DNA from: Alligator mississippiensis
Lineage: Eukaryota; Chordata; Crocodylia; Alligatoridae
Reading direction: 5' to 3'
Assembly (NCBI RefSeq): GCF_030867095.1
Contig: NC_081824.1
Location: 143,373,433 to 143,437,432 of the forward strand
Length of the DNA: 64,000 nucleotides
Shown: positions 1 to 64,000 of the stretch, piece after piece
Numbering within the stretch: position 1 is the first letter of the stretch
How the letters are laid out: each line of letters starts with the position of its first letter
Program-made: the position numbers and the translations under genes
Notes under the pieces: generated by a model
What the model was told of the DNA's origin: nothing
What the model saw: the letters and a program-made list of their open reading frames with translations, nothing else
Database searches by the model: none

Positions 1-299
1 TGTGACAGAAGCATGGCAAGCTCCTTGAGCACCCTGGGCAGGGTTGGGGTCAGGGATTATGCCATCCACTGGAAGTTAGACGTACCTGCCCGGTCTTCAC
101 ATTCAGACAGTAACTGTGTGGCCTCAAGCTGTTGCTGCTGGGGGCAGGCTTGTCACACACTGGCTGCAGCAGCCCCTGGGGTCCCCAGGAACTGCCCCTG
201 GTGCCCCATGCACCCACCTAACACCAATGTTATTAGGTTCTGGGTTCTGCCTGCCTTAACAAAGTCTCCTAGAGGGGATGGGGTATGATAGCAGTATAA

Positions 300-411
300 G
301 GTTTGCCCCAAATAGCCGAAATACTTCAAGGGATGTTCTTGCCTCAGGCAGAGGGTTGGACAAAATGACCTCTGGAGGTGCCTTCCAGCCCTATTTCTCT
401 ATGATTCTAAG
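300..411 (+). repeat. CR1 LINE 3' end
   Basis: The stretch carries the usual CR1 3'-terminal signature: a block reading as 'ggacaaaatgacctctggag' followed by 'ccttccagccctatttctct' and the terminal 'atgattcta' unit. CR1 copies are normally 5'-truncated and end in this short repeat instead of a poly(A) tail. Sequence before 300 could be more of the same 3' UTR but is too diverged to bound. A mariner-type element begins two bases after the tail. Confidence 0.7.
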
Positions 412-413
412 TA

Positions 414-901
414 CAGGCAGTCTTCAGACTTACGACATAATTGATTCCTGAAAAAAATGTCTCAAGTTGAAAGGCCATAACTCGGAACTGATTTTCCCAT
501 AGGAACAATCTTATAAATGGGGGACTGGTTCCTGAACCAAGGCCTGATACCCTATTTTCATGGAAAATAACCCAGAATTTTATACTCAATCAATTATAGT
601 TGAGCAACATCTATATAGCTACATTCATGTATTTACATTGTAAATAGAAATCATATTGATTTGGAAGGACTTCTTTGAGGCGACTTTGCTGGACTTTTTG
701 AAGGGCTCTTGGCTGGAGTCTTGCCTGCAGGTTTTTCTGGAGTCTTGTCTGCTTTCTTAAAGAAAGTGTCCAAGGAAGTTTGGGCAGATGCTCTCCAGGG
801 AGATGGGTGATGCAGTAAACTTGTTCACTGTGGTGTCAATTTATAAACGTCACAGGTGCTGTTTGTTGCAACTCAAAATGTCTTAAGTCAAGGACTGCCT
901 G
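414..901. mobile_element. Tc1/mariner (Tigger-like) non-autonomous element
   Basis: The left end reads CAGGCAGTCTTCAGACTTA and the right end, reverse-complemented, reads CAGGCAGTCCTTGACTTAAG. These are terminal inverted repeats with a few mismatches. A TA dinucleotide flanks each end (412-413 and 902-903), the target duplication of Tc1/mariner elements. The 488-bp body has no open reading frame of useful size. The middle (about 680-780) is lysine- and serine-rich when read on the minus strand and may be the remnant of a transposase C-terminus. Confidence 0.75.
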
Positions 902-903
902 TA

Positions 904-2394
904 TAACTAAAAGGTTGGATATGGACCATTTTGGAAATTTCAAGCTCTTTTTAGAGCATCCCTTCAAAAACTAGTATTTGTACTGGAGACTACAATATAA
1001 ACTAAAAAAAAATTACTCCGATACAGTAGCACAGATCTGTATTTAATTTTCAATTAAATACTGTTTTATGTTACCACACAATTTAAAAGTAAAACCTTAG
1101 GTAAATTGTAAGTACATTATAGGAGTTATTGAATAAAGCTGAAGGTTCTGATAGGTGGGCTTTGGGCACTTAAGTGACAGATGAGACTTGTGATAAGTTT
1201 ATACCTACTATTTCACTCTTTTTGGAACCACAATCACTTGACTTCTCCCAGACCCGAGGAAGAAAGCAAGAGATAGAGACCACCACAAACTACCCATCTA
1301 TCTGCATCCAAGGTACAGCCAAAAACTGCTAAATGTAAGCAATCAGACTATCAATAATGAAACCTATTCATGAAGGCTGAGAGGGATGACTAGGATAATT
1401 AGTTGGTCTAATAAAAGATAACAGATTTACCTAAAGAACCTTGTCTGCCTAGGATAATTAACACTTTTCTGTATACACTCTAAAAGATAACACTCAAATA
1501 CCTCCACCACACAAGGGTAGAAAGTTTTTCAAAATATGAAATCTTTTCTTTGCAATTTTATTCAAATCCTTAAGTCCATTAAGTTGTCTTCAATCTATTT
1601 TTCTTTGCAACACACTAGGAGAGAAAAAGGCTACAAGTGCAGTAAAAAGTTACACAAGGCATTTCTTTTCTCAGATGAAAAGCATTCTAGGATGAAAGTC
1701 ATTGCTGGCAAGAGGTAGTTTCAATTTATACCACCCTAAATACAATTGTATCTTTTTATGCAAGGAGTGGCCTGTATTTTTCAAAACCGATTAGGGAAGG
1801 ACTGGAAGAATCCAGGTTACAGAGTTTGAAGGGGATCCCCCCACAGGGGATTAGATTTGGCCTGCAGGTAGGGACATGTGGGTAGGTTAAAAGAAAGGCA
1901 ATTATCTTCCTGGGCAGAAGAAAACTTTTCCCCAGCCAAGAAACTAAAAGATCCTTTCCCCCCCCTCTCATCTTAGTGTTTGCATAACTTGTGGCCTTTA
2001 TTGCAATCTGAGTGTCTAATCTTTCTGATTGGCGCCAACTAGGCTGTGCCCCCATAGTTGTAGGCACTACACTAACATCAGTGACAACCTCTCAAAGAAC
2101 TTCTACTTTAAGACATGAGCATTTGGTAATGGGTGAATGAGACAAGTGGACCAGAATAATAAATAGAATGTGGATGATTTTTAGTCAGACACTGGTAGAG
2201 ATCATAGCTCTCTGCTGACTTCCTCATTTTAAGCTTGCACTTTACTGTTTGCATCAAGAAAGAAACAATTTTTGAGGAGGGTCTCAAACAAAAACCACGG
2301 TAAAGTGTTTGTGAGTTTGGACAGGAACCTGTTCCATCCTTTTTGTAAGAGATGCCATGGGAATAAGTGTGAAAGTGCTTGTTAAAAGAAGAGA
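904..2394. other. AT-rich stretch, no gene seen
   Basis: This is probably MPC1 intron 1. No conserved exon or convincing coding segment was seen. Around 1428-1460 there is a diverged piece of the same 'aaagaaccttgtctgc' motif that forms one arm of the hairpin at 2759-2837, so fragments of that MITE family lie here. Confidence 0.4.
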
Positions 2395-2467
2395 CAAGGA
2401 CTTCTTAGGGTGCTATCTTTTACTTTCCCAACTATACATTAAAAGATACCACCCTAAGAAATCCTTG
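2395..2467. repeat. 28-bp inverted repeat (hairpin MITE fragment)
   Basis: Arm 2395-2422 pairs with arm 2440-2467 at 26 of 28 positions across a 17-base loop. Both arms contain the motif TTCTTAGGGTG or its complement. A MITE origin is inferred from the similar hairpin 300 bp further on. Confidence 0.6.
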
Positions 2468-2758
2468 CCCCTTTCAAAATTCCTGGACTATCATGGCTAC
2501 AACATCACTCTAACACTACCTTGCTAAAGTAGTAACAAGAAGCTGGCATCACTGGGCCAGTACAATCAGTACTTTTTTTTTTATTAGAAGTGCAAAATAA
2601 AGCTGTAGTATGTTGCAGAGAGCTTTGTAAGCAAGGAAAAAAAGTTGAATTTGGGGCACTTGGAACAAGAGTAACAAATAGTAATTGACATACTTAGAGC
2701 AAAATGCTAAGATCTTAACAGCAGCATTTGGAATGGATTTGAAAGCCAGGATAATTCA

Positions 2759-2837
2759 GACAAGGTTCTTTGGATAAAGCTGATATCCTTTTCAGTTGAT
2801 TTAATAAAAGATATCAGATTTCCCAAAGAACCTTGTC
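2759..2837. repeat. Hairpin MITE related to GGTTGTAGCC-ended repeats
   Basis: GACAAGGTTCTTTGG at 2759-2773 is perfectly complementary to 2823-2837, and the inner bases pair imperfectly. The sequence after the right arm (2838-2870) carries 'ccttagaccaacacggctac'. Nearly the same words recur at 48684-48705 and, inverted, at 58783-58800, so this is a dispersed family. Confidence 0.6.
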
Positions 2838-2923
2838 TGCTTTTGTCCTTAGACCAACACGGCTACAACCAACACCCCTGAAACAAGGATAATTCAAAGC
2901 ACTGAAAACCATGCCCTATTTAA

Positions 2924-3893
2924 TAGAGGCGCACTAATACATCAGCCCAATATTGGATCGGCACTGATATAAAGAAAATTGACTGTAATGGAGATCGGCC
3001 TGATATGGCCAATAAGTTGGCCAATAAATGCCTGTGCATGCGTGCAGCACGAGCACAGCCTGGTGGCTTAGGGAGCTGTGTCCAGCTAGTAAATCTGGTG
3101 TGGCAGAAGGGGGGGGGGGGGACGACAAATCAAGGCCCCTGTGGTGAGGGAGGGAGGGAGTGGGGTAAGGGCTGGGGCAGGCGTGGAGGGGGAGGTGGCT
3201 CCCACTGCTGCGTGCAGCTCAGGAGGGCACAGAGGGGGCATGTGCCTCCCAATCTGCAGGGGCAGGGGGAATGCAGTTGCAGGCTGGGGCGACGCCTGGC
3301 TCTTCCCAGCGCATGGGGGCGTTGGACCAGGGCTGCACTTGGGGTGGGCAGCAGCAGTGCTGAGGAGTTATGGGGGGCTATGGTGAATTTTTGGGTGGCT
3401 GCAGCTCCCCCCCTGTAACCCCCTCCCAGGGCTGCTGCCACCCACCCTGAGTGCAGCCAGGCCCAGCCCCCCCCACCAGGAAGAGCCCAGCGCAGCCCTG
3501 GCCCCAGGCCCAGCCCATAGCTGCAGCCCACCCTGCCTGCGACCCACACAGATATGGAGGTATGTGCCTCTGCTCCCCCCCCCCCCCCCCAATGCCCTTC
3601 CAGGGTGTGCACACAGTGGTAGAAGCCAGCCCCACCTCCCCGCATCCCCTGGACAAGCCACAGCTCCATCCCACGCCCACCCTGCCCGGCTGTGCAGCCC
3701 CAGCCCCACTCCCTCTCTCACCGCAGGGGTCTTGATCTGTCCCTGCACGCCCTTTCCCTCCCACCACAACAGACTTACCAGCTGCACACAGCTCCCCATG
3801 CTATATTGGAAATCGGATCGGTATTGGCCAATATGCCTCCTTAAAAATCAGCTATCAGTATCAGCCCCCAAAATCTCTATCGGTGCACCCCTA
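2924..3893. mobile_element. hAT-type DNA transposon, non-autonomous, with perfect TSD
   Basis: The ends are TAGAGGCGCACTAATACAT and, reverse-complemented, TAGGGGTGCACCGATAGAG, which is an imperfect terminal inverted repeat of hAT type. The flanks are CTATTTAA at 2916-2923 and CTATTTAA at 3894-3901, an exact 8-bp target duplication. The interior (3060-3780) is GC-rich and purine/pyrimidine-skewed, with homopolymer tracts at 3110-3121 (G) and 3577-3590 (C). Open frames in both directions there are by-products of composition. No transposase is visible. Confidence 0.88.
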
Positions 3894-6800
3894 CTATTTA
3901 ACACTTGCATACTATAAACTCAAGCACATTTGGTACAATCTTAAGATTCCTGAATACCTCAGGATGCAGCTCCTTGCAAAAGTACATGACAGGTAGGAAT
4001 AACGGTAGAACACAAAGCGAGGACACAAACGCTTGGAGTCCTTTCAAAAAGGGGAGCAGCTGGTATATTCCAACCATTGTGCGAGAAAGGTTTCAAATGC
4101 AGCAAACCCGTTCCAGATTTAATCCTGGATGAAGAAGTGTTAAAAGATGTCGACAGACATAACCCTTAAACCTTTTAAACCACAACCATATATGCAACCA
4201 TTCTTTAAACCACAAGTATTCAGACATACAAGCCAATTTAGAACGATTTGTACCTCCTGAAATGTTTCAAAAAGTATACCTGGAAAATCAGGTATTATTT
4301 TGAAATGGCCCTTCTTGAACCAATGCACTAATATGTGCACACACCAAGCTTTCTATAAATAGTGTCTGGTCCTCCAGGCAGTCCCTTCTGCACCACTCCT
4401 CATGCCCTCTCCCTGATACCGCACCAACCCCTGCGTGGCACCTGGGTATTCTGATAACGCAGCCAGAACTCTACTACCCCAACTTATATTGACTGCACTT
4501 GATCCAGCCCTCAGCCATCCCCAGGCTGATGGGGGGGGGGAGGGGGAGGAAGCAGGTCAGGTGAGTAGAGGGGGTACCTCTGCTGCTTTTGGTGGAAATA
4601 TCCCTCCCCATCCCCCCATCAAAAACCACTTGTTAGTTTCATTCCACTGGTGTCAAAGAACCAAACTTCAGGGCATCCCAGCCTGATCTGGCCTGGGGGG
4701 TAGAGGCATGTGGGTAGGTGAATAGAGGGGGTGCCTCTGCTTCTGCATTTCCAGCAGGCTGCCCCAGGTCTCCAGGGTTTTTAAACAGCACTTTTCCCCA
4801 AACCACTGGTCAAATCTCATTTCATTCTTGGCAATGGACAGAGGCATTGGGCAGCTCTCCAAAGCACCCAGCACCCCAAGAAACCACCTGCCTCCCCCCC
4901 CTGCCAATCAGCCTGGGATGCCCCAAAGCCTGGTCAGATGACAGCACTCCAATGCCTAAAAGGCGATTGTTCCATGTAGGACCCTTGGTGGTGTATGTGA
5001 TGACATCTTTAGACTTAGGCAGCTGAGAACCAGTTCCTAAGCAGTGACATTCTTGGAGAGGTTCATGTGCTATTTGCAGCAACCAAAGTTGGAGTGAGTT
5101 TGCTGCACTTGAATTGTTCTCAGCTCCTTCACACACAGACATTAGAACTACCAGCTGGAGCCCTTTTTGAAAGGGCTTCAAGGATTTGGTGTCCACACCC
5201 CCACTACCAACAACCATATTGCTTGCATTAGCCAGACACATGGAAAGAACAAGTTTTTCACTACAGCTTTTTTCCCTTTGCCTCTTAGGAGTCATTTGTA
5301 AACCAGTGAGTGAACTAGCAGAGCAAAACCAAATAAGTTGTTTTGTGGGACCCTTTATCTACCATTATGGACAATAAAATAATATAAAGTTATCCCCAGA
5401 ACCCCAGAGCACCCAGCACCCCAGGAAAGTACCTGGCCATCCCACCTCCACTAAGATCAGCCTGGGATTCTGCAAAGCCTGGTGAATTGCCATGAATGGA
5501 GTGACATTGATAAGCACACCTTGGGGCAAACGCTGCTGAAAAGCAGCAGAGACTTTGCACAGCTTCCCCACTGATAACTTTTAAAACACCACTTCCCAGC
5601 AAGCTGTCCCCTACTTGTAAGGGTAGGGTAGGCAGCAGATGCAAAAGCGGCTCTCAACCCATCTCCCAAAGCTACAGAAAAATGGTGGATCTTGGTTGCT
5701 CATTTGAGTGTGTTTTTGATTTTTAGCTGCTCTTGCAACTTCCAGGAAGAAGGAAATAAAACCTTGCATGACTGCCACGTTCCTCCCCCCTGAGAAACAA
5801 AGTGAACTTGGGCTCACAAAACCATGTACTCTATGTAGGTATTTATCTTAGTTAGTTATTGTATGAAGGTGCATATCTACCCTGCCTTTTGACTGACTTC
5901 AGCCTAAGACAACTAACTACCTCTCTCCTCCCTGTCACCATTTCAAGGCAGATGCATCTTTCAGCCTTTTGAAAACTCATGCCAATTGCTGCATCAAAGG
6001 TAGACTGAGTGAGATCAGTCTTTTTGGAGGGCTGAGAAAAACAACCTGGCTGACACATCTGGTGGGAAGTTGTAGCCTTTTGCAAAAGACAAGCCGATCT
6101 GTCAATCCCTTGATTACAATCATTAGTTCCTAAAGCACACTTTCCCCTCAAAAATATTTGCTCTACATTAGAGACACACATTTCTAAACCTGAAAATAAC
6201 AGTTGAATAAAGGAAACCTTGCACAACAAAGCAAAAAGTGTTACCCAAACCTCTAACTTCTTGGTTTTTTTTAAGTGACAGCAAAGCAAGAGGAATAATA
6301 TGAATCTAACCTGATAGCAAGAAAGGGTCACATAAACTCAAAAAGTCACCATCCTTCAACCTCTGTCAAAGCATTCATCTTCAAGAACTTACTTTCAAAT
6401 AAATTTCTTGTTTAAAGACTGACAAATTAAGGAGAAATGAGAGTCAGTCAGCCCTATTTGAAGGTTTTATCCCTAGAAATCAGGGCACTCTTTGAAAAGC
6501 TGCAAAGGGCTGCAGCCTCATCAGTATTTTTAGTCACTTTCTAGAAAACTGGAGTTAATAAAACGATTCATGCTTTAGAGCATTGGAGTATAGCTAACAC
6601 AAAATGATTTCTATTTATAGTACATCATGGGACTTCTATGATAATGTTCAGCCCAAAGACGAGATAGACGTCAGAACGACTTAAAACGATGGTGGCAGAA
6701 AGTTTCACCTTACAGGAGATTACTAAATTATGTTCCTGTATAATGGATCCCACCTTATTCTCCTAACAGAGAAATACTCCATCATTACTTGCAGGATACC

Positions 6801-7584
6801 GTTTTCTAGGTGGAAAATGACTTGATTAGAATCTTTTTAATTGCTTCAATCAGTGGTGCAGGAAGTACCTGACAACTAAGTTAGATGGTTCAGTTACAGA
6901 ATAATCAGCCAAAAGTTTCCTAATTGACTATGTAGTTCTTAACCAAATTTTCAAATGCTACTCAGCCATTTTCAGAGAGACACGACACTCACCTAAATGG
7001 ACTGTTGCTGTATGTTCTCTCACACAAACCACAAATCCCAAGCCACTAGTGGTTTTTCAATTTTCTTTTGTAGCTTTGTGCAGAAAAGGTCAGGTTTTTA
7101 CTATATGTGGTGGAGTACGTCTTTTCTCCAGTTGTGAATTACGTGATTAACACCTACACTATCTAGTTCTACTGGTATCAACCAATGTACTCAAGCTCTC
7201 TCTTTTAAGCTAGAGTATGTCTGCCACAATTTGCTTAAGACACATTTGTTGTTGCCAGCCTTTTGTTAACACTGATGAATTGTGTAGCTCCAGAGCCAGT
7301 CAGGACCAGGTGTCACTGCATTCGATATTTAGGGCCTGTCTACACTGCAAACTTAAGAGTATTCGACAGCAAGCAAGTTGTGACGTTCCATGTGTAGCCC
7401 CTCCCCAGCCAGCACCAGCTTGGTTGGGTTGGGACAGCACTGTGGGCAGACTGGTCAACACTGACCCTCACTGATCCGAGTTCAGGTCTACTACAGCTAA
7501 TGGACCCACACAGCCAACAGGACCAACACATGAAGTCCGCTTCTCGACAGATTTTTTTCCCCCCTCCTTTAGGCTTTCAAGATC
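3894..7584. other. MPC1 intron 1, no exon recognised
   Basis: I searched by eye for the conserved second-exon peptide of MPC1 (around THFWGPV and NWGLPIAA) on the minus strand and did not find it, so the remaining MPC1 exons should lie before base 1. The stretch includes a diverged direct repeat (4857-4942 against 5407-5493). The rest is unremarkable AT-rich intron-like sequence. Confidence 0.5.
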
Positions 7585-8420
<836 letters not shown>

Positions 8421-8461
8421 TCCTGCTTATGCGCACGCGCATCGCCTCTCCTTTCTCTGTT

Positions 8462-8720
8462 TATCAATATACACACACCCCCCGTTCCCCCCTTAAATCC
8501 CTTACACACACACCCCCCTTAAACCTCCCGTTGTGCACACACACGTACACACCCTTTCCCTTACACCTCCCCCTTACACCTCGGTATTACACACCCACTC
8601 CTTTCCCCCTTACACCCCCCTTAGGCATGCACATACAGACACCTACCTCACCCTTATACACCCCCCCTCCCCTGTACACACACTGCCCCAGAGCAATCGC
8701 ACACACAGGCACACACACAC
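8462..8720. repeat. CA/CCCT-rich low-complexity block
   Basis: This is interrupted (CA)n and C/T-rich tandem sequence (cacaccccc, ttacacc words) directly upstream of the MPC1 promoter. Its proline/threonine/histidine-rich reading frames are artefacts of the repeat. Confidence 0.8.
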
Positions 8721-8978
8721 TGCCCTGCAGCAATGGACTTTCCATTTGTCCCCTACCCCAGATTCATTCTGTGGCAAGCACTTTCCATGGCCTCTCAGGG
8801 CAGAGATGCCCTCTGACCCTGTGCACACAGCCCCCATAACACAACACCTGCCGTCCAGCGCAGCCCTGCGGCTACTGGCTAGCTGCTTCCTTATCTCTGA
8901 CAGGAGAGAGAAAAAGAACCGGTCCCATTAATCCCTGAGGATCTTCCCTTCCGGGGGGAGTTCCCTTGCCCTTGCCCA

Positions 8979-9240
8979 CTGGTTCTCAACCTCTAGGCTA
9001 GAGGCCCCCCCTCAAAAAGTGGCAGCTCTTGCCTTTTGCTAGGTTTTTGGCTACAGAACCAGAGCAGTTTTGCTATTGCAAATAATTCAGACCCCACCCA
9101 TGGATTCCTATTTGAAATCTCTGGGTTTCTTGTGCAAATCAGGCTTGGCCACCTCAGAGTACTGACATAGTGTGACATCCTGTGTCACCCCTGAAAGGAT
9201 CTCAAGGCACCCCAAGGTGTTGTGGTATTGGCTACAAATG
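8979..9240 (+). mobile_element. hAT-like element fragment (CACTGGTTCTCAA end)
   Basis: It begins CACTGGTTCTCAACCTCTAG, the kind of terminus seen in Charlie-like hAT elements. Its inner part (about 9100-9135, GGATTCCTATTTGAAAT.TCTGGGTTT) matches the reverse complement of about 12545-12580. So it is one of two inverted copies of the same family, with a CR1 and about 1.1 kb of other sequence between them. Confidence 0.5.
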
Positions 9241-10389
9241 TCCAACTTGGGATCTTTAAAATTCTGGTTTATTAGGCGGATTGAAACACTGTAATGAAGT
9301 CAAATCATAACCTTGGGGCTGATCCCCTCACACACACACGCACACACACAATAGTGAGCTACAAACGTTGGGGGCGGGGGGCACCAGAGTCCAGTATACC
9401 TATCCTACAAGCACTGGAGTCTACCGTTGATGGCCAGTCGAGGCTTCTTCCAGTGTAGTGTTATCCTCCAGAAGGGGGTCGCCGGCTGGTCCTTCTGGCT
9501 GGACAGGTCAGGTGCTGGTCAAGTTGGAGATCAAGAGGATGCCGCTGAGGGTCACTTTTCACTGCTTTTTATCTGTCCTTGGCAGACTTGGGTGACTCCC
9601 CAGTTTTCAGGTTTGCCCAATCCAGGGGTCATTGACCCTTGTGGGACTTCCCTCTTGGTGGCTACTGGATGGCATCTGTCAACCCCAGGGGTTGTCCGCA
9701 TGTACATGCAGGTTTGGGAGTCCATTAATGAATTTTGAATAGGGCCCTGGGAGCGGTCAATCTGGAGATATTCTGCCCCAAAAGTTGGTCCCTGGCGTTG
9801 ATTAACTCAGACTGGGGCTTCTAGCCCTTGAACAGTGAAGTTTAGAGAATTCCCGGTTGCTACATTGTCTCCTATTGATTTCTTCCCTTGGTTGATCTGC
9901 GGTTTCCCTAGGTGTTAATCGCTGCTTGTTACTGAAGCCTGCTACTGTGTTATGCATTCAATCACTGATTCACTCGGTCTTTCAGGGGCGCGCCTGATAC
10001 AGAGAAGCGGTGGTTTGATTCCTGTCCTTGTTAACGTCGTTACAGTGTATAACTTACTTCTAAAAACTAAAACATTTATTTAAAAGGTGAGGAGTATAAA
10101 ATATAAGCTACAAGAGTAATGCCATGGCACACAAATAGATAAAAATACCAAAATACAAGGGGAGATACAAAATGCACACATACAAATTTTAAAGCACAAT
10201 TCCTTATCTTATAGTGAAAGAAAGAGGAAGGAAGAAAAGGTAAAAGAGGAGAAACATATCCAAAGAGGGGAAAGCAAATGCAGGCAAGAGGAAAAAGGGG
10301 CTTTCTGCTACAGTGGCACCTTGGTTGCAGAATCACAGCTCTAGCTGGAGCCTTCCAAGCTGGGGTGGGTGTGGTGGCTGTTGGTTGTA
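9241..10389. other. Unassigned stretch between hAT fragment and CR1
   Basis: This 1.15-kb stretch has a short (CA)n at 9332-9349, a moderately GC-rich half (9360-10020) and an A-rich half (10040-10300). It interrupts or replaces the 3' part of the CR1 that starts at 10390. I could not assign it to a family. A solo-LTR-like origin is possible, but matching ends and a target duplication were not established. Confidence 0.3.
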
Positions 10390-12510
10390 TCACATCCTCA
10401 GCTGCAGAAAATGTGACTCTGGGATCCCTTTTCGCTGCTGTGCTGCTGACAAAGTCATCCCGCATCCTGTAAGGGTGCTGGTGATTCCTTCTCCCTAGGT
10501 GCAGCGCTTTGCACTTGTCTTTGTTGAACTGCATCCTATTCTGTTTTAGCCACTTTTCCAAGATGTCCAGATTTGCCTGGATTCATTCCCTACCCTCTAG
10601 TGTGTTAACTTTACTCCATAATTTGGTATTGTCTGCACATTTGGATAGAGTGCTTTCTATGCCCTCATACAAGTCACTGATGAAGACATTGGACAGCACA
10701 GGTCCGAGGACTGAGTCTTGTGGGACTCCACTGCCCACAATTGTCTAGGTTGATACCAACCCATTCACCACCACTCTCTGGGTGCGACCCCTAAGCCAAT
10801 TTGCCACCCACCTGACTGTGTAATCATCTACATCACAGTTGCTCAGTTTATTTATGAGAGTAGGATGAGATACTATATCGAAGACTTTCTTAAAATCCAA
10901 GTAAATGACAGCTACCTTGACTCCTGCATTTAAGCAATTTGTGACCTGGTCATAAAAAGAAACAAAGGTAGTCAGGCAGGATCTACCTGCTATGAATCTT
11001 CCCTTCAGCATTATTTTTCCTGCTGGACTCCCACAAATGTGATCCTTAATAATTTTTTCAAAGGTTTTCCCAAAGATAGAGGTGAGACTAACCGGTCTAT
11101 AGTTTCCCAGATCCCCTTTCCTCCCCTTCTTGAAAATAGGGACCACATTGACCTTTTTCCAGTCCTCTGGGACCTGACCTGAGCACCATGAGTGCTCAAA
11201 CAGCTGTACCAGTGGCTCTGCTATGACACTGGCCAATTCCTTCAGCACCCTTGGATGAAGATCATCTGGGCCTGCTGATTTAAACACGTCCAGTCCTTCC
11301 AAGTGCCTTTTCACCAAGTTGGCACTAACAGTTGGTGGGCTGGTGTCCCTTTTGTGCCTGTCTATGATCCAGTTGGGATATTTGTCCTGATCCATGTTCA
11401 GGAATACAGAAGCAAAAAACTCATTGAAGAGCTCAGCCTTGTCCCCCTATCTGTCACTAACTGCCCTAGTTAGTCCTGTAGAGGTCCTATGCTACTCTGT
11501 GCCTTCTTCTTACTGCCTACATACCAGAAGGAGTATTTTTTGTTGTCTTTAATGTTTTTTGCCAGCCTAAGTTGCATTTCCGCTTTGGCCTTTCTAACTG
11601 CCTCCCTGCAAGTGTGGGTCAAGTAGGTATACTCCGCCTTGGTAGCTACCCCCTTCTTCCACAGCCTATATGCCTCTTCTTTTACCCCTAGGCTTTCCTG
11701 GATTTCCCTGTTCAGCCAAGAGGGTTTCTTGGCCCCTTTGCTCCCTTTCCTGTGCAATGGGATTGTCTCCTTCTGCACCCATAGGATCACTCCCTTTAGG
11801 AATGACCACCCTTCCTGGACTCCCATCTCATCAATGCTCCTGTTCTTCAGTGCCTCATTAACTAATCTCTTGAGCATACTGAAGTTAGCTTTTCTGAAGC
11901 CTAGCACTTCTGCCCTGCTGGTTATCTTTCCCACCCTATGTCTGACAGTGAATTCAATCAGGTGATGGTCACTGTCCCCTAGGTTACCTTGTGTCTTTAG
12001 ATCCCCCACCAAGCCATCCCCTGTAGTCAGCACCAAGTCCAGTAAGGCATTTCCCCTAGTGGGACTGTATACTTCCAGTGTTAGGTGAAGGTCCTGTATG
12101 CAGGTTAAGAACCTATGTGAATGGTTGGATCTAGCTGCCTGCTCCTCCCAGCAGATGTCAGGGTAGTTTAGGTCACCCACGACAACCATGTCCCTTGACC
12201 ACATGGCCTTTGAGAGCTGTCTCGAGAATTCCAGGTCCAGCTTATCCTCCTGATGTGGTGGCCTGTAGTAGACCCCACTACCAAGTCCCTTTCCCCTTGA
12301 CCACCTTGTATTCTGACCCACAATACCTCAATTTGCCCCTCCTCTGATCCCATCTTGACTATGGAAGATATATATTGCTCCTTAACATAGCAACACCCCC
12401 GCCCCCTGTTTTCCCTACTCTATCACATCTGTACAGCCTATAGCCCTCAATGCTTACTGCCCAACTGTGGGTAGGGTCCCACCAGGTTTCAGTTAGCAAT
12501 GTTAGTTGTG
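10390..12510 (-). mobile_element. CR1 LINE ORF2 remnant (endonuclease + reverse transcriptase)
   Basis: Read on the minus strand, the copy starts within the endonuclease at LTETWWDPTH (about 12500). It continues through the SDHHLIEF endonuclease motif and on to reverse transcriptase blocks [46 protein letters not shown] and a CADNTKLW version of the F/YADD-box. The endonuclease (12321-11470) and RT (11395-10745) segments are open but in different frames, with a further frame change near 10745. The catalytic ADD is altered to ADN, so the copy is dead. It is 5'-truncated as usual. It also lacks the CR1 3' end, because recognisable sequence stops at about 10390. Confidence 0.9.
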
Positions 12511-12544
12511 CAAACATGATTAGGTGCAATGTTAGCAATGCTTA

Positions 12545-12752
12545 GTGTGCAAACCCAGACATTTCAAATAGGAATCCAGAGAGTTACAAAAATTCTGACT
12601 TGTGGTATGAGTTCTTTGGAATAGAAACTGTTCTTTTATTTTTTCATAATCAAAAAATGAGTGAAAACTAAGAACTGGCATTTTCCAAGGGGTGTCTTGA
12701 GTCTAATGAGGAGTGCCTCAAATCTAAAAATGTTGAAAACCACTGGTTTAGG
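12545..12752 (-). mobile_element. hAT-like element fragment, inverted partner of 8979-9240
   Basis: Reverse-complemented, it starts CAGTGGTTTTCAACATTTTT, resembling the CACTGGTTCTCAA end at 8979. Further in it matches 9095-9135 closely. The two fragments face each other across the CR1. They may be the two arms of one interrupted element or two separate insertions. Confidence 0.5.
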
Positions 12753-15424
12753 TGCTCAGGTCTTCAGTTCACTCATCCAAGGAACCTGACCTTGCTTCTC
12801 CTAGTTTCCTCCTAGATTAATTCCATCACGGTGCCATTCCTTTTGAGAGAGCTTTTAGCACGTGTGCTCATGTGCAGGGTCATGGGACCAGCATAAAAAT
12901 ATTATGGGATACTTGAAGTAACTCCACTGCACCTCTAGGTAGCTGGGGATGGCTAATCCAGGACCTGCCAAAGTTTGTAGGGGATTAAAGTGAATCATTT
13001 TTAAGATTGTTTTGGATATGAAAACAAAAGGATTTTTTGGAGACTTGTAAGTAGCTGTAGGGGCCCAAACATACATCATATAAGCTTTTCCTGGATTAAA
13101 GGTTCATGTCTAATATGAGAAACAATCAGCATGCTAGCCAGGTATTTTATGGCTCCTACACTCATATGTAAAGCAGCCTGCTAGGAGAGGCCTCCACAAA
13201 TGTTGAACATTTTTTCTCTGAGGCAATGAATTAGAATGAGGGAGTAAAGGCTCATTTATCCTAAATAAGTATATTTCTACAGTGCTTACGCATTGAGTGA
13301 AAATAGATATCAGGATCCCATGTTCAACCAAGGACAGCCTATCCAGATTGGTTGCAAGATCAAGGGTTGACTTGAGATCAGTCTAGCCGGGCCAAGCACA
13401 GAGGTTGTTAGGGCATTTGGAGGAGGGTAGAGTGGGTAACAGTTAAAAGTTAAACCAAGGCAATCCTTTAATGCAGATTCACTTAAGCCAAAGTAAGCCT
13501 TTTTTATCGAGTTAGCAAGTCAGGAAACTGGCTTGCACAACAAAGATATGAGCCAAGATTAGAACAATCAAAGTACTTCTTCTGCATTTAAAGTTTGCAC
13601 TGCTTTATCTTGATCTTGAAAAGTTATTTACTTAAGTCAGTGCTCTTTTCTAGTATAGACAAGGCCTTAATTCCTCTCCCTATCTATTCCTAGGGATTGA
13701 GAAGTGCCTAGAGACAGAAGGCAAATAGATGAACTGAAAACAGTTAAATCAGTTGAGAAAAAGGGGCAAGGAAAGAGGAAATTTAAATGCTCTATACACT
13801 CAACTCCTAATTCAGCCTTGCAAAATTCTACTCCTCCACTTGCCCAAGTTGATATTTTTAACAGTAAAATGAAGTATAATTATGTCTATCACTGTAATCA
13901 TCAGCTCCAAAAAAGTGGTGTAATTGGCTAGCAGTCTTTGCATGAAACAACTCATCCTCTTAACAGGTATTGAACCTGATGGGAGAGGGTAAAGTATGTA
14001 GTGCCCAGTCACTGAGGCACCTTCCCTTCACAGCGGAATGAGTTGGAGTGATTCTTCAGTGAGAGAGATTCAGTGGTGTGGGCTTAACAGTTCTGAGGAA
14101 GGAGCCGTAGGTATAACCTAGACTGGTGGAAAGGGTTGGGCTGATTGGGTCTTGTTGTTGTTTTCTTTGTGAATAAAGCCAAAGCCGAAGATTAGGGTTA
14201 ATTAAATCTTCTACTTAGTGCATGGATTACCCATTTTAGATAGGCAATTATGCTGGACTAATATACTTTCATAACAATTTTGCAAGGCAGCTTTAACATG
14301 CCAACTCTGATGCATCATGGGTGAGCCATTCAACTCCACAGGGAGGAGATGGAAGAGAAGATGGAAAACAAAGACACTAGCAAAAATTTCAGTGACAGGT
14401 AGCCATCATGAGAAATCATCCAGTTCTTTGTGAGCACAGAAATGGAAGAGTCTTTTGTTGCTAGAAATCAGGATTGAATCTGTAATTATAGTAGAAACTT
14501 TGCAGTGGGACCCAAGGGATGTGATTCATGTAATGCAGATATTACAAGGTCCATTGGTAAATCATTATATTCATTTTGTTCATACACTCACCTTATCAGA
14601 TTCATTTTTTCTGGGTGTACATGGGGTGTGGTTCCATAGGATAAGTACAAACAGAGCCTAACTGGACACTATAGAGAAATTTAGTCTCCGGATACATTTC
14701 ACCAACGATAAATTCATTTAAAACATTTATAAATATTTCAACAGAGTGGGGGAACACTGCACCATAACAAAGAAAGGAGTAACCTCTCTTTTCCTCCCCA
14801 GAAAAAAAAAAAACCTCAGACCCTAAACAGAAACTTGTCCATTTGACCCAGGAAAGCACATAGGGCAGTCATTTAGGCCAGAAAGGGCCACATTTAGGTA
14901 TGATATGAGCATGGATAACTACACTAGCCTCAGTAGGGTTAAACATGCTTACATTAAGTTATGTTTTTTGCTTTGGTGACTGGAGATTTCCATGATCATC
15001 TGTGGGATTGTGACAACAACAAGATAGTTTGGAACCTGTTGATTTATTGGAGAAAGCCACAGGTTCCTTTTGGTGAAATCAGTGATACATATTCTGATAA
15101 GGTCAACTCTGTTACCTTTGACCTAATTCTCATTAAAAACACCTTTGACCCAGTTGTTGGACAAGGGCATAAAGGAAAATATCAATAAACCACAGTGGAT
15201 AAATAAACATTAAGCTAAGCACATTAGATGAATAATTGAAGGGTAAACATGCCAAAGTTTTCCAAAGCCATTAGGATCAAGGTGAAATGATGGATACTGA
15301 GCTATCCACACAATGATATTTTAAATATACAGCTGTCTGCATACATCTTTAACCAATTCTTCCATTTGAGATGCTGACCAGTTCATTACCATTCCATGGG
15401 AGAGACAGGAAGGAGACAATGACT
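12753..15424. other. Intergenic, no gene seen
   Basis: This is AT-rich intergenic sequence with no recognised exon or complete repeat. Open frames are short, lack motifs and have no splice context. Confidence 0.4.
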
Positions 15425-16050
15425 CTAGTAAAGCGACCAAAACGCTGGCTTGCATCCATAGATGCTTCTCAAGCAAATCCCGGGACGTTATTCTCCCCCT
15501 GTACTCAGCCTTAGTGAGGCCGCAGCTGGAGTACTGCATCCAGTTTTGGGCTCCACAATTCAAAAAGGATGTGGAGAAGCTTGAGAGAGTCCAGAGAAGA
15601 GCCATGTGCATGATCAGAGGTCAGGGAAGTAGACCCTACGATGACAGGCTGAGAGCCCTGGGGCTCTTTAGCCTGGAAAAGCGCAGGCTCAGGGGTGATC
15701 TGATGGCCACCTACAAGTTTATCAGGGGTGACCACCAGTATCTGGGGGAACATTTGTTCACCAGAGCACCCCAAGGGATGACGAGGTCGAATGGTCACAA
15801 ACTGCTACAAGATCGTTTCAGGCTGGACATAAGGAAGAATTTCTTTACTGTCCGAGCCCCCAAGGTCTGGAACAGCCTGCCACTGGAGGTTGTTCAAGCG
15901 CCTTCATTGAACACCTTCAAGATGAAACTGGATGCTTATCTTGCTGGGATCCTATGACCCCAGCTGACTTCCTGCCCTTTAGGCAGGGGGCTGGACTCGA
16001 TGATCTTCCGAGGTCCCTTCCAGCCCTAATGTCTATGAAATCTATGAAAT
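15425..16050 (+). mobile_element. CR1 LINE 3' segment with intact ORF2 C-terminus
   Basis: The plus strand encodes an open 147-residue end of CR1 ORF2. It includes RPQLEYCIQFWAPQF, LFSLEKRRLRGDLMATYK and RKNFFTVRAPKVWNSLP, stopping at 15957. After the stop comes the CR1 3' UTR motif 'ggctggactcgatgatcttc' and the tail repeat 'tctatgaaatctatgaaat' at about 16030-16050. The uninterrupted frame suggests a fairly young copy, though 5'-truncated at about 15425. Confidence 0.9.
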
Positions 16051-16227
16051 CATTCTAAAGTGAGTATTAAATCCATTTAGTTTACATACATGTTATCTGA
16101 GTTCATTGGATGAGCTAACCTAAGCATACAGAATATATATAAGAACAATACCGACAGAGGATGAGATTTTTAAAACTGTGTATAGGGGTTGACATTACTA
16201 CGAATTACACCTCTGAATCCACTAGAT

Positions 16228-17508
16228 TGGGGTGGGCAAAATATGCCCACCAGGCACTTTCATTTGGCTTGCGGGCACCCACCAATGACTTGTACTCTGG
16301 GCCCCCCACACACTCTCCCACATAGTATGCAGCCCCCACTGCTGGCAATAGCAGCAGGCGGGGGCACTCAGGGCACTCATGCCCGGCACAAGCACTGGTG
16401 CTCGTCGCTGTGTGGCTCCGGCTAGTGCTGCACATGAAGGCAGGGAGCACAGCCTGCCTGGCCCACCTCTATTAGAGGGGCTCCATGTAGCATGCTTGAA
16501 GTTCTCACATGTGCGCGGCACCAGGGGAAGCCCTGTGCTGGAGCCTACTGCCTTCACCACTCCTTGCCGTGCAGGTCCTGGGACTCCACGGGGAAGCCGG
16601 GAGCAGGAGTCCCTCCACTCCCAGTGGAATCCTGGTACCTGTGTGGCAGGGGGCAGGGAAGGCAGCTGGCTCCAGTGCAGGGCTTCCCCTGGTGCTGCAC
16701 GAGTGTGGGAGCTGCAGGCATGCTACGCAGAGCCCCTGTGATAAAGGCAGATTGGGCAGGCTGTGCTCCTTGTCTTTACATGCAGCGCTAGCTGGAGCCA
16801 TGCGCCACCAGGCACCAGTGCCTGTGCTGGGTACAAGTGCCCCAAGCACACCCATCCGCTGCTGCTGCTGGCAGCAGGGGCTGCACGCCATAGTGGGGCT
16901 GGAGGGGTTCCCCCCCCCCACTGTCTCAGGGCAGGTGTGTGGGAAGTCCCCACACACCCCCGACCCTCCCTCACACCCACATCCTGTCCCCACTCCCCAC
17001 CACGTATACACCCCCCCAACATACCCTATGCCCCCTCCCACAGCCACACCCTTTCACAACTCTCCACACACATCCAAACACTCCACCATACACACACACA
17101 CACCCCTACCTCCAACCACACCTCCCACACAATATACAAGAGTAAGACCTTATTTTTGAGTTATTATTCTATCCCCTCTATATACAGTATACAAGCACAA
17201 ATCATGACAAATATTTTTTGCAATAAAACTAAAATATGTTATATTAGGTGTTTGACTTTTAGTGTATGACTTAGTTTTTTTCTGGTTTCAAGATGGCAAC
17301 CAACACCTCTCAAAAGGAGTATTTCTGGGGGGCAAGGGGAGGGACTTCCAGTGGCAAAGGTCAGAGGTTAGAAAGCAGAACTTCCAGTCCCAATATGGCA
17401 ACCAGGGAGTGGAGCAATTGTTGAGCGGCGGGGCTACCCATGTAGCCTTCAACAGCTCACCCAAACTCGTTAAGTGGCCCTCCAGCTGAAATAATTGCCC
17501 ATCCCCTG
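16228..17508 (-). mobile_element. hAT-type element copy A (~1.28 kb), exact 8-bp TSD
   Basis: The ends are TGGGGTGGGCAAAATATG (left) and, reverse-complemented, CAGGGGATGGGCAATTATTT (right). The flanks are CACTAGAT at 16220-16227 and CACTAGAT at 17509-17516, a perfect 8-bp duplication. The 1281-bp length agrees with copy C at 31118-32402 (1285 bp), which it matches at both ends in opposite orientation. The interior is GC-rich with a CA-rich block (16960-17130) and has no transposase. Long open frames inside are compositional. Confidence 0.88.
17270..17380. repeat. Inverted repeat arm shared by hAT copies A and B
   Basis: This stretch (TTTCTGG..AAGATGGCAA, then GGAGTA.TTCTGGGGGGCAA) is the reverse complement, with modest divergence, of about 17935-18060. 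The pairing extends outward through 17145-17270 against 18060-18210. It comes from two copies of one transposon lying head-to-head. Confidence 0.75.
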
Positions 17509-17934
17509 CACTAGATGATTTGACTGTCACATCCAGAATAAATTATAGGAAACTGAATGACTGGTTAATGATAATTCCATTAATGGCTGGAACGATAATC
17601 CCAGTCAGGGGGCTTGTCAGGAAAAATATATGATGTGATTATCTAATATAAGACTCCTTTAAAACACATGTATAGGGACCACTGTTATTCAGGCTCCAGG
17701 GAGGCAAAAGCAGGCTTCCTGCAGGCTCACCAAAGCCAATTTCAATTCTTTTTTAGGGTGGATACTCTCATATCTCTGATTGGCTGAGGGAGCCCACCAT
17801 GGGACTGATTACCATTGAATGGCAGCACACAGCCTGTTCTTCAGAGCTAGGGACAGAGCGCATTTATATACATACCTTTTCATGCTGCAATGTGCTGGAG
17901 ATCCAGCACATTGGAGCAGACTTCATTAATTGAG

Positions 17935-18782
17935 TCAGCTCTGCATGTGACCTTTGCCACCTAACCCTTGACCTTTGACACCAGAAGTTTCTCCCTTTGC
18001 CCCCCAGAAGTACTCCTTTCAGCAAGGGGTTTTGCCATCTTAGAACCAGAAAAATACCAAATTATATTCTAAAAAGTGAACATCTATAGCATTCGTTAAT
18101 TTGATTTCAAAAAATATTTTTGTCTTGATTTACATGTGTTTGTGTAGTGTACATAGAGGTGATCACACAATAGCTTAAATGAAGACTTATTCTTGTATAT
18201 TGTGGGGAGTGGGTATAGGTTTGCGGGGGGCCGTGGGAGTGTGGGTATGTGGAGTGAGGGAGTGTGGGGGGAGGGTGGCTGGGGTTTGTTTATGGTAGTG
18301 AGAGTGGGGTGTGGGTGCATATGTATGGTGGGGTGTGCATGTGGGACTCATCCTATGCACGCACACACACACACACACACACACACAAACACTTTCTCTC
18401 TCCCTATGCCTGCATACACAAACACACTCTGCCCCCAAGCCTGCACACATGCACACACGCTGCCCCTGAGCCTACACATACCCCTCCCCACTGTACCAGC
18501 GCGGTCCCATGTTCCACGGTCTGGTGATGCAGCCAGGAGCCACAGCCATGTGGTGCTGGAGCACAGCGGGGGCAGGAAAGCAGGGAACTGGCTGGGGGTG
18601 GGGTGCAGCTGAGTTGATCAAGCCTGCAAGCCTGCTGAGGACTCCCTCTGGGCCCTACTGCCCCTGTCTCCTGTCAGCTTTGACAGGCAGCTGGGAGCAA
18701 ATAAATATTAATTTAGTACATATTTTAGGGGCCCCACATGCCGGATAGAATGGTCTGGTTGGCCGTATTTTGCCCACCCCCA
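17935..18782 (+). mobile_element. hAT-type element copy B, left end missing
   Basis: The right end GGCCGTATTTTGCCCACCCCC matches the right end of copy C. The part 18600-18780, including 'agataaatattaattt'-like sequence and 'ttttaggggcccca', also follows copy C. The left ~0.4 kb expected from copies A and C is absent, so B is truncated near 17935. It lies inverted relative to copy A, 430 bp away. Confidence 0.75.
18360..18387. repeat. (AC)n microsatellite
   Basis: This is a nearly pure dinucleotide run of about 14 units inside hAT copy B. Confidence 0.9.
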
Positions 18783-19689
18783 GTTTAAGTGATCAGAAAC
18801 TGGTTTAAACTATAATAGAGTAGAAGTTTAGTGCACATAAACCAGTTTCAAAATGGCTGGAACTGGTTTAAGATAAACCTGGTTGAATGTAGTATCAGAC
18901 TTAACTGATTTAGGCCAGACCGGTTTATGAAACTTTTGTCCCAGACCCCTTCCTGGTTCAAGTTAAATCAGAGTCCCCCAGCATTCCAGCATTTTGCAGC
19001 CCTGGGCTGGGCTGTGCTGTCTGTTCCAGAGAGCAAGGCTGGTCCTGGCCCTCTGGTCCATAGCTGGAGCAGCAAGGACTAGTTCACTTGCCTCACTGCC
19101 TGGATCACTGCCCCCCCCACCCCAGGCAAACCCCAGCTGGGGTTTGGGACAGGGATGGGGGTTAAACTTTCCTTTCCCTGAGTACAGAGCAGTCCTGCCC
19201 TGCCCTGCTTACTTAGTGCTGGCTGCAACAGTGGACAACAAATCCCAGAGGCACCTAGAAGCATGAAGAGGAAGTGACAAGCAACCCTGTACAGTTCTGA
19301 TGCTGTGAGTCTGGACTGCAAATCCCAGAGACCTCAGGGGCAGCAGGAAGAGGAAGCAAACACACAGCCCATGCTGGCTACCTGACAGACAGCCACGCTG
19401 TAGTGATCCCTGGCTTCTGGCTTGAGCTACTTCAGGTATGTGATTGCATTTCCTGAATCAAAAGTGAATGTCTGTTCATTTGCTTATTGATTCAATCTTT
19501 GCAGCTTAGACTAACCTACAAAGATTGAATCAATTCAGCCTTGGGATTTCTGACTGACTGAACTTAGCCCAGCTATTTTAAGAAAGTAAAACTCACCACT
19601 TACTAAACAACAACATACAAGTAAAGGTCACCACTTAGAATTCTTAATGAAACCATAATATATAAACTTTATTAAACAGCAACTTTTAT
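18783..19689. other. Intergenic, repeat-like, no gene
   Basis: The words 'aactggttta' and 'aaccagttt' recur in both orientations at 18798-18925, so a small inverted-repeat element is likely. TTGATTCAATCTTTG at about 19488 is complementary to CAAAGATTGAATCAA at about 19518, a 15-bp hairpin. No exon was recognised. Confidence 0.4.
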
Positions 19690-21470
19690 TAAGTGCTAAC
19701 TTTTATGGAATGCTGACCAGCAGGCAAAGTCCAGTGCTGCAAAATCCATGTTAACAATTGAAAGTGAGCATGGAGCAGCCGCTGATATTTCCTGGCAACA
19801 TGGCCGGTCTTTGTGGAGTGAACACTTAACCATAGATAGAGTTGGCATGCTCCACATCCACCGAATTCATGAGGACTGTGAGACACTGTTTTGCCAGAGT
19901 GTAGACAGAATCCTAAAATACAGTTACATTCACAGGCAACTGGCACTCTTTGACACTGCTTAAAGAAGTGGGATATTCCTACTTGTACTGTTTCCCTCAC
20001 CCAGGAATGGACTTGAGCAGCTGAGCATCAAAGATCAGCAGAGCCACCTGGTTTGGGTAAAAAAAATGCACTTCCCTAAGGAATCAGGCAGCCAGTTGCC
20101 TGAACCTTGGTGGATTGGAGGGATCATATCTGTCATACTGGTGGAGCTCAACAGCTACTTCCTGAAATACCTTCCTTCTCCACTGGTTTTCTCATTGACA
20201 CTTGGAAAGTTTGTGCAATGATGTCCTGGCTTTAACCCAGATTAGTAAATCCATCGCTTTTTTGTGAACCTGGTGGATGGAAGGCTGCTGGCCCTCAAAC
20301 TGAGTGAAAAGCACCATGAATTTTGTGTCATTTTCTGCCACAAAGGCCACCTACTCTTTAATGTCTCCCTTCTCCAGGATATCCCTTAGCTGAAGCATGC
20401 ATTGAGTGCCCAGTCTGATTTCCAGCTCTTCAGCCATGAACTGCTGGTAGTACTGGATGTGTTTGGCATGGTACTGGACGATGCTGAACCACAAATTTCA
20501 GCGGGTGAGCACAAGCTCTGGTGGCAGCACAACAGTAGCACATGATTCCTCACTCTGATTGGCAATGGACTCCTTGTACCAGAGCTTATGGCCAGGACAG
20601 TGTTTGAAGGCTTTCTTCATGCTGGACACCAGACTATCCACAATACAGAACTGCATGTGCGAGATGTCAATCACCAATGACAGGATGTGTGCATTGTAGA
20701 TGACATGTACAGAGCTGGTTATCACTCCCTGGAGCACATCAGGGAAAGCCTTGCACATGTACCTGGCGTTGTCGGAAAGGAAGGCTGAGAACAGCTTTCA
20801 CGACTGCCTGTTGAATAACTAACAGCCTCGAGGTGGACTGGCTCTGTCTGTAAAACAGGTAAGTGTTCACCTGTCCAGCTCCCACTTACAAATAAAATAT
20901 GCAGCACGTAGTTGTCCTGACTGCCTATTGTTTCGTCAGCCACAATGGAATTGGAGTTGAACTCTGATACTGCAGCTTGTGTGGATGGTGTGTGAAGCTA
21001 TCACCTGTGGAAGATATTCTTCCCGAAGCCTGTTAGCTCTTGGAATACTTCCCCCATTTGGCACGTTGTCCTGCAAGCACTGTGTCTCAGAATCAGGTGG
21101 TCAAGCTTCTGCAGAGGGATATTTGAAACTGTGAATGCCTTGACCAGAGCAAATATAGCCTCTCGTCTTGCCAGATTGCTTTCAGTGGTCTTTTTGAACA
21201 TCAAGGACATGGTGGTTTGTCACTTGCTCTGTCCTTCAGCCTCTGAAGCAGCTTTTTTCTTCTGGTGTACTTCTGACTCTAAATGGTGATTGATACTATT
21301 TTTTTGTACGAGATCCAGAGTAACACTACACAAGGAGCAGAAGAGCTTGCCACCATTTGAAGAGGGCCTGCAGGAAACTGCTTTGCTCAATTCATGGCAG
21401 AAATTTTCTTTGCTATGTATGGCATATTTACACTGCTCTTGCTCATCTTTTCAGCCTGCACCGTGCAAAA
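19690..21470 (-). pseudogene. Degenerate hAT transposase gene
   Basis: The minus strand, read across several frames, gives a recognisable hAT transposase. Near the start (about 21345-21260) is a BED-like zinc finger, LFCSLC...HHLESEVHQ (C-x2-C-x14-H-x5-H), resembling that of CGGBP1-type proteins. The middle (20758-20498) includes VITSSVHVIYNAHIL and KLWYKESIANQSEESC. Near the end (about 19870-19800) is the dimerisation-domain motif SVDVEHANSIYG followed by VFTPQRPAMLPGNI. Several in-frame stops and frame changes separate these blocks, so it cannot encode a whole protein. Terminal inverted repeats were not identified. A CR1 tail is inserted at the 5' side (21478). It could be a decayed autonomous relative of one of the hAT elements here, but that link is unproven. 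Confidence 0.7.
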
Positions 21471-21477
21471 TGCTGAA

Positions 21478-21592
21478 ATCATAGAATCATGGAAAATTAG
21501 GGTCGGAAGGGACCTCAGGGGGTCATCTAGTCCAACCCCTGCTCAAAGCAGGACCAGGCCCAACTATATCATCCCAACCAAGGCTTTGCTTA
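21478..21592 (-). repeat. CR1 LINE 3' end, short
   Basis: The stretch reads 'atcatagaatcatggaaaat' then 'ggaagggacctcagggggtc', the reverse-oriented CR1 terminus. It is only about 115 bp and is extremely 5'-truncated. It directly abuts the hAT transposase remnant. Confidence 0.8.
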
Positions 21593-23020
21593 GCTGGCTG
21601 CATGTCAGGTGAGTGGGGTGAGTCTGGAAAGAAGGAGGAAAAGGGTTTCCCTTGACAGGTGCCTGCCTCCACAGCTGGATGTGGGGCAGGAGCTTCCCCC
21701 AGCCTTGCGCAGGTTTTGCTGAGCATTGCTTTGCTCTGCTGCTGCATGAGAGGAGAATTTCCCTCTTTCCTTCTCTGTGCAGCAGGGCGGAGCAGGGCTT
21801 GGAAGACCCATGCCAGGTGCTTGCTCCCACTGCCAGGCCTGGGGTGCAGGGTGCCCCGGCTGCTTCCCTCCACCTGACATGGGTCACCTGAGTCCTGCTT
21901 TGCCTCGCCACCTAGAGAAGGGGAATGGAAAACTTCCCTCCACTCTTGTGGCAGCAAAATGAAGTGGGGCTTGGGAAAGCTCTGCCGGAAGTGGGGAAGC
22001 CTGTGCGCTGCACCTGGCTATGGGGGCAGGCACCCGGCATGCCTATGCATACAGCCTCTAGGGCAGGGGTACTTATCTGCTCCACGTTGGGCAGGGCTTT
22101 TAAACTCCCTGCCAAAGCGGGGAATCAAACAACCTGATTGACTGAGCTATGGCTGGGGCTCAGCCTGTACTAGGCTGCCCCTGGAAATGTGTGGGGCTTC
22201 CAGTGTTTCTGGGGCTCTGCTGCTTTTCTTCTCTGTGCTTCAGATGTTTTTTTTTTTTAACTTTTTTTCCATGCCCTCCCTCTCCCCCATGGTTTCAGGC
22301 TATTTCTGGCCAAATTGCAGTTTCCCAGGGCTTTGCGGGAAAGGTTACATTTTGGGCTTGCCGCTGAAATCCCCTGGAGCCTGAATTACAGTGGCCCCCA
22401 ACTATAGCCCAATATCCACATACTTCTTGACCTCAGAATTCCCTCCAAAGTATGGTGGTGTCCAATGGTATTATCGAATCCTGGTCACATCATCTCTTAG
22501 GAGGACCTCTGTAACAATGTATTTTGAATATAAATGGAGTAGGAAACTCTCAGAGGGTATGAACTTCCTCTTCTCATACCCTCCTCCCTACTCAGATTTA
22601 AAATTTACCAGAAAGAGAATTTTTAGTAATCAGTAACATTCCCAACCTCGAAGATTTTGTGTTTTTATTACTCTCTAAGGGGTAGCTAGTTCTTTCATGC
22701 CTACTTTGCTTCATCATCAACTGCTTTTTGGTTGTTACTTATTTGCCTTTAGAAAAATGCTAAAGATCCTATAATGCAAATCCTGAAACATTACCGCAAT
22801 GAGAGGACTGAGGTGGAGTCCCAGGAGGTCACTTTGACTCTGTATAGGCCTAGGAATCTGCCTCTTTGGAAATGTTTTTGCAGGACCAGGCCCCCTTTTT
22901 TTTTAGTGTTTATGACCCAATTTTCAAAGATGCCAAAACCCAATAATCCCATTGAATTTGATAGGAGCTGCATGTGCCCAGCTCCAGATGGTATTTTGTT
23001 ATTAGCAGTGTACCTGAATC
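21593..23020. other. Intergenic, one tRNA-like patch
   Basis: The first 0.5 kb is GC-rich with overlapping open frames on both strands that carry no motif. The tRNA-like patch at 22111-22160 is listed separately. The remainder is unremarkable. Confidence 0.35.
22111..22160 (-). repeat. tRNA-like sequence lacking the anticodon arm (SINE head candidate)
   Basis: The minus strand reads GCCCCAGCCATAGCTCAGTC (A-box-like) and about 20 bases later GTTTGATTCCCCGC (B-box-like), with a terminal GCTTTGGC. The spacing is too short for a full cloverleaf, so it cannot be a functional tRNA. A decayed tRNA or SINE head is the likely origin. Confidence 0.4.
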
Positions 23021-23023
23021 ACC

Positions 23024-23068
<45 letters not shown>
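23024..23068. repeat. (GATA)n microsatellite at a CR1 tail
   Basis: About eleven perfect TAGA units. They sit exactly where the 3' terminal repeat of the adjoining minus-strand CR1 should be, so they probably grew from it. Confidence 0.95.
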
Positions 23069-23285
23069 GTTAGGGGCTGGGCACATATAGGTAACTTATA
23101 GATCATCGGGTCCAGCCCCCCTTGGGCAGGAAAGACTGCTGGGGTAAGATGATCCCAGCAAGATGGGCATCAAGATGCTTTTTGAAGATTGCCAGGGTGG
23201 GTGACTGTACCACCTCTTGAGGGAGCCTGTTCCAATACCTTGGTACTCAACTTGTAAAGAAGTTTTTCCAACTCTTAAATCACTT
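23069..23285 (-). mobile_element. CR1 LINE 3' segment
   Basis: Reverse-complemented, it encodes the end of CR1 ORF2 (GRTGTGS-like decay of the usual LPLEVV region: 'ctccctcaagaggtggtaca') and the 3' UTR 'gggctggacccgatgatcta'. It is 5'-truncated at about 23285. Confidence 0.8.
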
Positions 23286-23970
23286 TGCTTTGACACAAAT
23301 GTAACTCAATTGTTACTCTGTTCAAGGAAGAAGAGAAACAAGCACTATAAGGAGAAACCCTTTTATATAACCCTAGGGTTTTTCTTTAGGGAGAGGGGTC
23401 AAATTCCAGTCCCATCAAGGTAATCAGGAGCTTGACCCTTGGTTTGGCTGTTTAGTTTTTTTAATTAAAAAAAAAAGCAAAAACAAACAATGCCCCCCTC
23501 CCAGCCCCTCACTGTTCTCAAGCCCTCCATATCATTGATGACAAATTCTGTTCTTTGTTACTACAAACAGTTAATGACTTGGAAAAGGTAAAATAAAAAT
23601 TCAGTGTGAAAAAGTCAGAAACTAATCAAACCATCATGCTTTCCCAGGATGACTAGTTCATGAAGTCCTTGGAGCTGCACCAAAGATGAATTTGGTTCAT
23701 TCTAGTTTTAGAAGAGTAATGTATTACTTGACAGTTGGTTCAAGGGGTAAGCCTTCCTTTCCTTCATATAAGGAAACTAAGGGAACTGATTCATGTTTGA
23801 TAACTATTGCTTTTTCGCCATCTAGTGACCAATATGATTACTGCATCGCTAATGTTACTGCTATTGATTTCCGTTTTGAAGTCTTGAGAATTTTTATAAG
23901 AACATATTTCAAACAATCTTACTGCAGATTATTACAGGTTTTGACAACGTAGCACATGACATGACACAGT

Positions 23971-24210
23971 GGGTGCATCTACATGAGACCCTAACAGTGC
24001 AGTAGGTTAATAATACTGTGCAGTAGCATGTCACAGCACAAACAGTGCTAATACACTACTGTGCAGTATTATTAAGCTCCTGAACAGTGCTGTCACTAAA
24101 AAGGCATTCACTGGCACTACTATGAAGTAACTCCAGTAATCAAATATTTAGTACTTGATTATACATGTACTAAATTAAATGTGCAGTAACCGCTGCACAT
24201 TAATGAACAT
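23971..24210. mobile_element. MITE with GGGTGCATCTACATG end, right end not seen
   Basis: It begins GGGTGCATCTACATGAGAC after AGT. The same terminus occurs at 41253, 49830 and 59224. The interior is full of 'actgtgcagta' and 'gtactaa' words typical of those copies. The matching right terminus is absent or too diverged near 24200. Confidence 0.55.
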
Positions 24211-24489
24211 TTAGAAATTAGAACTGCAGATGATGATCAGCTTCAGTTCATAATTTCAGTTCTTTTCCACCCTAGCAAGGCTTTGCAGTAGACCAATGGC
24301 TCAGGGGAACCAGCTAGCAGAGGTGCCTATTTTAATAGATCAGATTGCCTATCCTAAGTGTCTGTAGATTCCCAGGCTTTTTTTCTAGTTTAATTACATT
24401 TGTCTTTTGGAAACCCAGTGGACTTACTTTCTGCTAATGAGATTTAAACATGTCCACTGCAGGATAACAGTTATTATAATACTGTATGT

Positions 24490-24690
24490 TCCTTTAAGAT
24501 CAGAAGGGGCTATTAAGTCATCTAATCTGACTTCCTGTGTATCAGAGGCCATTACATTTCACCCAGCTATTCCTGGACTGAGGAAACACTGGTGCTTGTT
24601 TGAGAAGTGCTTGAGTTTTAAAACAAAATGTTATAAAATGTTCCAGCTTAAAAGAGCCCCCTATTCTGGGGGAGGAACAAAAACGTTCTG
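24490..24690 (-). repeat. Older CR1 3' end
   Basis: 'agatcagaaggggctattaa' followed by 'gtcatctaatctgacttcct' matches the reverse-oriented 3' end of an older CR1 subfamily. It is diverged and short. Confidence 0.65.
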
Positions 24691-27600
24691 TATTTATCTG
24701 TCAATATAATTGCTCCTGACTCTTATTCAAGTATAGATTTTTTTTCTTGGGGGGTGGCCTTTTGGTTTTGACTACCACAGCGTTGTATTCCACTTTTATT
24801 CCTATGCATGCATACATACAAATTGAGTCCATTCTTACTTCCCTAATAGGTTTTTTCCCCTGAATGCTATAGCAAATGAACCCAAATACAAAGCACAACC
24901 CTGGCCCATACTCTCAACTTTGCTTAGGTTTTAATGGATATTATTAATCAATTTGTGCAGATGTGCCTGAAGTGAGACAGTGGATGCCAATCAATCTGTA
25001 TCGACCAATTAACACTTTAAAAAGCACTCACCATTATTACAAACATGGAACTATTGTTACACTTATGGAGCAAAGGCTGCTGAAATAGTGTCAATCAGTG
25101 ATGCTCCCCTGACTTCCATGACTAATATACCAGTTTATAGCAGATGAGGATCTGCCCTGCTGCTTACAGTCCAACTCTGGTTATTGCAGCTAATAGCATT
25201 TAGTCAAAACTTAGCTTCTAAATTCACACTAATGTATACTTGTCATCCACCCATGCTGCACCCAGAAGATGTTTAAAGTTCATACTGAATCTTCAGTTTG
25301 AGAAGCAGCTATGTGGAAGGGACGAATAAAGCAAATAAATGCCTAGCATGGAGTATGTTAAAGGGAGAAAAGAGTAGAAAATGATCAGAGGCTTGGAAGG
25401 TCAGCATTAATGAACCTGAAGTGGGTGGATGTTTATTTATTAACATGTTTTGAACAGTGAGCTTCTTAATAATATTAAAGTATGCCTCTCACAGCAAGGA
25501 GTTAAGATTTATGAACTGAGCTGCTTCTTTCAATAGCAGCAGGGCCCTCGGCACTGGAAGAATCAATTAGGCAAAAGTATGCCAGTCAGAACAGTGCGTA
25601 GCATTGCCAAAGACTCTGAATCACTGGCCTTTTTGTAACGTTAGTTCCGAAACAAAGAATGGAGGTGATCCCAGACCAACCTGGGGAGAGGAGTCTGCAT
25701 GTTTAGAAAACAGAACAAGATCAACTGACTGCATACTTAACTGTTGGAAAGCCTGTCATCCAACAGGTATACTGCAGTGGTAGATGTGGTATCCTTGGGA
25801 ACTGACCTCTGTGCGACATAAGATCCTGGCCTCTCTGACTGTCTCACTGCTTCTAAAGGAAGGTCCTTTTGTTGGAGACCCTTTGGCTGTTATGATCCAG
25901 AAGAAGAGAGATTGGCTGCTATCTCTTCCTTGTATATCCACAGGACCTGGCAGCTGTGATCAGTCTGACAATTTAACAAGGGCCCTTTGGACAAAGCACT
26001 GTACCAACATATAGCAAATACGATGATCTGTGCCCCAGGACAATCGATGGATTAAATACTAAGATGGAATTTGGGTAGGTTAGGAGGAAAGGTAAGAGTG
26101 TAATGAACTGAGTTTTCTAGAATATAGAAGCACACCTTTTCAATTCCTATTCTCCATCCAAAAGAAAGTGGTTACTTATCAACAACTGCCGTTCTTCAAG
26201 GCTGTTGTTGCTGCAGGTTTCTTTGCTTGGTAAATGTTCTTGAAATCCGTTCTTTTGGGGAGTGCACAATCATCTTCCCTTCATGACAATAAATGTGTAG
26301 TGTCCCCTGAGCATCTGGTTTGCTCCTTCTCTGTAGTTGTGGGGAGGAATACAGCTGGCGATCAAGTACTTTGAATGCCAGCTGAGCTTGGCCTGTTGTG
26401 GAGCCAAAGAAGGGGTTTAGAGGTAAATTTCTTTCCTTCCCTGCAGACTTCTTATTTGAATGCCCTCGCATGTTGTTTTGTTTTCTGGGAAAATCCCATT
26501 TTCTGAACTAGAAAGCCTTTAAAAGCAAGTATATGAGACACATTGGCCTGCTAGCCAGGCAAGGCTTTAAAAGTTAGGTCCTTTGAGTCATTCAGGGAAT
26601 GGGCCTTGTGCTTAGCTCTGCTTAATGTCAGGTTCAGGGATCTCAAACCCCGTCCTTACCCTCAGTTACAAAATCCCTAAATCTGGGCTAATAAATGTTG
26701 TGTGGATTTTTTTCCCATCCTACTGGTTTTCCTTTGAGAGCAGATCTTTACAGTTTAATATAGCTCCCTAATGAAACCATGTATTACTGAATATGTGACT
26801 GGGAAGAGGTGTTGGCAATGACACTAGATGATGGCAACATGCTTAAAGTGGCCAGGATATATTCTGGCATTTGATTTTGGAAAGTTACTTAAATTCACAA
26901 ATGCAGTGGAAGTTACTGTTTCCTTTTTCATAGTCATGAACATGGTAGAAGAATACTACAGGCAAGTCCATGAGCTCCCTTCCCACCACCCCCACCTGAA
27001 ACATGTACCTGTACATGTGAGACATATTGTACTCCACTGCCCAGCACATATTCCATCTACCTGCCGGGGTATTTGCCCTTGCAGAATATTTAAAAGCTCC
27101 CACAATGGGGAGCATCTCTCTTCCTCTTACTATGTGTTTGGCAGAAAGAAAATTATGGGAATCAGAAGACCAATTTTTGTGGGCAACAATTTCTGTGCAA
27201 AGCATGCACAGAGCTTGGTCTCTATTTCTGCCCCACTACTGACCGGAATAAGTGCCTGATCAAATTGCCCATATGACCCAGTGTAGAGGGAGTGGAGGAA
27301 TATACCTTATATAATGTTCAGTTTTGATTTTTGTCCCTTGATACCTTGCGCTAGAATAGATTGTTTCATTATAGAATCAGCTGCAGTGCATGGAGTATGT
27401 CCAACCCTTCCTTTTGTGTAGGAAGCACCATCCTCTGGCTTGCATTCCTAACTTTGCCAACTGCAGTAGGCTTTACCGACTTTGGGCTAGATCCACAAAG
27501 AGGCGTTGGTGCTTAATTGCTGCTTTCGGTAATGTAGTCCAAAATTTAGATTCTTATAACCCTGCTCAGCTGCTGCCTCAACCTGGATGAACCTAAAGTC

Positions 27601-27975
27601 CCCAGGCACCTACATTTATGCTGCTGGGGAAGATGACCAGAATTTCTCCTGGGCCCTGTCAAGATTCACAGACCTTGAGTTTCTCTGTCTTCCCAATGGG
27701 ACCTAAAGTAACACGTGTTCTCACAGCACATCTGCAGGGTTAAGACCTTGCTCAAAACATTGGTGATGATACCACTTTTGCCCGATACTCTAGTGTGCTG
27801 ATTGGACCGTGATTGTGAAAACCCATGTCGTCCTCTGCCAGAGAGAACTTGAAGCTACATCTCCCTTCTCCCTAAATATTGGGGTACTGAGTGTTCTGCA
27901 GTGGGGCCCTATGTGGAAGCTGTTCACTTTTGCATGGACTTTACTGGGCCAGAGAGAGAGAAATGGTAACTAGTG
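24691..27975. other. Intergenic, no gene seen
   Basis: Mixed-composition intergenic DNA. I checked the longer open frames (for example 26828-27259 and 26196-26471) for motifs or splice context and found none. The block 27360-27600 has a faint, ancient interspersed-repeat look. Confidence 0.4.
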
Positions 27976-28120
27976 CAGGGGTATCAAACTCATCTGGCCC
28001 TGTGAGCCAGATTGGGCCCACAAACTTGTCCTGCACACTGGGTCCAGCCCTGCATGTTGCATGCAGTACATGTCAGACTGGCTCCCTGAATCACATGTTT
28101 GGCCATATCTTTGACACCCC
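27976..28120. mobile_element. Short hAT-like MITE (CAGGGGTATCAAA ends)
   Basis: It begins CAGGGGTATCAAACTCATCT and ends, reverse-complemented, GGGGTGTCAAAGATATGGCC. This is an inverted terminal repeat with mismatches enclosing 145 bp rich in 'gggccc' and 'ggctcc'. The termini are typical of hAT MITEs, but the 8-bp flanks do not match cleanly. Confidence 0.6.
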
Positions 28121-28390
28121 AGTTGAGTGGTTAGAGCACTCACCTGGGAGGAAAGAGACCTGTGTTCCAGGGTTCTGCTGCAATAAATAGTGAAGTAGTC
28201 CATGCAAAGTGGGACAGCTTTAGTGGGAGGGCTTCAGAGCTCACTCATCCCAGTACACCCTACAGTTTAGTGGCTGGGATACTTTTGTGTAACATGTAAG
28301 TTCAAGTTTCCTCTTATACCGCAGGGATTTGAATCTGGGCTTCTTGTATATTCCAGGGAAGCATGCTAAACACCAGGACACTGGGTATGC
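28121..28390. repeat. Three tRNA-like (A-box/B-box) blocks, +, + and -
   Basis: Block one (28122-28180, +) reads GAGTGGTTAGAGCACTCACC then TGTTCCAGGGTTC. Block two (28258-28318, +) reads TTTAGTGGCTGGGATAC then AAGTTCAAGTTTCC. Block three (28319-28388, -) reads TGGTGTTTAGCATGCTTCCC then AGATTCAAATCCC. Each has box-like spacing without a clean cloverleaf. They look like decayed tRNA-derived SINE heads in a row. Confidence 0.4.
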
Positions 28391-31117
28391 AGGAAGCAAT
28401 GGCAGTAGCACCCTAGGACCACATCTTTGCTGTAGCTTGTGAGAAGATCTGATTTTGCTGCCTAACTCCAGGAACAGGTTTGTAGCTGTGGATTCCAAAC
28501 TGAGGAAGGTGTCTAATTCCTAAAAAAGGAGACAGCTTAAGCCACACTCCTCACTGTGGCATTTCTTATCGGCTAGTTTACTTGCTCTGTAGCACACTAC
28601 CCCTTGTGGATCACAACTTTAGGGCCATAACTTTCCCCATGAATTGCATGGACAGCTTAGGTTCCAAACTCAAGAGTTCTGGACAACACTAGGCATCAGG
28701 ACACCTGAGTTATTTTTGGATGTAGGCCTCTGCCCTCAAGCCAGGAGTCATGCAGGTGGGAAGTGGGTCACGTTTGTAATTTAGCCCAAGCCAGGGAGCC
28801 AGCAGTATGGAAAAGGCAGTGAGAGACCAAGTGACTGAGAAAAGACAAGTGTGATGCATGGGAGAAGTAGGAGTGCTTCTTGACTGATGGAAACCATTGA
28901 GAGGGCAGGAGGGGGGTCTGTTCCTTTGGGGGAAGGAGAAAGTCAGGAGTGTGAGAACAAATACAAGCAGATAAGCATGTGTGGAGGAGAACATAGGAAA
29001 CCAGAGTATTTGCAATCAGAGTTCATGGGATTATGCTCATATTTGCTTCCTTAGTGCTGGGACCCTCATGCTGCTCTTTGGGGAGGTGGGGACACAAACA
29101 CTGTCTTACATCAGCACTCTTATGCCAGTACAACTCCTCTGAAGGCACTGGAAGAGCACAGGTATTAAACCGGTCACTCCAGAAAAAGCAGAACTGAGCC
29201 TTTGAAGGAAGAGGGACTGATATCATTTTACTTTGTGGCCACTGTTAAATTCAGTGGGTAGGCAAAGTTATAAAGGCTGAACGCCAGCCCCCAGCAACAT
29301 CCACAAGATCCAAACCCAAGAAGACTGCAGAGGGGATAGAGGTAACCATTTAAGGTAGCCTCTGTAGAGACTTTGGTTTGGTTGGAAGTGAATTCCCAGG
29401 CTTGTTTGGTGAAAGGACTGAAAGGAAGAGTGAGTAAAGATTTACTTTATTCCCTCCCAAACTGCAGGTTTCACTCCTCTGGCCACCCAGAGAGAATATC
29501 TTAGCTTCTGTTTGTAAAGACTACTGCAGGGTTTTATGAGGAACACATTCACTACCTGGCCAGCACTTAGAAACTGGCAATGAATCATGCAAAACCAGAA
29601 CAGGGTCCATTTTTTTTATTTCTTTATAAAGAAAGAATGGGCATGCTAAGCCAAAATGGCAGCACACAGATGAAGGTCAGTACTGAGGTTTCTCCGCAGG
29701 AGCCTGCCACAGGAAACTCTTGCCCTGTTGCAAAACAGCTGAACGTTTGCCCCAGCCAAATCCCCATAGCAGGCAGCCAGCCCACCCTTCAGCACAGTCA
29801 CAGCTCTTGGACGTTTAGTTCAGACAATTTCACAATACCATCAACCCATGTGACAACATGGCAGCAGCTGTAGCAGCAGCAACACTGGCAGCGCACAGAA
29901 AAAAAAAAAGGAGCAAGGAACTTATTTGCAAACAGTTGTATGTAACAATATAGAAAGTCCAAAGATTATCATCGTGTTATAAAAATATTACACTTCATAA
30001 AACCATGTATATCCCCAAAAAATTCAGTTCAGAAACTCTGGGAAGCATAATAAAGATCTGTACACTGGTGGCCCATTTCAAACAGGAAACATAAAAAGCA
30101 CCGACACTGGAAACCATTATTTGTAAATGTGAATGTGAAGTCTGTAAACAAAGTGCTAGATCATGAACTATAATCACACCAGTTACTTAAATAATAAGCA
30201 AGGAAACCCCTTGAAATCATTACTTCCCAAAGGCCAGGCTCTGCTACCCTTATGAAAAACAGAACCTGACTCAGAGTTCTCTCTCTGATTTCATAGGAGT
30301 TACTTTCCATCTTAAAGCTGCAAGAATAAAGATGGCAAGATTTGGTTCTGAGTTGCAATCAAAAGCAAACTTTTAACAAATGATTTTCTTTCCTGTTTCC
30401 CACCTTTTAAAATTATTTTCTCTCCCTGGTTTCAAAATCCTTCTTTATCAAAAAGGCTATAAGTGTCCCTCTTTTGCCTTTCAAGCAACAACATTACAAA
30501 AATTATGGATATCACATTTATTTAGGAAACATAATGGTGCACAAGTTGAGCCTCTAATTAGACATAACTAAAAAAAAAATAATTGGTTGTGTAGCTGCAA
30601 ATGGAACACCATGTTTGAACAATACTGGCTGGCATGAAGGGACGCATTTTCAAATTTAGATGCTAAACTTGCACTCACAACTAAAATATACAGAACATTT
30701 ACATGTGCAAGCTTGTATTTATATGCACAACCAGGCAACTAGCTAGCTAGCTGATTTGCATGTGGTGTCACTTAATCTACACACCCAAATGCAAGGCTTG
30801 TGCTCACAGAATTTAGTAACACAGTTTCACAAGCTGGTTGAAGATTTGGCTCTAGTTACAACATGATTTTTCAATATGTACAACATTTATGCACAAACCC
30901 CCCAAACCCTGTTTTAAAGTTAGATTAAAAGGTTTACTTACGTTCCCAATGAAAGCCTTAACTCTTTTTTTGGTGATTTTTCTGTGTTTAATATAACCTA
31001 TTTGGTCAATTCTTGTAGATCTGATAAAATGCTTGCTTGTTACTTATGTGTGCGGTTTAATATTTATACTTACAGTAGGGAACATATACTTAAACTGCAG
31101 ACTTGTACTATACAGAG
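28391..31117. other. Intergenic, AT-rich, no gene seen
   Basis: No exon recognised. The part 29580-30600 is AT-rich and non-repetitive in appearance and has poly(A)-signal words on both strands. It could be an untranslated or non-coding transcript, but nothing in the sequence proves it. Confidence 0.35.
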
Positions 31118-32402
31118 CAGGGGCGGGCAATTATTTTGGGTGGAGGGCCACTTACCCAGTTTGGGCAGGCTGTTGAGGGCCGCATGGATAGCCCCGCCCC
31201 TTGACAGGTGCCGTGCCCCCTGGTCACCATCTTGGGACCAATGTCCCAGGGCCAGCACCGGTGGGGCCCAAACCAGGGCACAGTCTGGCAGGGGTCTGTG
31301 GAGCTGGGCTGGGCTGCATCAGCAGGGAGAGAGGGGAGCTGGCCCAGCTCTTTAGAGCACCTGCTGGCTGGGACCCCACGCTCCTGCCACCCTGCTCTGT
31401 GCCCCGCTGGTACTGGCCCCGGGACACCGGTGCGGGCCCCATGCTCCTGCTGGCTCCCGCACCCGCTCACACTCAGTGCCCCCCAGCCCCGCGGTACAGG
31501 CAGGGGGCAGCACACAGCCCCAACTCCCTGCTTGCTGGCAGGGAAGAAGCTGGTGCTGAACATGGGGAAAAGCGGCCCTTTGCCCACCCCATGGCTGGTG
31601 CTCCCTGCTTCAGGTGCTCACAGCCCATGCAGGGCTGTCTGGAACAGGCACAGGCAGCCCCATGTGGGCTGCAAGCAGCTACAGCACGGGGCACTGGCCA
31701 TGGGGCGAGTGAGGGGCCGCTTTTCCCCGTGCTCAGCACCAGCTTGTAACCCGGCCCTGCTGCCAGCCTGGGCTCTGCGCCGGCTCCAGGCTCACCCACC
31801 AGCAGCAGCAGCTGCGGCCCCCCAGCTTGCCATGCTGGGCAGTGTTGACTGCTGCTGGCCGCCCAGAGCTCGCGTGCTGGGCAGCCCAGAGGTGGTGGTG
31901 GCAAACACTGCCCAGCGCGGCAAGTGGGGGGGCCACAGCTGCTGTTGCCACACGCAGCCCCGATCGGCGAGCCCGGAGCCGGCATGGGGCCCAGGCTGGG
32001 AGTGGGGCCGGGTTACAAGGTGGTGCTGAGCATGGGGAGGGGGAGTAGCCCCTCACTTTTCCGCACTTTGCCCATGATCAGCTTTTCCCTGGGCCACTTT
32101 TCCCCGGGGTCCTCCCCCCCACCCTTACCTGAGGTTCCAGCACAGGGCAGCCATGTGGTCCCAGGCCAGAAGCCCCTGCTGGGTCTTCGGGGGGGGGGGG
32201 GGGTGGGCAGCCAGGTGGGCCCTGCTGTTGTGGGAGTCGCCGGGCTTCCCCTGGGTCCTGCTGCCCTTGGTTCCTGTTGTTTTTGACAGGAACCAAGGGC
32301 AGATAAATATTAATTTTCAAAATTTTTTAGGGGCCCCATGGGCCAGATAGAATGGCCTTGCAGGCCAGATCTTGCCCACAGGCCATATTTTGCCCACCCC
32401 TG
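31118..32402 (+). mobile_element. hAT-type element copy C (~1.28 kb), near-perfect 8-bp TSD
   Basis: The ends are CAGGGGCGGGCAATTATTTT and, reverse-complemented, CAGGGGTGGGCAAAATATGG. The flanks are ATACAGAG (31110-31117) and ATATAGAG (32403-32410), an 8-bp duplication with one difference. The subterminal 'ggagggccacttacccagtt' is also present in copy A. The interior is GC-rich, with a poly(G) run at 32191-32202. The sizeable overlapping open frames on both strands lack any transposase motif. The copy is non-autonomous. Confidence 0.88.
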
Positions 32403-35400
32403 ATATAGAGAGAGAAACTAGCTGGGTTACTGGAAGCAGTCTAACTTTAGCAACACACAGCTCTGTGCAGGAAGCAGGGTACCTTAGACATTGCTTTAAT
32501 GTTTTAAGATATACTTCAAAGGGAAGAAATGACTCGGCTTGCAATTTTTTCTTAGTTATGATGTATAAAGTTATCCTGAACTACTTTACTGAAGTTATTT
32601 CAGGGTTGTTTTTTACCTAAGGCATGTCAAAGCTGGTTTTCCCAATTGCATTGCTTGCCTATCTTTGAGGAATCAGGTGGCTAGGGAGGTCTCTGGGCCC
32701 TTGTGTAATGGAGTTGATCATAAATCTTTAATATTTCCTCAGTCCTTTATATTGAGTGGCACAGGCCTTAAAATAAAGTTTCAAACAGTCCAAATAAAAA
32801 ACTCTTCCCTTCTAAATTAATCAGTTTTTACTTTCATGTTTTCTTTAACATCTACCAGTGTTTCAGAAATTCAGTCTTCTATCAAAAACAAAGTATGTAA
32901 AATTTGAATCTCCTCTGTAAAACAGTCTGATTTAGAAACAAAACCCAATGTTTCTCACGTCACGCTTATATATTGGATAGAGGAAAAACTGCACAACCCA
33001 ATTGTTTTTTATTAGTATTTCACTTCTAACTCAGTGCCTACTTGCTAATTGGATTTTTATAAACACTTTAAGAACCGTTTTTCAGAAAAGCTTTAGCCTG
33101 CCAGTGATTTCTGAGCATAGTTTTGCATGTTCAGTTTGCTTCTGCGCAAAAATCAGAGTGATTTATTTTTGGGGACTGAAAAGGCAGCACAGCACAGATA
33201 GGGCAGGGAGCAGAAAGCAGAGGAGCAGATTGGGCAGAGGAAAGGGATCAGAGTGGTATCATTCAGGGAGGGCACAGGGCTTGATTTGTGGTAGGGGGCA
33301 AAAAAGGTTGGCCCCCACTGGTTTAAAGGATGATATAAGGGCTGTGCAGCACAGAGGGGTGGGATAATCTGCCATTCACATAAATTTAATGATGATCTCT
33401 GACTGAGACTGACTTAGGCCATGGAGAGGTGTTGCATTTGTAGTACTAAATACAGCTTTGTAGTGCTACAAAAAGTGAGCCTACAGTCATTCAAGCTGTT
33501 TGTAGCACTACAAAGAGGCCAAATGCACCACAAAATGATACCTCTCAGTAGAACTACATGTAAAGCTTACATATACTGTCAGTTAGATATGGGGCTATGG
33601 TAGTCTGTAGGACCCCCAGCATCCCACAGTCCTCGTCTCTCTTCATGCCCTCCCCCGCACCAAGGCAAAGGGAAGGAAAGGGACTGTCTGGTCTCACTCT
33701 ACCCATGCCTGAGCTGGCAATTTGACTGAACAGATGGCTCCAGAGGAGTCTTGAGCCATGTGTCAACTCCACTCCCAGGACCTCTGTCTGCCCTGAGGCA
33801 CGTATTCAGACTCCTTCTGAGCTGATGTCTCTGCCTAATTGCCAGCTTGGGCATAGTATGAGTAGGAGCATGGGGGTGGCATTTATTTCTTAGTGCCAAT
33901 TCCAGGCTCAGAAAGGAAGTGGTAAAGACATGGCTTTCATGTGCAACAAACTCTAATGTGAGTAACTGTGTGCACCATTTGTGTGTAGACAAAGTGACCA
34001 GGTTTTATAAACTGGGTGCTTTCTGCTCAAGCCATAGATGAGACCCAAACATGCCAAGAAGCTCCTGGGAGCTGCTGAGGAATCGCAACTCCTTGGCCAC
34101 TGATCTGAGTCGTAGGTAAAGCTGGTCTTTACCTTGACTGACTCTGCCCGTAACACATAGATTTCACTGTGCAGGTGTATGCATTGCACTCTAGTTGCTT
34201 TGTATACCTTGAAGATGCAGGTATTTAACCATACTAGTTTTAAATAGCCAAAGACACTAGGTCACTGTATAGACTAACAGCCTGCATTGTGATATCTTCT
34301 AATTCAAGGTAGTTTTAAGACTTACAGGAGTGAAAAAAAACACCTAATAACTCTCCCGTAAGTTTAAAAAAAAACTTGCTAAGTCTTTGAAGGCAAAATT
34401 TTTGACTGAAAATCTTATTGCTGAGCTAAGGAGCTAAAAGTTTGTAAAGGAAATTCTAGCATAAAAGTATCTGCAACAGTGATAGCCTGTAATTCTCCTT
34501 TAAATTACTTTTAAGGTTGATTGTAGTGAAGAGAAAGCTTCTCTAAAACACCTCTTCAAATACTGACTGAATATATGTACTAGCCTGGATAAACTGGGAC
34601 AGTATGTACATATTTTTGGATGCCCTGGCAAAAATCCCCTAAAGGGCAAACACCATTAAACATGATTTATAAGCTCCTGAAGTAAAATAATATAATCAAG
34701 GTAAGCTAACAGTTGTTCTTCCACACTTGGCCCACTCTTTGCATGGTGTAGCCAGGGAGATAGCTGGTAAGTCAGAAAACATTATCTTCATGTAGTTGGG
34801 ATCAGATTCACACTGTTCATCATCTGGCAGAATAGGGTCATGGAAAGTGGTAGACTTGGCCCACAACAGTATTAAGATGAAAAAAGAAGCTTGAGAGAAT
34901 TCAAATGAAATCTGTCAAAAGGGAGCTGGGCTGAATGAAGTAGCTGTTTCAATTTTCTCTTTTGAGAAAATTGCACAACGGCAGCACTGACGGATCAACA
35001 GGAAATCTGGGGGCAGGCAAAAAACTGTACATGATATGTACACAGACACTTTTCCTTTCCCTATATGACATGCTTCTGCACATAGAGCCGCCTTCTCACG
35101 TTTGCTCAAGCAGCACAAAGCATTTGGAGTCCCAGAAAATCCAGTTCCCCCCCTCGAAATTTCCCTCTTCTGGGCAGAATCCTTCCCTGAAGCTGCCCTG
35201 CCTAGTCCCAAAATAGGAGTTATTCCCAGTGGAAACAGAGTGTGTCCAGTGCTTCTGAATGACTCCATGATATCCACCTGTCCCTTGAGATTGTTGACAG
35301 TCAAGCATATGAAGCTGCTGTGATTTGCCCCAAGAGCGACGCAGAAGTGGTCTATAGCCACACCTCCCAGTTCTGTACCAAGCACAGCTTAGTCAGACCA

Positions 35401-37367
35401 GAAAATCAGGGCCCTCTGTGTTTTATATTACATAAAGATACACAGTCATGTGCATATGTGCTCACACAAATCCAAATTAATCCATTCACCTTGTGAATTT
35501 TCACAGCATCATTTATTCTAAAAAAAGAGTAAGAGCTTCAAGGAAAGCTGCTTCGCAGCGATCCTGTGTGCACAGCACATAAACCAGAACATTAAATATT
35601 GGCTTAAATTAAGTGTAAATTTAAAAATAGACTCACACAAACAAACATAAATTTCAGATCAACATCAGAACATACAGTCGTAGGAAGTGCATTGCTCTAC
35701 CTAATGCAGCTCTTTGTTCCCCTGGATACACTGGTGCAATGGGTACAGGTCTACTGATTCCAGTTCAGCATCAAGATGCACAGGCTATTCAGCAAGAAAA
35801 GCATGACCTCCAGCATACAAAGCTCCATGTTCACATTTTCTTTTTTCCCCCCCTTTCACAACAGAAAATGAAAGCCAACATAGTACATTAGTTGCTCCTG
35901 CAAAGCATCCGAGGTGATGAAATTCACTTGGAAAACACAATTGACAAAAGCACTAAAAATAAACAATTCTAGCCAACTTGTGACCACTCACAGCCAAGAT
36001 GGATAACAAAAGGAATTAAACATGTCTTGGATCTAGCATCACAAAACCTTGCCCCATTTTTTTCTGAGATCAGAAACTGTAAAGGAAGATTTAACTAAGA
36101 GTTTTTTGGTGAGGTTTTCTTTCCCTGCACTTGGAAAACCTAGCCACCGGGGGAGGGATCATTTTTGTTTTCTTTCTTATGTATCCTTCGTCATCACTGT
36201 TATCATTGCATCTCATAACAGAGTCACCTGACCTCTTTAAAAATTGGTGCCGGGAACAAACACAGAATAGGAAGCTCAGCCCTTAATGAGGAGAGGAAAT
36301 GCAAAAGGTAATAACTATTTGGTGTCATATGGCACCAAATAAGACTACATAAGCAGATACTTATGGTCAGAGAAAAGGGCAGGGAGTCAGATGTGATCGT
36401 AACTTGGTCTCTGGGGCTGTCTCTCCCTGTGCAAACAAACAAAGGAGGGCTGACAGGACAGATCCAAAAAGAGACCTGGGAAAGCAGCAGCAGCAGCAGC
36501 TGTCCATTTGGCCCATCCTAGCTTTAGGAATCTCTTGGCCCACCTGGCAAAGGACCACGGAAAGGAGACTTCCCACCACTCTTGTTGGCATTCCCAATCT
36601 GGCTTCCTAAATGTGTGTGTCAAACTCCTTAAACACCTGTTTGTGCTCTCCTGGCCAGGCTGTTCCTGCTCGCAGTAATGCTCCTCAGAGTCATTCTCTG
36701 TGCTATCCCTACACCCACCCAGGCCTTTTTCTAGATATATTTCCCCAGACACCCTCAGCTTGTTTTTCCAAACATCCCGCTTGGTCCAACTTAGGCTTGG
36801 ATGCCATGGAGAGACCAAGCCTAAGTTGGACCTCCCTTCCCATGGAGCCAGAGGTTTCTACTCATGAAGTCCTGGCCAATCTCCTTCTATAGTCACATGA
36901 ATCCCAACCATTCTTTCTGAAGATTATATTTGTAAGGTTTTCTGCTCTTACAGGGCCAAACCCTCAATTATGTTAGGGTTTGTGACACCTTCTCTTAAAG
37001 GGGCTCGGACTCTGTTCCACAGATAACGCTGGGGGAGTGCAAATGGTTTCTCTGAATCAGCAGAGGTGCTCATCATGGGCAGCTCTTTCTCCTTGGCTTT
37101 GTGCAGGACTTGTTCCTATGTGGTATCCGGCACTGTCTCCCTAGTCTTCAATTCCTTTGGGGCTTCATTACAACTGATGATCCATTGGCGTATACTGTGT
37201 ACAGGTTGAGATAATTCACCGTGATGCAGGCTGGCAACATTGAAAACTTTCAAACCAAACCACTTGCTTTCACAGCAAAAAGTGCTTTACAAAAAGAAAG
37301 TGTTCTCACAGGATATCTTAAGGATTCCAAAAATAGCACTCTTGGGAGGGAGGGGAAGGGAACACAC
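32403..37367. other. RPS6KA2 3' flank and possible distal 3' UTR
   Basis: No coding exon seen. Minus-strand AATAAA occurs at 35512-35517 among others, so a long alternative 3' UTR of the RPS6KA2 transcript may reach into this area. Mammalian orthologues have long 3' UTRs. Sequence at 33420-33540 holds the inverted words TTTGTAGTGCTACAAA and TTTGTAGCACTACAAA. Composition is otherwise ordinary. Confidence 0.4.
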
Positions 37368-37373
37368 TTTATT
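37368..37373 (-). promoter_or_regulatory. Candidate proximal poly(A) signal of RPS6KA2
   Basis: The minus strand reads AATAAA about 250 bases after the RPS6KA2 stop codon. It is followed within 10 bases by GTGTGTT, a GU-rich downstream element. This would define a short 3' UTR (about 37350-37623). More distal signals also exist. Confidence 0.45.
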
Positions 37374-37623
37374 TGGCTTTAACTCAATAAGGAAATGGAG
37401 CAATTGGTAAAATTGGCACATCTTTGAGAAGTTGCTAGCTTAGGAACTTGACCGGAAGGGTAAAAAGAACAACAGAGCAAAGGATAACTTTGCCTTATGC
37501 TGGACTTCTGCTATTTCTGGTGATTTCATGAGCAAATTGTCTGAAGTTCTGCTAATTGAGTAATAAAGAGGAACCTCTCAAAAAGCAAACTGTTGGTTTT
37601 CAGTGAGGCATTCTTGGGGACTG

Positions 37624-37749
37624 CTACAACCTTGTTGAGGTAAGTCTTTTCATTCCCCTCCTCTGAGCCAGATTGGAGGACAATACAGGTTCCAGCCTTG
37701 GTGCCTGAGGTGTTCGGTTTAAAGCAAAGTAGGTGGCTGCCATTGCCCC
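37624..37749 (-). CDS. RPS6KA2: RPS6KA2 last coding exon
   Basis: It encodes 41 residues and a TAG stop: [19 protein letters not shown], then [20 protein letters not shown] and RL. The acceptor is TTGCAG at 37755-37750. The ATYFALN helix corresponds to the autoinhibitory alpha-L helix of the C-terminal kinase (its Tyr is equivalent to RSK2 Tyr707). The [10 protein letters not shown] stretch is the ERK-docking D-motif that recruits ERK1/2. Nothing is truncated. Confidence 0.96.
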
Positions 37750-38147
37750 CTGCAAGAGGAGAAAGAGAAAATGCTGCGATTATGGCCAGTTCTATGATTT
37801 CTTCCTTTTCCTTCCCTGACTCTTGTCCCAGAGCAAAAGGATAATCTCCATTAAACATTACAGATATAGGGCTTGGTGATTCTGATTCTAAACATTGGGT
37901 AGTGGAACTCCTGCCAGTTCATTACACAGCAATAGAAAGTTACAATTACTTGAAGAGGACAAGTGGAAAAGCTGTATATATTTACTGTAATGCTATATTA
38001 GCCTTGGGCTTGTTGGGGAAAAAAACCCCTCCCTAGTTCCTATATCTCCAGCATGTTGACATAAAACCCATCTTCTCATTGTTAGTCAGCAAACGGAAAG
38101 GAACCTTTTCACATGGGAACAGGATGTCCAACAGACACTATGCGTAC

Positions 38148-38285
38148 CTTCACCAGGTGAACATCCTGTCTGCTGAGTTGATTTTGAGACAGATATTCCC
38201 TGTTCACTATCCACGGGTGTCTTAGCACTTGAACTGCTGTTAGTCGCTGATGAGGATCTACATGGAGCATCTTGGACACAATGTC
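38148..38285 (-). CDS. RPS6KA2: RPS6KA2 exon, end of C-terminal kinase
   Basis: 46 codons, phase 0 at both ends. It starts [20 protein letters not shown] and ends [10 protein letters not shown]. The invariant kinase arginine of subdomain XI (HQRLTA) is present. The acceptor is ACCACAG and the donor GTACGC at 38147-38142. [16 protein letters not shown] closely follows human RSK3 and differs from RSK1, RSK2 and RSK4. Confidence 0.96.
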
Positions 38286-38774
38286 CTGTGGTTGAAGAGG
38301 AAGGGAAGAGTAGTAGGAAGGAAAAGAAAGTAATTACGTTCTGCAGAAACTGATTGGAAATATGTTACCAAGATCTTTCCCTCTCGTTCCACCAACAGCA
38401 AATATTGTAAAGGCTTAAATGTGGGAGACATCTAAGCTTTTATAATAATTTGCAAATTAAAAACATAACTTTCTAATCATGATAATAATAGCAGCAATTT
38501 TCAAACCCACACTATGCTGAAATCTCATGATCCCATCTTGATCCAGTGGTGCTGCTGTGAAAATGAATTATGATGAAGTAAGTGACAATATAGAGGTGAA
38601 ATCTGGATAGCTTATTAAACCATCATCTGAAAACTGAGTCTGTAATCTTCACAGAGACACGGGCAGGTTAGTAGAGCTGGAAATTTTCTGATAGATTGTA
38701 TTTTTGTTGGAAAACTCCAGCTAAGATGGAATAGTGAGTACGAGTAGGGAAGTCATTTCACCTGTGTGTATGGC

Positions 38775-39195
38775 AATGGTGTGACTGATTCTAGAACACT
38801 AGATTCTAAAATCCAAGAATTTAACAAAGAACTGTCTAAATCACAGAGACTGCAGAAAGAGAAGAGCCAAAAAAATGATTCAAGGGCAGGAAAAATGCCA
38901 CCCAGAAAAGACTTAAAGAGATCAGGTGGTTTAGTTTATAAAAAAAGAATTTTGAGAGGTGGCTTGACTAGTGCCCAAGGACTTCCACAGAAAGAAACTA
39001 CCAGTTAGTAAAAAGTTCTTTAAAGTACTGAAGAAAGGTAAAAGCAAGAAACAATGGCTGGAAGCCATATTCAAACAAATGTGAATTAGAAATAAGGCAC
39101 CGATTTTAACATTAGGGATATTTAACCATGGCAACAAACTACCAAGGGAAGTGATGGATTCTCCAGCTTCTAGGCTGTTTACATATGTGAAAAAC
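38775..39195 (+). repeat. Ancient CR1/L3-like LINE 3' segment
   Basis: Reading the plus strand gives decayed ORF2 C-terminal pieces: GGLVYKKRILRGGLTSAQ (compare the usual ...RRLRGDLI...) and later FNHGNKLPREVMDSPASRLF (compare LPREVV-type ends). Interruptions are many. It lies in the RPS6KA2 intron between the last two large exons. Confidence 0.55.
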
Positions 39196-39939
39196 CCCAA
39201 AACAGCACTTCACTTTCAATTCAGCATGCCCCGGCACCAAGTGCACTGCATGCACAGAAGAGGCATTGTGTCAGTTTGACCCAGCTCACCCAGCATCTGT
39301 ATAGATCACGTGCTACAGCAGGACTTTTTGGCGCTTTTATCAACTAGCTGATTGAATTTATCAAATAGCTGATTGAAAATTGATGTGATGCCTCTTCTGT
39401 TAAAGCTCTGTGTTATTGTTTGTCTTTTTTATGTCTGTCAGCAGCGTTAATATCTTTAAGTCAAGACTATCTGGAAGATATGCTTTAGTTGAAACCAAGT
39501 TACTGTCTGTATTACAGCAGAAACTGAGTGAAGTTCTTCAGCTCTTGCTTTCTAGGTGGTCAAACAAAATGATCTAAAGGTCCCACCTGGCCTATGGCTG
39601 TCTGAGTGGATGTCTTGCAGCTAAAGTGCAGAGGTAAGATTCAAAGGCCATCATTTCTAATGCTTAACTCTTCCACAGACTTCCTGCATTACTGTATTTA
39701 CACAAATATAAGACAAGGCTTGTACCCACAGTCAGCATGGGGGGAAAAGCCCTCATCTTAGATTTGCATGCAAGGACAACTAGTTAAATACATTGCCTAT
39801 CATTAAATGGCTGCCAAAAGCAGCATCTGCTCAGTAATGGAAACCACTGGTGACACATAGGGGGTGCACGCACACCCCCTGAGATTGGCAGTGCACCCCC
39901 TACAAAAAGCACTGCCAACACTGCTGGTGATGCCTGTGT

Positions 39940-40235
39940 GCAGTTGCCACTTGCTACCCCCCTCCTTGCTGCTGACACCACCAGCGGTGTCTGCAAGTGG
40001 TTCCTGATCGCTGCTGGCCTCCGCCGTTGCTGCCGGCAGCATCTGCGGGTGGTTGCTGACCACTGGTCAGCAGTCACTACCCCCTTCCTTGCTGCCAATG
40101 CTGCCATGGCCACCTGCGGGAGCTTCCTGCTCAGCCCGCCCCTGCCACTGACACCGCCATGGCTGCCTGTGGGAGCTCTCTGATTGCCACCACCATGCCT
40201 CTGCCACTGCCACCACCTGCGTGGTTGCTGTGCTC
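39940..40235. repeat. GCTGCC-rich diverged minisatellite
   Basis: Loosely repeated words such as 'tgctgcc', 'cctgcgggagct' and 'ccaccac' recur several times in 300 bp. The open frames on both strands are compositional. It sits between the putative MITE end and the 28S-like fragment. Confidence 0.5.
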
Positions 40236-40241
40236 CCCCAG

Positions 40242-40632
40242 CCTCCGGGTCTTCTCGGAGTCGGGTTGCTTGGGAATGCAGCCCAAAGTGAGTGGTAAAC
40301 TCCATCTAAGGCTAAATACCGGCACGACACTGATAGTCAACAAGTACCGTAAGGGAAAGTTGAAAAGAACTTTGAAGAGAGAGTTCAAGAGGGCATGAAA
40401 CTGTTAAGAGGTAAACGGGTGGGGTCTGTGCATTCTGCCTGGAGGATTCAACCTGGCGGGCTCGGTCAGCCAGCCCAGGATGGATCCCCCTCGCCCCCCC
40501 CTCTGCGGGGGTGGGGCGGGGTAGTTGGGGACCGCTGCCCGGATGGCCCTGGCCCCTGTCAGGCACCCTTTCACCGTGGCGGTGCACTGCAATCAGCTCT
40601 GCATCAGCTGGGACGGTCTGGTGGGCAGGTGT
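40242..40632 (+). pseudogene. 28S rRNA-derived fragment
   Basis: The plus strand matches the 5' part of vertebrate 28S rRNA (end of D1 into the D2 expansion segment). Recognisable words are CGGAGTCGGGTTGCTTGGGA, AAACTCCATCTAAGGCTAAA, TCAACAAGTACCGTAAGGGA and GAGGTAAACGGGTGGGGTC. The D2 arm is shortened but keeps its far side (CACCGTGGCGGTGCACTGC, GCTGGGACGGTCTGG). Differences are mostly CpG to TpG or CpA, the mark of methylated neutral decay, so this is a dead genomic copy and not an rRNA gene. The full gene is about ten times longer. Confidence 0.9.
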
Positions 40633-40789
40633 GCATACAGCGTTCATGATGGAAACCAACTATAAAGCTAACTGAATGCAGCCAACACTGAGCATGATTA
40701 TAAAACACATGGCCCATATTGACAAACATACTGATGGGAACTTTTGTTGCATGTGTGCCCCCTAAAAAATGGGTAGTTGTTTCCCCAGG

Positions 40790-41085
40790 ACAAAATAGGC
40801 ACCGGGCCTGGACGTACCACAATACTGGGCCAGCACTAAGAGAGGCCAGAACAAGCTCCAACATCTCCCTAGGTGCCAAAAAGGCAGATGAGAACCTGAG
40901 GATCTTTTTTCTTTTTGGTCTTGAAACAAATCAAAAAGGAAGCTGTTCCCTCCACAGGGAACTGACACCAGGACTGGAGGTACTGCAATACCAGGCTAGC
41001 ACCAGTAGGGCCAGAGCCAGCCTTAATGCCCTCACCTTAGTGCCAAAAATGTTTGATCTTAGCAAAAGGCTAACACGCTACCTCA
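40790..41085 (-). repeat. Tandem U2 snRNA-derived element (SINEU-like)
   Basis: On the minus strand the right-hand copy (41085-40960) has the U2 5' end GCCTTTTGCTAAGATCAA, skips the Sm/middle region, and resumes with the 3' half including CCTGGTATTGCAGTACCTCC, an exact 20-base match. The left-hand copy (about 40905-40790) repeats the 3' half more diverged: TTTTTGGCACCTAGGGAGAT, GGAGCTTG and CCAGTATTGTGGTACGTCC. SINEs with U1- or U2-derived heads, sometimes stacked, have been described in crocodilians, and this structure fits them. A tail may run to about 40640. It is not a functional U2 gene because the Sm site and branch-pairing region are missing. Confidence 0.82.
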
Positions 41086-41252
41086 AAGATAGGTCAGTGC
41101 AGTCCATCTAAATGAGATTTCTGACAGTGTCTATTGTGGTCAGTCCTCCTCAGCACCAACTCTTTTTGAAGTTATGGTGAGCCACTATATTGCATATATT
41201 TCAACCTCTTCACTCCCACAGCTGAGCTGTGCCTTCCTTACCCATTTCCAGT

Positions 41253-41488
41253 GGCTGTGTCGACATGAGATGCTGACTGCACAGTAGCCTGAGATTACTG
41301 CGTAGAATTATCATGTGTCAGAAAGCATGATGCAATGCAGTAGTCTGGGGCTAGTGTGCAGTTACCGTTTTGAAAAAGTTGTTTGTCAACACTACTGACT
41401 ACTGTGCAGTCATTTAGTACTTGTTTATATAAGTACTAAAGACTGCACAATAACGATTGCAGTGTCAGCATCTTGTGTAGATGCGGCC
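41253..41488. mobile_element. 3-bp-TSD MITE (GGGTGCATCTACATG family)
   Basis: The ends are GGCTGTGTCGACATGAGATG and, reverse-complemented, GGCCGCATCTACACAAGATG. The flanks are AGT at 41250-41252 and AGT at 41489-41491. The interior holds 'actgtgcagt' and 'tttagtact' words as in the copies at 23971, 49830 and 59224. Confidence 0.75.
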
Positions 41489-41492
41489 AGTA

Positions 41493-42280
41493 GGGCTGTG
41501 CAAAGCTTTGGTCACTAATTCAATTCAGCGGAGATTCGGCCCAATTCAGTGGCTGAATCTCCAAATCCGAATTGAATCAGGAGACCCTATAATCTCTCCA
41601 AATTTAATTGGAATCCTTTGAATTGATTCAGAGAGATTTGGAAAGATTCAACAATTTGGACATAGACACAGCTTTAAATGTTTTTTCTACATACCTCAAG
41701 GTACCAGGCAACTTGTGAATGCTGCGATGATGGGGTGGATGAAGCATCCCACAGGAGTGCAGGGGGCTCTGCAGCATGCTCTGCAGCAAACCCAGAAGTG
41801 TACCAGAAGCACTTTCTGTCTGCTTCTGGGTCCACCAGGGAGTGCGCTGCCCTGCTTTGGCGACTGGTGCCTCCTGGTTTTGGGGGGGCACTCAGGGTCC
41901 CACGGACAATTGCTGAGCCAGGGATGTATGGGGGGGGCCCCCGTGTGCTCAGCAGCAGACCCAGAAGTGGACACTTCCAGGTTTGCTGCTGAGTATGTGG
42001 GGGGCCCCCCTGGGCCCCCCTGCACTCCTGTGGGACACTCCTTCCTCCCCACCATCGCAGCATTCATGAGCTATGCCTGGTACCTTGAGATATGTAGAAA
42101 AAAAATTTTAAGCTGTTTATATGGCTGAATCGCTGATTCTCCAAATCATCATCGAATCTTTAGATTCAGATTTGGCCAAATCAAATCAGGGACAGTGATC
42201 GAAATCAACAGATCAAATCATTGTCCCTGATTCAGGCTGAATCTGAATCCAAATTAAATATGGCCTGTTTTGAATACTCC
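41493..42280. mobile_element. Mariner-type non-autonomous element with TA duplication
   Basis: The ends are GGGCTGTGCAAAGCTTTGG and, reverse-complemented, GGAGTATTCAAAACAGGCC. They are flanked by TA at 41491-41492 and 42281-42282. The subterminal sequence is rich in 'gattcagcc' and 'gaatctcc' in both orientations, and the centre is GC-rich. The open frames in it carry no transposase motif. The left TA uses the T of the neighbouring MITE's AGT duplication. Confidence 0.65.
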
Positions 42281-42844
42281 TAGTGGCCAGTGATTGCTGT
42301 TTTTTCACCAGCCTTAAATGTCTGGCAGCCATCACCAAACTGGGCTCCAAACAGTTCATCCAGAATCCCCCTGTCATCCTCTCTCTCAACCTGACACATA
42401 TGATTAGTGTGGCTCTGCCCTCCATGAGCTGGAGCCAGACCAGGTTGCCCTGTGCCTCATCTGTATATAAATTTTTGGAGGGTCCCAGGACTTGTGACAA
42501 GAACACTTGGTTCCAGTCATGAGTGGAGGCTAATTGACTCTCATTTCCATGTTAGCAGGGGGAGCAGGATCTGACAGTAAGGGGCAGGGGGAGAACAGGG
42601 AAGAAGTTGCGGGGGTGGGGGGCGGGGGACAGAGAGCAAGGGAACTGCCTGATTCCCCCCCTCCCCACCCCCCTGATTTATTTTCCCTGCTATAGCACTG
42701 GCAGGGGGAAAAAATTCAAGGCAAACCTCCAGTAATTAGGTTCTGTACCTGGAAAATTATAACAAATTTATAAATTTTCCATATATATAGAATCTAATTA
42801 TTGGGGGAATTGTCTTATATTCAGGGCTGTCTTATACTCAAGAA

Positions 42845-43165
42845 AATAAGCTACTTTGGACAAGACTCTTTGGCCAGTCTGAGACACTTTGGACCTAATT
42901 CTCAGAAGTGCTGAGTACTTCAAGCACTTCAGATTTTCTGTACCTTTGAAAACATGTCTGGGACCTCAAACATTTGACTATCCAAATTAGGGGCCACATC
43001 TGAAGCTGAAGGCTATAATCACTGTGTGCTGCAGTCTTTTCATCTATAAAATGGAGTCAAGAATATTTGGTCCTCTCTAAAGGAATGTTTGTAAAGTCAA
43101 CTAAAATATTTGAGTGGAAGGTGCCATGCAAATACAATGTCAATTATTATTAACATAAGACCAAA
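42845..43165 (+). repeat. Ancient MIR/L2-like interspersed repeat
   Basis: The plus strand has 'tcttttcatctataaaatgg' followed by decayed 'gtgccatgcaaatac'-type sequence, the 3' signature shared by old amniote MIR/L2/CORE-SINE repeats. It is weak and diverged. Confidence 0.45.
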
Positions 43166-43571
43166 CATTTTCAAGTGTACACTAAAATGTAAGTTTATGG
43201 GTTGCCTTTTAAAGGTTTGCTGTAGTGAGCAACAAAGTGATCTACAAATAAATAACACATCTATGGTATTGGGTCACCTACATTTTTGAAAGTTTCTGCC
43301 AAATAAAAAAAGGGGGTTTTAATATTTCAGTATTCAATATATTTGTAGGTTACAGGGTCATATAATATGTCACAGTCAAAACATGGTGCAAACATTTCTA
43401 ATGTACTAATTCAAACGGAACAATAATAACATACACATTTCTCATTGAAGGAGACATAAAGAATGAATATTCTGTTGATTTTTCCTCAGATTTTCTAGAA
43501 AGGATCTTATGACAGAAAGAATAATTGTCCGTTTCAGTAAATTAGACTCAAACCATGACAAATCCACTGAC

Positions 43572-43689
43572 CTTTGCAGCATCTGAAACTGAATCCCAAT
43601 TTCCTCCTGTAAGTGCATATTTGCCACTGCCAATCCTGGCCAAAATCTCTTCTGGGGTGTCATCTGGTCCATTTGCAAAAGGGGTGAAC
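43572..43689 (-). CDS. RPS6KA2: RPS6KA2 exon, kinase C-lobe
   Basis: 118 nt that complete a split Gly codon and add 39 codons: [20 protein letters not shown], then [20 protein letters not shown]. The acceptor is TTGAACAG and the donor GTCAGT at 43571-43566. It forms the region after helix F of the C-terminal kinase. Frame and phase (2 in, 0 out) agree with both neighbours. Confidence 0.95.
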
Positions 43690-44065
43690 CTGTTCAAAAA
43701 ACATCACAGACATGTATGTATTGTAGTTTGCAGGCACAGAATTACAGTTTCTTATTTTGTAGTCCTGACGCCTGTAAATAATCATTAGGCCTTTGAGTAA
43801 GGACTGCAGAAGCATCTGCTCAGTTTTCATTCAAAGTATAGAATATGCAGACGTGGTAATCTGTGTTAGCTTGAAATCAGGCAGAAGACAGGGCAGTATG
43901 GCCTCTTAGGCCAGGTTCACAAGAGCAGGAGCATGCCTTTACAGCAGCACAAATACTAGTGGCACAAATTTGTGCTTCAGTGCACGCCCCTGCCCACGTC
44001 TTTTGCAGCAGGACACATTCAAGGAATTTTGAAGTGTCCTGTTAGAGGAAAACTCTTGCACTTAC

Positions 44066-44142
44066 CCCGCCAACATAGTGTACAACAGGATCCCTAAACT
44101 CCAGATGTCACAGGCTGCGTCATAACCTTGCCGTTTTAGGAC
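44066..44142 (-). CDS. RPS6KA2: RPS6KA2 exon, helix E-F region
   Basis: 77 nt encoding VLKRQGYDAACDIWSLGILL, then YTMLA and two bases of Gly. It contains the DIWSLG motif of kinase subdomain IX. The acceptor is AACATAG and the donor GTAAGT at 44065. GILLYTMLAG is the RSK1/RSK3 form rather than the GVLLYTMLTG of RSK2. Confidence 0.95.
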
Positions 44143-44394
44143 CTATGTTAAAGAAAACAGAAGACAAAAATAAGGGGGTCAATTTATGTTTCTAAATTCG
44201 TAACTTCTGAATGTCAGGGATGGATGTAGCGGCAGCAATCTCTTCATATTGGCAGGGTAATTCTGGCATACCAGTAGAGTATGTTGTTGTCTAGGGCAGC
44301 AAAATATTCAGTAATTTTGTGTGTATGTAAGGAGGGGATGGAAAAGGAGGACATTTACCGCTGTTTAAGGTAACAATCTATTTAGCTGCCCCTA

Positions 44395-44575
44395 GACACT
44401 TGATTCTAAAGAACCCACATAACAAAGAAGTTTCCTTGGAAGCTTTTAAGAGCAGGTTAGACATTTGACTGGGGTGCTTTAGTCAGGGATGATCTTGTCT
44501 TGAGCAGGGAGTTGCATCAGATGACTTCATGAGGTCCCTGCCAGCCCTATTTTTCTGTGAATCTATGAGAAAGAG
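44395..44575 (+). repeat. CR1 LINE 3' end
   Basis: The words 'tcagggatgatcttgtcttg', 'tgacttcatgaggtccctgc' and 'cagccctatttttctgtgaa' followed by 'tctatgag' form a CR1 terminus on the plus strand. It is 5'-truncated. The CpG-dense block begins right after it. Confidence 0.8.
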
Positions 44576-45520
44576 ACTGGGTTTTCAAAGTGTCCCAGGG
44601 GAGCGGGGGCACTGGGAGACCCCCGCGGTGGCCAAGGGGTCTGCTTACCTCCCGCAGGGCCGGAAGACCCGAAGAAACTCCACGTGCCGGCGCTGCCGGC
44701 GCGGGTCATCAGCCGGGCGTTTATCCGGCTGTGGCTGAGCGGTGGGGGCGAGGCACGCCGGCCGGGAGGAACAAAAGGCGGCCCCGCTGAAGCAGCGGGG
44801 CAGCTGAAGGGAGAGAACTGGAGCGCGGAGCCCCAGTGAGCAGGGGATCAGCCGCCACCCGCAGAGGGCGGGACGCCGCCGGGTAGAGGCGGAGCAGGCT
44901 GCGAGCAGCGCAGCGGAGCACCCAGAAGGGAGGAGACAGGGGGAGAAGTCAGCCCCAGAGGCGGGGCAGCAGCCGGCGGGGAACCCGACACCCGAGGCAG
45001 CGGGAGGCGTAGCAGCTATCCCGAGAGTGGGGCCAGCTGTAGCCGGTATTGCGAAGCCGACGGAGCGGGTAACTGTGGCCGGGACTATTGGGGAAGCAGA
45101 GAGGACGTCTGCATCCCAAGGAAGGAGGGATCAGGGCAGCACCCCCCAACTGGGAGGGCATACCCGGTCCGAAGACAGCCGGTAGTGGCTAGGGTGACCG
45201 AGCCGAGAGAGGACGAGATGAGGACGGGTGAGAGGCCAGGACAGAAAGACCTGAGGTGGCGTATGGCAGGGGTGTAGGGGAGGACGGAGCCCCGAGAGTA
45301 CCCGCAAAGAGGCGTGCCAGCACCAGGGGATACCCCAAGGGAAGACCCCCCCACTGAGAGAGTCATCAAAGTCGTGGCAGGCGAGTTCTGGGGTCCCCCT
45401 TAATACCAGCCGGGGCAAACCCTGGGGCGTACCAACGAAGCTTGGGGGCGCAAGATCCCGAGCCCGGGCGAAGGCGGCGTGCGAGCTCCTAATCGAACGG
45501 AGGCGGGCACACAAAGCAAT
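44576..45520. other. CpG-dense intronic block of unknown nature
   Basis: About 0.95 kb of very GC-rich sequence with CpG retained throughout (for example CCGGCGCTGCCGGCGCGGG at about 44686), in contrast to the CpG-poor intron around it. No CCAAT or TATA arrangement and no splice-linked exon were seen. The open frames on both strands are low-complexity. It could be a CpG island or alternative promoter within RPS6KA2, or the 5' region of a young retroelement. I cannot decide from sequence. Confidence 0.5.
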
Positions 45521-45524
45521 GGCT

Positions 45525-45800
45525 CAAACCAATTATTCACACAAGCACACTGAAAATGTGTAGACTGGACAATGTAAAGCAAGGTACAGTCACCCTTACA
45601 TGCAAACAAATCACAGAAGAAATCAATATTGGGACTGAGAGACACATTACTAACTTTACTACTGAAGCAAAATGTGAACAGTCTTTACAGAGTTTAGTTA
45701 AAATGATTCTAGACATTAGTAGCATGAATCTCTGGCAATGTAAAGCGGGGGTACCTTTATACACATCTAGGGTCCCGTTATATGGCTAAAGCATTGTAAA
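45525..45800 (+). other. AT-balanced continuation with a small open frame
   Basis: Directly after the CpG-dense block, composition drops to ordinary. A 77-codon frame (45556-45789) reads MCRLDNVKQGTVTLTCKQIT and onward, Glu/Thr/Ile-rich, without a recognised domain. If the CpG block is the 5' end of a retroelement, this would be the start of its coding part. If not, it is a chance frame. Confidence 0.25.
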
Positions 45801-48139
45801 ATAGCTTTTGTGTAAATGACATTTAGGCCCAAGGGTTTGATTTTCGAAACGGTCCATGTATGAATTCAGTTATCAGACCTGCATGCCAAAATCAGCTTGA
45901 GTGCAGGACGTAGCATTTTGTGAAACCCTGCATCTACACTTGGAAAAATAATGGTTGAGTTTAGATAAGACTTAGTGAGCACATATCAATCAACCTCGCT
46001 TGACCTAAACATGACCTTCACCAAGCTTGGGCAATGGCAGAACACGCTTACTCTCCTCCTCTAGGTCTGGCCTTACTGCATCTGCAACACTCTTGGTAAT
46101 CTCCAACCCAGGAGGGAATGTCTTAAATCTACAGGAAAATGGGTCATGTTTAAAAGCATTTGCCAACATGTTTTAGCAAGTGTTTTTTTTTAAAACACTG
46201 GAATAGACCGTTTTAAACTTTAAAAAATATGCTGGCTGGTGTATATTGACCCTAGAGATATGCAAGTCAAAAGGCATCAACCTCCATGTACTCAGATGAC
46301 AAGGTTCACAGTTAGGGCAGTGGTTACTTAAGGCTATCTAATTGATGGCCCACAGGCTGCATCCAGACCTGAAGTCCCTAGGCCCCTAATCCTGACATGG
46401 CTCCCCTCACTGCTCCAACTGCTGCTGCCACCAGAGTCTCTGGGCTCCCCCTCCCTCCTTCTGCTTTTGCTGTCTACCCCTACTCCTGGTGGCCCACGGG
46501 GTGGCCCATGGGTACCTGCAGCTGGGAGAGGACCAGGAACCCTGCATGGTGCAGTATGGGGGTGATGGCATGGTCCAGCAAGGGGCAGAGGGGGCCATGT
46601 GGTGTGCAGGGCTTTAGCATGGTGCAATGCGGGGCAAGGAGGCACCGACCTGGTGTGTCAGGGAGGCATGTGGCTAGGGTCTTGAGACCACCAGTCACTC
46701 AGAAGTTGGACATCCTTGATCTAAGACATATTAGGTGACCCCTCCTCTAGCATTGACCTCCCTTCCTAATCTAGACTTACCCACTGCAAAACAGAACCCC
46801 AGAAGGATTTGCTTGTCAAATCACTTCTCAAAATATAACTGCACTTAATATTAATATTGGAATTTTAATCAAATAAGCCCCTTGGGTTATACTAGGGGCA
46901 CTTAAATTTGACTAGGGAACTGAATGTGGTTTAAAATATGTATCTAATCCAGCTCTTAGCTCAAGAAACTGCAAGCCACTTGAGAAATGGGGGTACTTCA
47001 GATGTTACCATTCAGTGCTGAAAATGACCCAGAAGTTTATCTCAAATCATCAAACCACTAGGCTATTGTATCACTGGGCTAAAAATATCATGAACATACT
47101 CTCTTCACAGGTATTTTCTGCTTTGACTTGTAATGGAAATTGGGAAATCTACAGGAAAATAAAAATTAAAAATAGCCCTTACATGTTTGTAGACTAGAAA
47201 AGGTTCTGTTCAGATTTCCATTGACATTTGAACAATGAAGTTTGCTTGTTTTATATAAAATGTCCTCCTATATTTGGTCATGTAACAAATGGTTTCTTTG
47301 GCTTGTTTTTTCCCTGAATGAGCCTGTTTTACTCTTTGCAGAAAGCATTACTCCCACCAGGTGGTGTACTGGTTCTTCCTCTTAGAACTCAGTTAACTAT
47401 GTGCCTTCTGCTACCAAAAATTAAACGCTTTTCATAATAAAGGGAGATTTATGTAAGCAAAATGTGTTATCTCACATTTGTCATCCTCTGCTTGTATCAT
47501 ATGCTCAACTGACTTCTTAACTTCCTATTTAATTTCATAAGTACATTGCAGAAATAGTTGCAGGGTGGCTTAGAGAAAGTACAAGGCAAGTCTGGGCTGG
47601 AGGACACATTATATTATAGGGAAACTGTAGTAGCAGCCCTTAGGATTTATTTAAATTTTCATCTGTAAACTACCAGTTCTGAAAAATGTTTTAACTAATC
47701 TCTAATGTTCCCAGAATTTCTAGGACATGTTTTCCTCATTGTGAGTTGCTGAGAGTATGATTTCTGCCTTCACTTGGCCTTAATAAAGTGTAATCTGACA
47801 ATGTGATGGCCTGGCGATGTTTCTGATTATGGACAGTGTACCAAAATATTTAGTAATCAGAAGAAACACTTAGATAGTGGAGGCATGTTATTCGTTGAGA
47901 AAATGTCAATATTAAAATCTTATAAGCCCAGTCCATTTTCAGTAGAAAAAATTCTATGGTTATGCAACCACAGTACCTTTTTTCATTAAACCTAATATAT
48001 TTTAAAGAGTTAGTTCCACATTTCAGAATTGAAAATCAACCAAACAATGACTAAATAACAGATTTTCCACTTAGCAGTGGAAGACATTAAAACAATAATA
48101 AAATACCTGTATTGATTTCATTGTTATGCATTGAATATG
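45801..48139. other. RPS6KA2 intron with a probable DNA-transposon remnant
   Basis: Between 46318 and 46725 a GC-rich segment is bounded by 'cagtggttacttaaggc' and 'gttggacatccttgat', termini that resemble hAT elements, but they do not pair well. The rest is AT-rich intron with no exon. Confidence 0.35.
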
Positions 48140-48690
48140 GCTATAAGCAGTCAGTGTGGCGACATCTTTCGTTATACCAACTAGATAGTTGCAAAAACAA
48201 TTTCTTTATTTGCAAGCTTTCGGGCTCATGCACCCTTCCCCAGGCAAAGGAGAATGCAAAGATTGTAAAATTTCTCCCAGGTAGAAATGAAACGTCATAT
48301 TTCACAGGAGAGCTGGACGGTGGTGTAAGTTATCCCGTCTGGGAAAGTTCATTTAATGCAAATTAGGCTTGGATAAAACCTAAAAACATCCTGCTTGCCA
48401 TCAGACACCTTTGAGTTAAATAGACTGCTCCGCCTTTTATCTGAGCCTAATCTGCATAAAATGAACTTTTCCAACCAGGAGAACTTCTACCACCCTCCAG
48501 CTGTCCTGTGCAATATAAAGTTTCATTTCTACCTGGGAGAAATTTTACAGTTTTTACATTCTCCCTCACTGGAGGAAGGGCACATGAGCCTGAAAGCTTG
48601 CAAACAAAGAAATTATTTTTGCAACTGTCTAGTTGGTGTAATATAAGATATCACCTCTACCGCACTGCCTGCTTTTGCTTTTTAGACCAA
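48140..48690. repeat. Large foldback (two head-to-head repeat copies)
   Basis: Arm about 48165-48395 is the reverse complement, with scattered mismatches, of about 48400-48655. Examples are TAGTTGCAAAAACAATTTCT against TAGACAGTTGCAAAAATAAT, the shared GCAAGCTTTC.GGCTCATG, and the shared AAATTTCTCCCAGGTAGAAA. The right flank carries 'tagaccaacatggctacaac', the word also next to the hairpin at 2759. It is a dispersed element in inverted pair. Confidence 0.75.
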
Positions 48691-49504
48691 CATGGCTACA
48701 ACCTTTACCCTTGAATATGGCTATACAGAAGGTCCCTGAACAACCACACTAAGTGGAAAGGAACCCTGTGTAGTTGTTATGAAAATATGGTGGACCTCCT
48801 GACACTTTGAAGTTGTTACAAGGAAAGAAACTGCACTGCAGAAACAAGAAGCAGTTGACTGAACGTGTGGTTGATTGGAGTGTGTTGACTGCTCAGTGAT
48901 CTACAGTAGATCATTATAGGTCACAGAGCAGAAGCTTGTGTCCAACACTGTGAATCTCATCATAAGACAATGAGAAGATGTCAGCTCAATAAATGTCACA
49001 TTTTGACACTGGATGGCTACAATCCATATTTTTTAAAAGCATCTCAAAAGGACTGCTGATAGGAAAACCAATCCTATTTTTCACTTCACAGTTATAAGCT
49101 TAACTAAACTGCTAAGTTTTCTTGTGGTGATTGGAGTATTATGGGGAAATGGGGTTGTGAAATGGGTACCAGCTGACTGAAAAATGATGTCTGACAGAGG
49201 ACGAGATGCAATCTTATGATAAGAAACACTTCTGTATTTTGTCATAGGGCAGAAACTAGCAGAGACAGACAAAGCTGTACATTGAGGGTACAAGAATAAG
49301 CTCATGAACATGACTTGAAGACGTGATAAAAAATCGCGTGGGAGCTAAACTTGTTGAAACTTCATAAGAAGAGCAGATACGGGTTTGTCCACCAGCATTT
49401 CAGGTGGACAAACCCATAGAGAGTGGGCAACTTAAATCATTCAAACAGGGAGAGAAACCCAATCCTGTTCCCATGGTTACCAATGAGCATAAGAGAAGTA
49501 GAAA

Positions 49505-49715
49505 GGAAGAATGCTAGTTTAGTTTGGAGCACTAGCCTTGGGACTCAGGGGGTAGTTTCTGCGTTGCTGGGCAAATTGCTTATCTTCCTTTTACCTTAGT
49601 TCTCTATGTGTAAAATGGGGATAACAGCTCTTCCTTGCCTACAGTGTTGCAAGGACAAATATATTAAACACTGAGAGATACTTAGATGCAATAGTGATGA
49701 GGACCATAAAAGGAC
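49505..49715 (+). repeat. MIR-like ancient SINE
   Basis: The stretch shows 'tgggcaaattgcttatcttc', 'tgtgtaaaatggggataaca' and 'gttgcaaggacaaatat', the order seen in MIR/CORE-SINE-type repeats. It is strongly diverged. Confidence 0.5.
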
Positions 49716-49829
49716 CATAACTGAGAAAGAGAGATAACATTCCCATAATAAGCCACACTCTGATACCCTTCCTTACTCTAGACAGCACTGGCTCAACAGG
49801 ACAACACAAAGGGTCAGGTACTATTCAGT

Positions 49830-50881
49830 GGGCACATCTACATGTGCTATTCATGCTGTAAAGGCTAACTGCACAGTAAAATACTGTGGGGTAAACCTTC
49901 CCTGGGAGCAGGTCTACACATGCTCCCTGTTGGAAGCAAATCTGGTTTGCCCAGTGCAGGGCTGATCCTACCCTCTGACCCCCTGCAGCAGCCGGGGCAG
50001 CTCTGGGCTCCCCTGGAGTGCTGGTCTGGGGACTGATAGGAAGCATGGGGGCTGGTCCCTATCTGCATGGTGCCAGAAGAGCTCTGCCAGCTGCAGTGGC
50101 AGCTGTCTCCTTGCCCTGTACACATTAGGAGGGGTCCTGATGTTCAGGGGACCAAGAGACTGTTGCCACTGCAGAGCTCTCCCAGTCCCCTGTACATGGG
50201 GACAAGCAGAGTGCCCACTGGGACTTCCCTGCACAGTTGGGGGCTGGATGGGAGATGCCCTGTAAGTGGGACAGCTCCTGGTCAGCCCATGGGCTGCTCA
50301 GATAAATCCTTGCCCAGTTCTCACCATCCCTGGGCTGCTTGGAGAAATCCCCACACAGTTGGGAGCTGGCTGGGTGTGGTCCCAGAAGTGGGACATCTCC
50401 TAGCCAGCCCCCAGATGTACAGGGAAGCAGAGAGCTGCCCAGATCCAGTGCTGCTTGACTCCCAGCTCCTGTGGGGAGCCAGGAGATGAGCAGCACTGGG
50501 ACAGGGTGGGGCAGAGAGCTATCCCATCCCAGTGTTGCTCCTGGTAGGAGCTGGCAGCACCAGGACCTGGGGAGTTCTCTGTCTCCTGTGGATTTCTAGT
50601 GTTGGGGCTGACTGGAAGCAAATTTATTTCTGGTAAGCTTCTACACATGCGCTACTGTGCAGTATGTATTAAATAGTTAGTTTACTACTTGCATTTACAA
50701 GTCAGTAAATGCAAGTAGTAAACTAACTATTTAATACATACTGCACAGTAACTAATTTATTGCTAACTGCGCAGTAAACTAATTTATTGTGCAGTAAATG
50801 GTGTGCACATGTAGATGGTGATGCTCTATTTCGTAGTAGATTAGTCTACTGTGCAGCAAAGCATCTCATGTAGACACACCC
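49830..50881. mobile_element. Long copy of the GGGTGCATCTACATG MITE family
   Basis: The ends are GGGCACATCTACATGTGC and, reverse-complemented, GGGTGTGTCTACATGAGAT. The flanks are AGT at 49827-49829 and AGT at 50882-50884. A GC-rich centre (49970-50640) separates AT-rich subterminal parts. The open frames there have no motif. The element contains the perfect hairpin at 50653-50750. Confidence 0.7.
50653..50750. repeat. Perfect 46-bp hairpin
   Basis: Arm 50653-50698 is exactly complementary to 50705-50750 across the six-base loop AAGTCA (50699-50704). The arm contains ACTGTGCAGTATGTATTAAA. It lies within the MITE. Confidence 0.95.
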
Positions 50882-51826
<945 letters not shown>

Positions 51827-52992
51827 CTAAATTTCTTAGAGTATAGGACAACAGTGCAAAAAAGTCTCTTATTTGAGGTAGGTAAAGAGTAGTCCTTGAA
51901 AGAAATACATTTTTTTGTGTGGTTGTTTTTAAATGAATGAGCTGAGGTTATGGATGCAGAATTGTACTTCCATTAAAATCAGAAATAATAATACTTGTGC
52001 TGATATAGCAAGAGGGAGGCAGATGTTCCAGTGGAAGGAGTCTTTTGTGTGGGTTAGCAGAGGCAATTACTGAAGAAATACAATACAGCACTCTAAAAAT
52101 ACAGGAAGCTCTTGGGATCTGAAAGGTTTAATCCTTCCATTAAAAGGGCAGATTGCCAGAGGAGGAAAGTGTTGACTCATTCAAGGGTGAGGATCTTCCT
52201 GTGACTTTCTTAACATGAGTGGCTCACAATGAAAAGGAGACATTTTTATTTATCTTCATTTCCCTTCCTAAAATACTGTGCTCTGTTTTGCTAGAAGTGC
52301 CTCGATTTCAGGAGACGTGAATAATCTCTATATGTGACAACTCTTTTGGAAAACTGTCATGACAACGAACTAGGCCAGGCCAAAAAAACAATGCTCAAAA
52401 GCCCCCGCCAAACTCATTTGGACCATGGTGATGCAAAAAGAAAAGCTATTTTACTAGATCATCAAAAATGTTGATAAATTTTTTGAATTGCTACATGTAG
52501 AGAGGGCAGGTTTCCAAACTGAGCGTCATTATAGGATGTTTAAACCTTTTCCCAGTAGATACCTTAATTTGTATGTACACTTGAAAAATAGGCCTTTGCT
52601 TTTAGGTCTAAGTGCTGATCTGAATATCCAAAGTGTTTGAATTTTGATATTTTATTATATAGCTCTAATCTACAAGGTGGTTGGATACTACAATGGTAGC
52701 TGTGGTATCAATAAATAACACCATCAACATAGGTAGAACTAAAAACTGGAATAATTTAAGATGAAAAATACAAAATAAACAAAAGGCATTTGGTTTGCAG
52801 AACATCAGGAGGACCTCAGAGACCATTCTGCACATTGGACATAATTATAGATATTAAAAAAATAAGAATTTCCAAACTTCTGTCCATTCCAAGAACTGGT
52901 CACACATTCTGGTCAGTCCCTATTTTACATTTCTTTTCTAGCAAACAGTTGTTAACAAGGCTGATGTAGAAGACAGAGGCAATAACACTCAC

Positions 52993-53151
52993 ACCCTGGG
53001 AATGCAGATAGTCCACAGTCTTGGCAATAGTGCAAAGGACAGCACTAGCCTCTCGTTCGGAGAAACACTTCTGTCGAAGAATTCTGTCTAGGAGCTCTCC
53101 TCCTCGCATGAGCTCCATCACCAGGTACACATATTTTCCATCATCATAAAC
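52993..53151 (-). CDS. RPS6KA2: RPS6KA2 exon, hinge and helix D-E
   Basis: 159 nt, 53 codons, phase 0. It starts [20 protein letters not shown], continues [16 protein letters not shown] and ends [10 protein letters not shown]. It covers the hinge (VMELM) and the helix leading into the catalytic loop. The acceptor is CTTCTAG and the donor GTGAGT at 52992. [16 protein letters not shown] and VLCTI are RSK3 hallmarks. Confidence 0.97.
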
Positions 53152-53699
53152 CTAGAAGAGCAGAAAACCAATAAGATGCTATAGATCTATTAGACTAGCT
53201 AGCAGTGGTCTCTTTGCAGTGACCCTGGCATATTACTGTAAGATGCTGAAAGAAGAAAATAGGTGCTAATATTTGAAAAGTGAATTTTATGCTCATTATA
53301 CCTAAAATGTATAAGTATTTTTTTAGAACAGGGGTTAATCAAGGCTGCCGACTCATCTCTGAAGCCACTATGTAGCCTACCTACACAGAAGCCCAGTTTT
53401 CAAAGTCTGCTCTGAAGTCAACAAAATATTAATAAACCAAGCTGTAGATGCATTACCAACAAATGGATCTTGAAATCTTAGCTGGCTTTAAACCAAACTT
53501 CCTCACAGTAATTTGCTCTTCCAAGTTCTACAGTGTAAAATTTGCCATTTTAAATATCAATATGTTCCTTTGTCTCATAATCAGCTAAATGAACTGCCTT
53601 ATTCTTGGCCAAGACTCACCTTCAATGATATCATATAGCACATACTTTGCTGTGCTGGTAAGTAAATCATTTATGTTAGTTTCAAAATATGTTGACATT

Positions 53700-54400
53700 T
53701 TTACATAATTCTAACAAAGCATGACTGGAAGGGATCTCAGGAGGTCATTTAGTCCAACCTGGACTGTAAGGCAGGATCACCCTGTCTAAATCACCCTATC
53801 AAATTGTTTGTCTAACCTATGGCTTGTGGGCCAGATCTGCCCCCCTCCCCCCCCAAGTGACTGGATCCAGCCTGTGACATGGGGGATTAGCAACAACAGC
53901 TTTCCTAATATCCAGTGATTTACTACCCCCCTCCCCCTCCTGCCCCCATGAGAAAGTTTTTCCTAATATTTAACCTAAACTTCCATTGCTAAAATTTGAG
54001 GCTATTGATTTTTCTTCTGTCATCTGCCACCGCTGAGAACAGTGTAGCTCCATCTTCTACGGAACTGCCCTTCAGGTAGTTGAAGGCTGCTATTAAATCC
54101 CTTCTCAGTCTTCTCCTCTCCAGACTAAATAAGTCCAGTTCCCTCAGCCTTTCCTCACAAATCCTGTGCCCTAGCCTCCTCATCATTTTTGTTGTCCGCT
54201 GCTGGACTCTCCCCAATTTGGCCACATCCTTTCTGTAGTGGCGGGGGGGGGGGGGGAGGGGGCAAAACTGGACATAGTACTCCAGATGTGGCTTCACCAG
54301 TGCCAAATAGAGGGGAATAATCACTTCCTTTGATCTGCTGGCAACACTCCTACTAATGCAGCCCAGTATGCTGCCAGCCTTCTTTGAACAAGGGCTTTCT
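53700..54400 (-). mobile_element. CR1 LINE 3' segment with a small insertion
   Basis: Read on the minus strand, the part from 54390 gives AGSILGCISRSVASRSKEV, KPHLEYYVQFC and LFSLERRRLRRDLIAAFNYL, the CR1 ORF2 C-terminus. The 3' end ('ctggaagggatctcaggagg' at 53725) follows. Between about 53805 and 53940 a short unrelated piece ('ctatggcttgtgggccagat') interrupts the 3' UTR. A poly(G) run lies at 54243-54256. Confidence 0.85.
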
Positions 54401-56535
<2,135 letters not shown>

Positions 56536-57715
56536 CTAGAATACAAGAAGCATGGAGCAGTAAGATACAGGCTAACAAAAGTGAACAAAACAGTGCAATA
56601 TCTACAGTTCAAATGAATTAACTCTGAAAATTCTTCTGTTAACCATCCATCTAGGACAGGCAAACCCAACTTCTATGATCCTGGGTTGGCAAACTACTAT
56701 AAAAATAGACTGTTTGATAACTAATTTGAATTTTGAAGATGTGCTTTCTCAACCCAGTTATGTTTTTCAGGCCTGCAACTTTGTTTGGGCTTAAATAATT
56801 GCAGGTATGAGGGATGTCATCTAGACATCAAACTACTTGAGAAGTTAGATGACAGACTTGTCGTAAGCAAAAATAAATGCCTGCATCCATAATAGTGGCT
56901 TATATTTGCATCTCCCTTGATAAATGAGTAGAAATTGCTTGTCAGATAGGTTCAATGACAATGAAAATGTATAGACACACATTGCATTAAAGAGGTATTA
57001 CAGACTTAAGAGTGGCTGTTGTTGGGGCTACACTAGCAGAGTGATCCAGAAGGAGATGCATTGCACCTAGCACTATGGTTCCACTTTGGCTCCCCTCCTC
57101 TGAGGAAGAAATCTGCTTTGTACATCACATTTTCAGCACATACATTTATCTCTTCCACTGTCCAGGAGTACCGAGCTCAGATAAATTCCAGCCTTTAGAT
57201 AGCAGGTCAGAGGAAAACATTATACCTGCTGTTTAAATGCCACCTGGGCAGGGAAATCCTGCTGTTAGGATGTCATTTATTTCTGATTAGTACTTCTAAC
57301 AGCTGCACTTGGAATGTCAGTCAAAGAAGCTTGGTCATTTGCCCAACTGAAAGCTTCATGTTCCACACTGAATTTTAATGCTTTTCATTCCACAGACACA
57401 AATTGTAAGGTGAAGTAATGCCATTTCAAGTAACCAGAGGAAAGTGTCCTAATTTTGGAGTCTCTGTTATAACTCTTGTCACTAAAGTTCAAAGACCCAT
57501 TCTACCAAATGCCTAATTTTCCAGGAAAATGTCTTTTGGCTTGAATTTCTCCTGGCCAGAAGAGATTTATTTTACCCTGAGAAGTTTTAGGGGCATCACC
57601 AGTGAAGCTTTTGAGTACTGGGGCTCTGAAAAAAATAATTGCAGCATTTTCACATCATAACTCAATAACTGTTGACTTTGTTGGCTTCAAATTCATGATG
57701 GGTTTAGTGCTCTAA

Positions 57716-58217
57716 GGGCCCTGACAGATGTTGAATTAAAGGCATGATGTATTCTGATGCATGATCCCAACAATCACACTTCCTGCCATGCCACATGTGC
57801 ATGGCAGGAGGTGTGACTGTGGGAACTGAGCATCAGATCCCATCACACCATTTTGCTGGTTCAGGGGGAGCTTGGGATCATGATCCCAAACTTCTGCTGC
57901 ACTGGCAAATTGCAAACTTGGCTACATGTGCTCCTCCAGCTGGAAGCCTCAAGCTAATGGGCGGTCCCAGCCTCTGGAGCACTCAGGAGTCTTGAAGGGC
58001 TCCAGTGTGCTCCAGAAGCTGGGAGCACTGGCCAGATGTTCAGTTAAAGGTGTGATAGGAAATAGCCATAATGTCATTTACACATATTTTGTGTAATAAC
58101 TTTGTGGCTTATTCCTTGTTTTATCACACCATTCATTGACTGAATGTGTGGCCAGGTCACTACTTAAGACTTAATTAACCAGTTAATCATGTCATAAAAA
58201 AAAGTCTGTCAGGGGCC
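57716..58217. mobile_element. MITE with GGGCCCTGACAG ends and TAA duplication
   Basis: The ends are GGGCCCTGACAG and, reverse-complemented, GGCCCCTGACAG (one mismatch), flanked by TAA at 57713-57715 and 58218-58220. A 3-bp TWA target and GG-starting termini suggest the PIF/Harbinger group. The 502-bp body has no transposase. A further relative may end at about 61915 ('gtctatcagaggcctaa'). Confidence 0.7.
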
Positions 58218-58416
58218 TAAGAGAACTAGTACATGCTGTGAATTTGACACAGTAACATCCACAATAATAATAAAAATCATGAAATTTCTGCACAGTGATC
58301 TGTAACTCTGGCACACAATTGAATAGACTAAGTGACTGGAATAGACATTTAAATATATCTGTAGGACTAAAGGAGTCAGTGGTGATAGCACACACCACTG
58401 TTCAGTTCAGTGAACT

Positions 58417-58498
58417 GTTCTCAATTTACATTATGAGACCCTAACCAAGGGTTAGGGAAAGTTCAGTTCTCAATTTACATTATGAGACCCTAACCAAG
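58417..58498 (+). repeat. 33-bp exact direct duplication
   Basis: 58417-58449 and 58466-58498 are identical (GTTCTCAATTTACATTATGA and onward to CTAACCAAG), separated by 16 bases that include a third 'gttagg' word. It is a recent local duplication. Confidence 0.9.
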
Positions 58499-59223
58499 AC
58501 CAGGAGCTCACTATGCTAGGCACCATACAAACACCTAATATGTTCTTGCTTTGAAAGGTTTGCAGTCTTAGACAAAATAATGAAAACAGAAACAGGGAGA
58601 TGAAGTCACTTGCTCAAAGTCCTACAGCAGGAGTGTGGTAGAGGTACCAGTAAAACGAAGATCTCTAACACTAAGCCTAGCATGCTGCTAACCGGACTGT
58701 GCACCATGTTTACAGTAGGTTAAACCAGAGAACTTAAAGTGAAGCATTAAAAATATCCACTTCTTTTGGGTTGTTGGTTGTAGTCATGTTGGTCTAAGGA
58801 CACCTGAGTATACATCAGAAATTTAATACTCATGAACTGTAGTACACATTTGAATTTCTTAAGAAGAATACATCCTAATGATCTGATTCTTCTTCTTCTT
58901 GTGCCTCTATACCACATTTGACCACTTGACCATCTGGTTCTTTATCAATAGTTATGTAACACATATTTAGAAATCTGAATGTGGGTCAGTGGTTTTTGCA
59001 CATATGTGAATGAATGATGAGAAAATGAATAATACTAAAGAAAGCAATTCTAGAAAAAAATCTACTATGGTAATTTCTTCTGGAGTGAGTAAAATAGATG
59101 ACTTATCTGAAATCATACAACACTAGTTGATAGAGTTGGGAACAGAACTCCTGAATCCTGGACAGTGCACTAGGACATGCTGGAACAATTTTCTCTCTAC
59201 AATGCTTCTCTTTCATTTTCACA

Positions 59224-59492
59224 GGGCACATTTACATGTGCAATTAACGCAACTGAATAAAATCCAGTGAAATTTGAGTTGGAGTAAACTAATCTGGATG
59301 TCACCACCTACATGTGCATTTAAGCTCAATAATTTACTCCACCATTGGATAGTACTTATGTCTGCTGGGACTATTAGATGGTGTAGTAAATTAGTCTACA
59401 TCGGCCTAATTGCCATGCAAATGTAGATGGTGATGCTTTACTGGGTAGCAAATTAGTCTATTGTGCAGAAAAGTGCACATGTAGATGCACCC
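59224..59492. mobile_element. Short copy of the GGGTGCATCTACATG MITE family
   Basis: The ends are GGGCACATTTACATGTGCA and, reverse-complemented, GGGTGCATCTACATGTGCA. The flanks are ACA at 59221-59223 and ACA at 59493-59495. At 269 bp it is the most compact copy here and lacks the GC-rich centre of the one at 49830. Confidence 0.78.
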
Positions 59493-59599
59493 ACAGTGTC
59501 TTAACACATGACCCATGACTAAAAAAGTGACAAGAAAGGTGTGACTACCACACCTATTGCAGGTGCTTCTACAATTCAGACTGATTGCAGTCTTTGGAA

Positions 59600-60492
59600 T
59601 TCGTATATTATATTTTCTTGCATACCATGTGCCCCAAAATAAGAGACACACTTTGTTTTTATAAGGCAGAATGAAGGAAAACAGATTTTTCCTCGTAATA
59701 AGTAGCGCAGCTAGGGAGCTGAGCCAGCTCATTGGTTTGTTCCATGTGGATTGTGTGCAGACTTTCCTTTCACTTTTGCTAGTAAGAAGAAGAAACTGGT
59801 CTTACCATATTTCCTTGTACATAATGCACACTCAAATTTCCAGTGCTGTTTTCTTTTGAAAATATGACCATAAATGTCACAAAAGGCCCTTCTGGGTCCT
59901 GAGAACAACTGCAAACCTTTCCTTATTTAGGTCTCTAAATGGGAACTGAGCTTTAGCCCTATAGTCCCCAGTGACCAGATGGACTAATGAAGCTGTTGCA
60001 AGGGTTTAATGTGCCATATTTTCTTGCATATAACATGCCTTTGCATATAACACACTCCCTATTTTTGGAAGGCGCCAAGAAGGAAAAATATCTTACCTTG
60101 GAGTACAGGTAAGTACTTCATGTCTGAGGTCTCCTGGTTTGGGCAGGGGGAAGTGTGCACTGAGGCTTGAGGACTGGGGCCTGCGCATTGGCACTGGGGC
60201 TGGTTCAACCTGGCATGCCAGTGCTGGGATCATGTGATGGGGCCTGATCTGGCACATGGTTGGGTAGGGGGTGCTCCCCATGTGTCTGGAAATTTGGTGG
60301 TGGGATAAGGGTACAGAGCAGTGGCAGCATTAACTGCCATGGCTCCCAGAGCTGTGATAATTAATCCAGCCAATGCTCCATCTCCCTGGCCCCATGGCTA
60401 AATTTTCCAGTAGGGAGCCTTTTTCTATTTATATAACCCCAATTTTCCCTAGCTGGTTTTGGGGGTTATATAAGACAGAAGACAGTATGTTC
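59600..60492. repeat. CATATTTTCTTGCATATAAC-type repeats
   Basis: Three copies of a terminus occur: 'tatattttcttgcatacca' (59609), 'catatttccttgtacataat' (59807) and 'catattttcttgcatataac' (60012). The last pairs loosely with 'ttatataagacagaagacag' (about 60465-60485), so 60012-60492 may be one MITE and the others fragments of relatives. Confidence 0.45.
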
Positions 60493-61264
60493 ATAATGCC
60501 TTGAGATTCTGGCAAAAGGGACAAGAGGTGTGTAAATGTAAAGTGTTACTTTGGAAAGGAGTGGTTATAATATATGCATTGTATATAGTTATCCCTTGTA
60601 ATTTAAAGTACAAACATTGCTGTATATTTGGGGTAGGTAAAAAGTTACAAAGAGATGCAGGTTCATGAGGTAAAGCTATGAGAGATGATAACAAAAGAGG
60701 AGAGTATCAGAGAGTCGGCAGGCTTCGGGCATATATTAACTGTATGCTTAATGAATAGAACTTTCAAAGGCTCCAGACCCCTTCTCAGCTCTGTAAACCA
60801 TTTATGTACTAAGTTTCTGCTTAACTGCTCTGTCACTTTAAAACCAGTTGGAGAGAGAAGGATTTGACTGACAGTTCACCCTTTATTTTCCTGCATTCAT
60901 TATTCAAATTAAAGGAGCTAGACTGAGAGTGGGAGAGCAAATTACAGGAAGACAGGTTCCCAAAAACAAGCAACTGAAGGCCAAGATTCCTTTGGGAAGT
61001 TTTAAACTGGAGAATGATATACAACCCCACCCATATTTACATGTACATGTTGTTCGTTTTAGTGTTACAGAGTATAGAATGATCAGTAAAACAACAATAC
61101 AAGTGTGATATTTGGGATGGGACATAAAATTCCTTGTGTCCCTGTGGGGTCACCCCCAAGTCAATCCTCTGAATCAGGCAGGGGACAGAGCCTGATGCCT
61201 AGCTGAGCACTGGGATTGGGCATGGGAAGCTCTAGATGCCAGTTGAGGTCTTGGAGCTGCCCCC

Positions 61265-61920
61265 ACCAACTACTGTATGGGCACATCCTCACATGCAGGG
61301 GCATATGCCTGCAGCAGCAAAAATAGGAGTGGCACAAATTTGTGCTGCAGTGCATGCCACTGCAGGTGCATTTTGGTGTGGGGAAAATTGCCCCGCTTCA
61401 GGGAAACTGCCTGTTCCCCTCCCTCCTAGCTACCAGCATGCTGGAGGAGATAAGGGACAACTAAAGAAGTGGAGACACTCTGGCCGGCAGCCAAAGCATC
61501 TCCTTGGAGGACCAAGATTCTGCGTCTTCCAGCACATGCTCCCCTTGTGTGCACTGCACCACTTTTTAAATGCCTTTTTCTTTTTTTTCTTTTTTTTTGC
61601 TACTGGGGTTTCTTGGTAAAATTTGCACCTGACCTCCAAATTTGCACAGCAGGGCACCTTTTAACATTCCAGGTATGCAGTTTGTTGTGCCACAAAGAGG
61701 TGTGCAGCACCACAAACCACACATCTGCACATCTGGATGTGGCTTCTGGGGCTGGATGAATTTGGTAGCCTTGTTCTACATTATATGTAGAACATCTTTG
61801 TGGTTGGGTTGACACCTCAAATTGACTGAATGGTGCCTCAATTGGCTGAATGTATGGCAAGTTGTAGTTTATGGCACAATTAACATGTTAATCAGGCCAT
61901 AAACATAATGTCTATCAGAG
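61265..61920. repeat. Repeat sharing CACAAATTTGTG core with 43914-44035
   Basis: 'tggcacaaatttgtgctgca' with 'gtgcatgccactgcagg' also occurs with few changes at 43968-44000. A T-rich tract lies at 61579-61598. The right side ends in 'atgtctatcagaggcctaa', resembling the end of the MITE at 57716. Boundaries are uncertain. Confidence 0.4.
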
Positions 61921-62335
61921 GCCTAAAATGCCACCCTACTTTTCCCTTTGTCTTTCTGTTAACAGAGACCATTCTACACTGATCATTCTGTTTCCCTAAG
62001 CCACCTATTTGTCTCTTGACAGTCATTTTTCATCTATCTCCATGATATCCCATGAACACTTCTAGTTCTTTACATACAGAGGTTAACATTTTTCCCCCTG
62101 GGAAGTTGTAACTCTCATTTTGAACTGAACTCAAGCAAATAGACATGTGCACATGCACACACATGCATGAACACACTAATATTATATTAGGAGACTACTT
62201 TTATTTTCTTTTTCCAATGCTAAGGTATCAAATCATGTGAGAAGGTGCTCCCATTTTGATCTATCTCTCTTCGTGGTGAGGAACACAAGCTCAGAAAGAC
62301 ATACTATTGTATAAACAAACTGAAAGTACATAGTT

Positions 62336-62830
62336 TCATAGTAGTTTCATAGTTTCATAGTAGTTTCGGGTCAGAAGGGACCTGAACAGATCATCTAGTC
62401 TGACCCCCTGCCACTGGCAGGAGCACACGCTGGGATCACACAACCCCAGACAGGTGTTTGTCCAAATTCTTTTTGAATTTACCCAAGGTAGGAGCGAGGA
62501 CAACTTCCCTAGGAAGTTGTTTCCAGATCCTAGCCACCCTAACAGTGAAATAGTGCCTCCTAATCTCTAACCTGAACCTATTCTCCAGCAGTTTCTGGCC
62601 ATTGATCCTTGTCACCCCAGGTGCTGCTGAAGGGAACAGGGCCCTTCCTATTTGCTGCTGATCTCCCCTAACGAGTTTGTAGGCAGCCGCCAAATCCCCC
62701 CCTCAGCCTCCACTTGCTGAGGCTGAACAGGTTCAGGCCCCTCAGCCTCTCCCCATAGGGCCTGCCCTGTTGCCCTCCAACCAAGCGGGTGGCCCTCCTC
62801 TGAACCCTACAGCAAGGGCTTTGGTGCTTT
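62336..62830 (-). mobile_element. CR1 LINE 3' segment with open ORF2 end
   Basis: The minus strand encodes RRATRLVGGQQGRPYGERL, LNLFSLSKWRLRGGFGG and, in another frame, an open 85-residue end (MAAAYKLVRGDQQQIGRALF and onward, stop at 62436). The CR1 3' UTR follows, then a tail of repeated 'tttcatagtag' (62336-62365). It is 5'-truncated at about 62830 with one frame change near 62690. Confidence 0.88.
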
Positions 62831-63346
62831 TGCAGAGCAGAGCTAAAAATCAGATATAGGGGTTTTTTATTATGTTGAAGAAAAATAAGGGTGCAAGCCA
62901 CAGGATCACTATAAATAGATTTTTTATATATGTCAGTCTTCCTGGGTTCACTGAAAGACTCTTCTGTGCTAATCCTAGGTGATGCTTTTCTTTAGTGGGG
63001 TGGTTTCAATGCAGATAATATGCAGTGTCTCTTACTGTTTCACTAATAAAATCTTCATGTATTTTACTGTCTAGCAGAAGGCAGGGGTATACTTCCATCT
63101 AGGTACATTTACGAAATAAGCCTTATAATATTTTAAAACAAAAGAGGTCCTGTCTAAAGGAAAATACTGAATCTTCCTTGCTTATCATGTCAAGAAGTCA
63201 TCTCACACTTTGCAAAGTGTTCATAGAATCAGTGGTATGGAGAAAAAAGCATACAAGAGGATTCCTAACTATTAAAGAAGGCAGACATTCTGCAGAGATC
63301 CTTGAAAGAGGCCTTCCTTGGAGCAGGATGGGTCTGAATGTTGAAA

Positions 63347-63700
63347 TCAGATGCAAACAAATGTATTCGAGGTAGCCCTAGTCTGAAAAGATGGGCCAGG
63401 AAACCAGGTCCTTGATCTCCCATTCAGATGCTGAGAGATGAATCGGCCAAGATGGCCTGCACAGATATTTTGGATACTTGGGAGGTGCCCTGCAGACAGG
63501 TATATCTGATGCTGGATGCACCAGTTCCATAGCCAGGCACCTTCCCTGCACAGAAGCACACCACCCTGCCTGGTGTCTACTGTAAGCTGTACATGATACC
63601 CTTCAATGGAAAGGAGGAAGGCTTGATAAGGTCTTTGTACCATCATGAATTCCAACATATTGATAATTTTGCTTCACACTGTAACCAAAGGCCTTGTGCC
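63347..63700 (-). mobile_element. DIRS-like retroelement fossil, RNase H region
   Basis: The minus strand shows a peptide like the RNase H region of DIRS-type (tyrosine-recombinase) retrotransposons, centred on the LWNWCIQHQIYLSAGHLP-like block. Only a fragment of a few hundred bases is recognisable. It is broken and old, with no ends visible. Confidence 0.5.
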
Positions 63701-64000
63701 TGAAGTTCAGCAGCCTGGGCTCCTCAGTATAACAAAGAGGTGTCCATTTTTATGAGTACACAGAGATGTAAGGGGAGAAAAGACATTTCTTTACACACAT
63801 ATGGAGTGGGTCCTTCTAAAAGGGAAGGGAAGCCTGGGCAGCACAGGGAACTGTCAATCTCATACTTAGAGAATATTTTCCTAGGGCATAGATGGTCCAC
63901 ATCTAGGACTATATGCACCTGAAATGAAGTCTGGCATGTGACATCATGGAGATGCAGGAGGCCTTGTGGCTGGGAATCAAGAGACAGGTTTTTACTATCA

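Follow-up and report, generated by a model that had tools for sequence, protein, structure and literature searches.

The window, a 64,000-nucleotide stretch of Alligator mississippiensis DNA, carries on its minus strand a series of exons (37627-56535) matched with a human RSK-family peptide. Two SINEs with U2-like stretches (minus strand, 41078-40743) are bracketed by exon pieces at 43572 and 38312 and thus probably lie within an intron of an RSK-family gene, in accord with the intron location proposed in the earlier note. A further segment on the plus strand (15356-15508), opposite to the other exon matches, has 43.6% identity over 55 aa (E 9e-7) to part of an N-terminal RSK kinase domain.

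Both SINEs are framed by a copy of a DNA transposon, bounded by inverted repeats near TACCATATTTACTCAAATATAAGAC with TA at the tip and lying in the minus orientation. Its 5' terminal inverted repeat (42829..42853, TA at the tip) has 6/25 mismatches to the expected repeat, and its 3' end occupies 39690..39846, where the terminal inverted repeat (39690-39714) has 3/25 mismatches. A block at 42287..42535 is common to other copies, as seen when the window copy (L009) was compared by BLAST with 29 further loci, and host sequence adjoins the SINE insertion site on its 5' side (41079..41253) and its 3' side (40649..40730). Two later insertions are private to the window copy relative to the 29 aligned loci. 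The first (41254..42286, about 1 kb) contains long inverted repeats, one with arms of 67 nt (84% identical) and one with arms of 51 nt (88%), has AGTGGC at both edges, and is perhaps a fold-back DNA transposon. The second (39847..40648, 802 bases) is flanked by ATGGAAACCA at 39837-39846 and 40649-40658, contains a 28S rRNA piece recognized by Rfam as LSU in two matches at 40133-40510, and may be an rRNA-bearing retro-insertion.

Reading along the minus strand, the insertion site holds an outer SINE (40897..41078, 5' boundary approximate), an internal 12-bp target copy (40885..40896; GGTTCTCATCTG, two differences from GGTTCCCATCAG), an inner SINE (40743..40884), and a 3' target copy (40731..40742; AGTTCCCATCAG, one difference from GGTTCCCATCAG). 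The 5' target copy is eroded at this locus (6/12 mismatches). In the outer unit, U2 nt 12-30 align at 41070-41053, with an equal score in 2/1000 dinucleotide shuffles, and are joined almost directly to the U2 3' half (nt 99-191 at 41050-40957), a match equalled by 0/1000 shuffles. The inner unit aligns with U2 nt 100-184 at 40882-40799 (0/1000 shuffles) and has no U2 5' part, the alignment score for that part being reached by 863/1000 shuffles. These results bear out the two successive U2-like segments, the second a 3' half only, that the earlier note had read from the sequence. The 20-mer that it called exact in the segment joining the U2 5' end to the 3' half, CCTGGTATTGCAGTACCTCC, does lie within the outer block; it is one base off from the U2 gene copy used from the genome. 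Rfam matched the outer block alone, at 27.3 bits (gathering score 46). Both units contain runs of five or six T on the SINE sense strand (40743-41078) and are without the U2 promoter; such runs are expected to stop RNA polymerase III.

The two units belong to different subfamilies. At 12 positions diagnostic for subfamilies A and B, picked with the window locus left out, the outer unit has 11 A and 0 B states and the inner unit 2 A and 10 B. Identity to the majority sequence of its own subfamily is 86.9% for the outer unit (A) and 79.6% for the inner (B), so that the outer copy is indeed the less decayed and the inner more diverged, as had been proposed; cross-subfamily identities are lower (outer to B 74.5%, inner to A 73%). 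Local tandem duplication of one SINE would also set two related units head to tail, but the membership of different subfamilies, the identity of only 63% between outer and inner unit, and the recurrence of the same arrangement at other loci leave it with practically no probability.

Between the two U2 stretches lie a complete A-subfamily tail, an A-rich end, and the target copy, after which the subfamily B SINE begins, with its own tail and A-rich end. The locus is thus two complete SINEs of different subfamilies, each with its own tail, split by a target copy. The stacking suggested earlier therefore holds for insertions and not for heads on one SINE. Addition of another U2 head to the 5' end of one element has a precedent in the repeated head gain reported for SINEU, and subfamily A itself joins a U2 5' end to a U2 3' half, but given the tail, A-rich end, and target copy that separate the U2 stretches, we consider such an origin of the pair very improbable.

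A search of the genome (2.35 Gb) with positions 40780-41100 yielded 682 candidates, of which 40 were scored and gave at least 42 matches, and similarity between the window copy and the 29 other loci extends far past the U2 part on both sides. The many copies and their shared tail identify a SINE, as the earlier note had favored over a one-off retropseudogene when it proposed this search. A U2-derived head, a tail and A-rich end common to copies scattered through the genome, and target-site duplications at the family level were all found, and U1 pieces are present in longer elements at the same target site; the two units fit the dispersed crocodilian SINE family described as SINEU. Among 83 units typed, from loci chosen by similarity to the window copy or its flank, 36 are A (with the U2 5' piece), 34 are B (3' half only), and 13 are untyped. 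The direct fusion of U2 5' end and 3' half seen in the outer unit is common to the A subfamily and could be a real head addition. Other arrays also show tail, target-like copy, and second unit in succession, some with eroded targets, and a longer outer variant, C, is found before B as is A.

The insertion target is the 12-bp GGTTCCCATCAG, a fixed site inside the DNA transposon. Four empty host copies (L048, L059, L060, and L064) read GGTAGGTTCCCATCAGTATGTTTG or close variants and contain the target once, while filled copies show, in order, GGTTCCCATCAG, SINE, A-rich tail, a GGTTCCCATCAG-like copy, and a TATGTTTG-like flank. When 37 loci were picked by the host 5' flank alone, 19 ran from the 5' flank straight into the 3' flank, in several cases having lost a few bases at the site, and the remaining 18 were filled, deleted, or unresolved; genome-wide, 278 empty sites were counted by pattern (up to two mismatches). 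At five loci (L014, L050, L056, L066, and L068), upstream elements with an A-rich tail lie 5' of the SINE and are followed by a longer target copy including a GTGGTA-like stretch, which looks as if it had been nicked further upstream. The likeness of the target to U2 nt 41-52 raised the U2 gene as the original target, a candidate that found no support: only 9/12 bases match, and this is equalled by 335/2000 shuffles of U2 when both strands are allowed and by 194/2000 on the same strand. A search for A-tailed insertions at the target-like position of U2 gave 47 matches, all AATCTGTTC (a U2 variant), of which none were A-tailed.

We conclude that two separate retrotransposition events very probably placed two SINEs at one site of one DNA transposon copy, a reading that draws directly on the two complete units, their differing subfamilies, the target copies, the empty sites, and the way A and B are ordered in other arrays. 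At the window locus, the first insertion into GGTTCCCATCAG would have been that of a subfamily B SINE, made up of a U2 3' half and its tail, and would have duplicated 12 bp. A subfamily A SINE would then have entered the 5' target copy, so that a third copy of the target came to separate the units. The enzyme of a LINE using the same site presumably carried out both insertions by target-primed reverse transcription. Because the A-rich tail abuts GGTTCCC on its right, the first nick under this mechanism would fall between GTGGTA and GGTTCCC. The 3' copy would then carry an A-rich tail where the 5' copy keeps GTGGTA before GGTTCCC, and since GTGGTA is kept by the 5' target copy alone, new elements would be expected to enter on the 5' side.

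Genome-wide pattern counts at up to two mismatches, for which six reversed-pattern controls were all 0, found host sequence followed by A at 104 places and by B at 45, an element tail followed by A at 41 and, among the matches listed, by B at at least 55 (106 in total at up to three mismatches), and tail followed by host at 214. The host 5' flank adjoins A more often than B, and B is more often behind another element (Fisher p 3.4e-5, three A and three B places that fit both patterns being counted on both sides). Neighboring pairs among the places listed (100/104 host-A and 100/106 tail-B) comprised eight A-B and one B-B, with no B-A or A-A. Upstream of B, in 20 fetched of the at least 55 tail-B sites, we found A in 10, another element in 10 (mostly LINE 3' ends or U1/U2 compound SINEs), and B in none; upstream of A, in 20 fetched of the 41 tail-A sites, another element was found in 15, A in three, and B in one, with one undecided. 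The single B-before-A case in the fetched sample, its B truncated, breaks a strict order. LINE 3' ends were also found ahead of A as well as of B, in each case separated from the SINE by the same target.

The frequency of A-B pairs (half of the tail-B sites fetched) and the similar divergence of A and B within pairs would also be expected of a dimeric SINE, in which a single fusion of A to B in a source gene produced a two-unit RNA that is mobilized as a whole. Against this, both A and B occur directly after host sequence at the 104 and 45 places given above, as read from the 5' neighbor; B is preceded by elements of several kinds; and two outer forms, A and the longer C, each occur before B. 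We regard a dimer as unlikely. Sharing of target variants within a locus was not above chance, nor was it in the 5'-3' control, and therefore says nothing on dimer versus serial insertion. Divergence in 14 A-B neighbors, compared without the 13 untyped of the 83 units, lay in the direction expected if B is older in 10/14 (mean difference 0.009, p 0.30), which does not establish a greater age for B. Under serial insertion, the A-then-B order would be explained by preferred reuse of the regenerated 5' target.

The neighbors that recur at this site include two families, Y and Z, whose 3' ends are LINE-like, as well as the compound U1/U2 SINEs. From four regions of roughly 6 kb each, lying upstream of SINEs, six peptide pieces were compared with Pfam: one matched RVT_1 above the Pfam cut-off (E 9.4e-11), two fell below it (RVT_1, E 1.9e-5, and Exo_endo_phos, E 4.4e-4, in one piece each), and three had no Pfam match. 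In L148, the Y 3' end is joined to a 5' end that directly follows the target and resembles U2 nt 1-38 (score 41.5 vs at most 29.5 at 19 empty sites). The U2 starts of L148, L102, and L095 each beat 1000/1000 shuffles.

A genome search with one such U2-like LINE 5' end gave 40 matches from 122 candidates, and 31 of the 39 other matches reached the first 12 query bases. Twenty of the 31 were retrieved and put into one alignment with L102, L148, and L095 (n=23), a sample that favors copies retaining the U2 start, since the query itself held one. The majority sequence of the 23 matches U2 nt 1-42, a part of U2 that ends near the branch-site recognition region, with a score of 60.5, compared with 18 for U1. 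These LINE copies at the target (L148:2615-2680, L102, L095, and L152-L171) align singly from U2 nt 1-5 in 19/23 cases; 22/23 come after host sequence and 1/23 after another element's tail. No U1 or U2 start was found in two copies of family Z, their 5' ends being seemingly truncated. The SINE heads are without a 3-base insertion present in the LINE and are thus unlikely to derive from this LINE in its present form.

Elements at this site that begin with a U snRNA 5' end include subfamily A, part of the compound U1/U2 SINEs, and one LINE family, with subfamily B (U2 3' half) as the exception. We tentatively suggest that the 12-bp site may act as a one-way landing strip, although we hold this broader reading to be somewhat less probable than its contrary. 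Each insertion would leave a fully usable target on the 5' side only, so that SINEs, compound U1/U2 SINEs, and LINEs would pile up with the newer mostly 5', and the 5' pile-up would form a rough time record. The reverse transcription machinery would tend to finish by jumping onto U snRNAs, and the LINE may have kept one such jump as a heritable 5' end. The site amounts to many natural repeats of one experiment, with the same target, different elements, and a readable order, making it testable from genomes how SINEs gain heads and why target-specific retroelements might stack one way. An inherited U2 5' end in a LINE, if true, would imply that a captured snRNA piece may be incorporated lastingly into an autonomous element, beyond a one-off accident.

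SINEU elements, crocodilian SINEs with U1/U2 heads, reportedly gained their heads repeatedly according to the 2015 work of Kojima. They reportedly prefer a particular Mariner transposon, Mariner-N4_AMi, and a crocodilian Tx1 LINE goes by the name Tx1-Mar; no paper on the names Mariner-N4 and Tx1-Mar was found in the literature searched. The elements described here have in common with SINEU their heads of U1 or U2 origin, a tail shared among scattered copies, and target duplications, and their fixed site in a DNA transposon with TA-tipped inverted repeats may correspond to the Mariner preference, but the window locus differs, in a comparison with SINEU by description, in being two insertions of two subfamilies at one site. 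SnRNA-headed crocodilian SINEs are cited in the available portions of PMC5753468 and PMC8010984. The U1/U2-headed crocodilian SINEs and snRNA-LINE-1 chimeras are already known; what may be new is the ordered stacking and a LINE whose copies share a U2 start.

Sequence-specific crocodilian Tx1 LINEs are mentioned, with reference to Kojima, in the portion of PMC5753468 available to us, and the LINE at the SINE target, with putative endonuclease-like and reverse transcriptase pieces, would resemble them as far as that text describes them. The Utopia LINE, present in alligator according to the accessible part of PMC4640811, targets U2 genes and encodes an endonuclease of the restriction-like type. 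On that partial account, Utopia is likewise a target-specific LINE associated with U2, but the LINE here lies in a transposon and one of its pieces weakly matches the exonuclease-endonuclease-phosphatase fold.

Chimeras of LINE-1 with U1-U6 snRNAs are known, and those of U6 and LINE-1 are independent events that are usually not self-propagating, as stated in the available text of PMC13174262. As far as that text goes, these chimeras resemble the present elements in carrying a U snRNA piece in sense at the 5' end of a retroelement. They differ in that here the same U2 5' piece occurs among copies of subfamily A and among copies of the LINE, and for this reason the piece looks inherited.
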